Under the pieces are notes generated by a model, which saw only the letters and a list, made by a program, of their open reading frames with translations, had not been told where the DNA came from and searched no databases. From the NCBI GenBank assembly GCA_024398635.1, contig JAKSIV010000003.1, positions 62,001 through 126,000 of the forward strand: a stretch of DNA of 64,000 bases, written 5' to 3'. The translations under genes were made by a program, and so were the position numbers. Source of the stretch: Bacteroidaceae bacterium. Lineage in GTDB: Bacteria; Bacteroidota; Bacteroidia; Bacteroidales; Bacteroidaceae. Below, piece after piece: positions 1 to 64,000 of the stretch; position 1 is the first letter of the stretch; each line of letters opens with the position of its first letter.

Positions 1-2784
1 GTAGGCGTTCACCTACTGAACCTGCTTTGTATCACAGCAATAGTACTGGTTTATTATTTCAAGAAATCAAGTAACCCCACTTGGAAAGGCGGTATCATAG
101 CATTTGTCCTTTCAGGTGTCATCATAGCCGCTGTTCTGTACGGAATAGTTCCCGGTATCGTGAAGGTGGGCGGATGGTTTGAGCTCCTGTTCGTAAACGG
201 ATTGGGGCTGCCTTTCAACACAGGTCTGATCATCTACATCATCCTGCTTGTAGGAATCCTGGTCTGGGGAGCATACGAGACACAGCGCGGTGACCGCAAG
301 CACTTGATGTATCTCTCATTCCTGCTGACAGTCGCTTTTGCCGGTATACCTTTCTACGGTCACACCGCCGGAGGTATCATCCTTGGAATAGTCATTCTTG
401 CTGCCGGTGCCGTCTATCTCTTTGCAAACGGCGTTCCCGAGAGTATCAAGCCGTCGGCAAACATACTCAATACCATCATGCTCTGCGTCATGATGCTTAC
501 CATCGGCTATTCATCATATGCCGTCATCGTAATACGTTCTACTGCCAACCCGCCCATGGACCAGGATTCACCTGAGGATATTTTCTCACTGGGAGAATAT
601 CTTGCCCGTGAACAATACGGTTCAAGACCTCTGCTTTACGGACAGGCTTACAGTTCAGAGATCGTATACGAGGTTATTAAAGAGAAGGGCTACAGCTACT
701 ACTCTCCCGTAAGTAAGATTACGGGTAAGTCATACGGACGTAAGGAGAAGGCCAACAAGTCCGAAAAAGACAGCTACTATGTAATGGACGAAAAACGCGA
801 GTACGTATACGCCCAGAACATGCTGTTCCCCCGCATGTACAGCAGGGACCCCGAACACGTCGCTGAATACAATTCATGGTGTGGAGGCATTAAAGGCCAT
901 ACCGTTACCTATAACCAGCGCGGAAACAATATTAAGGTCACCACTCCTACACAGGGAGAGAACCTTAAGTTCTTCCTGAGATACCAGGTCAACTTCATGT
1001 ACTGGAGATACTTTATGTGGAACTTTGCCGGCCGTCAGAATGATATCCAGAACCGCTATGGTGAGGTGGAAAACGGCAACTGGGTAACAGGATTCAACTT
1101 CATAGACAAGATGCTGATAGGCGGTGACAACAAGCTGCTGCCGGAATCTCTGACCGGAAAGGGACACAACGTGTTCTACTGCCTGCCGCTCATTCTGGGC
1201 CTGCTGGGCCTGTTCTGGCAGATAGGAAAGGGACGTGAGGGAACACACCAGTTCATCGTTGTACTGGCGCTCTTCTTCATGACCGGTCTCGCCATTGTGG
1301 TCTATCTTAACCAGACTCCTCTGCAGCCACGTGAGCGTGACTACGCCTATGCCGGTTCGTTCTATGCTTTTGCCATATGGATCGGACTGGGAGTTGCCGC
1401 CATCGCAGACTGGCTGGGCAAGGTTGCAGGCAAGAAGGCTGCACCCGTCATAGCTGCAGTAATGTGTCTTTTGGTTCCCATCCAGATGGTGGGCCAGACT
1501 TGGGATGACCACGACCGCAGCGGACGTTATGCATGCCGCGATTTCGGTCAGAACTATCTGATGACTCTGCCTGAGAAGGGAAATCCCATCATCTTTACGA
1601 ATGGTGATAACGATACATTCCCCCTTTGGTATAACTTTGAGACTGAAGGCTTCCGTACCGATGCACGTTGCTGCAATCTGAGCTATCTTATGACCGATTG
1701 GTACATAGACCAGATGAAACGTCCCGCTTACGATTCACCTGCTTTGCCCATCTCATTTGAAAGAATTGATTACGAGACAGGTACCAATGATTATGTAACC
1801 ATCAATCCTAAAGACAAGGAGGTACTGCTCAAGAATAACAGCAAGGAGGCTGTCGACAGGTCTTTCGAACTTCATAATGTTCTGGATTATTGGATCAAGC
1901 AGCATCATATGATTCCTACCGATACTATCTGGCTTAAGATAGACAAGGATGCCGTGCTGCGTTCAGGCATGAAGATTCCGGACAAATACATAGGAGCAAC
2001 CGATGAGGAGACAAAGGCTAACATTCCCGACCGCATGATAATCTCACTCAAAGGCAAGAGCACCCTGATGAAAAATGAGATCATGATGCTTGACCTGATT
2101 GCCCATTGCAACTGGGAAAGACCTCTCTTCATAGCAACTACTGTTCCCAACAGCAGTTACCTTGGTCTGGGCAACTATTTCCTGCTCGAAGGCCTGGCAT
2201 ACAGGATTACGCCTTTTGATTGGAAGGTAGCCACAGGAGTCAGCGGCCGTACCGGTGCTGTCGATGCTGAAAAGATGTATGACAATCTGCTGAATTTCAA
2301 ATACGGAGGATTGGATAAACCCGGAGTATACCTGGATGAGACCAACCGCAGAATGTGTCAGTCGCAGCGCAGACTTGTGGCACAGCTCGCCATCGAACTC
2401 TATAACAGCGGCCAGAAAGACAAGGCCCTGAACGTTCTGGAATCAGTCAGCGCCGGAATTTGTGATGAGGTTCTTCCTATCAACGACCCCATCTACGGTT
2501 CCAGCTCCGAGATAGCAAACCTCTATCTCGTTCTTGGCAAAAAAGAGAGAGCTACCAAGATCCTGCTCGAAACTACCGATAACTGTTACCAGCAGATGAG
2601 GTGGTATCTGAGCATGAACAACCGCAATCTCAAGCGTTCCGGAAAAGACTTTTCGGATGCTGCATCCATACAGTACTCATACGTATTCCCGTTACTGGAA
2701 CAGTGTGTGGACAAGGCTCAGTATGACGAGTTATATGCTGAGTGGCAGAATATGTGCGATGAATTTGAACGCCGGGTTAACTGA
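1..2784 (+). CDS. DUF2723 family membrane protein (5' truncated)
   Basis: The reading frame is open from base 1, so the true start lies upstream of the window; 927 residues are visible. The first half carries about ten hydrophobic membrane segments, starting with a GVHLLNLL motif typical of DUF2723 proteins, and a later DYAYAGSFYAFAIWIGLG stretch. The last ~430 residues are soluble and end in a helical, TPR-like region. DUF2723 proteins are large Bacteroidota membrane proteins resembling GT-C type glycosyltransferases; a role in surface glycosylation is plausible but inferred from family resemblance only. The polysaccharide deacetylase gene follows after 2 nt, so the two are probably co-transcribed, which agrees with a cell-envelope role. 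No internal damage is seen; a GTG at base 160 is not the real start because the conserved motif lies before it. Confidence 0.88.
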   Translation, partial: VGVHLLNLLCITAIVLVYYFKKSSNPTWKGGIIAFVLSGVIIAAVLYGIVPGIVKVGGWFELLFVNGLGLPFNTGLIIYIILLVGILVWGAYETQRGDRKHLMYLSFLLTVAFAGIPFYGHTAGGIILGIVILAAGAVYLFANGVPESIKPSANILNTIMLCVMMLTIGYSSYAVIVIRSTANPPMDQDSPEDIFSLGEYLAREQYGSRPLLYGQAYSSEIVYEVIKEKGYSYYSPVSKITGKSYGRKEKANKSEKDSYYVMDEKREYVYAQNMLFPRMYSRDPEHVAEYNSWCGGIKGHTVTYNQRGNNIKVTTPTQGENLKFFLRYQVNFMYWRYFMWNFAGRQNDIQNRYGEVENGNWVTGFNFIDKMLIGGDNKLLPESLTGKGHNVFYCLPLILGLLGLFWQIGKGREGTHQFIVVLALFFMTGLAIVVYLNQTPLQPRERDYAYAGSFYAFAIWIGLGVAAIADWLGKVAGKKAAPVIAAVMCLLVPIQMVGQTWDDHDRSGRYACRDFGQNYLMTLPEKGNPIIFTNGDNDTFPLWYNFETEGFRTDARCCNLSYLMTDWYIDQMKRPAYDSPALPISFERIDYETGTNDYVTINPKDKEVLLKNNSKEAVDRSFELHNVLDYWIKQHHMIPTDTIWLKIDKDAVLRSGMKIPDKYIGATDEETKANIPDRMIISLKGKSTLMKNEIMMLDLIAHCNWERPLFIATTVPNSSYLGLGNYFLLEGLAYRITPFDWKVATGVSGRTGAVDAEKMYDNLLNFKYGGLDKPGVYLDETNRRMCQSQRRLVAQLAIELYNSGQKDKALNVLESVSAGICDEVLPINDPIYGSSSEIANLYLVLGKKERATKILLETTDNCYQQMRWYLSMNNRNLKRSGKDFSDAASIQYSYVFPLLEQCVDKAQYDELYAEWQNMCDEFERRVN

Positions 2785-2786
2785 TA

Positions 2787-3395
2787 ATGTTACTTGAACA
2801 GCCAACAGCAATTCTAAGCAAGATATACCCGAAAGGCATCTTCCGGAAAAATCCGGAAGAGCATTCGGTGTATCTTACCTTTGATGACGGCCCCATACCT
2901 GAGGTCACCCCGTGGGTCCTCGATGTATTGGACCAATACGGGATTAAGGCCACATTCTTTGTGGTGGGTGACAACGTGCGTAAACACCCGGACATTTACA
3001 AGATGGTGGTGGAGCGCGGACATCACATAGGTAACCACACCTTCAATCATGTACGCGGAATGCACATGCGCAACCACGATTACATTGACAACGTGAAGAA
3101 ATGTGACGGATACATATCAACGCATCTGTTCCGTCCTCCTCACGGAGTACTGCGCCGATGGACATACCGTTATATGAAAGGTGATTACGATATCATCTTC
3201 TATGATGTCATAACACGTGACTACAACGAAAAGCTCAAACCGGAGAAGGTGCTGGAGATTGTCAGGAAGTTTACCCGTAACGGCTCGATAATAGTATTCC
3301 ACGACTCTCTGCGCAGCGAGAAAAACCTGCGCTATGCATTACCCAAAGCTATCGAATGGCTTAAGGAGCAGGGATACGCTTTCAAGCAGTTGTAA
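2787..3395 (+). CDS. polysaccharide deacetylase (NodB domain)
   Basis: A 202-residue single-domain carbohydrate esterase 4 / NodB homology protein, which removes N- or O-acetyl groups from cell-wall or surface polysaccharides in a metal-dependent reaction. The catalytic motif TFDDGP is near residue 30, the metal-binding H-x3-H motif appears as GNHTFNH near residue 80, RPPHG (motif 3) near residue 113 and VFHDS (motif 5) near the C-terminus, so the active site appears complete. No signal peptide is evident, so the site of action is uncertain. It starts 2 nt after the DUF2723 stop. Its stop is 1 nt from the stop of the convergent dacB gene, leaving no room for a conventional terminator. Confidence 0.93.
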   Translation: MLLEQPTAILSKIYPKGIFRKNPEEHSVYLTFDDGPIPEVTPWVLDVLDQYGIKATFFVVGDNVRKHPDIYKMVVERGHHIGNHTFNHVRGMHMRNHDYIDNVKKCDGYISTHLFRPPHGVLRRWTYRYMKGDYDIIFYDVITRDYNEKLKPEKVLEIVRKFTRNGSIIVFHDSLRSEKNLRYALPKAIEWLKEQGYAFKQL

Positions 3396-3396
3396 A

Positions 3397-4812
3397 TTAA
3401 AGGCCAAGCTCACACAGGACAGTACAAATCTTGTCCTGGACATTTCTTGAGGGTACCATCTTGATGGCGCCCTCATTAATTATACAGAATGCAAGGTCAC
3501 GGCCATCGGCTGTATGGATATAACCGGCTAAAGTACATGAGCCGGTAACCGAACCGGTCTTGGCATGTACCTTGTTCAGCGTGGTCTTACCGTTAAGTCG
3601 TGACTTGAGAGTGCCGTCCACCCCCGATATGGGAAGGCTCTTGTACATTATGGTATATAGCTCACGGTCCTTATAAATGAGCGACAGCATATCAACCATA
3701 AACTGTGGAGAACACATATCGTACATGGATAATCCGCTCCCGTCAACTATGTTGAATGATGCCGAGAACATACCGAACTTACGCTCCACAAAATTCTGAA
3801 GGAACTTGGATGCATCCTTGAACCTGATACCCCTGGGATACTGGATTCGTCCCGTCTGCAGGAACATTGCCTCGGCAAACAGGTTGTTGCTCTCTTTAAG
3901 CGCCTCTTTGATTACCGAAGGAAGGTCATGTGACACTATGGAAATATCACGAGCCATGACCGGGCAGTTTCCCCAATCATATTTACCGTAACTTATGCCG
4001 GCTTCATCAAGATACTGCCGGAACAGGGCAAAGGTAAAATCTGCAGAGCCCACAACACTCAGGTCCGTTGACTGATGACGTTTGCAGTTACCCTCAACCA
4101 CTATGGTGTTGTCATTGTTCATCCAGTCACGGGTAATCGTGAGCGGACCCAACGAGTCATTTCGTGTTATGGATCTGTTGATGACCCTGATGTAGTTATT
4201 GGCAGGATATATGTTCACCTCGGGAGCCTGTCCCTGGACCGTAGGCTTAACCTCTATACCGACAAAACCCTGATGAACCATAAGAGGCGATATATACGGC
4301 TGGAAACTGGCAGGAGCATCATCCCAGCACCACCCTGTGGCCCAATACATGGTATCCATAATGGAGACATCGGCGTAAAGCGTACCATTTATCTTATTGA
4401 CACCCGCTTTCTTGAGGTCACTCACCATACTGCGCAACTCACGTTCGTTGAGTGCAGGATCCAGTCCGCCCACAAGATAGAGGTTACCGTTCAGTACACT
4501 GTCCTTGCCTATGCTTCCCTGAGTCCTGAGTCTGGTATTGAACTTATAGCCGGCTCCCAGCGATGACAATGCGGTAACTGATGTTATCACCTTCTGTACC
4601 GATGCCGGACGACACATTATCTTCTCACGATAAGCATAGATAGTGGTATCATTCGTCAGGTCATATACCATAAGGGCTATGTCCGTACCTTCGGGCAACT
4701 CCTCATATATAATCTGGTCTATGGATTCTGTGAGGGAATCCAGGTCTATGCTTGCAGCTGGTAGTGATGCTGCAATAAACAGCGTAAGAATAATGGTCCT
4801 TATCCTATTCAT
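3397..4812 (-). CDS. dacB: D-alanyl-D-alanine carboxypeptidase/endopeptidase (PBP4)
   Basis: A 471-residue S13-family penicillin-binding protein that trims or cleaves D-Ala peptide cross-links in peptidoglycan in the periplasm. A signal peptide covers about residues 1-20 (hydrophobic run ending ASLPAAS). The active-site SxxK motif is SVQK at residues 71-74, the SxN motif is in KESNNLF, and the KTG motif is in HAKTGSVTG, so all three catalytic motifs are intact. The length is normal for PBP4 (about 470-480). The gene is convergent with the NodB gene, and its start is adjacent to the stop of the upstream radical SAM gene, suggesting a short minus-strand operon. Confidence 0.94.
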   Translation of the reverse strand: MNRIRTIILTLFIAASLPAASIDLDSLTESIDQIIYEELPEGTDIALMVYDLTNDTTIYAYREKIMCRPASVQKVITSVTALSSLGAGYKFNTRLRTQGSIGKDSVLNGNLYLVGGLDPALNERELRSMVSDLKKAGVNKINGTLYADVSIMDTMYWATGWCWDDAPASFQPYISPLMVHQGFVGIEVKPTVQGQAPEVNIYPANNYIRVINRSITRNDSLGPLTITRDWMNNDNTIVVEGNCKRHQSTDLSVVGSADFTFALFRQYLDEAGISYGKYDWGNCPVMARDISIVSHDLPSVIKEALKESNNLFAEAMFLQTGRIQYPRGIRFKDASKFLQNFVERKFGMFSASFNIVDGSGLSMYDMCSPQFMVDMLSLIYKDRELYTIMYKSLPISGVDGTLKSRLNGKTTLNKVHAKTGSVTGSCTLAGYIHTADGRDLAFCIINEGAIKMVPSRNVQDKICTVLCELGL

Positions 4813-4813
4813 T

Positions 4814-5590
4814 TCAATATGATACCGATGTTTCCAGACCGTTTTCCCTGAGCATCACAGCTATGCGGTCAAGGGTCTCATGACTTGCCTTACGCAATGT
4901 TGATACAGGAGTCTCACGGTCTATGGTGTATATCATTACCTGACTGGGCGCAATCTTTTTCAGGGTCTCAATCCACGGCAGCACATATCTGCTTGAGGTA
5001 TTGTCCATGTCACGGCCGTCAAGTGTTCCCGTCAGGAACATAGTCTGTATTATTACATGACCCTTGAAGTCACACAAGGCTTTGATTATGGCATCCAGGT
5101 CATAATGTCCGACCGGATTATCTATCAGCCTGATGTATTCAAGGTCAACTGTATCCAGTTTCTGGATATTGTTGTCCAGTTTGAGCAGTGCCTTGAAAAT
5201 AGCCGGATCCGTCACACGGGTTCCGTTGCTCAGGACGCTGACCTTTGCATTGGGGAAGAACTCGTCACGCAGTGCCAGCACATCATCGACTATCTCCGGA
5301 AACTCTGGATTTGCGGTGGGCTCACCGTTACCGGCAAAAGTCAGGACGTTGGGCTCAGGCCCTTCGGCCTTCATCTTGGCAAGAGTATCTCTCAGTGCCT
5401 CATACACCTCTGCCCTGGTAGGACGGTGGTGATGAGTATGGTGCTCGCAGTTACGGCCACACTCACAGTAGATGCAGTCAAAGGTGCATATCTTACCATC
5501 GGCAGGCATCAGATTGATACCCAACGATACTCCCAGACGACGGCTATGGACGGGGCCGAATATAGGTGAGCTGTATAAGACGGTTGACAT
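4814..5590 (-). CDS. radical SAM protein
   Basis: A 258-residue radical SAM enzyme. The [4Fe-4S]-binding motif CTFDCIYC (Cys35, Cys39, Cys42) is followed by an extra cysteine and an unusual histidine cluster (CEHHTHHHRP), which may bind an additional metal. A GNGEPT motif (residues ~85-92) matches the SAM-binding GGEP region of the superfamily. The overall sequence resembles short radical SAM proteins widespread in Bacteroidales whose substrate is not established. The stop is 1 nt from the dacB start, so it is probably co-transcribed with dacB. The reaction catalysed cannot be stated from the sequence. Confidence 0.88.
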   Translation of the reverse strand: MSTVLYSSPIFGPVHSRRLGVSLGINLMPADGKICTFDCIYCECGRNCEHHTHHHRPTRAEVYEALRDTLAKMKAEGPEPNVLTFAGNGEPTANPEFPEIVDDVLALRDEFFPNAKVSVLSNGTRVTDPAIFKALLKLDNNIQKLDTVDLEYIRLIDNPVGHYDLDAIIKALCDFKGHVIIQTMFLTGTLDGRDMDNTSSRYVLPWIETLKKIAPSQVMIYTIDRETPVSTLRKASHETLDRIAVMLRENGLETSVSY

Positions 5591-5638
5591 GATTCCTTGA
5601 CTTCGTTTATTCTGTTCGGCAAAAGTACGCTTTTTCTG

Positions 5639-7627
5639 TCAGAACTTTGCTATGAATTGTACCGATATTTCCTCTTTGTGACAGGAGTCTATGCGCTGCT
5701 GTGCCGAACTTATCTCATCGCGGTCCAGATAGTATGTCCCGCCTGTTTTCAGGTTCAGCTGCATGTCAGGAGTTATCCTATACCTGACGGTTGCCGCCAG
5801 ATGTCCGCCCTTACCGTACAGGCTGATGAAATTGTATGAATACCTCAGACCGCTCTCATAGACCGATATCCGGGAGTCATAACTCCCGGTCAGGAACGCT
5901 GCTGCAGCGATACTCACGTCCAGTTTACCCTTGAGCAGGTTACGGTTGTAACTGCCGGTGAGCGCATAACCGTTGGAGACAGGCTCAGCAATGAAATCGT
6001 ATCGGGCATAAAAGAGTTGTGTACATATCCGGGCTCCGAACCTGCAGTCATGAGTCCATCGCAGCCGGTAGCGCCCTGTAAGACAGTACTCCAACTGCCG
6101 GGTATACTTGCAGTCCTTCTGTCTGGTCTTGAAACGCGCTGTCGCAAACAACGCATCCCTGCGTCCAATCTGCCAGTCTGCCTCCAACCGCAAATCCATT
6201 CCGTTGCTTCTTTCCGATGCACCGTATCCCGGCTCGGGATGAACGAAAAAATCCGCGTAGCCGTCCAGTTTGAGCTTACGTGTGTTTTTTGTAAAACCCA
6301 TAAGCAATCCTGTCTCATTTTGAACGCCCCCTTCGGCCATGGCATTGGAATGAAGGACCGAATACTCCGGATCGTAATGACGCAGTACCACAGACAACGA
6401 CCGTTCTCTTTTTAATCGGAATGTTTGTGATGCCATCAACGCAGGTTTTCCGTTTGACAGGGACAATTCGGCATGGAAGCCGTAACGGGCACGGTTCAGA
6501 CTGCAGTCTACAGATGCACCTATAAAACTGTCGCGCCCCTTATAAGGCAAAGAGAGTCTCTCAGCCAATCCGGTAACTCCCACTTTTAAGCCCCGATAAC
6601 CGTAACGTATATTGGCGGCAACTGTCCGGAGCATCACGTTATGCTTTCTGGACCGCTCCAACCGTGTACGGTGATATCCGTCCTCCTTAAATGAACTTAT
6701 TAGCGTGTCACCTCTGATGGCCGCATCCAGCGGCGTTGAAGCGGCTAACAGCGTAAAGGTTGTATGAGGCCCTCCCATCGCTACACCTGCCCCTCTGAAA
6801 AAGCCGTATTCCTGATTTGAGGCATGAGGTTTAAGCCCTTGAGTCTGACGGCTCATTGAAGAGAGTGCCATGTTTTTACCTACACTGAAACCTCCACCCA
6901 ACAGCAAACCGTGTCCCAACTGTGCTTTGAAATTACCCAGCACCAACTCCTTTATTAAACCCATATCCCTGAGATAAAGATAAGGTGACAGGAAATCATA
7001 ACCCCGCTCACCTGCATCCTTATCGGCCGTCATGCCAAACCTTATCCTGTTATGCCAGCTGAATGAGTAACGTATATTATGTGACAACCGTCCTCCCAGG
7101 TATGCCCTGTTAGGATAACGCGCCAGTTCTTCGGGAGAGTGATACCTGAAACCATCCCTTGTATACAATGGTATGTCCATACGGGCTGTCACCTCATTCC
7201 GCCCGGAACTCAGGATATCGTCTAACCGCAGTTTCTCCCTTTTCATCGGCACCTCACCTGCATAGACGAAGTGTCGCAGCAACTGCCGTGTATTGAAATC
7301 CAGACTACCCGTAAGCTGCAATTCGCCCAATGTGAGCATAGGACCGTGCATAAAGACATAGGCATGGATATCCTCTATCTGCTTTTCGGAAAGGAAAGGC
7401 AGGGCCGACAGCTCCTCCCTTGTCGCAGTGTTGATGTTGAGCGGCATCTCATGCAGTGATTCATACAACACAGCCAGCTCCTCAAGAGCATCCTGGGAGA
7501 GATCTTCATCGGACAGGAGTGTTTCCAGCACGCTCTCCCACCCGTCTGTTCCTGTATTCTGGGGATAAACCGCTGTCGACGAAATGGACAGCACCGCAAA
7601 CCAGGAGATTAACAATCTATTTTTCAT
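5639..7627 (-). CDS. helix-hairpin-helix domain protein, probably outer membrane
   Basis: A 662-residue protein with an N-terminal signal peptide (about residues 1-22) and, at about residues 55-110, a ComEA-type helix-hairpin-helix region (NINTATREELSALPF and a following copy). The remaining ~500 residues are rich in alternating polar and aromatic residues (many RxRY and GxHxxL patterns) and look like beta strands of an outer-membrane barrel. This architecture is a known but uncharacterised Bacteroidales family. HhH domains bind DNA non-specifically in ComEA; whether this exported protein does so is unknown. A 48-nt gap separates it from the radical SAM gene on the same strand. It is divergent from the DUF4294 gene, with an 82-nt shared upstream region. 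Confidence 0.8.
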   Translation of the reverse strand: MKNRLLISWFAVLSISSTAVYPQNTGTDGWESVLETLLSDEDLSQDALEELAVLYESLHEMPLNINTATREELSALPFLSEKQIEDIHAYVFMHGPMLTLGELQLTGSLDFNTRQLLRHFVYAGEVPMKREKLRLDDILSSGRNEVTARMDIPLYTRDGFRYHSPEELARYPNRAYLGGRLSHNIRYSFSWHNRIRFGMTADKDAGERGYDFLSPYLYLRDMGLIKELVLGNFKAQLGHGLLLGGGFSVGKNMALSSMSRQTQGLKPHASNQEYGFFRGAGVAMGGPHTTFTLLAASTPLDAAIRGDTLISSFKEDGYHRTRLERSRKHNVMLRTVAANIRYGYRGLKVGVTGLAERLSLPYKGRDSFIGASVDCSLNRARYGFHAELSLSNGKPALMASQTFRLKRERSLSVVLRHYDPEYSVLHSNAMAEGGVQNETGLLMGFTKNTRKLKLDGYADFFVHPEPGYGASERSNGMDLRLEADWQIGRRDALFATARFKTRQKDCKYTRQLEYCLTGRYRLRWTHDCRFGARICTQLFYARYDFIAEPVSNGYALTGSYNRNLLKGKLDVSIAAAAFLTGSYDSRISVYESGLRYSYNFISLYGKGGHLAATVRYRITPDMQLNLKTGGTYYLDRDEISSAQQRIDSCHKEEISVQFIAKF

Positions 7628-7709
7628 CGTATAATAGTATTAGAGATGTTTTCCAAAAGGACCTTTACAAAAATAGGTCATTTTGATTGGATTTGATATT
7701 TTTGCAGAC

Positions 7710-8315
7710 ATGAAACGTATCGTCATACTCTTTCTGACCTTGGTCATGTGCATTCCTGCCTTTTGCACCGAGTCCGATGATGACAAGCAGAAACGCGTGC
7801 TTGTGGCATTGGCCACCATCATAGACGGCGACACTGTCCCCACATTTGAACTGATGGAGGTAACAATCTACGGAAGACGTGAATTCCCTTCCGCCCGCAA
7901 GAAGCGTAAATATGACAAGCTTACCCGCAACGTAATGAAAATGTATCCCATCGCCCTCGAGGTTAAGGCAATACTTGTGGAGACATACCTTTATCTGCAG
8001 ACATTGCCCGATGACGAGGCTCGCGAGGAGCATCTGGAAACGGTGGAAAAGGGTGTTTGGGATCAGTATTACCCCATTATGCGAAAATGCACCCTGGCAC
8101 AGGGCAAACTGCTCATAAAACTCATAGACCGCGAGTGTAACCAGACCAGCTATGACCTGATAAAGGCATTCATAGGTGGTTTCAAAGCCAAATTCTACCA
8201 GACTTTTGCCGCCCTTTTCGGAGCATCGCTCAAGAAGGAATATGATCCGGAGCATGACGATGAGGATGCCATGGTTGAGGAAATCATCTGGATGATTGAC
8301 AACGATATGTTGTAA
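7710..8315 (+). CDS. DUF4294 domain protein, exported
   Basis: The ATG at 7710 is chosen over an in-frame TTG at 7683 because it begins a clean signal peptide (MKRIVILFLTLVMCIPAFC); the protein is then 201 residues. The central block (YGRREFPSARKKRKYDKLTRN and a later CTLAQGKLLIKLIDRE stretch) is characteristic of DUF4294, a family confined to Bacteroidota with no assigned function. The C-terminus is strongly acidic. The sequence TATTTTTG at 7697-7704 matches the -7 promoter motif but leaves only 5 nt before the ATG, implying a near-leaderless mRNA if used. A palindrome of the dispersed family follows the stop. Confidence 0.87.
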   Translation: MKRIVILFLTLVMCIPAFCTESDDDKQKRVLVALATIIDGDTVPTFELMEVTIYGRREFPSARKKRKYDKLTRNVMKMYPIALEVKAILVETYLYLQTLPDDEAREEHLETVEKGVWDQYYPIMRKCTLAQGKLLIKLIDRECNQTSYDLIKAFIGGFKAKFYQTFAALFGASLKKEYDPEHDDEDAMVEEIIWMIDNDML

Positions 8316-8344
8316 ATCAACATTTTTCGACAACGATATGCTGT

Positions 8345-8386
8345 AAAATGGCTCATTGGGGACAGTCCCCTTTGTGCCATTTTTTC
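8345..8386. repeat. stop-codon palindrome copy a (GGGGACAGTCCCC core)
   Basis: Hairpin 30 nt after the DUF4294 stop: outer arms AAAATGGC (8345-8352) and GCCATTTT (8376-8383) surround a GGGGACAGTCCCC core, followed by a T run. It can act as a rho-independent terminator. One of at least seven related palindromes between 8.3 and 22.3 kb. Confidence 0.8.
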
Positions 8387-8394
8387 TATCTTTG
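8387..8394 (+). promoter_or_regulatory. -7 promoter motif before ychF
   Basis: TATCTTTG matches the Bacteroidales -7 consensus TAnnTTTG, 26 nt before the ychF ATG. No clear -33 TTTG is found at 19-21 nt upstream; the region there is occupied by the palindrome. Confidence 0.5.
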
Positions 8395-8420
8395 CACCGT
8401 TATTTCAAAAGTAGAATCAA

Positions 8421-9521
8421 ATGTCATTGCGATGCGGCATAGTGGGCCTGCCCAATGTAGGTAAATCCACTCTTTTCAACTGTCTGTCAAGCGCCAAGGC
8501 TCAGGCAGCAAATTTCCCTTTCTGTACCATTGAACCCAACGTAGGAACTATCACCGTTCCCGATGAGCGCCTGACCAAGCTGGCCGAGCTGGTTCATCCG
8601 GGCCGAATCGTTCCCGCCACCGTTGAGATTGTAGATATAGCCGGACTGGTAAAAGGTGCCAGCAAGGGTGAAGGTCTGGGTAACAAGTTCCTGGGCAACA
8701 TCCGTGAGTGCGATGCAATCATCCACGTGCTCCGCTGTTTTGACGATGAAAACGTAACCCATGTTGACGGAACTGTCAATCCTGTCCGCGACAAGGAGAT
8801 TATCGATACCGAGCTCCAGATAAAGGACCTCGAGACCATTGACCAGCGTCTGCAGAAGGTTTCCAAGCAGGCTGCCGTAGGTGACAAGCAGGCCAAGATA
8901 GTATGCGACGTGCTCAACGCATACCGTGATGTGCTGCTTCAGGGCAAATCGGCCCGCACCGTTACATTTGACTCAAAGGAAGAAACCCAGATTGCTCATG
9001 ACCTGTTCCTGCTCACCTCAAAGCCCGTGCTCTATGTATGCAACGTGGATGAAGGCAGCGTAAAGACAGGCAACGCCTATGTGGAGCAGGTGCGCCAGGC
9101 CATCAAGGAAGAGAACGCCCAACTGCTGGTGATTGCCGCCAAGACCGAGAGCGAGATTGCCGAACTTGAGAGCTATGAGGACCGTCAGATGTTCCTTGAG
9201 GAGCTGGGTTTAGAGGAATCGGGCGTAAACCGTCTGGTGAAATCGGCCTTCAGCCTTTTGAATCTTGAGACATTCATCACCGCCGGACCGATGGAGGTAA
9301 AGGCATGGACATACCGTAAGGGTTGGAAAGCTCCGCAGTGTGCAGGTGTCATCCACACCGACTTTGAGAAGGGATTCATCCGCGCCGAGGTCATCAAATA
9401 CAACGACTACGTTGAACTTGGCTCCGAGGCTGCCGTACGCGATGCCGGCAAGCTTTACGTCGAAGGCAAGGACTACGTGGTTGAGGACGGCGACATAATG
9501 CATTTCCGTTTCAACGTATAA
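8421..9521 (+). CDS. ychF: YchF family ATPase
   Basis: A 366-residue Obg-related P-loop protein, the usual YchF length. The P-loop GLPNVGKSTLFN is at residues 8-19, the switch II region DIAGLVKGASKGEG near 75, and the G4 position reads NVDE instead of NKxD, the change associated with ATP rather than GTP preference in YchF. The C-terminal ~85 residues form the TGS domain (MEVKAWTYRKGWKAPQCAGV and following). YchF binds ribosomes and is linked to redox and stress responses. lgt follows after 12 nt and is probably co-transcribed. Confidence 0.97.
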   Translation: MSLRCGIVGLPNVGKSTLFNCLSSAKAQAANFPFCTIEPNVGTITVPDERLTKLAELVHPGRIVPATVEIVDIAGLVKGASKGEGLGNKFLGNIRECDAIIHVLRCFDDENVTHVDGTVNPVRDKEIIDTELQIKDLETIDQRLQKVSKQAAVGDKQAKIVCDVLNAYRDVLLQGKSARTVTFDSKEETQIAHDLFLLTSKPVLYVCNVDEGSVKTGNAYVEQVRQAIKEENAQLLVIAAKTESEIAELESYEDRQMFLEELGLEESGVNRLVKSAFSLLNLETFITAGPMEVKAWTYRKGWKAPQCAGVIHTDFEKGFIRAEVIKYNDYVELGSEAAVRDAGKLYVEGKDYVVEDGDIMHFRFNV

Positions 9522-9533
9522 AACACTCTGACA

Positions 9534-10364
9534 ATGGACAACTTTCTTGCAGTAATATGGAATCCCGACACTCAACTGTGCCGTATTTTAGGGCTGCCCA
9601 TCCGCTATTATTCACTCATGTGGATTTTAGGTCTGGTGGCCGCATATCTGATTGTCAAAAAAGTATATAAAGACCGCGGTATCAAACAGGAGGTCTTTGA
9701 GCCCCTCTTCATCTACTGTTTCCTGGGTATACTTATCGGCGCCCGTTTAGGTCACTGTATATTCTACGAGCCCGAGTATTACCTGACAAGCGGCAAACAC
9801 TTCATCGAGATGCTGCTGCCAATACGTTTCATGCCGCAAGGAGGTATCAGGATGGTCGGTTACAGCGGACTTGCCAGTCACGGCGGTACCATCGGCATAA
9901 TCATCGGCATGATTCTGTATTGCCGCAAGTACAAGGTCAAGGTTTTAGAGTGCATTGACATGGTCTGCGTGGCAACCCCGCTCACCGCAGCCTGCATACG
10001 CATAGGCAACCTGATGAACTCAGAGATTGTGGGTAAAGCCACAGGTACTGACTGGGGTTTCATCTTTGTCCAGAACGGCGAGGATTTTGCACGCCACCCG
10101 GCACAGCTTTATGAGGCGATCGCCTACATAATAATATTCATCATAACCATCCTTATCTACCGCAAGCATAAGGAAAAGATCGGCTCGGGATTCCATTTCG
10201 GATTCTGCATAGCCACCATTTTCACCTTCCGATTCTTCATTGAGTTCTGCAAAGAGGTGCAGGTGGATTTTGAGCGTGGCATGGCTCTTGACATGGGTCA
10301 GCTCCTTAGCGTCCCCTTCATCGTAGCCGGCATCTGGCTGATGCTCCACTCCCGCAAAAAATGA
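9534..10364 (+). CDS. lgt: prolipoprotein diacylglyceryl transferase
   Basis: A 276-residue integral inner-membrane enzyme that attaches diacylglycerol from phosphatidylglycerol to the lipobox cysteine of prolipoproteins, the first step of lipoprotein maturation. Seven hydrophobic segments are visible. Diagnostic Lgt motifs are present: GARLGHCIFY near residue 64, the SHGG motif near residue 118 and RIGNLMNSEIVG near residue 157. The length matches the family. It follows ychF closely. The stop codon is 2 nt from the next palindrome, which probably terminates the transcript. Confidence 0.96.
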   Translation: MDNFLAVIWNPDTQLCRILGLPIRYYSLMWILGLVAAYLIVKKVYKDRGIKQEVFEPLFIYCFLGILIGARLGHCIFYEPEYYLTSGKHFIEMLLPIRFMPQGGIRMVGYSGLASHGGTIGIIIGMILYCRKYKVKVLECIDMVCVATPLTAACIRIGNLMNSEIVGKATGTDWGFIFVQNGEDFARHPAQLYEAIAYIIIFIITILIYRKHKEKIGSGFHFGFCIATIFTFRFFIEFCKEVQVDFERGMALDMGQLLSVPFIVAGIWLMLHSRKK

Positions 10365-10366
10365 TA

Positions 10367-10389
10367 CAATTGGGGGCAGACCCCAATTG
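10367..10389. repeat. stop-codon palindrome copy b
   Basis: Near-perfect inverted repeat with arms CAATTGGGG and CCCCAATTG around GCAGA, starting 2 nt after the lgt stop. A degenerate half copy (GGGGACAGCCTC, about 10402-10413) follows. Likely terminator for ychF-lgt. Confidence 0.8.
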
Positions 10390-10434
10390 GCTCAAAAAAA
10401 AGGGGACAGCCTCAATTCTGTTTTTGTTTTTTCT

Positions 10435-10442
10435 TACCTTTG
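10435..10442 (+). promoter_or_regulatory. -7 promoter motif before glutamate symporter gene
   Basis: TACCTTTG fits TAnnTTTG, 24 nt before the ATG at 10467. The start codon is preceded by AGGAGA, one of the few Shine-Dalgarno-like sequences in the window. No convincing -33 element was found. Confidence 0.45.
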
Positions 10443-10466
10443 AGAGATATTTAAAACAGGAGAACT

Positions 10467-11885
10467 ATGCTGTTGTCATCAAATGGTATCGCAGTGACTT
10501 CGTTCGCTGCTCCTGAAGTGTGGAGCGCACTCGTTCAGGTGTTCATAATCGCATTGGCCGTACTGGCTGGAAACATACTCCGTCGTAAAGTCAAGGTTTT
10601 GCGCCGCAGTCTGATACCCTCGGCTCTGCTGGGTGGTCTCATCATTCTGCTGCTTAAACTGTGGGCCGATTTCAACGGCATAATCGACAAGCGTTTCATG
10701 GAGACGGTCACCTACCATACGCTGGCACTCGGCTTCATCGCCATGTCACTGCGCGCATCAAAGGAGACTGACCGCGCCAACACACGCACCGTCATCGATA
10801 CCGGTACACTGACCATCGGAACATATATCGTTCAAGGTATCATCGGCCTTCTTGTTACAATACCCATGTACCTGTGGTGGAGAAATCCGGAGGCAGGCCG
10901 CGACATATTCTACTCAGGAGGTCTGCTTGTGCCGATGGGCTATGGACAGGGTCCCGGCCAGGCTCTCAACTTCGGTACCATCTACCAGCTGGGTGCTGCC
11001 GATCAGGGCATCAACTTCCATGGCATAGACTTTGGCCTTTCCATCGCGGCTATCGGATTCCTGGTAGGCAGCGTGATAGGTGTGATCTATATGAACATAC
11101 TCAACGGCAAGGGCAAACTCAAGATCCACGAGCAGGATAACGTCCAGCGCCATACCCTTAAGGATTACGAGCAGGCCAACGAGCTGCCGCACTCAGAGTC
11201 AGTCGATAAACTGACCATCGTAGTGAGCATTGTTCTGCTCACCTATTTTCTGGTTTACCTGCTCATGTCGTTCATCGGCGGTCTTGACTTGGGAAACTTC
11301 GGTGAAAAGACTCTTAAGCCGCTGGTTTACGGATTCAACTTCTTCTGGGGTATCCTGTTCGGTTCACTTGTCAAGATCGTTATCCGTGGTCTGCGCAAGA
11401 GAGGCTGGATGACCCGTGAATATCTTAACGAGTTCCTTCTGAACCGTGTAAGCGGAATAAGTTTTGACATAATGATCGTGGCCGGTACCGCCGCCATCAG
11501 CTTTGAGAACCTCAAGGCCATCTGGCTGCCGCTGACCATAGTCTGCGTGGCAGGTGCTTTCATCACATTCGTTTACGTACGCTGGGTATCATTCCACATC
11601 TATCCCGATTACAAGTATGAAGGTTTCTTCTCAATGTTCGGTATGCTTACCGGTACAGCGAGCAACGGTATGATACTGCTGCGTGAGATTGACCCGCGCT
11701 ACCAGACCCCTGCCGCAAACAACCTGGTGCTGCAGAATATCCCGGCCATGATAATGGGATTCCCGGTTCTGCTGCTGTTGGGATTTGCACCCCATAACCT
11801 CAAGGCAACATTCATTACTCTGGGAATACTCATTGCGCTGTTCATTGTTGCAACCTTGTTCCTGTTCCGTAAACGTAAAAAATAA
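10467..11885 (+). CDS. gltS: sodium/glutamate symporter (GltS family)
   Basis: A 472-residue membrane protein with about ten to twelve hydrophobic segments arranged in two halves separated by a hydrophilic loop (about residues 215-245). Family features include the glycine-rich stretch PMGYGQGPGQALNFG near residue 153 and, in the second half, GMLTGTASNGMILLREIDP near residue 390; these correspond to the re-entrant GltS repeats that bind substrate and sodium. Family knowledge assigns Na+-coupled glutamate uptake, but substrate specificity is inferred. It is followed with no gap by mutS (stop TAA, then ATG), so the two are likely co-transcribed. Confidence 0.88.
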   Translation: MLLSSNGIAVTSFAAPEVWSALVQVFIIALAVLAGNILRRKVKVLRRSLIPSALLGGLIILLLKLWADFNGIIDKRFMETVTYHTLALGFIAMSLRASKETDRANTRTVIDTGTLTIGTYIVQGIIGLLVTIPMYLWWRNPEAGRDIFYSGGLLVPMGYGQGPGQALNFGTIYQLGAADQGINFHGIDFGLSIAAIGFLVGSVIGVIYMNILNGKGKLKIHEQDNVQRHTLKDYEQANELPHSESVDKLTIVVSIVLLTYFLVYLLMSFIGGLDLGNFGEKTLKPLVYGFNFFWGILFGSLVKIVIRGLRKRGWMTREYLNEFLLNRVSGISFDIMIVAGTAAISFENLKAIWLPLTIVCVAGAFITFVYVRWVSFHIYPDYKYEGFFSMFGMLTGTASNGMILLREIDPRYQTPAANNLVLQNIPAMIMGFPVLLLLGFAPHNLKATFITLGILIALFIVATLFLFRKRKK

Positions 11886-14507
11886 ATGGCGCAGAACAAG
11901 TCTGAAGAGACTCCCATGATGAGGCAGTTCTACAGCCTCAAGGAGAAACATCCCGATGCCATATTGCTGTTCAGGTGCGGTGACTTTTACGAGACATACT
12001 CACAGGATGCCGTTGAGGCCAGCCAGATTCTGGGAATTACCCTGACGCGCCGCAACAACGGCAAGAACGGGGCTATGGCACTTGAGATGGCAGGATTTCC
12101 GCATCATGCTCTTGACGCTTATCTGCCCAAACTGATACGTGCCGGTCGCCGTGTTGCCATCTGCGACCAGCTTGAGGACCCAAAACTGACCAAGACGCTT
12201 GTCAAACGCGGTATAACCGAGTTGGTAACTCCCGGTGTGGCCATGAGTGACAACGTGCTCCTTAATAAGGAGAACAACTTCCTTGCCGCAGTTCATTTTG
12301 GCAAGGGCGCCTTGGGCCTGTCATTTCTTGACATATCTACCGGTGAATATCTTATCGCCGAAGGTGCGGCCGATCATATTGACAAGCTGCTTGCCAACTT
12401 TGCGCCCAAGGAGGTGCTCATAGAGCGTGGCCGACGTCAGCAGTTCGGCCAGTCATTCGGTACCCGATACTGCCTGCGTGAACTTGACGACTGGGTCTTT
12501 ACCGATGACTTTGCACGCGAGCAACTCAACCGCCATTTTAAGGTTCATAACCTCAAGGGATTCGGCGTTGATCATCTGCGCAACGGAAAAGTTGCGGCAG
12601 GTGCCATATTGGAATATCTTGCAGAGACCCTGCACAACAACATAAGCCATATAACGTCAATCCGCATGATTGACGAGGAGCGTTACGTGCGCTTAGATAA
12701 GTTTACGGTACGTAACCTTGAACTTATATCGGCCAACAGCGAGGACGGCACATCACTGCTTGATGTGATTGACCGTACCAGCTCGCCCATGGGAGCGCGT
12801 CTGCTGCGCCGCTGGATGCTCTTCCCGCTTAAGGATACATCGGCCATAAACCGTCGTTTGGATGTGGTCGATCACCTGTTCCGATATCCCGATACGGGTG
12901 ATGCGCTGACCGAATCGCTGCAGCGTATGGGCGATGTTGAACGACTCATCTCCAAGGCTGCTGTATGCCGAATCAATCCCCGTGAGGTGCTCAGTCTGGG
13001 TCAGGCACTCAAACTGATGGAGCCAATCAAGATGATCTGCGCCGGATCAGAGAACCAACAGCTGCAGGAGATAGGCGCAGGCATTGATCTGTGCAGTGAT
13101 TTGCGTGAGGAGATTTTGCGTATGCTGCGTCCCGATGCACCGATGCTTGTAAGCAAGGGCGGAGTGATAGCCGAGGGTGTAAATGCCGAACTTGACGAGT
13201 TGCGCAGTATCGCTTACAGCGGCAAGGATTATCTGATGCAGATTCAGCAGCGTGAGGCAGAGATTACCGGTATCTCCAGTCTGAAGATTGCCTATAACAA
13301 CGTGTTCGGCTACTACCTTGAGGTGCGCAACACATTCAAGGACAAGGTGCCCGAGACATGGATCCGCAAGCAGACTCTGGTCAATGCCGAGCGTTACATC
13401 ACGCCTGAGCTCAAGGAGTATGAGGAGAAGATACTTGGAGCCGAGGACAAGATACTTGCTCTTGAGACCCAATTGTTCGGTGAATTGGCACAATCCATCA
13501 TCAAATACGTTCCTGCAATCCAGAACAATGCCGTTCTGATAAGCCAGCTGGACTGCCTGCTCTCATATGCCAAGGTATCACGTGAACGTAAGTATGTGCG
13601 TCCGGTGGTGGACGAGAGCAATATAATTGACATTCATGAGGGCCGACATCCGGTAATTGAGACCCAGATGGCGCCCGGTGACAGCTACATATCCAACAAC
13701 GTCCTGATAGACAGCGACAGCCAGCAGATACTCATCATAACCGGTCCCAATATGGCCGGTAAGTCAGCATTGCTGCGTCAGACTGCACTCATCACCCTGA
13801 TGGCGCAGATGGGCTGTCACGTACCCGCCGAGAGCGCACGCATCGGAATGGTGGACCGCATATTCACCCGTGTGGGTGCCAGCGATAACATATCGGCCGG
13901 AGAATCTACGTTCATGGTTGAGATGACCGAGGCAGCAAGCATCCTGAACAACCTGACTCCCCGCAGTCTGGTTCTGTTTGATGAGCTTGGCCGCGGAACT
14001 TCAACGTATGATGGCATATCCATTGCGTGGGCAATCGTTGAGTATATCCACGAGCATCCGTCGGCCCACGCCCGTACGCTTTTTGCCACTCACTATCATG
14101 AGCTTAATGAGATGGCAAAATCGTTCTCACGCATACGTAATTACAATGTATCGGTACGTGAGGTTGACGGTAAGGTGCTGTTCCTGCGCAAGCTGGTTCC
14201 GGGAGGCAGTGAGCACTCGTTCGGTATCCATGTGGCCGAGATGGCCGGAATGCCGCGCCGCATTGTCAAGCGCGCCGGCGCCATCCTTAAGGAGATGGAG
14301 GAGAGCGGAAGCGGCAAGAGCATATCACGCCCCAGCGTAGAGACCGCCCAGCAGCGTGAAGGCCTGCAGATGAGTTTCTTCCAGCTGGATGATCCCGTGC
14401 TTTGTCAGATACGCGACCAGTTGCTCTCAATCGATGTCAACAACCTGACACCCATCGAGGCCCTGAACAAACTCAACGACATCAAAAAGATCCTGAAGGG
14501 GAAATGA
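11886..14507 (+). CDS. mutS: DNA mismatch repair protein MutS
   Basis: An 873-residue MutS1-type protein that recognises mismatches and small loops and starts repair with MutL. The mismatch-binding Phe-x-Glu motif is in GDFYETY near residue 31, in the N-terminal domain. The ATPase domain has Walker [14 protein letters not shown] (about 620-632), Walker [13 protein letters not shown] (about 698-709) and ATHYHEL (about 735). The C-terminus has the usual helical dimer region ([16 protein letters not shown]). Length and motifs are normal. It begins directly after the glutamate symporter stop. Its TGA is embedded in the start of a palindrome cluster. Confidence 0.98.
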
Positions 14508-14552
14508 GCCAATTGGGGTCAGAGCCAATTGGGGTCAGACCCCAATTGGCTC
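14506..14552. repeat. stop-codon palindrome copy c, with duplicated arm
   Basis: The arm GAGCCAATTGGGGTCA occurs twice in tandem (14506-14521 and 14522-14537), followed by the complementary arm GACCCCAATTGGCTC (14538-14552). It lies between convergent mutS and the small secreted-protein gene. The last codons and stop of the minus-strand gene (…EPIGV, TGA) are encoded by the palindrome itself. Confidence 0.85.
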
Positions 14553-14786
14553 TGTCAATATCTTATTGCCGTTAATATCACTCTTGATTTCATCCGATAT
14601 AGGTTTAATCTCAATGATATACTCATAGTCCTTCAGTATTCTGGGGGGCTCATAGATTTTGACCTTTTCAATCATATCGGCCGTCAACCGTTTAAGAACT
14701 GAATCTTCTGATTGTTGGGCATAGGCCGGAATGCAGAGTGACATCATCATGGATGTCAAGGCAAGCAAGAGGACTTTCTTTCTCAT
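14535..14786 (-). CDS. small secreted hypothetical protein
   Basis: An 83-residue protein with a clear signal peptide (about residues 1-24, ending PAYAQQ). The mature ~60 residues (including IYEPPRILKDYEYIIEI) match no family I recognise. The C-terminal five residues come from the inserted palindrome, so the ancestral C-terminus was probably different or the gene was cut short by the repeat. Convergent with mutS. Function unknown; expression is plausible because the signal peptide is well preserved. Confidence 0.6.
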   Translation of the reverse strand: MRKKVLLLALTSMMMSLCIPAYAQQSEDSVLKRLTADMIEKVKIYEPPRILKDYEYIIEIKPISDEIKSDINGNKILTEPIGV

Positions 14787-14829
14787 AATGCATTTGATTG
14801 GTTTATCTGTTATCTAAACTGATTTATAG

Positions 14830-14863
14830 TGAAAATGCGTCTTGTGTTAAAGGCGCATTTTCA
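14830..14863. terminator. hairpin, possible bidirectional terminator
   Basis: Arms TGAAAATGCG (14830-14839) and CGCATTTTCA (14854-14863) are exactly complementary with a 14-nt loop. It lies upstream of the small secreted-protein gene, so its role is not obvious; it could insulate that gene from rightward transcription. Confidence 0.5.
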
Positions 14864-14886
14864 TAATAAATGTCAAGAGAATATTA

Positions 14887-15000
14887 TAAGTTTGCATTAT
14901 CTGATACCAAAGGGTATTCCGCAAGGCATAAAGGTGTCAGGTTGGAATACCCTTTGTTGTTTGCAGAGTTTTATTATACCATCAACAATTAATACTTATG
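14887..15000 (+). ncRNA. candidate small RNA with 13-bp hairpin
   Basis: This belongs to the 327-nt gap between the small secreted gene and hicA. TAAGTTTG (14887-14894) fits the -7 motif; immediately downstream a perfect 13-bp inverted repeat CAAAGGGTATTCC (14908-14920) / GGAATACCCTTTG (14944-14956) encloses a 23-nt loop, followed by T-rich sequence. No convincing protein is encoded. The end point is a guess. Alternative: a leader or terminator structure. Confidence 0.35.
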
Positions 15001-15050
15001 AAGAAAGAATATCTTATTGTTCAAAATGCAGTAAAATTACGATCATTTCC

Positions 15051-15081
15051 TTGTAATCAATTCGTGTTATTACTACATTTG
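15051..15081 (+). promoter_or_regulatory. hicAB promoter
   Basis: TTG at 15051-15053 and TACATTTG at 15074-15081 are separated by 20 nt, the expected spacing for the Bacteroidales -33/-7 promoter. It lies 33 nt before the hicA ATG. HicB-type antitoxins usually autoregulate such a promoter. Confidence 0.55.
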
Positions 15082-15113
15082 CATCGAAAACTCTTTAACC
15101 GTTCTGTTGTATT

Positions 15114-15305
15114 ATGAGCTATAAGAAGGTTAAAGATGTTATTAGTGAGCTTGAGGCTCATAAGTTTTGGTTTGTAAGGCAGAAAGGCAGCCACATGGTT
15201 TACACAAATGACACCAGAGTGGTTGTAGTTCCTAATCATACAAACAAGGGGATAGAAAAAGGTACGTATTACAATATCCTGCGTCAAGCAGGAATAAACA
15301 AGTAA
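15114..15305 (+). CDS. hicA: HicA-type mRNA interferase toxin
   Basis: A 63-residue HicA/YcfA family protein with a double-stranded-RNA-binding-like fold. The catalytic histidine is His27 in KGSHMVY, and the C-terminal GTYYNILRQAGI is typical. HicA toxins cleave mRNA when not bound by HicB. The hicB gene follows after 6 nt, in the toxin-first order usual for this family. Active-site residues appear intact, so the toxin may be functional. Confidence 0.9.
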   Translation: MSYKKVKDVISELEAHKFWFVRQKGSHMVYTNDTRVVVVPNHTNKGIEKGTYYNILRQAGINK

Positions 15306-15311
15306 GGTATT

Positions 15312-15716
15312 ATGAAGAATCTACAGGTAATAGTGGAATATGCCGGTGATAATCTGAGCGCATATATAAAAGATCTGCCCATTGTTGCGGTAGGTAAGAA
15401 CTTGAACGATATTAAGCGTGATATTACTGAAGCCATAAAGGTCTATAAGGAATCGTGCACTGAACTTGGCGTGGAGACATCGGATCTTGTAAAAGGAGAA
15501 TATGAGTTGTCTTTTGTCATTGATGCTACAACGTTCATCAACTACTACAGCAATATCTTTACAAAGGCTGCCTTGAGCCGAATCACAGGCATCAACGAGC
15601 GTCAGCTATGGCATTACGCAGCAGGTTTGCACAAACCCAGAAAAAGACAACTTGAGAGAATTCAACGTGGAGTCCAGTCTTTAACTGAAGAACTGAACTC
15701 AATCTGTCTCCTTTAA
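15312..15716 (+). CDS. hicB: HicB-type antitoxin with C-terminal HTH
   Basis: A 134-residue antitoxin. Residues 1-60 form the HicB-like partial RNase H fold (MKNLQVIVEYAGDNLSAYI), which masks the toxin. Residues ~84-125 look like a helix-turn-helix (LSRITGINERQLWHYAAG followed by a basic KPRKRQ stretch) expected to bind the operon promoter. The stop is 10 nt from palindrome copy d. Assignment is firm from the HicA neighbour and the domain order. Confidence 0.88.
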   Translation: MKNLQVIVEYAGDNLSAYIKDLPIVAVGKNLNDIKRDITEAIKVYKESCTELGVETSDLVKGEYELSFVIDATTFINYYSNIFTKAALSRITGINERQLWHYAAGLHKPRKRQLERIQRGVQSLTEELNSICLL

Positions 15717-15726
15717 ATCAAAATAG

Positions 15727-15760
15727 TACAATTGGGGTCTGTCCCCAATTGTATTTTTTT
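15727..15760. repeat. stop-codon palindrome copy d
   Basis: Arms TACAATTGGGG and CCCCAATTGTA are perfectly complementary around TCTGT (15727-15753), followed by a T7 run. It lies between convergent hicB and the methyltransferase gene and can terminate both. Confidence 0.82.
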
Positions 15761-16248
15761 TACCAGGGGGTAAAGCGGCCGGTGCGCTTCTTGTAGTCAA
15801 GGTACTCCTGGCCGAAATCGCGCTCAAGGCGTTTCTCCTCGGATGCTACCTGGAAGGACATGATGATGATGAATGCTACCCAGACCACGGCCGATTGCCA
15901 GGACAAGAGCATCAGAGCTATGCCGGCCAGATAGAGGAATGTACCCAGAAGCATGGGGTTGCGGCAGATACGGTACACACCGCCGGTCATGAGATGCTGG
16001 GTGTGGGGAGCAATCTCGTGATCAAAAGCATCCATGGGATTACCCCGGCCCACCACTTTCATATAGATGATGGTCCAAATGCTCATTACCAGTCCTGAAA
16101 AGCCGATGATAACGCCCGCGATGCAATTCCAACTGCATGAAAAAGCAATCCCCGGGCGACATGATGCCAGCCACATGATTGCAGGGATACCCACTATGAA
16201 CATGATGAATCCCAGCAGATATCCGAATATCTCTCTTAACTGTTTCAT
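15760..16248 (-). CDS. isoprenylcysteine carboxyl methyltransferase (ICMT/PEMT) family protein
   Basis: A 162-residue membrane protein with four hydrophobic segments. The C-terminal block with GGVYRICRNPMLLG (about residues 90-103) and the EEKRLERDFGQEYLDYK stretch is the SAM-binding signature of the ICMT/phospholipid methyltransferase superfamily. Bacterial members methylate diverse small hydrophobic substrates; the substrate here is unknown. The start is directly next to the stop of the threonine aldolase gene, so they are likely co-transcribed. Confidence 0.85.
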   Translation of the reverse strand: MKQLREIFGYLLGFIMFIVGIPAIMWLASCRPGIAFSCSWNCIAGVIIGFSGLVMSIWTIIYMKVVGRGNPMDAFDHEIAPHTQHLMTGGVYRICRNPMLLGTFLYLAGIALMLLSWQSAVVWVAFIIIMSFQVASEEKRLERDFGQEYLDYKKRTGRFTPW

Positions 16249-17271
16249 TTAAAGTTTACTGATAAATTCGTCGATATCGGCGGCCGATGTATTCCAGCTG
16301 GTCACGAATCGGACCACACTCTGCTGCGGACCGCAAGGAGCCCAGATCTCGAACGATGCAAACTTGCCTATGCGCTCAATCTCCTTTTTGGGCAGGCAGA
16401 AGAACTGCTGATTGGTGGGTGAATCGACATAGGGTGAGAATCCCTTGGCAATCATTGCCTTCTTGAGTCTCAAAGCCTGTTGTACGGCATTGCCGGCAAT
16501 CTCCAGATAGAGGTTGTCTGTGAACAGTGTGCTGAACTGCACGCCCAGCAGACGGCCCTTTGCCAGCATTGCTCCGTGCTGCTTTACAAAGGTGAAGAAA
16601 CGGGGAAGCAGCTCCGGATGAGCCGTAACCACAGCCTCACCGAACATTGCGCCAACCTTGGTGCCACCTATATAGAACACGTCACACAGGCGTGCAATAT
16701 CCTTAAGCGTTACATCCTTTGATGCAGCCAGACCGTAACCCAGACGGGCTCCGTCCATATAGAGTGGTATCTTATACTTGTGGCATACGCGGCTCAAAGC
16801 CTCCAGCTCTCCGAGTGAATAAAGTGTACCCCACTCTGTCGGGAAAGAAAGATAAAGGGCACCCGGTGAAACCATATGCTGGTGGTTCTCATTCTCATAG
16901 AACTCATTGAGATAACGCTCTATATCATATGCCGCAACCTTGCCCTGGTGTGAGGGAACTATCAGGATCTTGTGCCCCGATGACTCCACGGCACCTGCCT
17001 CCAGATTGTTGATGTGGGCCACATCGGATGCCATAATACCTTCATACTGATGGAGCAGTCCGTCTATCACGGTTGCATTGGCCTGGGTGCCGCCCACGAG
17101 GAAGCGTACCAGCGCATCGGGACAGCCGCAAGCCTCACGGATAAGGTCTGCGGCACGGCGGGTATAATCATCCTCACCGTAACCTACCGTCTGTTCAAGA
17201 TTGGTCTCAACAAGACGCTGCATCACAGTTGGATGCGCGCCCTCCATATAATCGGAATCAAAGTGCAGCAT
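16249..17271 (-). CDS. low-specificity threonine aldolase (PLP-dependent)
   Basis: A fold-type I PLP enzyme that cleaves L-threonine or L-allo-threonine to glycine and acetaldehyde. The ATG at 17271 is preferred to an in-frame TTG at 17292 because family members begin close to the FDSDYMEGAHP motif; the product is then 340 residues. The PLP lysine is in FYIGGTKVGAMFG and the aspartate that contacts the pyridine nitrogen is in LYMDGARLGYG. A minus-strand TACATTTG (17290-17297) lies just upstream and is a good -7 element. Operonic with the downstream methyltransferase gene. Confidence 0.92.
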   Translation of the reverse strand: MLHFDSDYMEGAHPTVMQRLVETNLEQTVGYGEDDYTRRAADLIREACGCPDALVRFLVGGTQANATVIDGLLHQYEGIMASDVAHINNLEAGAVESSGHKILIVPSHQGKVAAYDIERYLNEFYENENHQHMVSPGALYLSFPTEWGTLYSLGELEALSRVCHKYKIPLYMDGARLGYGLAASKDVTLKDIARLCDVFYIGGTKVGAMFGEAVVTAHPELLPRFFTFVKQHGAMLAKGRLLGVQFSTLFTDNLYLEIAGNAVQQALRLKKAMIAKGFSPYVDSPTNQQFFCLPKKEIERIGKFASFEIWAPCGPQQSVVRFVTSWNTSAADIDEFISKL

Positions 17272-17289
17272 ACATTGGATTTTTGTATG

Positions 17290-17356
17290 CAAATGTAATA
17301 AATATCGGATTTATTTGGCGTGAGAATGTACGTATAATAAAATAGCGTTATATTTG
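17290..17356. promoter_or_regulatory. divergent promoter region
   Basis: Between the divergent threonine aldolase and AbrB genes, TACATTTG on the minus strand (17290-17297) and TATATTTG on the plus strand (17349-17356) both match TAnnTTTG. Neither has a clear -33 element at 19-21 nt. Confidence 0.5.
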
Positions 17357-17382
17357 TGGGAAATTTCTAACTTTTACCACAA

Positions 17383-17598
17383 ATGGTAATACAAGAGAAA
17401 GACGGAAAGTACATCTTCGGAGTAGTGAAGGTGGGCGATAAAGGACAGATTGTGATTCCACGCGACGTACGTAAACAGTACGACATCAAGCCCGGAGACA
17501 CACTTATGATGCTGGGCGATGACAAGGGTGTTGCATTGCTCAAGACAGAGTTATTCCAAAACATTATCAATCAGGCTATGGAGGGCCTTACAAAATGA
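17383..17598 (+). CDS. AbrB/MazE/SpoVT-type DNA-binding protein
   Basis: A 71-residue swapped-hairpin AbrB-fold protein. The core VGDKGQIVIPRDVRKQYD (about residues 17-34) followed by IKPGDTLMML is diagnostic. Such proteins act as transition-state regulators or as antitoxins, but no toxin gene is next to it. It overlaps the acyltransferase start by 4 nt (ATGA), so it probably regulates its own operon, which is an inference from position. Confidence 0.9.
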   Translation: MVIQEKDGKYIFGVVKVGDKGQIVIPRDVRKQYDIKPGDTLMMLGDDKGVALLKTELFQNIINQAMEGLTK

Positions 17599-18692
17599 GA
17601 AAGCATTGGATTGACAATCTGCGCTGGACAACTGTGTTGCTGGTGCTGTTATATCACGTAATCTATTACTATAACAACAAAGGTGTTTTTGGCGGAATAG
17701 GAGGATTTGGTGAATTCCCGGAGGTACAACAATACCAGGATATTCTTATGTACATTGTATACCCCTGGTTTATGCCGCTAATGTATATACTGGCCGGCAT
17801 CAGCGCCCGATACTCGTTGCAGAACAAGACAGGAAAGGAATGGTTCCGCACCCGTACCCGCAAGCTTTTGGTGCCCGGTACCATCGGCCTCTTTGTATTC
17901 CATTGGATGATTGGTTATTTCAATGCCATTCCCGCCGGAACTGTAGTAGGTGATTTGCCGATGCCTGTAAAATACGGTATCTATGCAGTGAGCGGAACCG
18001 GTCCGCTGTGGTTTATCCAGTTGCTTTGGCTGCTTTCATTAGTCCTGCTTCTAGTGCGTAAGTTAGACTCTAAGGACAAACTGTGGAACCTGTGCGGTAA
18101 TAGCAATATTCTTGTGATACTCTTGCTTGGATTTCTGTTCTGGATAGGCGAGCAGACGCTGGTTAAGAACCCGCGTCCCGATTCGGCCGATGGGCTGCTC
18201 AATCTCTACAAGCCTGTGTTCTATCTGATATCATTCCTGCTTGGATACTTTGTATTCTCGCATGAAGAAGTTCAGGAAACGTTACGCAAGGCGTGGATTT
18301 CGCTTTTGGCATGCGCTGTGAGTTGGGGCGTAGTTCTCATTATTTTAACCTGGGGTGAAAACAACACGTCACCGGAGTATATGGGTTCTCCACTAAACTG
18401 CATTTACGGTTGGCTCATGTGCCTTGCAATGATGGGCTGGTTCAACGCAAAGTTTGACTGCACCAACGGCTTCTCGCAGTATATGACCCGTACCAGTTAC
18501 GGCCTTTACATTGTGCACTATCTGGTAGTGGCCGCTCTGGGTTATATGATGAAGACATATACCCAACTGCCTCCGGTTGCAATTTACCTTATCCTGACAG
18601 TTGCGGTATTTACATTGTCACCGCTCATCTACGAGGTGCTGCACCGCATCCCGTTCATCCGCTGGTGCGTATTCGGTGAAAAGAAGAAATAA
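17595..18692 (+). CDS. membrane acyltransferase (Acyl_transf_3 family)
   Basis: A 365-residue protein with about ten membrane segments. The N-terminus WIDNLRWTTVLLVLLYH carries the conserved Arg and His of acyltransferase family 3, used in O-acylation of sugars and glucans. It resembles OpgC-like members. The substrate is unknown. Translationally coupled to the AbrB gene before it (ATGA overlap) and to the GNAT gene after it (TAATG overlap). Confidence 0.86.
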   Translation: MRKHWIDNLRWTTVLLVLLYHVIYYYNNKGVFGGIGGFGEFPEVQQYQDILMYIVYPWFMPLMYILAGISARYSLQNKTGKEWFRTRTRKLLVPGTIGLFVFHWMIGYFNAIPAGTVVGDLPMPVKYGIYAVSGTGPLWFIQLLWLLSLVLLLVRKLDSKDKLWNLCGNSNILVILLLGFLFWIGEQTLVKNPRPDSADGLLNLYKPVFYLISFLLGYFVFSHEEVQETLRKAWISLLACAVSWGVVLIILTWGENNTSPEYMGSPLNCIYGWLMCLAMMGWFNAKFDCTNGFSQYMTRTSYGLYIVHYLVVAALGYMMKTYTQLPPVAIYLILTVAVFTLSPLIYEVLHRIPFIRWCVFGEKKK

Positions 18693-19207
18693 TGGAAACA
18701 GAGAGAATACTATTGCGCAAATGGCAGGAGAGTGATGCCGATGCGCTGTTCAAATATGCGTCAGATCCCGATGTGGGACCGCGTGCCGGTTGGCCGCCTC
18801 ACAAGAGTATTGAGGAGAGCCGGGAGATAATAAAGACGGTTTTCAACACTGACACGATGTGGGCGGTAGTTTTGAAAGAGACAGGTGAGGCCATAGGCTG
18901 TGCCGGTTATCTTCCGGCTGGGAATTCCAATCTGAATATTCCCAGTAATGAATGTGAAGTGGGTTATTGGATTGGTAAACCCTATTGGAGCATGGGCATC
19001 TGTACCGAGGCTCTCAAGTTGGTGATTGACTATTGCTTCAATGTGAAAGGTTTCAAAGCATTGTGGGGAGACTATTTCCCCGAGAATCCCGCATCAGGCC
19101 GCGTAATGGAAAAGTGCGGCTTTAGGGATACCGGTCGCGAGACCGTCTGCCCTAACCTTGAAGTGGGGTCAGACCGTCCGGTCCGCATCATGAAGCTGGA
19201 AAAATGA
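18692..19207 (+). CDS. GNAT acetyltransferase (RimJ/RimL type)
   Basis: A 171-residue GNAT protein beginning with METERILLRKWQESDADAL, typical of the RimJ/RimL group. The C-terminal half shows the GYWIGKPYWSMGICTEAL acetyl-CoA region and the ENPASGRVMEKCGF motif. Substrate unknown (protein N-termini or small molecules). Last gene of the AbrB-acyltransferase operon; its TGA lies within palindrome copy e. Confidence 0.9.
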   Translation: METERILLRKWQESDADALFKYASDPDVGPRAGWPPHKSIEESREIIKTVFNTDTMWAVVLKETGEAIGCAGYLPAGNSNLNIPSNECEVGYWIGKPYWSMGICTEALKLVIDYCFNVKGFKALWGDYFPENPASGRVMEKCGFRDTGRETVCPNLEVGSDRPVRIMKLEK

Positions 19208-19239
19208 CACATTGGGGTCAGACCCCTTTGTGTTATTTT
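19201..19239. repeat. stop-codon palindrome copy e
   Basis: Core GGGGTCAGACCCC with outer arms AAAATGACACA and TGTGTTATTTT (one G-T pair). It carries the stop codons of both convergent flanking genes and can terminate both. Confidence 0.83.
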
Positions 19240-19757
19240 AGTTTTCCGTTCAATATGCGGTTGCGGACGCAGTTGACCGCCGGCTTGAAAAACTCCGGTT
19301 CCATGGATTCAAGTGTCGCTTTGAACTCGGCCAGAAGCTCAGGGTAGAACTTGCACATGCGGTATGCCAGCTTCATGCTGATGGACTGGATGCCCGGCAG
19401 TTCGTCAACATCGGCCATATGTTCCAGACAGAAATCCAGGAAATCAGTGCGCAAATCATCCTTTTTCATCTCCAGCCGCTCAATGATATTGAGTGAAAGC
19501 CTACGGACCGATGACCAAGGCGTCTTCAGAGCCATCTCTATCAGCTCATTCAGCATAACCTGCAACTGGGAAAGCTCCTTATCAGTAGCCTTGGTCAACA
19601 CCCAGAAAGCATTCCGCACCACCCGCTCCTCATCACCAAGCATGAACTGCCGCGCAAAGCCCAGGAAATCACCCGAACGTTTTACCTCCCTATAAACGGC
19701 CTGTGCATCGACCTCATTCTTTACCGCCCTTATGATTGCTGTATTTATCTCCATCAT
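19233..19757 (-). CDS. HEAT-like helical repeat protein, hypothetical
   Basis: A 174-residue all-helical protein. The spacing of hydrophobic residues (RNAFWVLTKATD, VRRLSLNIIERL, SMKLAYRMCKFYPELLAEF) suggests three or four HEAT/ARM repeats, as seen in a Bacteroidales family without known function. No catalytic motif is seen. It lies 11 nt after the GNAT-zinc ribbon gene on the same strand and is probably co-transcribed with it. A distant link to AlkD-like DNA repair proteins is possible but unsupported. Confidence 0.65.
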   Translation of the reverse strand: MMEINTAIIRAVKNEVDAQAVYREVKRSGDFLGFARQFMLGDEERVVRNAFWVLTKATDKELSQLQVMLNELIEMALKTPWSSVRRLSLNIIERLEMKKDDLRTDFLDFCLEHMADVDELPGIQSISMKLAYRMCKFYPELLAEFKATLESMEPEFFKPAVNCVRNRILNGKLK

Positions 19758-19768
19758 TTGACTTCGTC

Positions 19769-20695
19769 TTACTCTGTCGCGACTCGGCCATCTTCAAGCA
19801 AGCTTGGATGGCTCTCACTGCTCCATCGTTTGAGCATCGGGAAAAAACCGTACATCATCTGCTTATACTCATCCTTGGTCATAGGCTTAGGCATGTTTTT
19901 GTTCACTTCATCAACAAACTGGGCACAGTGTTCTATCATCTGGTCCATTGTCATATCCTGAAGGAAATGCCCGTCCTTATAGCAGTATTGGCAATAGTCA
20001 AAATTAGTGCTACCGTCTGCGTTGGTTCCGCAATCCTCCACACGGGTAAGCGGCATACCGCAACTCTGGCAGAACTGCGGCAACTGTCCCTCACGGAAAG
20101 CCTTCTCCTTCTTAGGGAATGTTGCGTCATAAGCCTCAAACGCATCGGGATTTGCATCGGCCACAAAGTAGCCCTGCGGAGGGCAGTATGTTGCCTCAAT
20201 GCCACCAAGCCATCCTGGGATAAGTTCCTGCGCAAGGAAGTAAGGAACCTCAGCGTCCTTGGGCTCCGAATGATAATGGATGCCCAACTTGCTGGCCATC
20301 CCGAATCCCGCATGCTTGTAGAATTCAATGTTACCCTCCATGCAAATAAAGCCCACACCCATCTGGCGCGCCTTGTCCAAAGCATAGTTCAGCAACTTAA
20401 GTCCATATCCTTTACGTTTATAATCAGGATGTATGCTTATCGGCCCGAAAGTCCAGGAAGGCTTGCGCGAGCCATCGGCCAACAGCAGCTCCGCCTTAGA
20501 GAACATCACATGTCCGATAATCCGCCCGTCCTCCTCCATCACATAGTCCAGTTCCGGAATAAAGTCAAGATTGTTCCTATACTGGTTAAGCACATAATGC
20601 TCCACGCATCCCGGCTTATAAACATTCCAAAAAGCCTCACGGGTAAGCTCCTCCACCACCCGATAGTCCTCCGGACGCTCAAGTCTTATATTCAT
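19769..20695 (-). CDS. GNAT acetyltransferase fused to C-terminal zinc ribbon
   Basis: A 308-residue two-domain protein. Residues 1-~170 form a GNAT domain (GPISIHPDYKRKGYGLKLL as the acetyl-CoA loop; FYKHAGF near residue 125). Residues ~208-300 hold a zinc-ribbon domain: FCQSCGMPL followed by CQYCYKDGHF gives a Cys-x2-Cys pair of pairs, then a helical tail (YKQMMYGFFPMLKRW). The zinc ribbon is also found as a stand-alone protein in Bacteroidetes and Firmicutes. A minus-strand TATCTTTG (20720-20727) serves as -7 element, with TTG 20 nt upstream inside palindrome f. Substrate unknown. Confidence 0.85.
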   Translation of the reverse strand: MNIRLERPEDYRVVEELTREAFWNVYKPGCVEHYVLNQYRNNLDFIPELDYVMEEDGRIIGHVMFSKAELLLADGSRKPSWTFGPISIHPDYKRKGYGLKLLNYALDKARQMGVGFICMEGNIEFYKHAGFGMASKLGIHYHSEPKDAEVPYFLAQELIPGWLGGIEATYCPPQGYFVADANPDAFEAYDATFPKKEKAFREGQLPQFCQSCGMPLTRVEDCGTNADGSTNFDYCQYCYKDGHFLQDMTMDQMIEHCAQFVDEVNKNMPKPMTKDEYKQMMYGFFPMLKRWSSESHPSLLEDGRVATE

Positions 20696-20728
20696 GATTG
20701 TAAACCTTTATCAACATCACAAAGATAC

Positions 20729-20769
20729 AAAATAGTACAAAAGGGGACAATCCCCTTTTGTACTATTTT
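20729..20769. repeat. stop-codon palindrome copy f, 19-bp perfect stem
   Basis: Left arm 20729-20747 and right arm 20751-20769 are perfectly complementary (core GGGGACAATCCCC; outer AAAATAGTAC / GTACTATTTT). It contains the stop codon of the DUF3795 gene and overlaps the putative -33 element of the next gene, so it may couple termination and promoter function. Confidence 0.85.
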
Positions 20770-21101
20770 GCCTGTTTCAAGTTGGAAAGGGCCTCCTTGT
20801 TGTTGGCGGTAATCATGGCAAGCTTGGAGCAGTTTTCCATATCGCTGCAGTCACCGCAGGTCTCAAAACCCTTTGCCCGGGCACACTTACGTATGGGACA
20901 GAGTGAATCGCAGAACGGAGTCTTAGCCCCTTCAACACGACATCCGGTACAATTGATCATATCGGGAGTGATCTCAACCTTATTAAGCTCCGACCATTCC
21001 CGAGCCACTTTCCTGCGCAGCTCATCGTCATCATTAACTATTGCCAACCGGGCCTGACAAACCTCGCAATCCAATCCGCAAAAAGCAATAAACTGTTTCA
21101 T
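20763..21101 (-). CDS. DUF3795 cysteine-rich protein
   Basis: A 112-residue protein if translated from the second ATG (21101), two codons after another ATG; the FCGLDCEVC motif then begins at residue 6, as usual for DUF3795. Eleven or so cysteines in pairs (CEVC, CTGC, CDSLCPIRKC, CGDC) suggest two Zn or Fe-S sites. The family is widespread in anaerobes and uncharacterised. The stop lies inside palindrome f. Confidence 0.85.
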   Translation of the reverse strand: MKQFIAFCGLDCEVCQARLAIVNDDDELRRKVAREWSELNKVEITPDMINCTGCRVEGAKTPFCDSLCPIRKCARAKGFETCGDCSDMENCSKLAMITANNKEALSNLKQAK

Positions 21102-21153
21102 AAGCACATTTCTCTGTAAGCGAAGATAGTGCTTTTTGCGTCAACAACGTTGG

Positions 21154-21212
21154 AATGTTACGATAATGGTACGCAACATATTTCCGGGGCCGATGACACC
21201 GACCTACTTTTG
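21154..21212 (+). promoter_or_regulatory. DUF805 promoter and operator-like repeat
   Basis: TTTC (21181-21184) and TACTTTTG (21205-21212) are 20 nt apart, a good Bacteroidales promoter. Upstream lies ATGGTACGCAACAT (21166-21179), an imperfect version of the perfect 14-bp palindrome found at 59422-59435 before the second DUF805 copy. The whole upstream block is shared between the two loci. Confidence 0.6.
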
Positions 21213-21239
21213 CGTCAGAACCAATCAAACGCAAAAGTT

Positions 21240-22010
21240 ATGGAAACAAAAAAGATCACATTCGGTGAAGCCATCAATTCCGGCTTCAGAAACATTTTCA
21301 AGTTCACGGGTCGCGCATCAAGAACTGAATTCTGGTATTTTATACTGCTTTATACTTTAGTGTTCTATACGCTGGGAATAGTAGTATCCTTCCTTATCCC
21401 ATTTGTTATGCTGAAGGCAAAACACCCTATTACACCCCAAGCCTTTCTGATGATAGTAGGCTTTATTGCCTTTATACTGATAATACCATTGGTTAGCATA
21501 ACCGTACGCAGACTTCACGATTCAGAGCGTAAAGGAGCATGGTTGCTGGCATATCTGTTACCCATGATTATTGCCGTGGTTTCAATGATATACTCAATGT
21601 TTCACTTTAATGTAGAGACTAAGGAAACTGAAACTGTAACCTCTATCAACCCGGAAGAATACTATAACAGATATACTGATACAGACGGAGATACCATCAG
21701 GATATATCCCGACTATATGGAGCAGGTGCAAAGCGGAAAGAGATTTTTCTACTATAAGGCCAATGGTGATTCCATTGCAGTTGAACCAGGTGTATTCAGT
21801 CCAATAGCAAGGACAGCACAAACTCAACAAGTTGATCGCGAACAGAAACTAATGTACGGAACAGCCGGAATCATATCCTTCCTTGTGATCCTCTCCTTTG
21901 TAGGATTCATCATACTGATAATCTTCTGCGCCCTGCCAGGAACCGAAGGACCCAACAGATACGGCCCCGATCCCAACGTCATCACCCAACCCGCACAAGA
22001 AACCATTTGA
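21240..22010 (+). CDS. DUF805 membrane protein
   Basis: ATG at 21240 is chosen because family members begin just before FGEAI; a longer frame from 21129 would add promoter sequence. The 256-residue product has DUF805 features: FTGRASRTEFWYF near residue 25, RRLHDSERKGAW near residue 88 and a C-terminal ALPGTEGPNRYGPDP. Four membrane segments are visible, with an unusual ~75-residue polar insert (about 120-195) between the third and fourth. DUF805 proteins are small inner-membrane proteins of unknown role. A decayed paralogue is at 59496-60091. Confidence 0.87.
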   Translation: METKKITFGEAINSGFRNIFKFTGRASRTEFWYFILLYTLVFYTLGIVVSFLIPFVMLKAKHPITPQAFLMIVGFIAFILIIPLVSITVRRLHDSERKGAWLLAYLLPMIIAVVSMIYSMFHFNVETKETETVTSINPEEYYNRYTDTDGDTIRIYPDYMEQVQSGKRFFYYKANGDSIAVEPGVFSPIARTAQTQQVDREQKLMYGTAGIISFLVILSFVGFIILIIFCALPGTEGPNRYGPDPNVITQPAQETI

Positions 22011-22045
22011 TAATCTTTAAGTCTGCACATGCACCAAATTATCCA

Positions 22046-22180
22046 GTTGCAGGAGCAGGACATAAGGTTGGGGGAGCATCGTGGAGAGGCGTGAGCGGAG
22101 GGCCTTGGAGGATCCCGTTAAGAACGCCGCTTGTTCGAGGAACGTTCGGCCCCGTAGGGGACGATGAGTGACGCAAAACG
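22046..22180 (+). repeat. dispersed structured intergenic repeat, copy A
   Basis: A GC-rich block in the 210-nt gap after the DUF805 gene. It aligns over ~130 nt with the minus strand at about 52072-52206; shared stretches include TTGCAGGAGC, AGGGCCTTGGAG, ATCCCGTTAA and GGCCCCGTAGGGGAC. The last contains a CCCCGTAGGGG hairpin. No protein is evident. Nature unknown: structured RNA or small non-autonomous element. Confidence 0.65.
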
Positions 22181-22240
22181 AAACGACCCCTTTGCGTCCT
22201 GGGATTACAAGTGATGGAATTCAGTCACGCATTGGGGTCT
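22171..22240. repeat. stop-codon palindrome copy g, rearranged
   Basis: Half-sites GACCCCTTTGCGTC (about 22185-22198) and GTCACGCATTGGGGTC (22224-22239) are present but in the reverse order to the other copies and separated by ~25 nt. Looks like a broken or rearranged member of the family at the stop of the zinc-ribbon gene. Confidence 0.5.
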
Positions 22241-22496
22241 TAAAGATGGTCATATAGTCATGTTGCTTACAGCAGTATTTGCAGATTTCATACTCATGAC
22301 CTTCACCATCAGTAAAGAGGTAGCCGCTTATATGTTTGTTGCCGCACTTATCACATACAAAGGCATACGATATACGTTTACCTTTTGGTCCTTTAGCCAA
22401 ACTGGTCATTTTCTTCTGGAAAGGTGTATCCTCCATCTGAGGTTTAACTATCCTTTGGAAGGAACCAGGTTGATGTATTTGCTTGGAACGTTTCAT
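22221..22496 (-). CDS. small zinc-ribbon hypothetical protein
   Basis: A 91-residue protein with two Cys-x2-Cys pairs (CDKC near residue 48 and CKYC near residue 72), forming a probable zinc ribbon, preceded by a basic N-terminus. No specific family recognised. It sits at the left edge of the defence operon but on the opposite strand, so it is probably not part of it. The final residues overlap a palindrome half-site. Confidence 0.65.
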   Translation of the reverse strand: MKRSKQIHQPGSFQRIVKPQMEDTPFQKKMTSLAKGPKGKRISYAFVCDKCGNKHISGYLFTDGEGHEYEICKYCCKQHDYMTIFKTPMRD

Positions 22497-22582
22497 ATAT
22501 GACTCCTATACTAACTACCCATACAAACATAGCTATTTCTGTCAATAATTTGATATTATTTTAAAAAAACACGCGCGTACAT

Positions 22583-22611
22583 TTTAAGAGCCCCAAGTTT
22601 TACTACCTTTA
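22583..22611 (+). promoter_or_regulatory. possible defence operon promoter
   Basis: TTTA (22583-22586) and TACCTTTA (22604-22611) resemble the -33 and -7 elements, but the -7 differs from TAnnTTTG in the last base and the spacing is 17 nt. It is the only candidate in the 263-nt gap. Confidence 0.35.
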
Positions 22612-22614
22612 TAG

Positions 22615-22756
22615 CCAAGAACGACTCCTTTCGCAAAGTAGCAGTTGTTCTTTCGACAAAGACCACCAACGCCTGTTATAGGCAACTATTTACAGAACTC
22701 CCTCGTAGTGAAAAAGGGCTTGGTCGCCTGTCGGAACACTGCGTAGGGAGTTCTTG
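22615..22756 (+). ncRNA. structured leader of the defence operon
   Basis: Consecutive potential hairpins: AAGAACGACT (22617-22626) / AGTTGTTCTT (22643-22652) with inner CTTT/AAAG; an overlapping CTTT (22650-22653) / AAAG (22658-22661); GCCT (22671-22674) / AGGC (22680-22683); and AGAACTCCCT (22694-22703) / AGGGAGTTCT (22745-22754), extended inward by CG and AGTG pairs. The last stem ends 5 nt before the ATG at 22760. The first and second hairpins share bases and cannot coexist fully. A regulatory leader or independent small RNA is inferred from structure alone. Confidence 0.5.
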
Positions 22757-22759
22757 TTT

Positions 22760-25700
22760 ATGAGAATGGAGCTAATAAATAACGTCAATAAGACGCTTAA
22801 GGAGGACCTGATTGTAGAGATTAAGGAAGGCAGCAAACTTGCTATAGCTGCTTCCTGTTTCTCCATATACGCATTCAAGGAACTCAAGGAAGTTCTTAAA
22901 GACATCAAGGAACTCCGGTTCATCTTTACCTCACCTACTTTCACTACTGAGAAGACTCCTAAACAGCAGAGGGAGTTTTACATTCCACGCCTGAACCGTG
23001 AGCGTACGGTGTATGGTTCAGAGTTTGAGGTTAAGCTCCGGAACGAACTAACACAGAAAGCCATTGCCAAGGAGTGTGCTGAGTGGATCCGTGAGAAGGC
23101 CTGCTTTAAGTCAAACAGGACTAATGAGCAGATGATGGGATTCATCAATCTTGATGATAAGAGCTACGCTCCTATCAACGGGTTCACCACAGTTGAACTG
23201 GGCAGTGAGAAGGGCAATAATGCCTATACGATGATACAGAAGTCTGAAGCTCCTTTCTCGAAAGAATACATTGAGCTGTTTAACCAGATATGGAATGACG
23301 GCAGCCGCCTGCAGGTGGTGACTGATGAGGTAATTGACTCCATCAGTAACGCATATAAGGAGAATGCACCGGAGTTCCTGTACTTTGTAGCACTCTATAA
23401 CATCTTCAATGAGTTCCTTGAGGATATAAGTGAAGATGAGCTGCCTAAGGAGGCAACCGGATTCAAGAACTCTACCATCTGGAATAAACTATACAACTTC
23501 CAGAAAGATGCAGCACTGGCTATCATTAACAAGCTGGAGAAATACAACGGATGCATTCTGGCTGACAGCGTTGGCTTGGGTAAGACTTTCACTGCCCTAT
23601 CTGTAGTGAAATACTTTGAGAGCCGCAACCGCACCGTTCTTGTGCTCTGCCCCAAGAAACTGTTTGAGAACTGGAATACTTACCGCCAGAACTACGTTAA
23701 CAATCCACTTGCACAAGACCGTTTCAACTATGACATACTCTATCACACCGACCTTTCACGTGAGGCTGGACGTAGCAATGACCTTGATCTGGAACGTGTG
23801 AATTGGGGTAACTATGACCTTGTGGTGATTGATGAGAGCCACAACTTCAGGAACGGCGGTAAGGTATCTACCGATGAGAACGGTGAGAACCCGAGAGAGA
23901 ACCGTTATCTGAGGTTGATGAACAAGGTTATCAGGGCCGGAGTAAAGACGAAGGTACTGATGCTTTCTGCCACACCGGTAAATAACCGATTTGGCGACCT
24001 GAAGAATCAGTTGCAGCTGGCGTATGAAGGAAAGGCTGAGTCATTTGATAAGTTGCTGCCCACTGACAGAGGAATAGATGACATATTCCGCCAAGCGCAG
24101 ACTGCCTACAACATCTGGGCTGACTTACCCCCTGAAGAGCGTACTACGGAACGGCTCCTGAAGATGATGGACTTTGACTTCTTTAAACTGCTGGATGCAG
24201 TAACCATAGCCCGCAGCCGTAAGCATATTCAGCAGTATTACGATACTACGGATATAGGCACGTTCCCTGAGCGTTTGAAGCCTATATCACGAAGCCCGCA
24301 TCTGACAGATCTTGATACGGCCATCAATTATAATGAGATATTTGAGCAGCTGCAGATGCTACACCTGGCCATCTACACACCTTCAGCTTTCATTTTGCCA
24401 AGCCAGCTTTGGAAGTATAAGGATGAGGATTCTGTTACCGGCCACCGCCTTAGTATTGAGGAACGCGAGCAAGGTATCCAGCGACTAATGAACATACAGT
24501 TGCTGAAGCGCCTGGAATCTTCAGTGAACTCTTTCCGCCTGACGCTGACTCGCATCAAGGATTATATGCAAGAGACACTGGACGCAATATCACGTCTTGA
24601 GAACGGCGATACGCGTACATTGGTGGATGATTATGATGCCATTGATGCAGATGAGGATGAGCAGGATTTCACTATAGGTAAGAAGAAAAATAAGATCCTT
24701 CTGGAGGACATGGATTATATCTCATGGAGGGATGAGATACACGAAGACCTTGAGATAATCCGCCTGCTACTGGTAATGCTCCAAAGTATTACGCCTGAAC
24801 ATGACAGCAAGCTGCAGCAGCTTACCACTGACCTGAAGGATAAGTTTGCCCACCCCATCAACGGTGACAACAAGAAGATGTTAATATTTACTGCTTTCTC
24901 TGATACTGCAGTGTATCTGTACAACTGTCTGGCTGAACAGATTAAGGCCAAGCATGACCTTAATGTGGCTCTTGTTACCGGAGATGTAGAGGCCCGTAGC
25001 ACTCTGAAACTTAAGGAAAAGCTTGATTTTAACAAAGTATTGACGCTGTTCTCGCCAATATCAAAGGAACGTGCTGCACTCTACCCCAATATCCATGAGG
25101 AAATAGATGTACTGATTGCTACTGACTGTATCAGTGAAGGACAGAACTTGCAGGACTGCGACTATCTGATAAACTATGATATCCACTGGAATCCGGTGAG
25201 GATTATCCAGAGATTTGGCCGTATAGACCGTATAGGCTCCAAGAATGCTCAGATACAGCTGGTGAACTACTGGCCGGATATGACGCTTGACGAATACATA
25301 AACCTGAAAGGACGTGTTGAGTCTAGGATGAAGGTGACAGTATTGACGGCCACTGGTGATGACAACCTGCTTTCTCCGGAAGAGAAGGATGACCTGGAAT
25401 ACAGACGCCAACAGCTGGAGAGACTCAAGGAAGACGTAGTTGACCTTGAGGAAATGAATACCGGTGTGAGCATCATGGATCTGGGTCTGAATGAGTTTAG
25501 GATGGACTTACTGGAGTACATCAATACCAACCATGATGTTGAGCATACACCAAACGGACTTCATGCTGTCGTAAAGAGCAATGGGCAAGCCCCCAAGGGC
25601 ACAGTATTCGTACTGAAGAACCGTACTGCCGGAATAAACATTGACCATAAGAACCAGCTGCATCCGTTCTATATGGTGTATATAGCAGATGATGGTGAAG

Positions 25701-25993
25701 TGGTGGTTGACCATCTGCACCCCAAGGATATGCTGGATAAGATGCGTTTGCTCTGCAAGCCTATGACCAAACCTGATGTAACACTGTGCCGGGAGTTCAA
25801 CAAAGAGACCCGTGACGGCCTACGTATGGGTAAATACTCCGACCTGTTGGGCAAGGCCATCCACTCTATCATAGCAGTTAAGGATGAATCTGATATGGAT
25901 AGTTTCCTGAACGGATACAGTGGTGAGTTGTTTGAAGAGAAAATAACAGGTATAGATGACTTTGAACTGATTTGTTTCCTGGTAATCAAGTAG
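22760..25993 (+). CDS. SNF2-type helicase of the defence operon
   Basis: A 1077-residue superfamily 2 ATPase. Residues 1-~210 resemble a PLD-like N-terminal module but lack an evident HxK pair. Walker A is ADSVGLGKT (about 267-275), motif II is VIDESHNFRN (DESH, about 356), motif III is LSATPVNN (about 401), and motif VI is QRFGRIDRIGS (about 816), so the motor appears intact. Similar helicases accompany DISARM-like and type III R-M loci; here it leads a seven-gene operon with Mod and Res. ATGs at 22760 and 22766 are both possible; a TTG at 22754 lies in the leader hairpin. Translocation along foreign DNA is inferred. Confidence 0.88.
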   Translation: MRMELINNVNKTLKEDLIVEIKEGSKLAIAASCFSIYAFKELKEVLKDIKELRFIFTSPTFTTEKTPKQQREFYIPRLNRERTVYGSEFEVKLRNELTQKAIAKECAEWIREKACFKSNRTNEQMMGFINLDDKSYAPINGFTTVELGSEKGNNAYTMIQKSEAPFSKEYIELFNQIWNDGSRLQVVTDEVIDSISNAYKENAPEFLYFVALYNIFNEFLEDISEDELPKEATGFKNSTIWNKLYNFQKDAALAIINKLEKYNGCILADSVGLGKTFTALSVVKYFESRNRTVLVLCPKKLFENWNTYRQNYVNNPLAQDRFNYDILYHTDLSREAGRSNDLDLERVNWGNYDLVVIDESHNFRNGGKVSTDENGENPRENRYLRLMNKVIRAGVKTKVLMLSATPVNNRFGDLKNQLQLAYEGKAESFDKLLPTDRGIDDIFRQAQTAYNIWADLPPEERTTERLLKMMDFDFFKLLDAVTIARSRKHIQQYYDTTDIGTFPERLKPISRSPHLTDLDTAINYNEIFEQLQMLHLAIYTPSAFILPSQLWKYKDEDSVTGHRLSIEEREQGIQRLMNIQLLKRLESSVNSFRLTLTRIKDYMQETLDAISRLENGDTRTLVDDYDAIDADEDEQDFTIGKKKNKILLEDMDYISWRDEIHEDLEIIRLLLVMLQSITPEHDSKLQQLTTDLKDKFAHPINGDNKKMLIFTAFSDTAVYLYNCLAEQIKAKHDLNVALVTGDVEARSTLKLKEKLDFNKVLTLFSPISKERAALYPNIHEEIDVLIATDCISEGQNLQDCDYLINYDIHWNPVRIIQRFGRIDRIGSKNAQIQLVNYWPDMTLDEYINLKGRVESRMKVTVLTATGDDNLLSPEEKDDLEYRRQQLERLKEDVVDLEEMNTGVSIMDLGLNEFRMDLLEYINTNHDVEHTPNGLHAVVKSNGQAPKGTVFVLKNRTAGINIDHKNQLHPFYMVYIADDGEVVVDHLHPKDMLDKMRLLCKPMTKPDVTLCREFNKETRDGLRMGKYSDLLGKAIHSIIAVKDESDMDSFLNGYSGELFEEKITGIDDFELICFLVIK

Positions 25994-25998
25994 AGAAG

Positions 25999-26601
25999 AT
26001 GTTCCAACTGCCGCAAGCAACCGTAATCAACAAGCCGCTCTATAAGAAGGCTGTCTTTGAGAAATTCAATCTCAAAGCAGCTGAGCGTGACCGTTTTGAT
26101 GCCGACATTAGCAAGATGGCTCTGGTGGCACGTGTATCTACCGCAACAGTACCGGCACTGAAAGAAGGAGCGGAGATAAAAGGATTCTACATACTTCAGG
26201 TAATACTGAAGCATAGGGAGTATGATGCAAAGAACATTCTCATACTGAATAAACTTATCCCGCAGAAGATAGTATTTGCACTCCAGTATGAGAATGAGAC
26301 TCAACTCTGTGTATTCCATACACGACTCCAGCAATCAGACTGGCAACCCACAGAAACGGCCACTATCCCACTACAAGGCCTGACGCTGGACGATGTGTGG
26401 AATAACATAGTGGCCACTATTGGTAAACTGGATGCTACTGCTGAGGAGAGCATCGAGGAGCAGATTGTTAATCGGGAACAACGGGAAAAGATACTGCGAC
26501 AGATTGAGATACTGGAGAAACAGTGCAGGACTGAGAAACAGACACGGCGGAAGTATGAGTTATATAAAGAAATAGTGGAATTAAAAAAGAACTTAATTTG
26601 A
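25999..26601 (+). CDS. DUF4391 protein of the defence operon
   Basis: A 200-residue protein starting 5 nt after the helicase stop. The N-terminal INKPLYKKAVFEKF stretch is characteristic of DUF4391, a family usually found next to type III restriction-modification genes and helicases. The C-terminal ~45 residues (EEQIVNREQREKILRQIEIL and following) form a charged coiled coil, suggesting protein-protein contacts, possibly with the helicase or Mod. No catalytic motif is apparent. ATG 25999 is preferred to an upstream TTG at 25972 that would overlap the helicase gene. Confidence 0.85.
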   Translation: MFQLPQATVINKPLYKKAVFEKFNLKAAERDRFDADISKMALVARVSTATVPALKEGAEIKGFYILQVILKHREYDAKNILILNKLIPQKIVFALQYENETQLCVFHTRLQQSDWQPTETATIPLQGLTLDDVWNNIVATIGKLDATAEESIEEQIVNREQREKILRQIEILEKQCRTEKQTRRKYELYKEIVELKKNLI

Positions 26602-27509
26602 GAGAAAAGACCCGGCAACACTACATTCCAAAATTTTATCTTAAAAACTTCATTGGAATGGATAATCAACCTACTGTTTATGATAAGGTTGAAAGGAAGT
26701 CGCACCCCGCTAAACTTGATTCCATTTGTTATGAAAACTTCCTTTATGATATAGCCCCAGACTTTGCAACTTTTGATGATGGTACAACTAAAGTATCATT
26801 CATAGAAGATACTATTTTGTCTAAAGAAATAGAGCCCCAGTTTGCAAAACTACTTAATGAAATAAATGATACGCTTGACACAATAGCATATAATAGCACT
26901 TTCCCTGAACCTCTACGGGAAAGATTAGCTTATAATATTATAATTCAGTATCTACGTATGCCTCAAATCAAACAGGCTACGCAACAGTTGAATGATGATA
27001 TATTACCAAAGATGGTAAGATTATTCCAACAAGAATTGGCTAAAGAATTAGGAGATGAACAAATTGCAAAACTTCAATTAACCTCTAAATACGATGTTTC
27101 ACGTACTTTTTATGAGCAAACCTTTGGGAGTGAGGAATTAGTAAATACTTTTTCTAAAGCTATTTTAGACAACAGATGGATATTTCTATATTCACCTGAT
27201 GGAGGTTTTTACTCTTCAGATAATCCCTGTGTAGTTATTCAGAGCACAAATTCAAGACCATTCTGTTTAGGTCTAGCCCAATTTGGTTCAGAGATAATAT
27301 ATCCAATATTACCCGAATTAGCCGTAATAATATATGACAGGAACTATTATTCAGATTTAGAAGTATCTGACAACAGTGTTAACTATGCCCAGTTCGAGCA
27401 TATAGCACACATTAATCTAAACATATATGAACAAGCAAAAAGATTTGTGTTCAGTAAAAAATGTGATTTTAAACTGGTAGAACAATATACTTATAATGGA
27501 GAAACTTAA
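26598..27509 (+). CDS. DUF4238 protein, inserted in the defence operon
   Basis: A 303-residue protein. The N-terminal TRQHYIPKFYLKNF is the signature of DUF4238, a family of unknown function with a conserved HYxPxFYL motif often found near mobile elements and defence genes. The start is a TTG whose last two bases form part of the DUF4391 stop (TTGA overlap), so translation is coupled. The gene is clearly AT-richer than its neighbours (about 30-33% GC in two hand-counted 60-base lines, versus 45% or more in the helicase), suggesting separate acquisition. It overlaps the Mod start by 14 nt. Confidence 0.8.
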   Translation: MREKTRQHYIPKFYLKNFIGMDNQPTVYDKVERKSHPAKLDSICYENFLYDIAPDFATFDDGTTKVSFIEDTILSKEIEPQFAKLLNEINDTLDTIAYNSTFPEPLRERLAYNIIIQYLRMPQIKQATQQLNDDILPKMVRLFQQELAKELGDEQIAKLQLTSKYDVSRTFYEQTFGSEELVNTFSKAILDNRWIFLYSPDGGFYSSDNPCVVIQSTNSRPFCLGLAQFGSEIIYPILPELAVIIYDRNYYSDLEVSDNSVNYAQFEHIAHINLNIYEQAKRFVFSKKCDFKLVEQYTYNGET

Positions 27510-29355
27510 AATGCAGACCGCGAACGTGGTTGATGAGAATATCAAGCGCATTGGGGAATTGTTCCCTAATTGCTTGACTGAATGCCTCAATGATGAGGGA
27601 AAGCCGGAGGTTGCGATTGACTTTGATCAGTTGCGCCAGGAACTGTCGAAGAATATCGTTGAGGGACCAGAGGAACGCTATCAGTTCACATGGCCCGACA
27701 AACGCAACGCTATTCGATTGGCTAACGCACCCACGACTGACACGCTGCGCCCATGTCGTGAAGAAAGTGTGGACTTCGATAATACGCGGAATTTGTATAT
27801 CGAGGGTGACAACCTGCAAGTGCTGAAGCTCCTGCGTGAGAACTATCTCGGCAAAGTGAAGATGATATACATTGACCCGCCTTACAATACTGGTAATGAC
27901 TTTGTGTATAATGACAACTTCGATCAAGATAAGCAGGAGTATGTCCACAATAGCGGTCAGTACGACGAAGAAGGTAATCGCCTTGTCGCCAATTCTGAAA
28001 GCAATGGCCGTTTCCACACCGACTGGCTCAATATGATTTATCCACGTTTGAAAGTGTCAAAGGATTTGTTGAGCGATGATGGAGTGGTATTTATAAGTAT
28101 TGATGATAATGAAGTGGATAATTTGAAAAAAGTATGCAATGAGGTTTATGGAGAGAAAAACTTTGTTGGTGCTATATTATGGAAAAAGAAGACCAATGGT
28201 AATAATATGGGCTTCCTTCCTCCTGTTCATGATTACATTGTTTGTTATGCCAGGAATTTATCCAAAATAGATGACATGGGATATCCTATTACAGAGGATT
28301 TTATTAATAACTCTTTTTCAAATCCTGATAATGATCCACGTGGTCTATGGACCACTACAGATTTATCAGCGAATCACAAAGGTCCTTATTTTCCCATAAC
28401 TAACCCTACTAACGGATCTGTACATTATCCACCAGCAGGAAGATATTGGGTGTTTAATGAAGATGAAGTTAAGAGAAGAATTGCGGATGGACGAATAATA
28501 TTTGGTAAGTCTGGTAATGGGAAACCTGTACAGAAGGTATTTGCTGAAAAAAGAAAGTTTGGAAAAATCCGTGCAGAATCATGGTGGGATAATAAAGCAT
28601 TAAATTCCGATGCGACAACAGAATTGACAAATTTATTTGGTGTTGCTAAACTATTTACACATCCCAAACCATCAAAACTCATATATCATTTAGCCAAAAT
28701 ATCAAGCAATAGCCATGATTTAATCCTCGACTTCTTTTCCGGCTCAGCCACCACCGCTCATGCAGTAATGCAACTCAATGTAGAAGATGGAGGCAAGCGC
28801 AAGTTCATTATGGTTCAATTGCCAGAAGCCACAGACGAAAAGAGTGAGGCTTATAAAGCAGGCTACAAGAATATCTGCGAAATCGGAAAAGAACGCATCC
28901 GTCGTGCTGGCAAGAAAATCAAAGAAGAAAGCCCACTAACGACACAAGACCTTGACACTGGTTTCCGCGTGCTTAAACTGGACTCATCGAACATGCAGGA
29001 TGTGTATTATAGTCCAAAAGATTTCAGCGAGAAGACTCTGTTTAAAGACAACATTAAGGGGGACCGTAATGATGAAGATTTATTATTTCAGGCTATGATA
29101 GAGCTTGGCATTGAGCTATCGGCAAAGATTGATAAGAAGTCTATTGCCGGCAAAGAAGTATGGATGGTAAACGGCAATTATATGCTTGCTTGTTTTGATG
29201 ATGATGTTAATGAGGATACCATAAAAGAAATTGCCAAGTTACGCCCCTATTATTTCGTTATGCGTGATAGTAGCATGGCCTCAGATAATGTAGCAGACAA
29301 TTTTGAGCAGATTTGGGAAGAGTATAGTAAGGATACTGTTAGAAGAATTCTATGA
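27496..29355 (+). CDS. type III restriction-modification DNA methyltransferase (Mod)
   Basis: A 619-residue beta-class adenine-N6 or cytosine-N4 methyltransferase. Motif IV DPPYNTGNDF is at about residues 125-134 and the SAM-binding motif I FFSGSATT at about 412-419, the IV-TRD-I order of the beta class and of type III Mod subunits. The segment between them (about 28060-28720) holds the target-recognition domain and is visibly AT-richer than both ends, as expected for an exchanged TRD. It overlaps the preceding gene by 14 nt and the next by ATGA. A second ATG at 27511 is a possible start. Together with Res it should modify self DNA and allow cleavage of unmodified DNA. Confidence 0.93.
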   Translation: MEKLKMQTANVVDENIKRIGELFPNCLTECLNDEGKPEVAIDFDQLRQELSKNIVEGPEERYQFTWPDKRNAIRLANAPTTDTLRPCREESVDFDNTRNLYIEGDNLQVLKLLRENYLGKVKMIYIDPPYNTGNDFVYNDNFDQDKQEYVHNSGQYDEEGNRLVANSESNGRFHTDWLNMIYPRLKVSKDLLSDDGVVFISIDDNEVDNLKKVCNEVYGEKNFVGAILWKKKTNGNNMGFLPPVHDYIVCYARNLSKIDDMGYPITEDFINNSFSNPDNDPRGLWTTTDLSANHKGPYFPITNPTNGSVHYPPAGRYWVFNEDEVKRRIADGRIIFGKSGNGKPVQKVFAEKRKFGKIRAESWWDNKALNSDATTELTNLFGVAKLFTHPKPSKLIYHLAKISSNSHDLILDFFSGSATTAHAVMQLNVEDGGKRKFIMVQLPEATDEKSEAYKAGYKNICEIGKERIRRAGKKIKEESPLTTQDLDTGFRVLKLDSSNMQDVYYSPKDFSEKTLFKDNIKGDRNDEDLLFQAMIELGIELSAKIDKKSIAGKEVWMVNGNYMLACFDDDVNEDTIKEIAKLRPYYFVMRDSSMASDNVADNFEQIWEEYSKDTVRRIL

Positions 29356-30632
29356 CATCACGTATTACAAATTTGACCCGAAGGGACATAAGGGATGTTT
29401 TGACCAGAGGGTTTGATGATGAATCTTACTTCTCCAGTACCCACTACTACTACGACTTTTGGGGACGGCTTAACACCATTGAGTTTTTGAACAGATTATA
29501 TCCACTCAAAAAAATGCACTCAACGGATAGCAGATACAATAATGCTGAAGAAGATATCTATATCCATACCATAACTAACCCTTATGATTATCCGGACGAT
29601 TGGCTATTCACAGATGATAGATTTAGTATCTTCAATGGTTCTGATGAAGAATTATTGACTTTTATATGTGAGATATTCCATCCGGAAGTTCGTGATGATA
29701 GCAAAAACTGGAAAATAATATTTGACAAAATCAACGGCCTTTTGCGTGCTGATAAATATGAGATGTACCCTAAGGATAGAATATCCGGTAGAGATGTTTA
29801 TTCTTGGCGGGATTTGACCATTAAACGTTTTCATAGAATCAAAGAAGAAGACTTGGCTACGCTGACTGGTTTTTTCAACAAAGGCGGTTATGTACTTAAC
29901 TTCAGCACAGCCAAATTTGACGACTTCACAAACAGAGTAATCGGAATACCTCTATGTACACGATATAATCTTTCTAAAGGAAAGTCTTTGGAACAATTTG
30001 TTAAGGATGGCACAGAGGAAGAAATCATAAATCTGTTTACTGCCCTTTTAGACTATTATGAGAAACTTCCTGAAAAAACTGAACAATTGAGTAATGATAC
30101 GAGCAACAATGAGTATCATAAATGTAAGGCAATTCTTGAAAACATATCAAACAATACCGTTATTTTGCATGAGCATGCTGAAGTATTGAAGAAGAAATTT
30201 TCCAGTGATTATATGAATGCAGAAATTGATTTGATGTACAAGATGCAAAAAGACAATCCTACGGAAACGATAGGAAAGGCTAAAGAACTAATTGAAAGTT
30301 GCTGTGAAACAATTTTGGAAAATTGTAACATCACCCCAAATAGGGATTGGAAACTAAATAACCTTGTTGATGAAACCATGAAATTATTAGAAATAACGCC
30401 CAAGAACATACAAGATACGGAAAAAGAGGCAGCCGCCATCAAAGCCATCCTTGGTAGTTTGAAAGGAATAGCATCCAATATAGCCATAATTAGAAATGCT
30501 TATGGCAGTGGACACGGAAAAAGTGCTAATTATGTGGGCTTACAAGAACGACATGCTAAATTGGCAATAGGCAGCAGTGTCACTCTAGTCAATTTTTTGT
30601 GGGATTCATTTGAAAGAAAGAATTTGATATGA
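29352..30632 (+). CDS. abortive infection protein (AbiJ-like N-terminus, Abi_C C-terminus)
   Basis: A 426-residue protein translationally coupled to mod (ATGA). The C-terminal ~120 residues (NPTETIGKAKELIESCCETI … NAYGSGHG … RHAKLAIGSSVTLVNFLW) match the abortive infection C-terminal domain (Abi_C). The N-terminal ~170 residues (FWGRLNTIEFLNRLYPLKK, RADKYEMYPKDRISGRDVYSW) resemble the N-terminal domains of AbiJ-type proteins; this part is less certain. Abi proteins halt the infected cell by poorly known means. Placement between mod and res suggests a back-up suicide response if restriction fails. Low GC (about 32% in one hand-counted line) marks it as a possible later insertion. Confidence 0.82.
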   Translation: MTSRITNLTRRDIRDVLTRGFDDESYFSSTHYYYDFWGRLNTIEFLNRLYPLKKMHSTDSRYNNAEEDIYIHTITNPYDYPDDWLFTDDRFSIFNGSDEELLTFICEIFHPEVRDDSKNWKIIFDKINGLLRADKYEMYPKDRISGRDVYSWRDLTIKRFHRIKEEDLATLTGFFNKGGYVLNFSTAKFDDFTNRVIGIPLCTRYNLSKGKSLEQFVKDGTEEEIINLFTALLDYYEKLPEKTEQLSNDTSNNEYHKCKAILENISNNTVILHEHAEVLKKKFSSDYMNAEIDLMYKMQKDNPTETIGKAKELIESCCETILENCNITPNRDWKLNNLVDETMKLLEITPKNIQDTEKEAAAIKAILGSLKGIASNIAIIRNAYGSGHGKSANYVGLQERHAKLAIGSSVTLVNFLWDSFERKNLI

Positions 30633-32470
30633 AACGAATATACGAATATGAAGACCTGCAACCAGTTTTGGAGCAGATGCTGGAAGATAAGGAGACGGGC
30701 GACGTTGAGTTCAAGTCTGCGGCAGGCGGTTTCCCCCACTCTTTCTGGGCCACATACTCATCATTTGCCAATACAGATGGTGGAACAATAGTATTTGGTG
30801 TAAAAGAGAAAGATGAACAGTTCTATCTTGATGGTTTGACAGAGGAAAAAACAAGAAAGTACAAGAAGGATTTTTTTAATAACGAGCACAATAAAGAGTT
30901 TGTTAACATAGCACTACTCACGGAGAATGATGTCCAGACAGTACTGTTTGAAGGAGTTTATATTCTGTTTTTCCATATTCCCAGAGTTGACAGGAGCCTA
31001 AGACCTGTATATTGCGGCCTTGACCCTTACACAGGGACTTACAGACGTGATCTGGAGGGCGATTACCATTGCTCACGCGAGGAAGTGAACAGTATGTTTG
31101 CCGATGCTAATCTGGCAAGTCCGGTAGATGGCAAGATTATTGAAAATTTCAGCAAGGATGATTTGGATGCCGATTCAATTAAGCAATATCGCCGCAGATT
31201 TGAGCAGTGGAACCCTGACCATGTTTGGAACTCGCTGCCAGAAGACAAGTTCCTTAAGAAATTGAACGTTTTCCGTAGAGACCGTAAAACCGGACAGTAT
31301 GGGTTGACATACGCTGGACTGTTAATGTTTGGAACATACAGCGCTATTATGGACTACAACCCCAACTTTTTCCCGGATTATCAGGAAATAGTTGACCCTA
31401 ATGACAGATGGGTTAACCGTATATGCCCCGACGGGAATTGGGAATCAAACCTGTTCCAGTTCTATAGTCGGGTGCTGCCTATACTGCAGAACTTTCTGCC
31501 TAAACCATTCCAGTTAGAAGGGAATCAACGTAAAACCGAAACTCCGGCTCATGTAGCAGTCAGAGAGGCGTTAGCAAATGCACTGGTTCATGCCGACTAT
31601 ACAGAGAATGCATCACTTAACATCTACAAATATCCGAATAAGATGGTATTCTCTAATCCCGGAATCATGTTGATTTCATTAAGGCAGTATTATCAGGGAG
31701 GAGAAAGTATATGCAGGAACAAGTTTCTGCAAACAATGTTCACATTCTTAGGGTCGGCTGAGAAAGCCGGAAGTGGTGTTGACAAGATTATGCGCGGCTG
31801 GGAGAACCTGAACTGGAAGAGACCATATCTTGTTGAGAAAAAGAGGCCAAACAAGGTTGTTTTGACTCTTTCTATGGAATCATTACTTGATGAACAGGTC
31901 AGAGAGGGACTCTCTAAACTCTATGGAGACAAAATAACAGGTATCCCTCAAGAGCAGCTCATGACATTAGCGTTAGCATATACTGAAGAAGAGATAACCA
32001 ATGAACGCCTGCAATATGCTTTAGGTATGCATAAGGCTGATATTACCAAGATGTTAGGTCAATTGTGTAAGTCACATCTACTTGAATCATTTGGACGTGG
32101 AAGAGGTACAAGATATCACGTTTGTGGACTTAATATCGGACTTCCGGAATCTAATATCGGACTTCCGGAATCTAATATCGGACTTCCGGACCCTAATATC
32201 GGACTTCCGGAATCTAATATCGGACTTCAAGACTCCAATATTGGACTAAAAAAGAAAAGATACTCAAAAGAAGAGATAAGGAAGCTGATTATAGACTATT
32301 GCTATGATTGGAGGACCGTTGAAGAAATTGCTTCTTATGTAGGCAGGAAACCTATGTATATACGGGATATTGTACTACCACAACTCTTAGATGTGATAGA
32401 AAAAATGTATGACGTACCACATCATCCCAAACAGAGATATAGAACCAAGCAAAAGGAGATAACAGAATGA
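30629..32470 (+). CDS. AlbA_2/Schlafen-type putative DNA-binding ATPase
   Basis: A 613-residue protein. Residues ~20-140 form an AlbA_2 (Schlafen AlbA) domain, with DVEFKSAAGGF and NTDGGTIVFGV. Residues ~305-400 contain a GHKL ATPase-like segment (HVAVREALANALVHADY, then AGSGVDKIMRGW), as in HATPase_c_4 proteins. A short tandem repeat region of NIGLPES units is at ~502-540, followed by a winged-helix-like tail. Related proteins act as transcriptional regulators or as defence ATPases. Coupled on both sides by ATGA overlaps. It could sense infection or regulate the operon; this is inference. Confidence 0.85.
   Translation: MKRIYEYEDLQPVLEQMLEDKETGDVEFKSAAGGFPHSFWATYSSFANTDGGTIVFGVKEKDEQFYLDGLTEEKTRKYKKDFFNNEHNKEFVNIALLTENDVQTVLFEGVYILFFHIPRVDRSLRPVYCGLDPYTGTYRRDLEGDYHCSREEVNSMFADANLASPVDGKIIENFSKDDLDADSIKQYRRRFEQWNPDHVWNSLPEDKFLKKLNVFRRDRKTGQYGLTYAGLLMFGTYSAIMDYNPNFFPDYQEIVDPNDRWVNRICPDGNWESNLFQFYSRVLPILQNFLPKPFQLEGNQRKTETPAHVAVREALANALVHADYTENASLNIYKYPNKMVFSNPGIMLISLRQYYQGGESICRNKFLQTMFTFLGSAEKAGSGVDKIMRGWENLNWKRPYLVEKKRPNKVVLTLSMESLLDEQVREGLSKLYGDKITGIPQEQLMTLALAYTEEEITNERLQYALGMHKADITKMLGQLCKSHLLESFGRGRGTRYHVCGLNIGLPESNIGLPESNIGLPDPNIGLPESNIGLQDSNIGLKKKRYSKEEIRKLIIDYCYDWRTVEEIASYVGRKPMYIRDIVLPQLLDVIEKMYDVPHHPKQRYRTKQKEITE
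32132..32248 (+). repeat. in-frame 21-bp tandem repeat in AlbA_2 gene
   Basis: Five full units and one partial: 32132-32152, 32153-32173, 32174-32194, 32195-32215, 32216-32236 and about 32237-32248. The unit begins AATATCGGACTTCCGGAA and encodes NIGLPES. Units 1, 2 and 4 are identical, the others differ by a few bases. A multiple of 3, so copy-number change would keep the frame. Confidence 0.9.
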
Positions 32471-35400
32471 AGTTCAAATTCAAGATACAGCAGTACCAGA
32501 CTGACGCGGTGGAGGCTACCGTGAATGTGTTTGCGGGGCAGCCATCAAAGAACGCGGCTACATACCGGCGTGACCTGGGCAAACTGAAATCCGGGACGTT
32601 CAGATATGAGGAGGAGTATGTGGGCTACAAGAACAGCGAGGTGGAGCTGACACCAGGGCAGCTGCTGGCCAACATAAAGCAGCAGCAGGTGAACGGAAAC
32701 ATACCGCAATCTAAGGAGCTTAGCCTGCCTGATGGTTTGGGTGCCTGCTCACTGGACATTGAGATGGAGACCGGTACCGGTAAGACATACGTATATATCA
32801 AGACCATGTTTGAGTTGAACAAGCGCTATGGATGGAGTAAGTTTATCATTGTTGTACCGAGTATTGCTATCCGTGAGGGTGTAGCCAAGAGCTTCCAAAT
32901 GCTTGCAGAACACTTTCAAGAACTATACGGCAAACAAGCTATTCCATTTGTATATAACAGTAGTAACTTGAATGCCATTGATGATTTTTCTAGTAGTGCT
33001 GACATTCGTGTAATGATCATCAACACCCAAGCTTTCAATACCTCATTTAATGAAGAGAAAAATGTAGAAGGAAGAAAGGGTGATGCCGCTGCCCGTATTA
33101 TCTATACTAAGCGTGATGATTTCCAAAGTCGCAGGCCAATTGATGTGATAGCCGCAAACCGTCCTATCATCATTATGGACGAACCACAGAAAATGGAAGG
33201 TGCTGCTACACAAAAAGCATTGAAGAATTTTAAGCCGCTGTTTATGCTGAATTATTCAGCTACCCATAAGACATCACATAATTGTGTGTATGCACTGGAT
33301 GCGTTTGACGCATACAGGCAGCGGTTGGTGAAGAAGATCCAGGTGAAGGGTATAACCCTACAGAACCTGCTGGGTAACCAGAGCTACATCTACTTTGACA
33401 GCATTATCCTGTCAAAGAACAAGGCTCCGGAAGTGAGACTGGAGATTGAGGTTAAGGGAGCATCGGGCCCACGCAGACAGATATGCAGGTTCCAGCAGAA
33501 CGACTCCCTTTTTGATAAAGCACAGTTGCCTGCTTACAAAGAGTTTGTGATTACCGATATTAATCCGCTGACAAACACTGTATACTTTCAGAATGGTGAG
33601 ACACTCCGGAAAGGTGAAGTTATGGGTGATGTATCTGAGCAGCAGATGCAGAGAATCCAGATAAGGGAAACAATACGTTCCCATTTTGAGAAGGAGGCGC
33701 AGCTGTTCAGGCAGGGGATAAAGACACTATCACTGTTCTTTATAGATGAGGTTGCCAACTACAAGAGTTATGATGAGCAGGGAGAGGTTGTGAAGGGGCC
33801 GCTCTGGAGAATGTTTGAGGAGGAATATAACCGATACCTTAGTGAAGAGTTGTCACTTTTTGAGGATGACTACCAGCGGTATCTGAAAAAATTCACTGCT
33901 GAGCAGGTGCATAACGGTTACTTCTCTATTGATAGACATGGCCATGCTGTAAACAGCACGCTGGCAAGGGGTGAAGACACATCGAACGACATATCGGCAT
34001 ACGACCTGATTCTGAAGGATAAGGAGCGGTTACTGAATTTTGACGAGGCCACGCGGTTTATATTCAGCCACTCTGCACTACGTGAGGGCTGGGATAATCC
34101 GAATGTGTTCCAGATATGCACGCTGAGGCACGCAAGCAACGCAACAGCTAAACGCCAAGAGGTGGGCCGCGGTCTGCGAATATGTGTGAACCAGCAAGGC
34201 GTGAGGATGGATGCGGAGCTGCTGGGTGAATCTGTTCATGATATTAATTCGCTGACGGTGATAGCCAATGAGAGCTACAGCACTTTCGTGGATGCACTGC
34301 AAAAGGAGACCAAGGATGCACTGCGTGAGAGGCCGAGTGTGGCTACTGCTGATTACTTTACCGGTAAGAAGTTCCAGGAGGGTGATGAAGTACATGAGAT
34401 TAGCGCAATGGAGGCTGCGGCCATTGTGAACTACCTGTACGAAAATGACTATGTGGATGATAAGGGTAACATCCTGCAATCTTATCATGTGGATTTGGAG
34501 GCTGGCAGCCTGGCACCGCTTGGAAAGAAACTGACTCCGTACACGGAGCAGATACATAAGCTGATTCAGGGCGTTTATGACCCGTCGGCCCTGAATGATA
34601 TGATTGAGGACGCCAACGGACAGGCTGAGGCTGTGAACGACCAACTGAATGACAATGCAAAGAAGAAGGAGTTCCAGCAGCTGTGGGAGGAGATTAACCA
34701 CCGGTACGTTTATACCGTACATTACGACAGCGAGGAGCTGATTAAGAAGTCTATTGACGCTATTAACAAGAACTTGAGGGTTACTCAGCTTAAGTATGTG
34801 GTGACTACCGGTGAGCAAGGAACGGATGATCTGGATTTTACTGGTGAGCAGCATACACGGACACAGGTGATGCGAGAGGTATCAACCAGCGATGTGGCAT
34901 ACGACCTTGTGGGCGATATTGCCAAGGGGACTACCCTAACCCGTCGCACTGTGGTGAAGATACTGAAAGGCATCAGTACGGCGCAACTGTATCTGTTTAA
35001 GAATAACCCGGAGGAGTTCATCAGGAACGTGGTGAGGCTTATCAAGGAGCAGAAGGCCACCATGATTGTGGAGCATATTAGCTACAACAGGACTGAGCAG
35101 AAGTATGACTCTAACATATTTACAAAAGACAAGAGCCGCCAACCCGTGGAGAAAGCTTACGAAGCAAAGAAGCATATTCTGGATTATGTGTTTACCGACA
35201 GCAAGGGCGAACGCAAGTTTGCTGAGGACCTGGACAAGGCGGATGAGGTTTGTGTCTATGCACGGCTACCGAGGTCGTTCCAGATTCCGACACCTGTAGG
35301 TAAGTATGCCCCTGACTGGGCTATTGCTTTTAATGACGGCATGGGGGTTAAGCATGTGTTCTTTGTGGCTGAAACCAAGGGAAGCATGCAGTCTATGGAC

Positions 35401-35532
35401 CTGAAGGGGGCTGAAATTGCTAAGATTGAGTGTGCCAAGAAGCTGTTTAACAGCGTATCGACTAGCAAGGTGCGGTACCATGAGGTTTCGGGGTATCAGA
35501 AGATGATTGATGTGATTAATAGCTTGGTGTAA
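32467..35532 (+). CDS. type III restriction endonuclease subunit (Res)
   Basis: A 1021-residue SF2 helicase-nuclease. Walker A is METGTGKTY (about residues 98-106), motif II MDEPQKMEG (about 236), motif III YSATHK, and motif VI QEVGRGLRI (about 563). Near the C-terminus APDWAI (about 947) and AETKG (about 970) form a PD-ExK nuclease site. Type III Res needs Mod for target recognition and cleaves after ATP-driven sliding. The last gene of the operon, coupled by ATGA. GC content is high again (about 58% in one counted line), like the helicase rather than like the Abi gene. Confidence 0.95.
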   Translation: MKFKFKIQQYQTDAVEATVNVFAGQPSKNAATYRRDLGKLKSGTFRYEEEYVGYKNSEVELTPGQLLANIKQQQVNGNIPQSKELSLPDGLGACSLDIEMETGTGKTYVYIKTMFELNKRYGWSKFIIVVPSIAIREGVAKSFQMLAEHFQELYGKQAIPFVYNSSNLNAIDDFSSSADIRVMIINTQAFNTSFNEEKNVEGRKGDAAARIIYTKRDDFQSRRPIDVIAANRPIIIMDEPQKMEGAATQKALKNFKPLFMLNYSATHKTSHNCVYALDAFDAYRQRLVKKIQVKGITLQNLLGNQSYIYFDSIILSKNKAPEVRLEIEVKGASGPRRQICRFQQNDSLFDKAQLPAYKEFVITDINPLTNTVYFQNGETLRKGEVMGDVSEQQMQRIQIRETIRSHFEKEAQLFRQGIKTLSLFFIDEVANYKSYDEQGEVVKGPLWRMFEEEYNRYLSEELSLFEDDYQRYLKKFTAEQVHNGYFSIDRHGHAVNSTLARGEDTSNDISAYDLILKDKERLLNFDEATRFIFSHSALREGWDNPNVFQICTLRHASNATAKRQEVGRGLRICVNQQGVRMDAELLGESVHDINSLTVIANESYSTFVDALQKETKDALRERPSVATADYFTGKKFQEGDEVHEISAMEAAAIVNYLYENDYVDDKGNILQSYHVDLEAGSLAPLGKKLTPYTEQIHKLIQGVYDPSALNDMIEDANGQAEAVNDQLNDNAKKKEFQQLWEEINHRYVYTVHYDSEELIKKSIDAINKNLRVTQLKYVVTTGEQGTDDLDFTGEQHTRTQVMREVSTSDVAYDLVGDIAKGTTLTRRTVVKILKGISTAQLYLFKNNPEEFIRNVVRLIKEQKATMIVEHISYNRTEQKYDSNIFTKDKSRQPVEKAYEAKKHILDYVFTDSKGERKFAEDLDKADEVCVYARLPRSFQIPTPVGKYAPDWAIAFNDGMGVKHVFFVAETKGSMQSMDLKGAEIAKIECAKKLFNSVSTSKVRYHEVSGYQKMIDVINSLV

Positions 35533-35632
35533 AACATTTATATGGACACCACTCTTATCGAATACGGATTAGGAAACCTTTTATAATAACACAAATAGAA
35601 CCATCCCGAATGTGTTTTTGCCTGAAATTGTG

Positions 35633-35640
35633 TAATTTTG
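35633..35640 (+). promoter_or_regulatory. -7 promoter motif before leuS
   Basis: TAATTTTG matches TAnnTTTG, 27 nt before the leuS ATG. A TTTTTG at 35615-35620 is too close (12 nt) to be a standard -33. The 135-nt gap after res otherwise shows nothing notable. Confidence 0.5.
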
Positions 35641-35667
35641 CGACTTGAAAACAAAAGCTAGTCTGTA

Positions 35668-38502
35668 ATGGAATACGATTTCAGAGCAATTGAAAAGAAA
35701 TGGCAGGAAAAGTGGGCCAAGGAAGGCACTTACAGAGTTAAGGAGGATGCCTCAAGACCCAAGTATTACGTACTCAACATGTTCCCCTACCCGTCAGGCG
35801 CCGGCCTGCACGTAGGACACCCCCTGGGTTACATTGCATCGGACATCTACGCCCGCTACAAGCGTCAGTGCGGCTTCAACGTGCTGAACCCCATGGGTTA
35901 CGATGCATACGGCCTGCCCGCCGAGCAGTACGCCATACAGACCGGCCAGCACCCTGCAATTACGACTGAAAACAACATAAACCGCTACCGCGAGCAGCTG
36001 GACAAGATAGGATTTTCTTTTGACTGGGACCGCGAGGTCCGTACCTGTGAGCCCGGCTACTACCACTGGACCCAGTGGGCATTCCAAAAGATGTTCAACT
36101 CATTCTACTGCAACAAGTGTCAGAGCGCCCAGCCCATTGAGAAGCTGATTGAGCACTTTGAAAAGGAGGGTACGGCAAATCTTGACGTAGCCCAGAGCGA
36201 GGAGCTCAACTTTACAGCAGCCGAGTGGAAAGCCATGGACGACAAGCAGAAGTCCGATGTCCTGATGAACTACCGCATTGCCTACCTGGGCGAGACAATG
36301 GTAAACTGGTGCGCCGGACTGGGCACCGTACTTGCCAACGACGAGGTTGTTGAGGGTGTTTCGGTACGCGGCGGATTCCCCGTAGAGCAGAAGAAGATGC
36401 GCCAGTGGTGCCTGCGTGTATCGGCTTACGCACAGCGCCTGCTTGACGGACTTGACAAGATAGACTGGTCCGATTCCATCAAGGAGACCCAGCACAACTG
36501 GATAGGCCGCTCCGAGGGTACCGAGATGCAGTTCCACGTAAAGGACAGCGACATAGAATTCACCATATTCACCACCCGTGCCGATACAATCTTCGGTGTT
36601 ACATTCATGGTTCTGGCTCCTGAGAGCGAGCTTGTAGCACAGCTTACAACTCCTGCTCAGAAGAAGGAAGTCGATGCCTACGTAGCCGCCGTAAAGAAAC
36701 GCACCGAGCGCGAGCGCATAGCTGACCGCAAGGTAACAGGCGTGTTCAGCGGATCATACGCAATCAACCCCCTGACCGGCGAAGATGTACCCGTATGGAT
36801 AAGTGATTACGTACTGGCAGGCTACGGAACAGGTGCCATCATGGCTGTTCCTGCACACGATAGCCGTGACTACGCATTCGCCAAGCACTTTGGCCTGGAG
36901 ATCCGTCCGCTCATTGAGGGTTGCGATGTATCTGAGGAGAGCTTTGACGCCAAGGAGGGTATCATGATGAACTCACCCCGTCCCGACCAGATTCGCGAGG
37001 GCGGTCTCAACCTGAACGGACTCACAGTCAAGGAGGCAATCGCAGCCACCAAGAAATATGTAAAGGAGAACAAGCTGGGCCGCATCAAGGTCAATTACCG
37101 TCTGCGTGACGCCATATTCAGCCGTCAGCGCTACTGGGGCGAGCCGTTCCCTGTATACTATAAAAACGGAATACCCACAATGATTCCAGAGGAGTGCCTG
37201 CCGCTTGAGCTGCCCGAAATCAGCGAGTACAAGCCCACCGAGACCGGTGAGCCGCCGCTTGGCCACGCCCAGAACTGGGCCTTTGACACCAAGTCAAAGA
37301 AAGTGGTAAGCAAGTCACTCATTGACAACGTGACCGTATTCCCGCTAGAGCTCAACACCATGCCCGGATTTGCTGGCTCATCGGCCTACTATCTGCGCTA
37401 TATGGACCCGCACAACAATAAGGCTCTGGTTAGCAAGGAGGCCGATAGCTACTGGAAGTGCGTAGACCTCTATCTTGGAGGTTCAGAGCACGCAACCGGA
37501 CATCTTATCTACTCCCGTTTCTGGAACAAGTTCCTCAAGGATCTGGGCGTAAGTGAGGTTGAGGAGCCGTTCAGCAAGCTTATCAACCAGGGTATGATCC
37601 AGGGTCGCAGTAACTTTGTATACAGAATCAAGGACACCAATACATTCGTATCATACGGCCTCAAGGACCAGTATGACACCACTCCCATCCACGTTGACGT
37701 GAACATTGTAAGCGCCGATGTTCTGGATGTAGAGGCATTCAAGAAATGGCGTCCTGAATACGAGAGTGCCGAATTCATTCTTGAGAACGGCAAGTACATC
37801 TGCGGTTGGGCTGTCGAGAAGATGAGTAAGTCAATGTTCAACGTGGTCAACCCCGATGTAATCATAGAGAGATACGGAGCCGATACCCTGCGCATGTACG
37901 AGATGTTCCTTGGCCCGCTTGAGCAGTCAAAGCCCTGGGATACCAACGGCATTGACGGCTGCCACAGGTTCATCCGCAAGATGTGGGCTCTCTACTTTGA
38001 CCGTGACGGCAAGCTGGCTGTAAGCGATGACGCTGCCACCAAGGACGAGCTCAAGTCAATCCATAAGCTCATAAAGAAGGTAACTGAGGATATAGAGAAC
38101 TTCTCATACAACACATCTGTAGCCGCATTCATGATATGCGTGAACGAGCTTTCAGGACTCAAGTGCAACAAGCGTCAGGTACTCTCTGACCTTGTCAAGC
38201 TGATTGCCCCGTTTGCCCCTCATATTGCCGAGGAACTCTGGCAGGCACTTGGCAACCAGACCACAGTATGTGATGCCCAGTGGCCCAAGTTTGATGAGAG
38301 CTACCTCAAGGAGGACAGCATCACCTACTCTATCTCATTCAACGGCAAGACCCGCTTTACCCTTGACTTCCCGGCCGATGCAACCCAGCAGGAGATTCAG
38401 GATGCAGTACTGGCCAATGAGAAGGCCCAGAGTTACATTAACGGTCAAGCCATCCGCAAGGTTATTGTGGTTCCCCGCAAGATTGTGAACATTGTTCTTT
38501 AA
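35668..38502 (+). CDS. leuS: leucyl-tRNA synthetase
   Basis: A 944-residue class I aminoacyl-tRNA synthetase that charges tRNA-Leu. The HIGH-type motif appears as HVGHPLGY (about residues 49-56), the connective editing domain is present ([18 protein letters not shown] near 312), and the KMSKS motif is EKMSKSMFN (about 716). The C-terminal anticodon-binding and small tail domains are complete. Length is slightly above the E. coli enzyme but usual for Bacteroidales. rdgB follows after 5 nt. Confidence 0.98.
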
Positions 38503-38507
38503 GAAGC

Positions 38508-39083
38508 ATGAAACTGGTTTTTGCCACCAATAACAGCCATAAGCTTGAAGAGGTCCGCCAGATACTGGGCGACCGCTTTGAGGTGCTATCGCTTAACGAC
38601 ATAGGCTGCCACGAGGATATACCCGAAACCGGTGATACCTTTCAGGACAACGCCCTGCAGAAAGCCCGTTACGTTAAGGAGCACTACGGTTATGACTGTT
38701 TTGCCGATGACACCGGCCTGGAGGTAAAAGTCCTGAACGGAGCACCCGGAGTTCACTCCGCACGCTATGCAGGTGACCATGACTCGGAGGCCAATATGAC
38801 CAAGCTTCTGGGTGAACTTGAAAAAAAATCGGACCGCAGCGCACAATTCCGCACTGTTGTTGCGTTATTACTTAACGGACAGGAAGTTCTGTTTGAGGGA
38901 ATTGTAACAGGAAAGATTGCAACCGAGCGTCATTATGGTGATGGAGGGTTCGGATATGATCCCATATTTATCCCCGACGGTTACTCCGAAACATTCTCTC
39001 AGATGTCTTCCCTGGGCAAGAACCTGATTAGTCACAGGGGACGCGCCGTTAGGAAACTGGCAGACTATCTGAAACAATTATGA
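38508..39083 (+). CDS. rdgB: non-canonical purine NTP pyrophosphatase (RdgB/HAM1)
   Basis: A 191-residue Maf/HAM1-fold enzyme hydrolysing ITP, dITP and XTP to monophosphates, which keeps deaminated purines out of nucleic acids. Diagnostic motifs are [12 protein letters not shown] at the N-terminus, FADDTGLEV near residue 65 and SHRGRA near the C-terminus. The stop overlaps the next start by 4 nt (ATGA), so it forms an operon with leuS and the porZ-like gene. Confidence 0.96.
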
Positions 39084-41404
39084 TAAAAAGTATCACAAAA
39101 GGAGCCGTTGCTGCATTGATTGCGGTAACGCTCCTTTTGCCTTTTAATACACTTATAGCCGGTATTCCGGTAGGAACCTGGAGATCACATCCGGCATACA
39201 GTGACCCTACATTCTCCGTCAAGGCTTTCGGATATATCTTTATCCTAAGCGAGGGATCTTTATTCCTCTATGACCCCGATGACACCGGGATCTATATTAT
39301 GGATAAGAACGGAGGTCTGAGTGATACCGATATTTCCCTGATGGGATACTATAACTCCGAGAAAGCCCTTCTTCTGGTCTACTCAAACGGAAACATAGAT
39401 ATTCTCTACGATGACTTTACCATTTACAATTTCACGGATCTGAAGAACAACAACACCGGAAGCGTATCCGTAAACGAGCTTAAGATTATTGATAACTACG
39501 CTTACATAGCTACCAATATAGGACTTGTCATATTTGACATCGGGCGCAGGGAAATAAGGAGCACCTATCGGTTTGACGCCCCTGTCAATACCTCAGCATT
39601 AATGGGTGATTCCCTGTTTTGCTCAACTAAAAACGGCGTTTATTTGGGTTTGATTACTGACAATTTACTTGACAATACATATTGGAAAACATTCCGTACC
39701 ATCAATTTCCTTGACCTTTATGTGTTTGACGGAATACTGTCCGGACGTTCTTATGATAACCGGTGCTGGACCTTCGATCATTCCACCGGCAATATCACCA
39801 ATGTAAGAGATGATGTTGACGGAATATCATATCTGAATGATGGCAGACTGGTTCTCATACAGGATTCCGTATTCACAGTATACAACAGCTACTCAGATTA
39901 TACACAGTTTGATTTTACAAGCCATATCAACTCTGTCATGGCAGATGGTGACAATTTGTGGGTTTGTCAGGATGATTTAGGACTTATCCAAATCTCCATT
40001 ACCGACGAAGGTCCTGTAGCTCACAGTATGGGCATCGACCCCAACAGTCCCAGACGTAATACTTTTCATTCCGTTTGCTGGCCTGAACAGGGTAAAATGC
40101 TTGCTGTGAGCGGTTGTCATAACTATTCGGGAATTGATTATCCTGGAAGTGTAATGATTTTCCAAAATGACCGATGGTCTTATCTTGAAGAGAACCTTTC
40201 AAAAAAGACAGGTCTCAAATACGTCAACCTTACTGAAGCAGCACAAGATCCCAAGAATCCATACCATATATTTGTAGGTTCTGCGGGACAAGGTTTGTAT
40301 GAATTCAAGTATGGCAGTTTTGAAAAACTTCATACATGGAATAACAGTGCACTTACAAGCATTCTTAATGACACGGAAAAACATAGATACAACTATGTAC
40401 GCGTAAGTGCATTGCAATTTGATAAAGAAGGTAATCTTTGGATGGCTAATAATGAGACTGACACTGTCATTAAAGTTTTGCAGCCTGATGGAAACTGGTT
40501 CAGTCTTTACTATAATGAAATAGCAGGATTACCTACTCTCAAGCAGCTCAGATTCGATAAGAACGGAAAAATATGGCTCTATTCTTCACGTAATGAACCT
40601 GGTTTAATATGTATAGACATTAATGGTACAATCAAATATAACAATGATGATAAAATAAATTTTTCCGGTCCTAATTTTTTAAATCAGGATGGGAACACTG
40701 AAGAGATATCCTATTTGTTTTTTTATGAATTTGACCTTACCGGAGATTTATGGATTGGTACAGATAAAGGAATCTTTGTTTTAAAAGATCCTGATTCTTT
40801 TATCAATGACCCTAATCCTGTATTTGAACGTATCAAAATTGCCAGAAACGATGGTTCCGGTTATGCTGATTTTCTTTTCAACGGTGTTTATACTACCGCT
40901 ATTTATATTGATCAGGGAAACCGTAAGTGGATTGGAACTTTAGATCAAGGTATTTTCCTTCTGAGTGCTGATGGTACCCAAACTCTTGAGCATTTTACCG
41001 TATCCAACAGTCCGCTTCCTTCTAATGAAATCATAAGTATAACAGAAAACGGGCAGGATGGCTCTTTATTCTTTGGTACAAGCCTTGGAATGGTTGAGTA
41101 TGGTGGACAAGCCAGAGACCCAGAAGAATCTCTTTCTGACTCAAATATTCTGCTTTATCCAAATCCTGTAAAACCTGATTTTGACGGTTTTGTCACAATT
41201 TCCGGTTTGACCCAATGGAGTACAATAAGGATAATGAGTAATTCCGGACGTCTTGTACATGTTGGCACATCTAACGGAGGATCATATAGCTGGAATCTTA
41301 CAGATTTAAATGGAAACTCAGTTCCATCCGGTATTTACCATGCTATAATTACAAATCAGGAAAACAGTCATAGTGAAAGTACATCAATTACTGTCATCAG
41401 ATAA
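39080..41404 (+). CDS. porZ: PorZ-like beta-propeller protein with T9SS sorting domain
   Basis: A 774-residue exported protein with a signal peptide (about 1-28) followed by GTWRSHPAY, two stretches of beta-propeller repeats ([21 protein letters not shown] motifs) and a C-terminal type IX secretion sorting domain ([13 protein letters not shown] … SGIYHAIIT). Order and length fit PorZ of Porphyromonas gingivalis, which works with the PorU sortase in anchoring T9SS cargo to anionic LPS. Identification as PorZ rather than another propeller protein rests on size and order only. The 3' half of the gene is noticeably AT-richer than its 5' half. Coupled to rdgB. Confidence 0.7.
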
Positions 41405-41865
41405 TAACTTTTGTCCGATGATATTATGAATATGTATGTTTTCTTTTTATTTCATTTGAATAATTGTTTGTTATAGGCTGTTGAAACAGTTGATATCTTT
41501 CTGATAAGAAATAGCATTATTTTTTTCAACATAACCAATAGTTTATAAACATATTAATAAACTATCTAATAAACTGAAAATCAATTATAAATATAAAAAT
41601 TTACATATTGTTCATTTATTAGATTATATATTTTTACATTGATTATAAAAATAGTGGTTGTTAATACCATGTTTGTAAAAAAAGAGATAAAAATATGCTA
41701 TCAACATAGGTTTTTCAAAATTTGTTTCATACAGCATTGAGTTTTGAAAATGCAAATTTAAAATCCACTTTTTTTCTTTTTATTTTGAACACTTATTTAC
41801 TCTGTTTTCAACAGATATAGTCATATAATTGAACTAATTTTACACCGGCAAACTAAGTATATAGT
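41405..41865. other. AT-rich intergenic region, weak origin candidate
   Basis: A 461-nt gap without coding potential and very AT-rich. Two near-identical motifs in opposite orientation bound its core: CTGTTGAAACAG (41478-41489) and CTGTTTTCAACAG (41802-41814). TTTTCAACA at 41523-41531 and 41805-41813 and CTATCAACA at 41698-41706 match a DnaA box (TTATCCACA) at 7 of 9 positions. Flanking gene orientations (toward the gap on both sides beyond trmH) argue against an origin. Could also be only a long 3' region and promoter area. Confidence 0.4.
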
Positions 41866-42408
41866 ATGAGAAAGCTTAATGTTACGGAACTTGGAAGAAT
41901 TGATGTAGAGCAATTCAAAAAGAGTAAGAAACTTCCTCTTACAATTATACTGGATGATGTACGCAGCCTTTATAATGTAGGTTCGGTATTTCGTACATCG
42001 GATGCTTTCAGAGTTGAAAGAATAGTACTTTGCGGAATAACTGCAACACCTGAAAATTCTCTTGTAGAAATACACAAGACAGCTCTTGGTGCAGAAGAGA
42101 GTGTAGAATGGTCATACTCTCAAAATTGTATAAGTGTTGTCAAAGAGCTTAATGAAATAGGATATATTACTGTTGCCGTAGAACAGGTTGAAGGTAGTAT
42201 TAAACTGGATAACCTTGTTGTTGAAAAGGAAAGAAGATATGCACTTGTTTTGGGTAATGAGGTAAAAGGAATAAAGCAGGATGTGGTTGATATATGTAAG
42301 TGCTCCCTTGAAATACCTCAATACGGAACAAAACACTCACTGAATGTCTCAGTGAGTGCAGGTCTTGTAATATGGGAGTTTGCCCGTCAGCTTAAGGAAC
42401 TGTTTTAA
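41866..42408 (+). CDS. TrmH/SpoU family RNA methyltransferase
   Basis: A 180-residue SPOUT-fold enzyme that 2'-O-methylates ribose in tRNA or rRNA. Motif 1 is in DDVRSLYNVGSVFRTSDAF (about 30-48), motif 2 LVLGNEVKGI (about 126) and motif 3 LNVSVSAGLVIWE (about 160), forming the trefoil knot. It lacks the extra N-terminal domain of some relatives, so the target nucleotide cannot be named. Its end overlaps the end of convergent polA by 4 nt. Confidence 0.92.
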   Translation: MRKLNVTELGRIDVEQFKKSKKLPLTIILDDVRSLYNVGSVFRTSDAFRVERIVLCGITATPENSLVEIHKTALGAEESVEWSYSQNCISVVKELNEIGYITVAVEQVEGSIKLDNLVVEKERRYALVLGNEVKGIKQDVVDICKCSLEIPQYGTKHSLNVSVSAGLVIWEFARQLKELF

Positions 42409-45239
42409 TGCGCCTCTAGCCAGTTGTTACCCCATCCGCAGTCTGCAATAAGCGGAACAGACATAGGCCAGGCTTTCTGCATCTCTTCAATCACGATATT
42501 CTGAACTTTCTCTTCTTCACCGGGAACAACGTTGAAGTTGAGTTCATCATGAACCTGAAGTATCATTGTTGACTTTATACCTTCCTGTCTGAACCTGCGG
42601 TAAATGGCAATCATAGCTATTTTGATGATATCGGCAGCACTTCCCTGAATGGGAGCGTTGATAGCGTTACGTTCGGCGAATCCGCGTACGGTCGCATTGT
42701 GTGAGTTTATATCAGGCAGATAACGCTTGCGTTTGAGTATGGTTTCGATATAACCTTTTGCCCGGGCCTCTTCTATGGAGTGGTCCATGTAGTTCTTGAT
42801 ACCGCTGTAGGTTTTGAAATAGTTGTCTATCAGATCTTTTGCCTCGGTACGGCTAACTCCCATACGTTGCGCCAGACCAAAGGCCGATATTCCGTAAATG
42901 ATTCCAAAATTGGCTGTCTTGGCTTTGCTTCGCTCTGTCTTTGTAACATCTTCAATATGCTTATGGAAAACCTTGGCAGCTGTGGCGGCATGGATATCAT
43001 GTCCGAGTTTGAAATCCTCGATCATGTTCTGGTCCTGACTTAGATGAGCCATGATGCGCAGTTCAATCTGTGAGTAGTCGGCACTGAAGAATCTGCATCC
43101 GGGTTCAGGTATGAAAGCCTTACGGACTTCTTTGCCGTCTTCATCACGGACAGGTATATTCTGCAGGTTGGGATTACTAGAACTGAGTCGTCCGGTTGCA
43201 GTTACCGTTTGGTTGAATGAAGTGTGTATCTTGCCTGTTTGGGGGTTGACCAGTTGCGGCAGGGCATCGACATATGTTCCCAGCAGTTTCTTGAGTCCAC
43301 GGTATTGCAGAATAAGGTCTACAATCTTGTGTTCGGCCCTTAATGACTCCAATACATCTTCGGATGTTACATACTGCCCGGTCTTGGTCTTCTTGGGCTT
43401 TTCTATGATATTCATCCTGTCAAACAGGATTTCTCCCACCTGTTTTGGAGAGAGAATGTTAAACTGGTTTCCTCCTGCCTCCCGGAAAATCTGCCCTTCA
43501 AGATTTTTCATTCTCTCCGCGAAAAGGCGTGATGTCTCGGCCAGGGCGGCGGGATCTATCATAGCACCATTGCGTTCCATATAGGCCAATACCTGTACAA
43601 GCGGCATCTCCACATCGCGGAACAAAGGTATTGTGCCGTCTTTTTCAAGTTCCTTCTCCAGAATGTTTTTAAGCTGCAAGGTAACATCTGCATCCTCGCA
43701 CGCATATTCATAGACTCTGTCAGGTGCAAGGTCGGCCATGTTCTTCTGGTTCCGTCCTCTCTCCCCTATCAGCTCTTCAATGTGGATGGTTTTGTAGCCA
43801 AGGTAGATCTCGGCCAGATAATCCATGTTGTGACGGAGTTCGGGTTGGAGAAGATAGTGGGCAATCATGGTATCAAAAAGCGGACCTTCTACCTTTATGC
43901 CGTAATTACCCAGAATCAGTATGTCATATTTTATGTTCTGTCCTATCTTGAGGGTCCGCGGATTTTCAAAGACCGGACGGAAAATCTCAAGCATGTGCTG
44001 TTTGCCCTCTCTATCCCGAGGCATTGCTACATACCAGGCCTCATGTTCCTTAAGACAGATGCTCAATCCTACTATTTGGGCGCCGATGGCATCGGTTCCG
44101 GTTGTTTCGGTGTCAAAACAGAAAAAATCCCGGGTAGCGATTTTATTAGCTAACGTTTCGGCATCTTTTTCAGTCTCAATGAGATAGTAGGTATGTTGCA
44201 CCGATTTAATGTCCTTGAGATTTGAAAATTCCTGTTCGGGCTGTACATCGGGCTGGAATAAGTCGAACAGATCGCCATGAAAACCGTCGTTTGAGGCCGG
44301 TTTTGCTGTTTGAGCCTGACTGCTCTGGATTTGCGGTTTTTCCTCTTGTGCGGGGGTTGGAGTTGAGCCGGTCCTGTTTTTGAACTTTGCAATGAGTGCG
44401 CGGAACTCCAGGTCTTCAAACAGTCCTGTTAGTTTTGCGGCATCGGGGTCTGAGAACTTGAGCTGTTCCATGTCGAGCTCAATGGGGACATCGGTTCTTA
44501 TGGTTGCAAGCAACCGGCTGAATTTGATCTGCTCGACATTGTTCTCGACTTTCTCCTTTAGTGCTCCTTTAAGTTTGTCGGTGTTTGCAAGCAGTCCGTC
44601 TATTCCTCCAAATTCGTTTATAAGTTTGACGGCTGTTTTCTCTCCTATTCCGGGGCAACCGGGAATATTGTCAGAGCTGTCGCCCATGAGTCCCAACATG
44701 TCGATTACCTGCGATGTGTTCTGCAGTCCGTACTTCTCCATTACCTGGGCGGGCCCCATGATCTCATACCCGTTGTTTCCGTATTTGGGACGGAATATGA
44801 GTGCCTTGTCGGTAACCAGCTGACAGTAATCCTTGTCTGGGGTCATCATGTAGGTGGTTATGCCCTTTTCATCGGCCTTATGGGCAAGGGTTCCTATGAC
44901 GTCATCGGCCTCAAATCCTGCTACTTCAAGGATAGGTATGCGGTATGCTTCAAGTATCTGTTTTATAATGGGTACAGACTCGCGTATAACTTCCGGAGTC
45001 TCCTCGCGTTGCGCCTTGTATTCCTTATACAGCTCATGGCGGAATGTGCCTCCTTTGGGATCAAAGGCAACACCTATGTGTGTGGGTTTCTCCTTGGTGA
45101 GTATCTCCTCCAAAGTGTTTACAAAACCAAGGACAGCCGATGTGTTGAATCCTTTGGAATTTATTCTGGGAGCATTGATAAAAGCGTAGTAAGCCCTGTA
45201 TATCAATGCATAAGCGTCGAGAAGAAACAATTTTTCCAT
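42405..45239 (-). CDS. polA: DNA polymerase I
   Basis: A 944-residue family A polymerase for Okazaki fragment maturation and repair synthesis. The N-terminal ~290 residues are the 5' nuclease (FLLDAYALIYRAYYAF, later GCPGIGEKTA). After a Gln/Pro-rich linker the 3'-5' exonuclease keeps its acidic residues (CFDTETTGTDA), so proofreading is probably active. Polymerase motif A is DYSQIELRIMAHL, motif B RSKAKTANFGIIYG and motif C QVHDELNF. All domains are complete. Divergent from the polyprenyl synthase gene. Confidence 0.98.
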   Translation of the reverse strand: MEKLFLLDAYALIYRAYYAFINAPRINSKGFNTSAVLGFVNTLEEILTKEKPTHIGVAFDPKGGTFRHELYKEYKAQREETPEVIRESVPIIKQILEAYRIPILEVAGFEADDVIGTLAHKADEKGITTYMMTPDKDYCQLVTDKALIFRPKYGNNGYEIMGPAQVMEKYGLQNTSQVIDMLGLMGDSSDNIPGCPGIGEKTAVKLINEFGGIDGLLANTDKLKGALKEKVENNVEQIKFSRLLATIRTDVPIELDMEQLKFSDPDAAKLTGLFEDLEFRALIAKFKNRTGSTPTPAQEEKPQIQSSQAQTAKPASNDGFHGDLFDLFQPDVQPEQEFSNLKDIKSVQHTYYLIETEKDAETLANKIATRDFFCFDTETTGTDAIGAQIVGLSICLKEHEAWYVAMPRDREGKQHMLEIFRPVFENPRTLKIGQNIKYDILILGNYGIKVEGPLFDTMIAHYLLQPELRHNMDYLAEIYLGYKTIHIEELIGERGRNQKNMADLAPDRVYEYACEDADVTLQLKNILEKELEKDGTIPLFRDVEMPLVQVLAYMERNGAMIDPAALAETSRLFAERMKNLEGQIFREAGGNQFNILSPKQVGEILFDRMNIIEKPKKTKTGQYVTSEDVLESLRAEHKIVDLILQYRGLKKLLGTYVDALPQLVNPQTGKIHTSFNQTVTATGRLSSSNPNLQNIPVRDEDGKEVRKAFIPEPGCRFFSADYSQIELRIMAHLSQDQNMIEDFKLGHDIHAATAAKVFHKHIEDVTKTERSKAKTANFGIIYGISAFGLAQRMGVSRTEAKDLIDNYFKTYSGIKNYMDHSIEEARAKGYIETILKRKRYLPDINSHNATVRGFAERNAINAPIQGSAADIIKIAMIAIYRRFRQEGIKSTMILQVHDELNFNVVPGEEEKVQNIVIEEMQKAWPMSVPLIADCGWGNNWLEAH

Positions 45240-45296
45240 ATTGAGGAATTTGATTTGTAAATGTAATAATTTATTCTCTAATCGGCCAATTATTGC

Positions 45297-45304
45297 TACT
45301 TTTG
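45297..45304 (+). promoter_or_regulatory. -7 promoter motif before polyprenyl synthase gene
   Basis: TACTTTTG matches TAnnTTTG and supports a start at 45313 instead of the upstream ATG at 45241, which would place the promoter inside the gene. Confidence 0.5.
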
Positions 45305-45312
45305 CACCGGAT

Positions 45313-46284
45313 ATGGATTACAGAAAGCAGATATGTGCGCCTATTGAGGCAGAGTTTGATGAGTTCCGTTCGCGGTATTCATCGTTGTTTTCCTGCCCCA
45401 ATCCTGCGGTAGATTTGTTGCTTAAGTTCCTTTTGCGTCGCAATGGAAAGATGATGCGTCCCATTCTGGCTCTTTTGGTATCCAAGTGCTATGGTCAGAT
45501 ACCGGAAAGTGCTTATCATCTCGCTGCAGCGGTTGAACTTCTGCACCAGGGTAGCCTTATCCATGATGACGTGGTGGACGAGAGCGAGCAGCGTCGCGGA
45601 CGCAGGTCGGCAAATGCCGCCTTTGACAACCGTATGGCGGTTCTTTTGGGTGACTATGTGGTTTCCATGGCTCTGCAGCAGATTACCGCTACTAATGACA
45701 TCAAAAGCGTAGACACTCTTTCAGAACTCATAGGTACACTTTCAGAAGGAGAGATTAACCAACTTAACGCTCTTAACTACACCTCTCTTTCAGAGGATGT
45801 CTATTTTGATATCATTTTAAAAAAGACAGCGGTGCTGTTCTCATCCTGTACTTCGCTTTCTGCCCATTTGAGCGGCGCATCGGCTGGTGATATAGAGGCA
45901 TTCCGGCAGTTTGGCCACATAGCAGGCCTGTGCTTTCAGATTATGGACGATATTCTGGATTACCATGACAGTACGGAGACCGGCAAGCCTTCCGGAAATG
46001 ACATGAAGGAGGGTAAGTTTACCTTGCCTGCCATTTATGCCCTGACTCACAGCGATAAGGATTGGTCAAATCATATCAAGGCTGTGCGTTCACTTACGGC
46101 CACTCCCGATCAGATCCGTGAGATAACGGATTATACCCTATCCAACGGAGGAATAGATTATTCTTTCAGCAAGATGGAGGATTTGAAAAAGCAGGCAATC
46201 CAAGGACTGCCCGCTTTCTTGTCTCCTGAGCTTCGCATAGCTTTTACAAGCTATCTTGAACTCATTACCAACCGTTCCAATTAA
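45313..46284 (+). CDS. polyprenyl diphosphate synthase
   Basis: A 323-residue trans-isoprenyl diphosphate synthase that extends allylic diphosphates with IPP, most likely for the menaquinone side chain. The first aspartate-rich motif is DDVVDESEQRRG (about 83) and the second DDILD (about 214), both intact. Start at ATG 45313 (MDYRKQICAP) is chosen because upstream residues contain the -7 promoter and do not match the family. Chain length cannot be decided from sequence inspection. Its last bases overlap the end of convergent deoC. Confidence 0.92.
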   Translation: MDYRKQICAPIEAEFDEFRSRYSSLFSCPNPAVDLLLKFLLRRNGKMMRPILALLVSKCYGQIPESAYHLAAAVELLHQGSLIHDDVVDESEQRRGRRSANAAFDNRMAVLLGDYVVSMALQQITATNDIKSVDTLSELIGTLSEGEINQLNALNYTSLSEDVYFDIILKKTAVLFSSCTSLSAHLSGASAGDIEAFRQFGHIAGLCFQIMDDILDYHDSTETGKPSGNDMKEGKFTLPAIYALTHSDKDWSNHIKAVRSLTATPDQIREITDYTLSNGGIDYSFSKMEDLKKQAIQGLPAFLSPELRIAFTSYLELITNRSN

Positions 46285-47207
46285 AAGAACTTGGTCTCTT
46301 GGCCTGTTATCTCGCTGAGCAGGTTATTTGCCAGTTTGCTTGCTCCTATACGGAAACTCTTATTGTCAAGCCACTCTTTTCCAAGAACAATCTTAGCTAT
46401 TGTCCAGTATAAAAGAGCTTCTTGGGGAGTGCTTATGCCACCGGCAGCCTTAATACCTACTTTACGTCCGGTTTCATCGGCATATTCTCTTATGGTCTTG
46501 CACATGACGCAGAATGATTCCGGATCTGCCCCGGGCACCTCCTTTCCGGTGGATGTCTTTATGAAATCTGCACCTGAATACATTGCTATCAATGCGGCTT
46601 TCTTGACATTATCCAGTGATTTGAGCGCACCGGTTTCAAGAATAACCTTAAGGGTCTTGTCTGCACAGAGGGCTTTGAGTTCATCGGTCTCATCGGCAAG
46701 AGACTCATAATCTCCGTTTTCTATCTTTCCTGCGTTTTGTACAATATCTATTTCGTCGGCACCGTCATGGAGTGCAAGCGATGTCTCGGCAACCTTTACC
46801 TCAAAGAATGTCTGTGATGAAGGGAAACCTCCCGATACACAGCATGTCCTGACACTCTCAACCTCAAGCGAGCGGCTTACTGTGGCAGCATAGAGAGGCC
46901 ATGTGCAGATAGATGCAACAGATGGAAGATCCGGATATTTGTCCTCAAACTGATTGACTTTCTCAACGAAAGCCAGTACCGTATCTTCATTGTCGGTTGG
47001 CTTGAGGGTAGTCAGGTCTATGCAACTGAAGATTCTCTTGAGGGTCTCTTTGTCATGCCCCGTAACTGTCTCCTTTCGTGCCTTTTCAACGACTGATTTA
47101 ACCCATTCAGCGTCAACTTTCATATTGTATTTGCTGAATGCTTCGTTGAATTTGTCCGTAGTTGGCTCATTTACAGAGCTTTGTTCCATTTCATCGTAGA
47201 ATTCCAT
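46281..47207 (-). CDS. deoC: deoxyribose-phosphate aldolase
   Basis: A 308-residue TIM-barrel class I aldolase converting 2-deoxyribose-5-phosphate to glyceraldehyde-3-phosphate and acetaldehyde in deoxynucleoside catabolism. The Schiff-base lysine lies in DFIKTSTGKE, and KVGIKAAGGI is the following conserved strand. It is longer than the E. coli enzyme (259 residues) because of an N-terminal helical extension of ~45 residues, common in Bacteroidales. Last gene of the mnmG-apt-uvrC-dtd-deoC unit; 2 nt from dtd. Confidence 0.95.
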   Translation of the reverse strand: MEFYDEMEQSSVNEPTTDKFNEAFSKYNMKVDAEWVKSVVEKARKETVTGHDKETLKRIFSCIDLTTLKPTDNEDTVLAFVEKVNQFEDKYPDLPSVASICTWPLYAATVSRSLEVESVRTCCVSGGFPSSQTFFEVKVAETSLALHDGADEIDIVQNAGKIENGDYESLADETDELKALCADKTLKVILETGALKSLDNVKKAALIAMYSGADFIKTSTGKEVPGADPESFCVMCKTIREYADETGRKVGIKAAGGISTPQEALLYWTIAKIVLGKEWLDNKSFRIGASKLANNLLSEITGQETKFF

Positions 47208-47209
47208 AT

Positions 47210-47662
47210 CTATTCCTTGTTTTTAGTATCCATTATTATTGTTACCGGGCCGTCATTCAGGAGTGACACTTTCATATCTGCTCCAAAGATACCTTTTTCC
47301 ACCTTAATGCTGCTCTCTTTCTCAAGTGTTTGGCAGAACTTATCATACATAGGTTGTGCAAAGTCCCCTTTTGATGCCCTGATATATGATGGTCTGTTTC
47401 CTTTCTTTGTACTGGCCATCAGGGTGAACTGGCTGACAGCCAGAAGTCCTCCTTTGACTTCCATGACCGAGCGGTTCATAACACCGTTTTCATCGTTGAA
47501 TATCCTCAGCCCGGCTATCTTTTTTGCCAGCCAGTCAATATCCTCCTGAGTATCAGCATCCTCAACGCCGACAAGTATCAGCAGACCCTCTTTGATGACG
47601 CCTGTTATATTGCCTTCAACCTTTACGCTCGCCTCAGTTGCTCTTTGAATTACCGCTCTCAT
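47210..47662 (-). CDS. dtd: D-aminoacyl-tRNA deacylase
   Basis: A 150-residue homodimeric enzyme that removes D-amino acids (and glycine) mischarged on tRNA. The SQFTLMA motif near residue 78 and the NDGPVTI motif near residue 137 (containing the Gly-cisPro element) are present, and the length is exactly typical. The start overlaps the uvrC stop by 4 nt (ATGA). Confidence 0.97.
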   Translation of the reverse strand: MRAVIQRATEASVKVEGNITGVIKEGLLILVGVEDADTQEDIDWLAKKIAGLRIFNDENGVMNRSVMEVKGGLLAVSQFTLMASTKKGNRPSYIRASKGDFAQPMYDKFCQTLEKESSIKVEKGIFGADMKVSLLNDGPVTIIMDTKNKE

Positions 47663-49473
47663 TTGTGGAACCAGTTATATACCGTCGTTGCTTTTGCTTT
47701 TCCTATCTCTGTCGCCAGCTCTTCAATGCCGGCTTCCGATATACGTTTTACACTCTTGAACTTCTTTATCAGTGATGTTGCAGTGTTTTCTCCAATTCCT
47801 TTTATATCAGTAAGTTCGGAGTGTGTTTGGCGTTTGCTGCGCTTTTTCTTGTGGAATGATATAGCCACACGGTGTACCTCTTCCTGCATCTGTTCAAGCA
47901 GGCGGAACAGCTCACTGCCAGGTTTCACTCCGACCTGCATCTGAGGGAATCCGTATAATAGACCTTCTGTTTTGTGGTGTGAGTTTTTTACAAGTCCGGC
48001 TATATTTATGCTAATGTGCAGATTGTCAATAACTTCCTTAGCAATAGACATCTGCCCTTTACCACCATCCACTATTACCAGATCCGGTAGAGGATTATTC
48101 TCCTCGACAGCCCGCATCCAGCGGCGCATCAAAACCTCGTACATTGATCCGTAATCGTCCCCGCCTGCTCCGCTCTTTATGTTGTAAAGTCGGTAGTCTT
48201 TTTTGGACGGTTTGCCGTTCTCATATACTATACATGCTGCAACGGCATCTGTCCCGGATATGTGTGAATTGTCAAAACACTCAATTCTCATCGGTGTTTT
48301 GGGGAGTTGAAGCAGTGTGCCCAACTCTTTCATAAGGCGCACGTGTTTCTGTTCGGGATTCAGCTTGTCGGTCTGTTTAAGCCTGTCTGCGCGGTATTGC
48401 TTTACATTCAGGGCCGACAGGTCCAGCAGTTTTTTCTTCTCCCCTTTTTGCGGTACCGTCCATGTTACGCCTGCGTACTCCGTATCAGGCATGAACGGAA
48501 CTATGATCTCACGTGCAGTACTGTGATATCGGTTTCGCATCTCGACTATTGCCAACAGTAGCATTTCATCAAGAGATTCATCCATCTTGCGCTTATATTC
48601 AAATGTAAAAGCCTGGTTAATGCATCCGTCAGCAACATGCAGATAATTTACAAATACCACATCTTCATCGTTGTCTATGTTATAGACATCCACGTTGTCC
48701 AGCCCGGTGTCCACTACACGGCTCTTTTCACGGAACTCCATTATGGTGTCGTAGCGTTGTTTGATGGCTTGTGCCTCTTCAAACCTGAGTTGCCCGGAGA
48801 GTTTCTTCATCTCCTGCATCATGCTGCGTGTCAGTTCCTGGCTATGTCCTTTGAGTATCTCTCGAATCTCTTTTATCTGTTCGGAGTAATCCTCCTTGCT
48901 TATGTTTCCCGTACATGGCGCAGGACAGTTCTTGATGTGATATTCCAGGCACTCCTTGTATTTGCCTTCCTTTATGCCCTGGGTTGTAAGCGGCAATCGG
49001 CAACTGCGTATCTTGTATGCGTGGGATATTATCTCCAAAAGACCGTTCAGAGTACCCATATGGCTGAAAGGACCATAATATTCGGATCCGTTGCGGATTA
49101 TCTTGCGGGTTTTGAAAACCCGAGGATACTCTTCCTTGGTTATGCAGATCGAGGGATAGGTCTTATCGTCTTTGAGTAGTATGTTGTAGCGCGGTTTATA
49201 TCGTTTGATCAGGTTGTTTTCAAGCAGAAAAGCATCCCACTCCGTCTCTACCACAATATACTTGAGGTCTGAGATTTTGCTTACCAACATGCGGGTCTTG
49301 TCAGTCTGATTGTCCTTGATGAAATAGGACGAGACCCTGTTTTTCAGATTTTTGGCCTTGCCTACGTATATGACGGTGCCCTGCTCGTCCAGATACTGGT
49401 AACACCCGGGTCTTTCGGGCAGATTCTGAACAATCAGCTTAAGTCTGTTTTCGTATGCCTCCCTGCCTTTCAA
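47659..49473 (-). CDS. uvrC: excinuclease ABC subunit C
   Basis: A 604-residue nuclease that makes both incisions in nucleotide excision repair after UvrAB recognises damage. The GIY-YIG domain is at the N-terminus (GCYQYLDEQGTVIYVGKAK), the UVR domain at about 205-240 (LSGQLRFEEAQAIKQRY), the RNase H-like 3' domain from ~370 (IECFDNSHISGTDAVA), and tandem HhH at the end (LTDIKGIGENTATSLI). Complete. No gap to apt upstream. Confidence 0.98.
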   Translation of the reverse strand: MKGREAYENRLKLIVQNLPERPGCYQYLDEQGTVIYVGKAKNLKNRVSSYFIKDNQTDKTRMLVSKISDLKYIVVETEWDAFLLENNLIKRYKPRYNILLKDDKTYPSICITKEEYPRVFKTRKIIRNGSEYYGPFSHMGTLNGLLEIISHAYKIRSCRLPLTTQGIKEGKYKECLEYHIKNCPAPCTGNISKEDYSEQIKEIREILKGHSQELTRSMMQEMKKLSGQLRFEEAQAIKQRYDTIMEFREKSRVVDTGLDNVDVYNIDNDEDVVFVNYLHVADGCINQAFTFEYKRKMDESLDEMLLLAIVEMRNRYHSTAREIIVPFMPDTEYAGVTWTVPQKGEKKKLLDLSALNVKQYRADRLKQTDKLNPEQKHVRLMKELGTLLQLPKTPMRIECFDNSHISGTDAVAACIVYENGKPSKKDYRLYNIKSGAGGDDYGSMYEVLMRRWMRAVEENNPLPDLVIVDGGKGQMSIAKEVIDNLHISINIAGLVKNSHHKTEGLLYGFPQMQVGVKPGSELFRLLEQMQEEVHRVAISFHKKKRSKRQTHSELTDIKGIGENTATSLIKKFKSVKRISEAGIEELATEIGKAKATTVYNWFHK

Positions 49474-50025
49474 TTACTGTACTCCGTCAAATTCGTCAAT
49501 TGCAATAAAGCTGTCCACCGGGCAATTCTGTGGGAATTTCTCTTTTGCGTGGAAGTTGGTAAGTTCTATAATGCAGTTTACCAACACCTTCTTTGGCTTG
49601 AAAGTCTTTACCAGATCACAAGCTGCCAGCAAAGTTCCGCCTGTAGCCAGCAGATCATCATGTATCAGGACTACGTCATCAGTTGTAATGGAGTCCTTGT
49701 GCATTTCGATACGGTCAAATCCATACTCTTTCTTGTATTCAAGGCTTACTTTCTCATAGGGAAGTTTTCCTGGTTTGCGTATGAGGATAAAGCCTGCTCC
49801 AAGTCTGTATGCCAATGCAGCACCAATGATGAAGCCTCTTGATTCCACTCCGCAGACTTTGGTAATGCCTTTGTCTTTATACATTTCATAGAGGGAATCA
49901 ACAATCTCTGTAAAGTCATCGGGGTTCATGAACCAGGATGTAACATCCTTGAATTGTACGCCCTCCATTGGGTAGTCCGGAATGTTGCGCAGGTGGCTGA
50001 TAAGTGTCTTTTTGCTCATATCCAT
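49474..50025 (-). CDS. apt: adenine phosphoribosyltransferase
   Basis: A 183-residue type I PRTase making AMP from adenine and PRPP (purine salvage). The PRPP-binding loop is VVLIHDDLLATGGTL (about 115-129), with GVESRGFIIGAALAYRLG earlier. ATGs at 50025 and 50019 are both possible; the second (MSKKTLI) fits the usual length better. The gene lies directly upstream of uvrC and 30 nt after mnmG, with a parS-like site between. Confidence 0.96.
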   Translation of the reverse strand: MDMSKKTLISHLRNIPDYPMEGVQFKDVTSWFMNPDDFTEIVDSLYEMYKDKGITKVCGVESRGFIIGAALAYRLGAGFILIRKPGKLPYEKVSLEYKKEYGFDRIEMHKDSITTDDVVLIHDDLLATGGTLLAACDLVKTFKPKKVLVNCIIELTNFHAKEKFPQNCPVDSFIAIDEFDGVQ

Positions 50026-50030
50026 TAAAT

Positions 50031-50046
50031 TGTTTCACGTGGAACA
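50031..50046. promoter_or_regulatory. parS-like centromere site
   Basis: TGTTTCACGTGGAACA is palindromic at 7 of 8 base pairs and differs by only one or two bases from the well-known ParB-binding site TGTTTCACGTGAAACA. It lies in the mnmG-apt intergenic gap. ParB/Spo0J sites cluster near the chromosome origin in most bacteria. Confidence 0.75.
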
Positions 50047-50055
50047 TTTTTGTTT

Positions 50056-51930
50056 TTATCGGTTCAGAAGTACCAGCAGAACGTTGATGTCGCTGGGCGA
50101 AACGCCCGGTATGCGGCTTGCCTCGGCCAATGTTTCGGGGTCATGTTTGATGAGTTTCTGGCGGCATTCCGTTGAGAGAGACTGCAAGGAATTGTAGTCA
50201 AAGCGTTCCTTGATGCGAATGTCCTCCAGGCGTTTCATCTTATCTGCAATAAGGCGCTCGCGGCTGATATATCCGCTGTATTTCATCAGGATCTCGGCGG
50301 CTTCTATGATTTCATCCTTACGGGCGGGTTCGGTTTTGTCGAGTTCGGCCTTAAGGGTCTTGATATGTTGCGAAAGATTTTCAAGTGTCAACTGCGGCCT
50401 TTCAATCAGATCGGCCAGCTTGCATCCCTCGCGTAGCGGAGTTGTGCCTAACTGCTCTAAGGCTTCGTTTATAAGTGCAGGTTTGACAGAGAATCCTTTT
50501 GCAAAATCAACTATGCGGTTTATCTCATTGCGTTTGGAGCACATCAGGTCATAGCGCTCTTTTGTGGCAAGGCCTATCTTGTATGCGCGCTCGGTCAGTC
50601 GCAAATCGGCATCATCCTGGCGCAGCAGTATGCGGTACTCGGCCCTGGATGTAAACATGCGGTAAGGCTCGTCAACACCTTTGGTTATGAGGTCATCAAC
50701 CAGGACTCCTATATATGCCTCGTCACGTGCAAGAGTGAACGCATCACCTCCGTGACAGGTTATATGCGCATTGATACCGGCCAGTATACCCTGTCCTCCG
50801 GCCTCCTCATATCCTGTTGTACCATTAACCTGTCCGGCCATAAAGAGTCCCGAAACGACCTTTGACTCCAGCGTATGTTTTAGTTGGGTGGGGTCGAAAT
50901 AGTCATATTCTATGGCATAGCCCGGACGGTAAATGACCAGGTCGCGGAATGCCGGTATCTCTTTGAGTGCGCGTATCTGGACATCCATGGGCATGGATGA
51001 CGAGAATCCGTTCAGATACATCTCGTTTGTATCTTCACCCTCGGGTTCCAGGAAAAGCTGATGCTGGTCGCGGTCGGGGAATGTGACAAGTTTGGTCTCA
51101 ATGCTTGGGCAGTAACGCGGTCCGATACTCTTGATCTGTCCGTTGAACAGCGGAGAATCGGCAAGACCGGACTTGAGAACTTCATGTACGCGCTCGTTGG
51201 TGTATGTTGTCCAGCAGCACATCTGTTTGAGATGGCGCTCTGAACCCATGAATGAGAAACGATGAAAATCATTCTCGCCGTCCTGACGCTCCATCTCCTC
51301 AAAGTGTACGCTGCGGCGGTCTATGCGGACGGGCGTTCCGGTTTTCATTCGGCCGGTACGGATGCCGTGTCTTGTAATGGATTCTGTCAGAAGGTATGAT
51401 GCAGGTTCCGATATACGTCCGCCGGGCATGGTCACGCGGCCTATATGCATCAGGCCATTCAGGAATGTTCCGGCGGTCAGGATGACACACTTACAACTGA
51501 ATTCGGCACCTTCAAGTGTCTTTAAACCAATAACTTGGCCGTCTTTTACCAGTAGTTCGGCAACGGTGTCCTGCCAGATGTTCAGGTTGGGTTGGTTTTC
51601 CAGGACATTACGCCATGCCCATATGAATTTGGCACGGTCGCACTGGGCACGTGGGCTCCACATGGCCGGGCCTTTGGAGCGGTTAAGTATCCGGAACTGT
51701 ATGGCTGTGCTGTCAGTGACTGATCCCATGTGGCCGCCAAGAGCATCTATCTCTCTGACAATCTGTCCTTTAGCTATGCCTCCAACGGCAGGATTGCAGC
51801 TCATTTGCGCAATCTTGTTCATGTCCATGGTTATCAGACAGGTCTTGGAACCCATCTGTGCAGCGGCAGCGGCAGCCTCGCAACCTGCATGGCCCGCACC
51901 GATAACAATCACATCATACTTGAAATCCAT
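50056..51930 (-). CDS. mnmG: tRNA uridine 5-carboxymethylaminomethyl modification enzyme MnmG
   Basis: A 624-residue FAD-dependent protein that, with MnmE, modifies U34 of several tRNAs. The FAD-binding motif VIGAGHAGCEAA is at residues 10-21; GNCPAVGG-like SCNPAVGGIAKG near 45 and the C-terminal helical MnmE-binding domain (SRIPGVSPSDINVLLVLL) are complete. First gene of the minus-strand unit ending in deoC. The 340-nt region upstream holds repeat copy B and the promoter of the divergent GNAT gene. Confidence 0.98.
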   Translation of the reverse strand: MDFKYDVIVIGAGHAGCEAAAAAAQMGSKTCLITMDMNKIAQMSCNPAVGGIAKGQIVREIDALGGHMGSVTDSTAIQFRILNRSKGPAMWSPRAQCDRAKFIWAWRNVLENQPNLNIWQDTVAELLVKDGQVIGLKTLEGAEFSCKCVILTAGTFLNGLMHIGRVTMPGGRISEPASYLLTESITRHGIRTGRMKTGTPVRIDRRSVHFEEMERQDGENDFHRFSFMGSERHLKQMCCWTTYTNERVHEVLKSGLADSPLFNGQIKSIGPRYCPSIETKLVTFPDRDQHQLFLEPEGEDTNEMYLNGFSSSMPMDVQIRALKEIPAFRDLVIYRPGYAIEYDYFDPTQLKHTLESKVVSGLFMAGQVNGTTGYEEAGGQGILAGINAHITCHGGDAFTLARDEAYIGVLVDDLITKGVDEPYRMFTSRAEYRILLRQDDADLRLTERAYKIGLATKERYDLMCSKRNEINRIVDFAKGFSVKPALINEALEQLGTTPLREGCKLADLIERPQLTLENLSQHIKTLKAELDKTEPARKDEIIEAAEILMKYSGYISRERLIADKMKRLEDIRIKERFDYNSLQSLSTECRQKLIKHDPETLAEASRIPGVSPSDINVLLVLLNR

Positions 51931-51999
51931 ACAAACTCCAAAGTTACTGCAAATTCTTGGAATGGAAGATAATAGGAGTGGTTCTCTTTATACGGGAAG

Positions 52000-52206
52000 T
52001 ACGCTGGGTGTCCGGCTTTGGGACACAACGTTCCGGGGCTACTCCGGACCTCTCCGGACCCTAAACGGCGAACGCCTCCCTTTTAGTCCCCTACGGGGCC
52101 TAACGGTTAAACGAAGCGCCGTTTTTAACGGGATTCTCCAAGGCCCTACGTTTAACGCCCCTGCACTGATGGTCCTTAAGCCGGATACTCAGCTCCTGCA
52201 ATCGGA
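52000..52206 (-). repeat. dispersed structured intergenic repeat, copy B
   Basis: On the minus strand, about 52206 down to 52072 aligns with copy A (22046-22180). Sequence beyond the alignment (about 52000-52072) is also highly structured: GGCGTTCGCC hairpin, GGTCCGGAG as a direct repeat, and GTCC/GGAC arms. It occupies most of the 340-nt gap between mnmG and the GNAT gene; no protein is evident. Confidence 0.65.
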
Positions 52207-52234
52207 AAGAGAACCCCTCCTATTATCTTCTTGG

Positions 52235-52253
52235 TACATTTGTAGTACATTTG
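52235..52253 (+). promoter_or_regulatory. tandem -7 motifs before GNAT gene
   Basis: TACATTTG occurs twice (52235-52242 and 52246-52253), both exact TAnnTTTG matches, 18 nt before the ATG. No clear -33 element. Confidence 0.5.
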
Positions 52254-52270
52254 CACAAAACAACAAGTAG

Positions 52271-52786
52271 ATGGATACTGAGATAAAGCGCGCTGGCAAC
52301 ACAGACTTTAAAATCATCCATGAGATGGCAGAGGTGGTGTTTCGTGAGACGTATAAGACAATACTGTCAGCGGAGCAGATGGAATATATGATGGAATGGA
52401 TGTATTCCCTGCCCAATCTGGCAAAACAGGTTGCTCAAGGACACACGTATTATATTGCCTGGAACGGAGATGATGCTTTGGGATATGTTTCGGTCCGTAA
52501 AGACTCTATGGATCCTGATGGCACTGAGGTCTGGCATTTGGAGAAGATATACGTAATGCCGTCGGCGCAAGGTACAGGTCTGGGATATAAGCTCCTTGAA
52601 ACAGCCAAGCAGCATGTAAGAGACAACAAATCAACTGCAAAAGCAAGGATTGAACTCAACGTGAACCGCAATAATCCTGCGGTCGGATTCTACAAAAAAC
52701 TGGGCTTGACTATCCTGCGACAAGGTGATTTTCCTATCGGTAACGGCTACTACATGAATGATTACATCATGGGGTTAACGGTATAA
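52271..52786 (+). CDS. GNAT family N-acetyltransferase
   Basis: A 171-residue GNAT protein. LEKIYVMPSAQGTGLGYKLL (about 92-111) is the acetyl-CoA-binding motif A, and NRNNPAVGFYKKLGL the motif B end. The N-terminal helix region (VVFRETYKTILSAEQMEYMM) is typical for a Bacteroidales subgroup of unknown substrate. Transcribed alone; a strong terminator follows. Confidence 0.9.
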   Translation: MDTEIKRAGNTDFKIIHEMAEVVFRETYKTILSAEQMEYMMEWMYSLPNLAKQVAQGHTYYIAWNGDDALGYVSVRKDSMDPDGTEVWHLEKIYVMPSAQGTGLGYKLLETAKQHVRDNKSTAKARIELNVNRNNPAVGFYKKLGLTILRQGDFPIGNGYYMNDYIMGLTV

Positions 52787-52823
52787 AAAACAGCGGTGAA
52801 AATCATCTTTTCACCGCTGTTTT
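52787..52823. terminator. bidirectional rho-independent terminator
   Basis: AAAACAGCGGTGAAAA (52787-52802) and TTTTCACCGCTGTTTT (52808-52823) form a perfect 16-bp stem with a 5-nt loop. It starts at the GNAT stop and lies before the end of the next minus-strand gene. Confidence 0.92.
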
Positions 52824-52841
52824 CAGATTGGCTGTATGGCT

Positions 52842-53070
52842 TTATCTGTATATGACTTTGATGGCGCCTCCGTCAGTTTTGCGTATGATATTGATTCCGG
52901 TACCGTTATCGGAACGGATTGTTCCGTTCAGGTCATAATGAATTTCATCCGTATCAAGGGATTGCCTTACGTTTTCCACTTCATTTGCGGGGTTGGTGAC
53001 CCTTAGCATTAAGGTCAACAGCAAAAAGGAAAAATGCCGAAACGGCACACAGCGTTAATTTGTGACTCAT
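52842..53070 (-). pseudogene. small secreted protein, apparently frameshifted
   Basis: The minus-strand ATG at 53070 begins a good signal peptide (MSHKLTLCAVSAFFLFAVDL), but this frame stops near 53000. A second frame (open from 53048) then encodes ENVRQSLDTDEIHYDLNGT and ends in GINIIRKTDGGAIKVIYR, which resembles the short C-terminal tails (xYDLNGR…GINIIR…KV) found on many Bacteroidales secreted proteins. Joining both needs one frameshift. It could be a tiny gene with an error or a remnant left after deletion of the middle of a larger secreted protein. Confidence 0.5.
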
Positions 53071-53091
53071 GAAAACGACTATTGACGGTTA

Positions 53092-54489
53092 TTACTTTTT
53101 TCTCTTTTTTGCGGGTTTGGGATTCAACTCATCCTTGGCCTCCTGAAGAAGCCTTTTGAAGGTTGCGTCGGTATGAAGGTGAGCTAGTGTGGCCGATGCC
53201 CACAGGCGGCCGGTCTGTACATCACTGGGATAGTTGTAACCGGCAATTACGCGACTGCGTCCATACTCGAATCCACGGGCCAGGATGTCGTTGGCAGCGG
53301 CACGGGGTCCTATTTCAACCAGCAGGAGTGCCATGCCCCAGCCAATTTCCGAATGTGTTGAAGGATAACTGGTGGTTGCTTTTAAGGTATCCTCATCTTG
53401 GCTGATCAGGGTTTTGTTCCTTCTGGGGTTGAGTCTTACATAGGGACGTTCGCGGAATGTGGTACTGCCCAATTCACCGGCGGTTTTGATAAGATTATCC
53501 CTTGTGTAATCCAGCAGGGCTGCAATGGCGGGATTGGATTCGCGGCTTATCTCGAATGCGGGTGTGCTGAATGTCTTCATCATTGCGTCAACACTGTTGT
53601 CGGCATCGGCTTTGGCCTGCTCACCGCGCTCGGTTTCCCTTTCGGGCAAGGTCTCATAGTACTTGATGACATCGCCGTAGAAACGATGGCTCTCCTCGGT
53701 AATGGGACCGTCAAAAACTTTGGTTCCATCGGGGAATCCCTCGGTCTGGCTTACATTCTTTATGCCTTTGATCTTGCAATACTCCTTACGGGCTGCTTCA
53801 AGGTCTTTCTGGAAGAATTCGCTTGCATGCATGACAGCCACAGCGGTGGTTCCGCAAAGAAAGCCGGCATCAACGTCACTCTGGTAGTGCGCACCGACTA
53901 TGACGCGGCTCTCGCCATACTGGTATCCGGAACGCAGCAGTGTATCCTGCAGTTCGGGGACCATCTCGGCAAGAACCAGTGCGGTTGACCAGCCAAGTGA
54001 TGTATGTCCCGACGGGTATGATCCGTTGAAACGGAGCTCGCGCTCATTGTCAAAGCGTCCCCAGGTATGCTCGTTGTACTGTGCAAACGGGCGGGTGCGC
54101 ATATATTTGCGTTTTGCGTTATGGGTGCTCAGGTTTTCTGTCCAAAGTACGTTGTACAGCAACTTATATATGGCAGGAGTCTTTTCTTTGCTTATCTCAA
54201 AGCCCAGTATATCCGAGTTGACTCTTATCATGCCTTTTATTCCCCATTGGGAATCATCATTGGCCTGCTGTCCGCGGTCGGTAGGACGTACGGTCTTGCC
54301 CCACTGCCACTGGGCAAAGTCATCGGCATAGGTTGTACTGGTCATATCGGGTGGTGGCGGCAGATAGATACCTGCATCAGGCATATTCTCAAGGAACACA
54401 TAGACGGTATCTTTCTCTGTCTGGGCAAAACTTATGCCTGCAAACATCGCTATGACAAACGTAGCGCAAAGTCTCTTGTAGTTTTTCAT
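53092..54489 (-). CDS. tandem PAP2 acid phosphatase-like protein (paralogue 1)
   Basis: A 465-residue exported protein with signal peptide (about 1-22) and two PAP2/class A acid phosphatase domains. Domain 1 has KYMRTRPF, SYPSGHTS and SRVIVGAHYQSD, i.e. all catalytic motifs including both histidines. Domain 2 has RERPYVRL, SYPSTHSE and SRVIAGYNYPSD, where the nucleophilic histidine is replaced by Asn, so it is probably inactive. It ends with a lysine-rich tail. It lies 18 nt after the rhodanese/hydrolase gene on the same strand. Phosphate substrate unknown; periplasmic location inferred from the signal peptide. Confidence 0.88.
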   Translation of the reverse strand: MKNYKRLCATFVIAMFAGISFAQTEKDTVYVFLENMPDAGIYLPPPPDMTSTTYADDFAQWQWGKTVRPTDRGQQANDDSQWGIKGMIRVNSDILGFEISKEKTPAIYKLLYNVLWTENLSTHNAKRKYMRTRPFAQYNEHTWGRFDNERELRFNGSYPSGHTSLGWSTALVLAEMVPELQDTLLRSGYQYGESRVIVGAHYQSDVDAGFLCGTTAVAVMHASEFFQKDLEAARKEYCKIKGIKNVSQTEGFPDGTKVFDGPITEESHRFYGDVIKYYETLPERETERGEQAKADADNSVDAMMKTFSTPAFEISRESNPAIAALLDYTRDNLIKTAGELGSTTFRERPYVRLNPRRNKTLISQDEDTLKATTSYPSTHSEIGWGMALLLVEIGPRAAANDILARGFEYGRSRVIAGYNYPSDVQTGRLWASATLAHLHTDATFKRLLQEAKDELNPKPAKKRKK

Positions 54490-54507
54490 TATTGAAAGAA
54501 TATTTGG

Positions 54508-55584
54508 TTATTGCATATCTCTGATCCTGACATCAATGCCGGGAAGCTGTTCGGCCAGTCCGCTGAGGTCGGTCTGGCTGAAGTGGTAAGGTATGAGTAC
54601 CTCGGGATTGACCATTTTGGCTGCATTCACGCATTGGTCAACTGTCATGGTGTAGGGTTGGTTTACAGGTAGGAAAGCAACACTTATCCTCATGTTTTGA
54701 CGCATCTTGGGGATATCCTTCATTTCGGGTACATCCTCGGTGTCACCTGCAACATAGGCACTCAATGTTCCCCAGAAATGAACAAGATATCCGTTTCCGT
54801 TGCCTTTGGGATGGAACTGCTCACGACCCGGGGTTGTGTTATAGGCGGGAACTGCCTCGACGATAATTCCGACAGGAGAAAGTGTGAAATGATCACCGTT
54901 TGACAATACCCTGCCAAAACCTATCTGTTGCTGTGATTTGGCATTGAGCAAAATCTCTGTTTTTTCCGATGAAAGCGCAGCGATTGCATTCTTGTCCAGA
55001 TGGTCTCCATGCTCGTGGGTTATGAGTATGGCATCGGCTTTGGGGAACTCTTTAGCGTAGTCGGTATTCTTGCCGTAACCGCTTACCGGATCAACCTGAA
55101 CGGACATTCCCTTGTATGCAAATTCCAGTGATCCGTGCTTGATGAGAGTTATTACCAGGGGGTCAGATCCTCCGCCGGCGGGAATGCATTCCACCTGATA
55201 TTTGTTGAATATCTTTCCCGCTTCGACCCATGCGGTGTAACCGCCTGTCAGGTTAATGACCTTATAACCGGCATCCGAGAGAGCCTGAGCTGCAGCAGCA
55301 CTGCGTTTGCCGCTGCGGCAGTATATGGCCAATGTCATGGATTTGCTGAACAAATTGTTGATTTCATCCATGAAACCGTCTTTTTGCCAGTCAATATTGA
55401 TGGCGTGGTAGAGGTGTCCCTCGGCGTATTCATCGGCTGTACGGACATCAATGGTTACGGTACCGGCTGCAATGTATGCCTTTTCAAATTCATCGGGATT
55501 CATATCGGTCCAGTTGTTGCAGCTGCATGACGAAAAGCCCAGCATAGACAAGCATGTAAATAAGGTTAGTTTAAGTCTGTTCAT
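54508..55584 (-). CDS. rhodanese domain fused to MBL-fold hydrolase, lipoprotein
   Basis: A 358-residue two-domain protein. The N-terminus ends in a lipobox-like GFSSC near residue 20, so it is probably a lipoprotein. Residues ~28-125 form a rhodanese domain with active-site IYCRSGKRS. Residues ~145-350 form a metallo-beta-lactamase fold, with THEHGDH (HxHxDH) near 195 and later VAGDTED and IPYHFSQ, like the UlaG/YtnP-type 'MBL fold' group. Such fusions suggest sulfur transfer or persulfide handling, but the periplasmic substrate is unknown. Likely co-transcribed with the downstream PAP2 gene. Confidence 0.85.
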   Translation of the reverse strand: MNRLKLTLFTCLSMLGFSSCSCNNWTDMNPDEFEKAYIAAGTVTIDVRTADEYAEGHLYHAINIDWQKDGFMDEINNLFSKSMTLAIYCRSGKRSAAAAQALSDAGYKVINLTGGYTAWVEAGKIFNKYQVECIPAGGGSDPLVITLIKHGSLEFAYKGMSVQVDPVSGYGKNTDYAKEFPKADAILITHEHGDHLDKNAIAALSSEKTEILLNAKSQQQIGFGRVLSNGDHFTLSPVGIIVEAVPAYNTTPGREQFHPKGNGNGYLVHFWGTLSAYVAGDTEDVPEMKDIPKMRQNMRISVAFLPVNQPYTMTVDQCVNAAKMVNPEVLIPYHFSQTDLSGLAEQLPGIDVRIRDMQ

Positions 55585-55688
55585 TGCATGAATATGTTTA
55601 ACGAGCTGTAAAGATAAGCAAAGATTGTCAAATCACGGCAACGGGGAATAATGTGCGTATACTTATAGGATAAATACACATTAATGAG

Positions 55689-55709
55689 TATATTTGCAGT
55701 CTATTTTTG
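55689..55709 (+). promoter_or_regulatory. -7 motifs before sdh/frd operon
   Basis: TATATTTG (55689-55696) and TATTTTTG (55702-55709) both match TAnnTTTG, 47-67 nt before the first gene. No obvious -33 partner. Confidence 0.45.
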
Positions 55710-55755
55710 ACACGCGCACAAACTAAAACATTCATAATCAAAAAACTAAGCTTTT

Positions 55756-56436
55756 ATGTGGTTAACTGATTCTTCAATCGGACGTAAGGTGGTGATGAGC
55801 GTTACCGGTGGCGCTTTGATCCTGTTCCTGACATTCCACATGGCAATGAACTGCGTTGCCCTGATTTCGGGCGATGCCTACAATGCCGTGTGCGAGTTCC
55901 TGGGAGCAAACTGGTATGCACTGGTAGGTACCGTAGGATTGGCCTTTCTGGTTGTTGTCCATTTTGTCTATGCAATTTGGCTGACAATCCAGAATATGAA
56001 GGCACGCGGCAGTCAGAGATATGCTGTTACCAAAAGGCCTAAGTCAGTAGAGTGGGCTTCACAGAACATGCTGGTTCTGGGTGCCATCGTCGCTATCGGC
56101 CTTGGTCTGCATCTTTTCAACTTCTGGTCAAAGATGCAGCTTCAGGAGATCATTCACGGCACAAACTTCATTGCCGGACAGAATGGTCCTACCGATGGTG
56201 CTTTCCTTATCCAGTACACTTTCTCACAGTGGTACTATGTCCTGGCTTACATCGTATGGCTGGCCGCTCTCTGGTTCCACCTGTCACACGGTTTCTGGAG
56301 CGCTCTACAGACACTTGGCTGGAACGGCAAGATCTGGTTCAGGCGTTGGCAGGTTATTGGCAACATCTACGTAACCCTGGTTATTCTGGGCTTCGTAGCT
56401 GTCATTGCAATGTTCTTCTTCAAGAGCCTTTGTTAA
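55756..56436 (+). CDS. sdhC: succinate dehydrogenase/fumarate reductase cytochrome b subunit
   Basis: A 226-residue membrane anchor with five hydrophobic helices and several histidines positioned for two b haems (FLTFHMAMN, VHFVYAIW, GLHLFNFW, WFHLSHGFW), the single-subunit type B arrangement. It anchors the flavoprotein and iron-sulfur subunits and exchanges electrons with menaquinol or menaquinone. In Bacteroidales this enzyme mainly reduces fumarate in anaerobic energy metabolism. Followed after 19 nt by the flavoprotein gene. Confidence 0.93.
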   Translation: MWLTDSSIGRKVVMSVTGGALILFLTFHMAMNCVALISGDAYNAVCEFLGANWYALVGTVGLAFLVVVHFVYAIWLTIQNMKARGSQRYAVTKRPKSVEWASQNMLVLGAIVAIGLGLHLFNFWSKMQLQEIIHGTNFIAGQNGPTDGAFLIQYTFSQWYYVLAYIVWLAALWFHLSHGFWSALQTLGWNGKIWFRRWQVIGNIYVTLVILGFVAVIAMFFFKSLC

Positions 56437-56455
56437 ACTGTAAACGCACACGATT

Positions 56456-58420
56456 ATGGCTACTATTAAGATAGATTCAAAAATTCCCGAAGGCCCGTTG
56501 GCAGAAAAATGGTCCAACTATAAGGCTCATCAGAAACTCGTCAACCCCGCTAACAAGCGTAAGCTTGACATCATAGTTGTAGGTTCAGGTCTGGCTGGTG
56601 CATCAGCTGCCGCCACACTCGGCGACCTTGGTTTCAAGGTAAAGTGCTTCTGCATCCAGGATTCACCCCGTCGTGCTCACTCAATCGCAGCACAGGGTGG
56701 TATCAACGCCGCAAAGAACTACCAGAACGACGGTGACTCTGTATATCGTCTTTTCTACGATACCATCAAGGGCGGTGACTACCGTTCACGTGAGGCCAAC
56801 GTTTACCGTCTGGCAGAGGTATCAAACAACATCATAGACCAGTGCGTAGCACAGGGTGTTCCTTTTGCCCGTGAGTACGGTGGCACTCTGGCCAACCGTT
56901 CATTCGGTGGTGCTCAGGTATCGCGTACATTCTACGCCCGCGGTCAAACCGGTCAGCAGTTGCTTCTGGGTGCCTACTCAGCTCTGAGCTATCAGGTACA
57001 TCAGGGTAACGTTGAGCTGTTTACCCGTTGCGAGATGCTTGATCTTGTTATGATCAAGGATGAGGAGGGTAAGGAGCGTGCACGCGGTATCATCTACCGT
57101 GACCTGGTAACAGGTGAGATCAAGCGTTGCTCAGCCCACGCCGTTGTTATCGGCACCGGCGGTTACGGAAACACCTATTTCCTGTCAACCAACGCCATGG
57201 GCAGTAACGGTTCGGCCGCCATGCAGTGCTACCGTAAGGGTGCATGGTTCGCCAACCCCGCTTTCGCTCAGATTCACCCCACCTGTATTCCCGTACACGG
57301 TGACAAGCAGTCCAAGCTTACACTGATGTCAGAGTCTCTGCGTAACGACGGACGTATCTGGGTTCCCAAGAAGCTTGAGGATGCCAAGAAACTTCAGGCC
57401 GGCGAACTCAATCCTAACGATATACCCGATGAGGACCGCGACTTCTATCTGGAGCGCCGCTATCCCGCATTCGGTAACCTGGTTCCCCGTGACGTTGCAT
57501 CACGTGCAGCCAAGGAGCGTTGCGACAAGGGCTACGGTGTAAACAACACCGGTCTTGCCGTATTCCTGGACTTCAAGTATGCTATCCAGCGTCTTGGCAA
57601 GCAGGCCGTAGCTGATAAGTACGGTAACCTGTTTGACATGTACGAGGAGATTACCGATGTCAATCCGTATGAGAATCCTATGATGATATTCCCCGCCATC
57701 CACTACACAATGGGTGGTATCTGGGTTGACTACGAGCTGCAGACCTCTATCCCCGGTCTGTTTGCAATCGGTGAGTGCAACTTCTCAGACCACGGAGCTA
57801 ACCGTCTTGGTGCTTCTGCTCTTATGCAGGGTCTTGCCGACGGTTACTTTGTACTTCCCTACACCATCCAGAACTATCTGGCCGATCAGATCCAGGTTCC
57901 GCGCTTCAGCACAGACCTGCCTGAGTTCGATGCTGCCGAGAAGGCCGTCAAGGAGAAGATTGCCAAGATAATGAGCATTAACGGAAAGCGTTCCGTTGAT
58001 TCTATCCATAAGGAGCTTGGCCACATCATGTGGGAGTATGTAGGTATGGGACGTACCAAGGAGTCTCTTGAGACCGCTCTCAAGAAACTGGACGAGGTAG
58101 AGAAGACCTTCTGGTCAGACCTGCGTGTTCCGGGTGATGCCCAGACACTTAATGTTGAGCTTGAGAAAGCCCTGCGTCTGCTTGACTTTATCGAGATTGG
58201 CAAGCTGATGGCTTATGACGGTCTTAACCGTGAGGAGTCATGCGGCGGTCACTTCCGCGAGGAGCATCAGACACCCGAGGGTGAGGCTCTGCGTCATGAT
58301 GACAAGTTCTCATACGTAGCATGCTGGAACTATCAGGGTGAGGGTAAGGCACCTGAGCTGCTCAAGGAGCCTCTCAACTACGAGTATATCAAGGTTCAGA
58401 CCCGTAATTACAAGAACTGA
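56456..58420 (+). CDS. sdhA: succinate dehydrogenase/fumarate reductase flavoprotein subunit
   Basis: A 654-residue flavoprotein. The dinucleotide fold [15 protein letters not shown] is at about residues 41-55; the histidine for covalent FAD linkage is in [11 protein letters not shown] (about 78-88); active-site regions [12 protein letters not shown] and GDTGAN-like [12 protein letters not shown] are present. Length is typical for the type B enzymes of Bacteroidota. Interconverts succinate and fumarate. Confidence 0.96.
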
Positions 58421-58437
58421 TTAAATTAAGCATCACT

Positions 58438-59193
58438 ATGGAAAAGAATATAAGCTTCAAACTGAAAATATGGCGCCAGAGAGGTCCTAAGGAGAAAGGA
58501 CAGTTCAAGGTGTATGAAATGAAGGATATCCCCACCGATACCTCATTCCTTGAGATGCTTGACATTCTGAACGAGCAGCTCATCAATGCCGGTGAGGAAC
58601 CCGTGGTATTTGACCACGACTGCCGCGAGGGTATCTGCGGTATGTGCTCACTCTACATAAACGGACATCCGCACGGACCTGCTACAGGTGCTACCACCTG
58701 CCAGCTCTACATGCGCCGTTTCAAGGATGGTGAGACCATCACCGTTGAGCCGTGGCGTTCAGCAGGCTTCCCTGTAATCCGTGACCTTATGGTAGACCGC
58801 AGGGCTTATGACAAGATCATGCAGGCCGGCGGTTACGTATCAATCAACACCGGTGGTGTGCCCGATGCCAACGCAATTCCTATCTCAAAGGAGAAGGCTG
58901 ATCTGGCCATGGATGCAGCATCATGCATCGGTTGCGGTGCCTGCGTTGCAGCCTGCAAAAACGGTTCAGCTATGCTGTTTGTAAGTGCCAAGGTCAGCCA
59001 GCTTGCTCTGCTCCCGCAGGGTCAGGTAGAGGCTGAGCGCCGCGCCAAGGCTATGCTCTCCAAAATGGACGAGCTTGGTTTCGGTAACTGCACCAACACC
59101 CGTGCCTGCGAGGCCGAGTGCCCCAAGTGCATCAGCATCAGCAATATTGCACGCTTGAACCGCGAGTTCATCGCTGCCAAGCTGAACGACTGA
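58438..59193 (+). CDS. sdhB: succinate dehydrogenase/fumarate reductase iron-sulfur subunit
   Basis: A 251-residue subunit carrying three Fe-S clusters: [2Fe-2S] ligands in CREGICGMC and the later Cys of GATTC, the second cluster in [11 protein letters not shown] and the third in [14 protein letters not shown]. It transfers electrons between the flavin and the haems. 17 nt after sdhA; followed by a terminator. Confidence 0.96.
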
Positions 59194-59212
59194 TTCCATC
59201 GGTAAACAGAGA

Positions 59213-59247
59213 AAAAGGCAGGTCATCAGACAGGTGGCCTGCCTTTT
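59213..59247 (+). terminator. sdh/frd operon terminator
   Basis: AAAAGGCAGG (59213-59222) and CCTGCCTTTT (59238-59247) form a perfect 10-bp stem ending in a T run, 20 nt after the sdhB stop. Confidence 0.85.
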
Positions 59248-59420
59248 CGGAATCAGACCTTATATACTGTGCCCTTATTGCAGTCGGTTTCAGTCAGGAG
59301 ATAATTGCTGATTGCATATCCATATCAAAGGACAGCCTGCGTATGCGTAAGATACGCGTAAAGGAAAAACTCTCCCAGCCATGGGTGGAGCTACTGTTCC
59401 CGGAGCAGAAATGTGACGAT
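59243..59420 (+). pseudogene. remnant of LuxR-type HTH C-terminus
   Basis: The frame reads SESDLIYCALIAVGFSQEII, ADCISISKDSLRMRKIRVKE and then KLSQPWVELLFP, which looks like the C-terminal helix-turn-helix of a LuxR/GerE-like regulator. No upstream part of such a gene is present: the sequence begins within the sdh terminator. Probably a remnant left beside the decayed DUF805 gene. Confidence 0.55.
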
Positions 59421-59421
59421 A

Positions 59422-59468
59422 ATGTTGCGCAACATAATTCGGCAGACCGCGGTTACGGCATACTTTTG
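59422..59468 (+). promoter_or_regulatory. promoter and palindrome before DUF805 pseudogene
   Basis: ATGTTGCGCAACAT (59422-59435) is a perfect 14-bp palindrome. TTCG (59438-59441) and TACTTTTG (59461-59468) are 19 nt apart. The same arrangement precedes the intact DUF805 gene at 21240. Confidence 0.6.
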
Positions 59469-59495
59469 CAGCAAAACCAATTAAACTCAAAAGTC

Positions 59496-60091
59496 ATGCA
59501 AACAAAAAAAGTTTCATTCGGCCAGGCTATTGTATCAGGCTGGAAAAATTGCTTCAATTCCAGGGTCGTGCATCGAGATCGGAATTCTGGTTTTTTATCC
59601 TTTTTGACGCGCTTGTGATATTTATCATGCGTTATGTGGCAGGCATCATTGTGGCGATGTGTTTCTCGCTGGGATAAAGTGTAATACCGGTTTTGTTTCA
59701 CCTTTAAACTAATTGTAATATGAACATTTCATCGCTGTTTTTAATCCATAAGATAGTAATTGTGCTGTTTGCCGTTACGGTAGTGATCCTGCTTATTCCT
59801 ACAATATCCCTGATAGTACGCAGGCTTCATGATACGGAGCGTAAGGGAACCCTTGTGCTTCTCTCTCTTATTCCGTTCGTGCTTGGTTTGACTATGTTTG
59901 TTGTCAGCATGTTCAGGATGAGCAGTGCTGTTGCCATAGCTACTCCCGGCCATATAATGGCGGGAACCGCAGGTATAATGTCTTTATTGTTTGTCATTAT
60001 ACTCATACCGCTTGTACTTACCGTCATATGGTGCTCGCTGCCGGGAACCGAGGGCACCAACAAATACGGCTCCGATCCCAAAGCAATTTGA
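59496..60091 (+). pseudogene. DUF805 membrane protein, decayed paralogue
   Basis: The start (MQTKKVSFGQAIVSGWKNC) parallels the intact DUF805 protein. A one-base frameshift near 59556 moves the rest (FQGRASRSEFWFFILF) into another frame, which then meets stops at 59675-59677 and about 59705. The frame reopens at 59720 with IHKIVIVLFAVTVV, RRLHDTERKG and LPGTEGTNKYGSDP. The polar insert of the first copy is missing. A 123-residue truncated product from 59720 could still be made, but without its N-terminal half. Confidence 0.82.
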
Positions 60092-60121
60092 ATATCCATT
60101 ATTACTGTTCAGTCATCAGAT

Positions 60122-61501
60122 ATGAAAAAAACGTCACGTTTGTTACTCGCATCACTTTTGATGCTGTTTTCCTTTCAATGGAGTTTCTCTCAGTTTCCGC
60201 AGAGAGGCTACACGGTCAATCTGTATGTCGAGAGGGAGAATCAGCCGGATGGCGGTATATTCCTGCCGGCACCTCCCGATACATGTGACGTAGAATATAT
60301 TGATGATTTTGTACAGTGGCAGTGGGGAAAGACGGTACGCCCGACAGAGCGTGGCGAGAGAGCCAGCATCGAGTCACAGTCAAGTACAACCGAGATGGCC
60401 AGGATATATTCGGAGGCTTTGGGTTTTACCATAAGCCGTTCGGAGACCCCCGCCATCTACAATCTGATGTCACGCAGTTATCATACTGCCGAGCAGACTT
60501 CAAAGAATCCCAAGGAGAAGTATATGCGCATCCGTCCGGTAATACGTTTCAACGAGATTCCCACAGGCCGGGCAGACCGTCTGGAAAGCCTGCGTACCAG
60601 CGGCTCTTATCCGTCGGGTCATACCACCCGTGGCATGGCAACAGCCTTGGTTCTTGCCGAGATGGTTCCGGAGTATCAGGATACCATATTACGTCGCGGT
60701 TTTGAGTATGGCGAAAGTCGTATCATTGTGTCTGCGCATTATCAGAGTGATGTGACAGCAGGATACATGTGTGCATCGGCCATAGTTGCCGCAATGCACT
60801 CCACATCTGATTTCAGGGCCGATATGGAGGCCGCACGTGCAGAGTATTATGAAAAGTCGGGACGTAAGCCTGAAGCAGTCAATGCCTTGCCTGATGGCCG
60901 CCGTATCCTTTCACAGCCGGTCGATACAGCCAGTTGCCGATACTACGGCGATGTGGCTCAATACATGGAGGCTAAGGGTAAACGTTCAACCGGGCGTGGT
61001 GAGCAGGCCAAGGCTGATGCTGACTGCAGTCTGGAGTCTCTCTTATCTTCATTCTCTGAACCTTTAGGTTTGAAGATGAGCTCCAAATCCACTCCAAAGA
61101 TTGCGGCATTGCTGACAGAATCCCGCAATGCTCTGCAGGCAAACGCGTCAAATCTGGCAGCTGCATCACCATTCCGCAAACGTCCGTACGTACAGCTTGG
61201 AGAAATACCGTTTGCAGGAAATGATGACAGGGTCATTTCATCGTATCCATCGGCAGAATCAGAGATAGGATGGGGTATAGGGTTGGTGCTTACCGAAATA
61301 GCTCCTGACCATGCCAATGAGATTCTCTCTCTTGGATTCCGTATAGGTGAAAGCGGTATAATCAGCGGTCAGCACTGGGCTACCGATATCATAGCCGCAC
61401 GTATCATGGCTGCGGCAGCGCTTGCCCACCTGAACTCTGATGATTCATTCAAGAAACTTCTGGACGAAGCGCGTAAAGAGTATGATACTCTGAAAAGGTA
61501 A
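60122..61501 (+). CDS. tandem PAP2 acid phosphatase-like protein (paralogue 2)
   Basis: A 459-residue exported protein paralogous to the one at 53092-54489. Signal peptide about residues 1-24. Domain 1 keeps KYMRIRPV, SYPSGHTT and SRIIVSAHYQSD, so it should be active. Domain 2 is degenerate: KRPYVQL is kept, but the PSGH motif reads PSAE and the SR motif reads SG, with QHWATD following. So both paralogues have one working and one broken domain, with different losses. Starts 30 nt after the DUF805 pseudogene; terminator follows. Confidence 0.88.
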   Translation: MKKTSRLLLASLLMLFSFQWSFSQFPQRGYTVNLYVERENQPDGGIFLPAPPDTCDVEYIDDFVQWQWGKTVRPTERGERASIESQSSTTEMARIYSEALGFTISRSETPAIYNLMSRSYHTAEQTSKNPKEKYMRIRPVIRFNEIPTGRADRLESLRTSGSYPSGHTTRGMATALVLAEMVPEYQDTILRRGFEYGESRIIVSAHYQSDVTAGYMCASAIVAAMHSTSDFRADMEAARAEYYEKSGRKPEAVNALPDGRRILSQPVDTASCRYYGDVAQYMEAKGKRSTGRGEQAKADADCSLESLLSSFSEPLGLKMSSKSTPKIAALLTESRNALQANASNLAAASPFRKRPYVQLGEIPFAGNDDRVISSYPSAESEIGWGIGLVLTEIAPDHANEILSLGFRIGESGIISGQHWATDIIAARIMAAAALAHLNSDDSFKKLLDEARKEYDTLKR

Positions 61502-61525
61502 AAGCCTTGGATGAGGTAAAAAAAG

Positions 61526-61554
61526 AAGAGGCCGACAATAACTGCCGGTCTCTT
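61526..61554. terminator. hairpin terminator after PAP2 gene
   Basis: AAGAGGCCG (61526-61534) and CGGTCTCTT (61546-61554) pair with one G-T, flanked by an A run on the left and T run on the right, so it can stop transcription from both sides. Confidence 0.75.
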
Positions 61555-61573
61555 TTGTTTTTATCGGTAATGT

Positions 61574-61678
61574 TTAATACTCGTCTTCGTAACGGGTCAT
61601 GCCCGTCACCGCTGTTATCATCCACACCCAGAACAACGTGCGAGAATCGGAAAGGAATCGTTTGAGTTTCTCTTTCAT
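61574..61678 (-). CDS. 34-residue small protein, hypothetical
   Basis: A short frame reading MKEKLKRFLSDSRTLFWVW followed by MITAVTGMTRYEDEY. A basic start, one hydrophobic stretch and an acidic end resemble a small membrane protein. It lies just before a hairpin that would serve as its terminator and 35 nt downstream of the GNAT gene on the same strand. Expression is not proven. Confidence 0.4.
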   Translation of the reverse strand: MKEKLKRFLSDSRTLFWVWMITAVTGMTRYEDEY

Positions 61679-61713
61679 ACGTCCACGTGGATTTAGTATA
61701 AAAAACTTGAGGC

Positions 61714-62356
61714 TTACAATGATTTCTTGAGACTCCAGTTGCCCATGGTTTGACCGTTATGGGTAATTTCATACTCATGGAACAGCTCGTAGCCGCGTTT
61801 TGTGTAGAAACTCAGGTTCTCCCGATTGTTGGTGAACAGCACCATAGTCTTGCCTCCGTGCTGGCGTACGTAATCCTCCAGATAAGACATGAACTGAGTA
61901 CCTATGCCTTGACCATGAAATGGCGGATCAACCTCAATCATACTCAGGTACCATACATCAGGATTGTTCTTCTGATAATCATGACACGGGGTACTGGCCT
62001 CCTCATCCTTTGCCAGGAAAGCATGCAGGTGCTTCCAATTGGAAAGAAAATACATCTTCAGGTAACCGCTCAGAATGAACTTGAGTACCGATGGCTGCTT
62101 GTAGCCTGGTGGCTCAAGTGCCGCCTCAGCCACCATCCGGCCGTCCAAACGTGCGGTCAACATATGTGAGCCCTTAAAATTTCCTTTCCTGTTAATGGCC
62201 AGGAATCGAGCCAACCCCCCTTTGCCGCTCCTTAAGGCCAGGGAAGAAGATGGTTGTGTAGATATAATCGAAATATGCTCTGGCGGCCAGTTCTGAAGCC
62301 ACCTTAATCTCCTCCTTTTTTATCAATTTATCTTTCTGTACCCTATTAGTATTCAT
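61714..62356 (-). pseudogene. GNAT acetyltransferase, frameshifted at a G6 tract
   Basis: The ATG at 62356 starts MNTNRVQKDKLIKK and continues to FFPGLKERQRG; the downstream frame continues with LARFLAINRKGNF through the acetyl-CoA motif VDPPFHGQGIGTQFM and FYTKRGYELFHEYE. The break is at a run of six C on the plus strand (62215-62220; G6 in the coding strand); with five, the frame is continuous (RQRGLARFLAI). It is therefore either a phase-variable or recently broken gene, or a one-base assembly error. The 166-residue downstream part alone lacks the first GNAT helices. Confidence 0.75.
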
Positions 62357-62529
62357 CCTCGTTAAAGATGCCAAGAAAGTTTATAGAATGCTCATTATCA
62401 GCAAGATAAGATTATGAATTATGCATCGGGCTGTGACCGGATAGCCAGACAGCTAATGAATCAGGTTGAATCAGATGTCATAGGATAGGGAAACTGCCCG
62501 TATGCGGTTATATCAATCTCAACTCACTT

Positions 62530-62910
62530 TTAAATGACTTTTATCTCGGCATCAACCACGTAAAGGTCACCATCTTCATCGACTAAGACATTGCGTGGAA
62601 CTATATCCCATACAATGAACGATCCGTTTGCATATTTGCCTGTAGTAGATTGCTTGCTGAATCCCAGTGCAGTCATATAAGTGTCAATCATCTCTTGATT
62701 GGCAGGATGGGCATCACTAATTCTATCTTGTTGTAGAACAGGCATAATGCTACGTCCATCATATCCCGTGAAAGCGTAAAACTTATAAGAAGTGTTAGGG
62801 AAGATAATATCGTGGAGCAATATCTTTTCCAATAGTTTGACTATGCTCCCGCTATTAAAGAGGTTGTTGACTTTGAAGATGGTATTGTCTGAAACGTATG
62901 TGTCATTCAC
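62530..62910 (-). CDS. polyvalent protein kinase-like domain protein
   Basis: A 126-residue protein starting at a GTG (62910). The stretches LEKILLHDIIFPNTSYKF and GYDGRSIMPVLQQDRI, and the kinase-like catalytic loop DIVPRNVL followed by VVDAEI, match the polyvalent-protein kinase-like domain common in Bacteroidota phages and conjugative elements. The full fold is roughly this size, so it may be a free-standing domain. Catalytic Asp/Asn appear present. Substrate and role unknown; context suggests mobile DNA. Confidence 0.65.
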   Translation of the reverse strand: MNDTYVSDNTIFKVNNLFNSGSIVKLLEKILLHDIIFPNTSYKFYAFTGYDGRSIMPVLQQDRISDAHPANQEMIDTYMTALGFSKQSTTGKYANGSFIVWDIVPRNVLVDEDGDLYVVDAEIKVI

Positions 62911-62916
62911 GTTGCT

Positions 62917-63072
62917 CTATTTCGAGGCAGCCTCCATTTGTTTGGCTGTCTCCAAATTCTTCTTCATGTATTCGGCAAAGTCTCTTGAGTTCATCGGCGA
63001 TTCCTTGGATTTTGCGATTTTCCTCATCGTACGCTCCGTAGCCTCCTTGTGGAATTGGTTGAAGAATGTCAT
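62917..63072 (-). CDS. small hypothetical protein
   Basis: A 51-residue frame (MTFFNQFHKEATERTMRKIA … EYMKKNLETAKQMEAASK) that looks helical and coding-like. Another overlapping frame from 63079 (58 residues, stop at 62903, overlapping the kinase start) is also open; the choice rests on amino acid composition only. Its neighbours on the same strand suggest one small operon. Confidence 0.4.
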   Translation of the reverse strand: MTFFNQFHKEATERTMRKIAKSKESPMNSRDFAEYMKKNLETAKQMEAASK

Positions 63073-63103
63073 GACTCATAATCTCTTTGTTTCAGTCACA
63101 AAC

Positions 63104-63556
63104 TTACAAAAAAGAACAAGACGGGACCAACCTTTGCGACCACAATTTATTCTGTTGCTGATATTTCAATAGGGAATCTTTAATTGATATGTGTGTAAAC
63201 CGTTCTATCTGTTTTATATCTTCTGGCGTCTGTTTTCTGCCGTTAGGATATATGATATTACCTGCATCATCTTTATGAACACCGGGTTGCTTAAGCAGAT
63301 AGGATTCTACGGTTTCTCCTTCAGGGAGTGGAATGGGTATTCCTATCAAGCCATATTCTCTCATTTCTTCTGGAGTTAACGGACGGGAGCCTTTACCATC
63401 CATTTTTCCTATGTGATATTTTACATTAGGATCTACTTGAGCCATGTAAGGATACGAAAAAGTATTTCTATTTAAGAATTCAACCCTTGCATCATCATTC
63501 TCAAAACCTATTTCTGAGAATTTATTATCGATTGACAATTGTTCTTGATTACTCAT
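63104..63556 (-). CDS. hypothetical protein, mobile-element type
   Basis: A 150-residue soluble protein starting at ATG 63556 (MSNQEQLSIDNKF); an ATG two codons upstream is also possible. It is rich in polar residues (GKGSRPLTPEEMREYGLIG; YPNGRKQTPEDIKQIERF). I do not recognise the family; its style resembles Bacteroidota mobile-element proteins with DUF3945/DUF4099-type segments. The C-terminus (SQRLVPSCSFL) is odd and may be a frameshifted end. Confidence 0.5.
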   Translation of the reverse strand: MSNQEQLSIDNKFSEIGFENDDARVEFLNRNTFSYPYMAQVDPNVKYHIGKMDGKGSRPLTPEEMREYGLIGIPIPLPEGETVESYLLKQPGVHKDDAGNIIYPNGRKQTPEDIKQIERFTHISIKDSLLKYQQQNKLWSQRLVPSCSFL

Positions 63557-63720
63557 AAGCATGCGTGCATTGACAACGGTTCAAAGTTATAAAAAAATGT
63601 CTAATTTCCTCCAATTATCCATTAGGGTGAAAGTATCTATTCCTGATGAAATAGCGAATGGCCATATAATAGTTTGAGGAACATACTTATATCATTGCAC
63701 ATGCTTGTACAGGTAACAAA

Positions 63721-63748
63721 AAGGAGCAACTATAGTCTATTGCTCCTT
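63721..63748 (-). terminator. terminator of STAS-like gene
   Basis: AAGGAGCAA (63721-63729) and TTGCTCCTT (63740-63748) are complementary; on the minus strand the stem is followed by TTTTTGTT. It lies 29 nt after the STAS-like stop, in a 220-nt gap that shows nothing else. Confidence 0.8.
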
Positions 63749-63776
63749 CAATGTGTAAGTTATTTCTAACACGAAA

Positions 63777-64000
63777 CTAGAACGCAAGCGATGACACGTA
63801 AGAACATAAGGCATCAACAGAAGAGAAAGACTTGATGTTATTCTGTTCACTGCTTTGTTTCTCTTTATTCTGGGTCATCCCAACGGTATCAAACATCAGT
63901 TGAATATCAGCCGGAATGTTCTCAATCCTAGCACGATGAGTTTTAATGAATACATTGTAAAACTCATCAACGAAACTTCTTGTCGCAAAATTAACTCCAG
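63777..64000 (-). CDS. STAS-like (DUF4325) protein, C-terminal part
   Basis: The frame runs off the right edge, so only the last 74 residues are seen. GVNFATRSFVDEFYN is typical of the STAS-like DUF4325 domain, which is usually paired with an ATPase or HTH domain in putative signalling or defence modules. The rest of the domain and any N-terminal partner lie outside the window. Confidence 0.7.
   Translation of the reverse strand, partial: GVNFATRSFVDEFYNVFIKTHRARIENIPADIQLMFDTVGMTQNKEKQSSEQNNIKSFSSVDALCSYVSSLAF

Follow-up and report, generated by a model that had tools for sequence, protein, structure and literature searches.

A dispersed intergenic repeat of about 200 nt in Bacteroidaceae genomes: worn copies of a folded, non-coding mobile element

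Introduction

The ERIC repeats of enterobacteria and bcr1 of the Bacillus cereus group are dispersed, intergenic palindromic repeats of 100-250 nt that are non-coding and fold over their whole length. We know of no transposase for repeats of this type, and large structured dispersed repeats without a known enzyme are, to our knowledge, an old open problem. HEARO and OMEGA-type RNAs, structured single strands of 150-250 nt that are linked to mobile DNA and often carry no gene, form another class of similar size. Here we describe an element first noticed as two copies in a 64,000-nt stretch of a Bacteroidaceae genome (the whole of which we call the window). Like ERIC and bcr1, it has many dispersed, intergenic, non-coding copies, a whole-length fold and no transposase. 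The likeness we draw is one of kind rather than of sequence: unlike them, the element has a core with near-invariant loops set in variable arms, its core is inverted and exchanged, it is targeted by IS110-family insertion sequences, and its relatives span an order of Bacteroidota. With HEARO and OMEGA-type RNAs it shares size, structure and the link to mobile DNA, but it has no Rfam match and no linked nuclease gene was seen.

Two further groups of repeats come closer in host range. RAYT-associated REPs are also dispersed intergenic hairpins, occur in the same genomes (often adjacent to the element or nested with it) and are likewise IS110 targets, as described for IS621 (PMC11208160); here, however, they are about 30 nt long and flank RAYT genes, whereas the element is about 200 nt long, was not found flanking such genes and does not track them. 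BrickBuilt, a Porphyromonas gingivalis MITE built on tandem repeats with terminal inverted repeats resembling IS ends, and the other P. gingivalis MITEs are non-coding, dispersed Bacteroidales repeats with long predicted stem-loops (PMC4596501). We set BrickBuilt apart by its description rather than by sequence, since it has terminal inverted repeats and the element has no conserved ones. A TIR-type MITE was rejected more generally: the arms are complementary within a copy and differ widely between copies, and no autonomous parent with the same ends was found. Bacteroides and the other Bacteroidales taxa looked for go unmentioned in two papers on repeats of related types (PMC4666352, PMC2267715).

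Neither the window nor the loci of the genus copies and distant relatives gave an Rfam match above the gathering score, and permissive E-values gave only chance-level matches. The openly accessible literature, searched by sequence and by description, yielded no account of the element and no family name. By kind it resembles the ERIC and bcr1 repeats, and it belongs neither to the RAYT REPs nor to the TIR-type MITEs nor to any tested Rfam family. The suggestion in the initial annotation of an undescribed dispersed element or RNA is therefore supported, by further copies and covariation as well as by these searches.

Results

Two worn copies in the window

The initial annotation reported blocks shared between the plus strand at 22046-22180 and the minus strand at about 52206-52072, and these are present at both places: copies A (from 22047) and B (from 52201) are 75% identical over 116-118 nt (E ~1e-14 to 1e-15). 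The extents needed revision, as copy A stops at 22168 and copy B is longer than had been noted (Table 1). Beyond the end of copy A lies a distinct 29-nt hairpin, GACGCAAAACGAAACGACCCCTTTGCGTC. Copy A scores 54.6 bits with the covariance model (E = 1.5e-11). Copy B scores 204 bits and matches profile positions 2-205 (E = 7.8e-59), and its four A-C mismatches indicate, by pair count, above-average decay. With its outer arms, both of which are conserved at orthologous mnmG loci, copy B runs from 52230 to 51965 and folds end to end into one long imperfect hairpin (-112.8 kcal/mol, z = -4.7). Copy A by itself folds no better than shuffled sequence (z = -0.2) because its 3' half is absent. Neither copy has a coding sequence or transposase attached, as originally stated, and the 91-aa ORF adjoins the DUF805 gene in this genome only. 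Both sequences are worn relics of a non-coding mobile element of about 200 nt.

Table 1. Coordinates of the two copies and neighbouring features in the window
Feature	Position	Strand	Description
DUF805 membrane protein gene	21129..22010	+	Upstream of copy A; PF05656, E = 1e-25
Copy A	22047..22168	+	Truncated 5' part of element; profile match 2-131
REP hairpin	22170..22198	+	RAYT-type; separate repeat family, abutting copy A
91-aa ORF	22221..22496	-	Downstream of copy A; no Pfam match
mnmG (gidA)	50056..51930	-	Left of copy B, reads away from it; PF01134, E = 2e-158
Copy B 3' outer arm	51965..51989	-	AAAGAGAACCACTCCTATTATCTTC; pairs with 52230-52206
Copy B inner stem and core	52001..52201	-	Full length yet decayed
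Copy B 5' outer arm	52206..52230	-	GAAGATAATAGGAGGGGTTCTCTTT; pairs with 51989-51965 in the fold
GNAT acetyltransferase gene	52271..52786	+	Right of copy B, reads away from it; PF00583, E = 1e-15

Copies in the genome and the genus

The two copies are not alone: there are three more in the same genome, many in the genus and distant relatives in the order. Those in the genome (G000; 2.36 Mb, 70 contigs) are also worn: one, at C43:11454, is broken and lies where its contig ends, and the other two, at C67:87899 and C67:35150, are minis with internal deletions. Of 37 congeneric genomes searched at the DNA level, 23 gave matches, many with at least 10 and several with at least 20, so that copy number within the genus ranges from none to more than 20 per genome; the covariance model added weak matches in a few other congeneric genomes. 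In a named genome collection, at least 119 stretches contain the pattern GGATCCCGTTAAGAACGNCG, and the matches listed are all metagenome-assembled genomes (MAGs) titled Bacteroidales, Bacteroidaceae or Prevotellaceae, many from the rumen or ruminant fore-stomach. In rumen Bacteroidales, such a repeat will fragment genome assemblies and give rise to spurious ORF calls. The core pattern had zero matches in viral contigs and a distant-genus relative had none in phage and plasmid records, and we rejected carriage by phages or plasmids on these grounds.

For the 50 copies whose context could be read, 48 are intergenic, and the four possible arrangements relative to the neighbouring genes are represented by 15, 13, 12 and 8 copies, with no orientation preference. 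A search for a recurrent neighbour gene at 80 loci found small clusters only, mostly of orthologous housekeeping genes.

Fold, covariation and strand

An inner stem, usually joined by an outer one, closes the conserved core of about 150 nt at the centre of the unit. The internal loops of the core are nearly invariant (GGCGUUAAGCGgAG opposite GGAGUAGCC, and GUUAAGAACGGCG opposite CGCCGUUUAG; GTTAAGAAC and GAGTAGCC, for instance). The stem sequences are free to vary while complementarity is retained: pairs in the inner arms vary freely, yet both partners change together, and the outer arms differ from copy to copy. RNAalifold predicts 56 pairs from 61 distinct copies, and 39 of these show double compensatory changes (24.6 in shuffled alignments). 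Partners can pair in 96.4% of cells, as against 81.7% after shuffling and 37-49% when the partners are slid, and the real alignment has a covariation score of 0.417, compared with 0.149 for shuffled and 0.04-0.10 for slid versions. Some excess over the slid versions is expected, since the model structure was derived from the same sequences, but this does not explain the double changes. The early impression that differences around the hairpins were partly compensatory is thus upheld by the family alignment, in which covariation is very strong.

G-U cells far outnumber A-C cells (256 vs 23; 52 vs 7 at those core pairs that are most often Watson-Crick), so it is the folding of the strand read here that is retained. 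This bias fits RNA and single-stranded DNA alike and does not tell them apart.

Inversion at the mnmG locus

The gap between mnmG and the GNAT gene can be followed across the genus. It holds the element in ten genomes, and a core-less or mini form remains in G035, G004 and G036. The element is absent from G006 and G031, either ancestrally or through deletion, both of which are possible; in G031 (C27, L325), about 2.5 kb of other sequence separates the two genes where other species have the element. The genomes have the outer arms near mnmG in common, but the core is reversed in G025, G029 and G003. The closest pairs of copies at this locus, G000/G029 (88%) and G033/G003 (89%), lie in opposite orientations between shared arms. 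Mutually closest copies arranged in this way mean that the core was inverted in place, at least twice, for which the simplest route would be across the outer palindrome. We also considered whether the outer arms here could be inverted copies of the host flank; the comparison does not establish this, because G006 and G031 may lack the element through deletion. Copy B, lying between the promoter of mnmG and that of the GNAT gene, is best read as an old copy.

Filled and empty sites

Mobility was tested by searching the genus for the flanks joined without the element. At the first site, G003 has the element, and G028, G012, G024, G029, G002, G000 and G006 have none. G027 and G033 (L340 and L341) have there a different core, GGGAGGGGCCCGCTCCGAAGGAGTGGGAGGG, enclosed by a GGGGTATC palindrome of similar kind and with REPs further out, an arrangement of nested palindromic elements. 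At the second site, the element is found in G024, REP-type hairpins take its place in G006, G031, G000, G027 and G025, and G036 has neither. Filled and empty orthologous gaps at two loci imply that the element is mobile, and the internally deleted minis and decayed copies are what would be expected of mobile-element fossils. When filled and empty sites were compared for a target-site duplication, the intergenic flanks proved too diverged to fix the ends of the element.

We think that in this rumen Bacteroidales genus the repeat is probably a non-autonomous mobile element, itself non-coding, which moves between intergenic sites as a folded single strand and depends on an enzyme acting in trans. 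Its working form would be a single strand, either an RNA transcript or single-stranded DNA, folded as modelled, and the enzyme would recognise that strand through its loops. Insertion would occur without orientation preference, often into another palindrome or next to one, after which the inverted arms would allow the core to flip, vanish or be swapped. What counts against this reading is that neither a linked enzyme nor defined ends nor a target-site duplication could be shown, and that the outer arms vary between copies. Given the strong covariation, the many copies, the filled and empty sites and the wider relatives, its structure, movement and partner proteins are all directly testable.

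A different reason for the persistence of the copies would be that each gives rise to a structured RNA of use to the host, as in a regulatory or small-RNA family. The RNA-like covariation and near-invariant loops would suit such a family, as would retention beside mnmG in 10 species or more, a long persistence that could hint at host use. We nevertheless consider this explanation unlikely, because orientation to the neighbouring genes is unbiased, loss, inversion and decay are frequent, close relatives lack the element at the same gap, and copy number varies so widely within one genus. We regard it as rather improbable, too, that the repeat is a quasi-palindrome maintained at the DNA level, with template switching and gene conversion during replication keeping the arms complementary and no folded strand under selection. 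Such processes could account for the copy-specific arms, the in-place inversions, tandem arm copies and the internally deleted minis, but correction of this kind would treat both strands alike and restore Watson-Crick pairs, contrary to the G-U excess, and it would not be expected to leave near-invariant loops that recur in distant genera with unrelated stems.

Candidate enzymes

The hairpin type that abuts copy A occurs at more than 20 places in its own genome and flanks RAYT genes at L213 and on C8 of G000. In G000, this REP family (GTGACGCAAA..TTTGCGTCAC) is clustered on C2 and C8 (L012, L013), with a RAYT gene at C8:15619. RAYT genes are common in the genus and are bordered by their own short REP hairpins; the covariance model, applied at 20 Y1 loci, gave 3 weak matches only to the element. 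That the element is an outsize REP or BIME transposed by REP-associated Y1 transposases is very unlikely, even if RAYTs and REPs often lie adjacent to or around it and a single-stranded substrate would agree with the strand bias, because the short REPs that flank RAYT genes are of other sequence and the element does not flank them, because Y1_Tnp was not found in G007, G012, G014, G028 and G034 despite many copies (most of these are incomplete MAGs), and because it was found in G001, G015, G016, G018 and G019, where neither DNA nor model search listed the element.

A resident reverse transcriptase gained no support as the driver either: RVT_1, present in 7 of the 37 genomes, does not track copy number, and it was not found in element-rich G003, G007, G012, G025, G033 and G034 (incomplete MAGs among them). 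Most of the genus MAGs are incomplete, so that such absences are only suggestive; G007, with 20 matches, is 97% complete and yielded neither Y1_Tnp nor RVT_1. No moving enzyme for the non-autonomous element we favour was found among linked genes, Y1 transposases or reverse transcriptases. An autonomous version with an internal gene was also sought and rejected, as the long versions are IS110 insertions and no longer gene-bearing form was found. An IS200-type Y1 transposase ORF at C66:1793-2155 of G000 (L202) resembles the Pfam model much more closely than the RAYTs do and, among the 37 genomes, occurs in this one only.

IS110 insertions

Copies that appear to run into longer repeats contain insertions of two different IS110-family elements (PF01548 plus PF02371), seen at L183/L199 (G028:C2) and at L188 and L197 (G024, G036). 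These two unrelated elements use the ~200-nt repeat as a nearly exclusive insertion site: 16 of 17 places are at profile position 107 or 125-126, the exception being the G036 copy of the second IS. For the G028 insertion (L183; insert of about 1.58 kb), the uninterrupted target is seen in G027 (L056). IS621 is an IS110-family element already known to insert into REP palindromes (PMC11208160), and the present pair adds another natural case of a structured repeat as an IS110 landing site and offers good material for bridge-RNA target prediction. The end of copy A coincides exactly with the second IS110 position (125-126), and its final base is the type A insertion point in other copies, as judged from the junctions of the L086 and L183 insertions. 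A plausible guess is that copy A, beside its RAYT REP, was truncated by an IS110-linked rearrangement.

Distant relatives

The covariance model built from the genus copies also matches other genera of the family (E ~1e-4 to 1e-9 per genome, with strict filters and at most 6 candidates scored per genome), and relatives with the same loop motifs are found in further genera and in other families of the order. Those in distant genera retain the loops GCGTTAAGCGgAG, GCGTTAAGAA, TGTTTGAGCGNAGCGAGTT, TTTAG and GGAGTAGC on unrelated stems. The apical motif alone is found in about 29 of 393 genomes and 22 of 207 genera of the order, counts that are approximate because the motif is nearly mirror-symmetric and a reversed control also matches some. 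Tentatively, and with more doubt than conviction, we suggest an order-wide Bacteroidales class in which the transposing unit would be a large folded single strand with conserved loops that inserts at or near hairpin tips, in which families would nest within one another, and whose enzyme would belong neither to the Y1 transposases nor to the resident reverse transcriptases.

Many of the relatives in other genera finish with a T-rich hairpin, whereas copies in the element's own genus have none. At the ends of several relatives (L255, L257, L260, L263, L303 and L308), a single A-rich tract comes after two T-rich ones, so that two alternative hairpins or a triplex could form; the hairpin loop is often complementary to the sequence just upstream (CTTGAC/GTCAAG). 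At L261, L263 and L264, two distant relatives adjoin in inverted orientation. In one genome (G067:C2:300000-330000; L302, L303), distant relatives follow one another in the same orientation, one per 1-3 kb, with paralogous ATPases and toxin-antitoxin-like and Fic-like genes between them, an arrangement reminiscent of an integron (attC) cassette array, although we make no claim to that effect; this run could be an array-like island or a segmental duplication.
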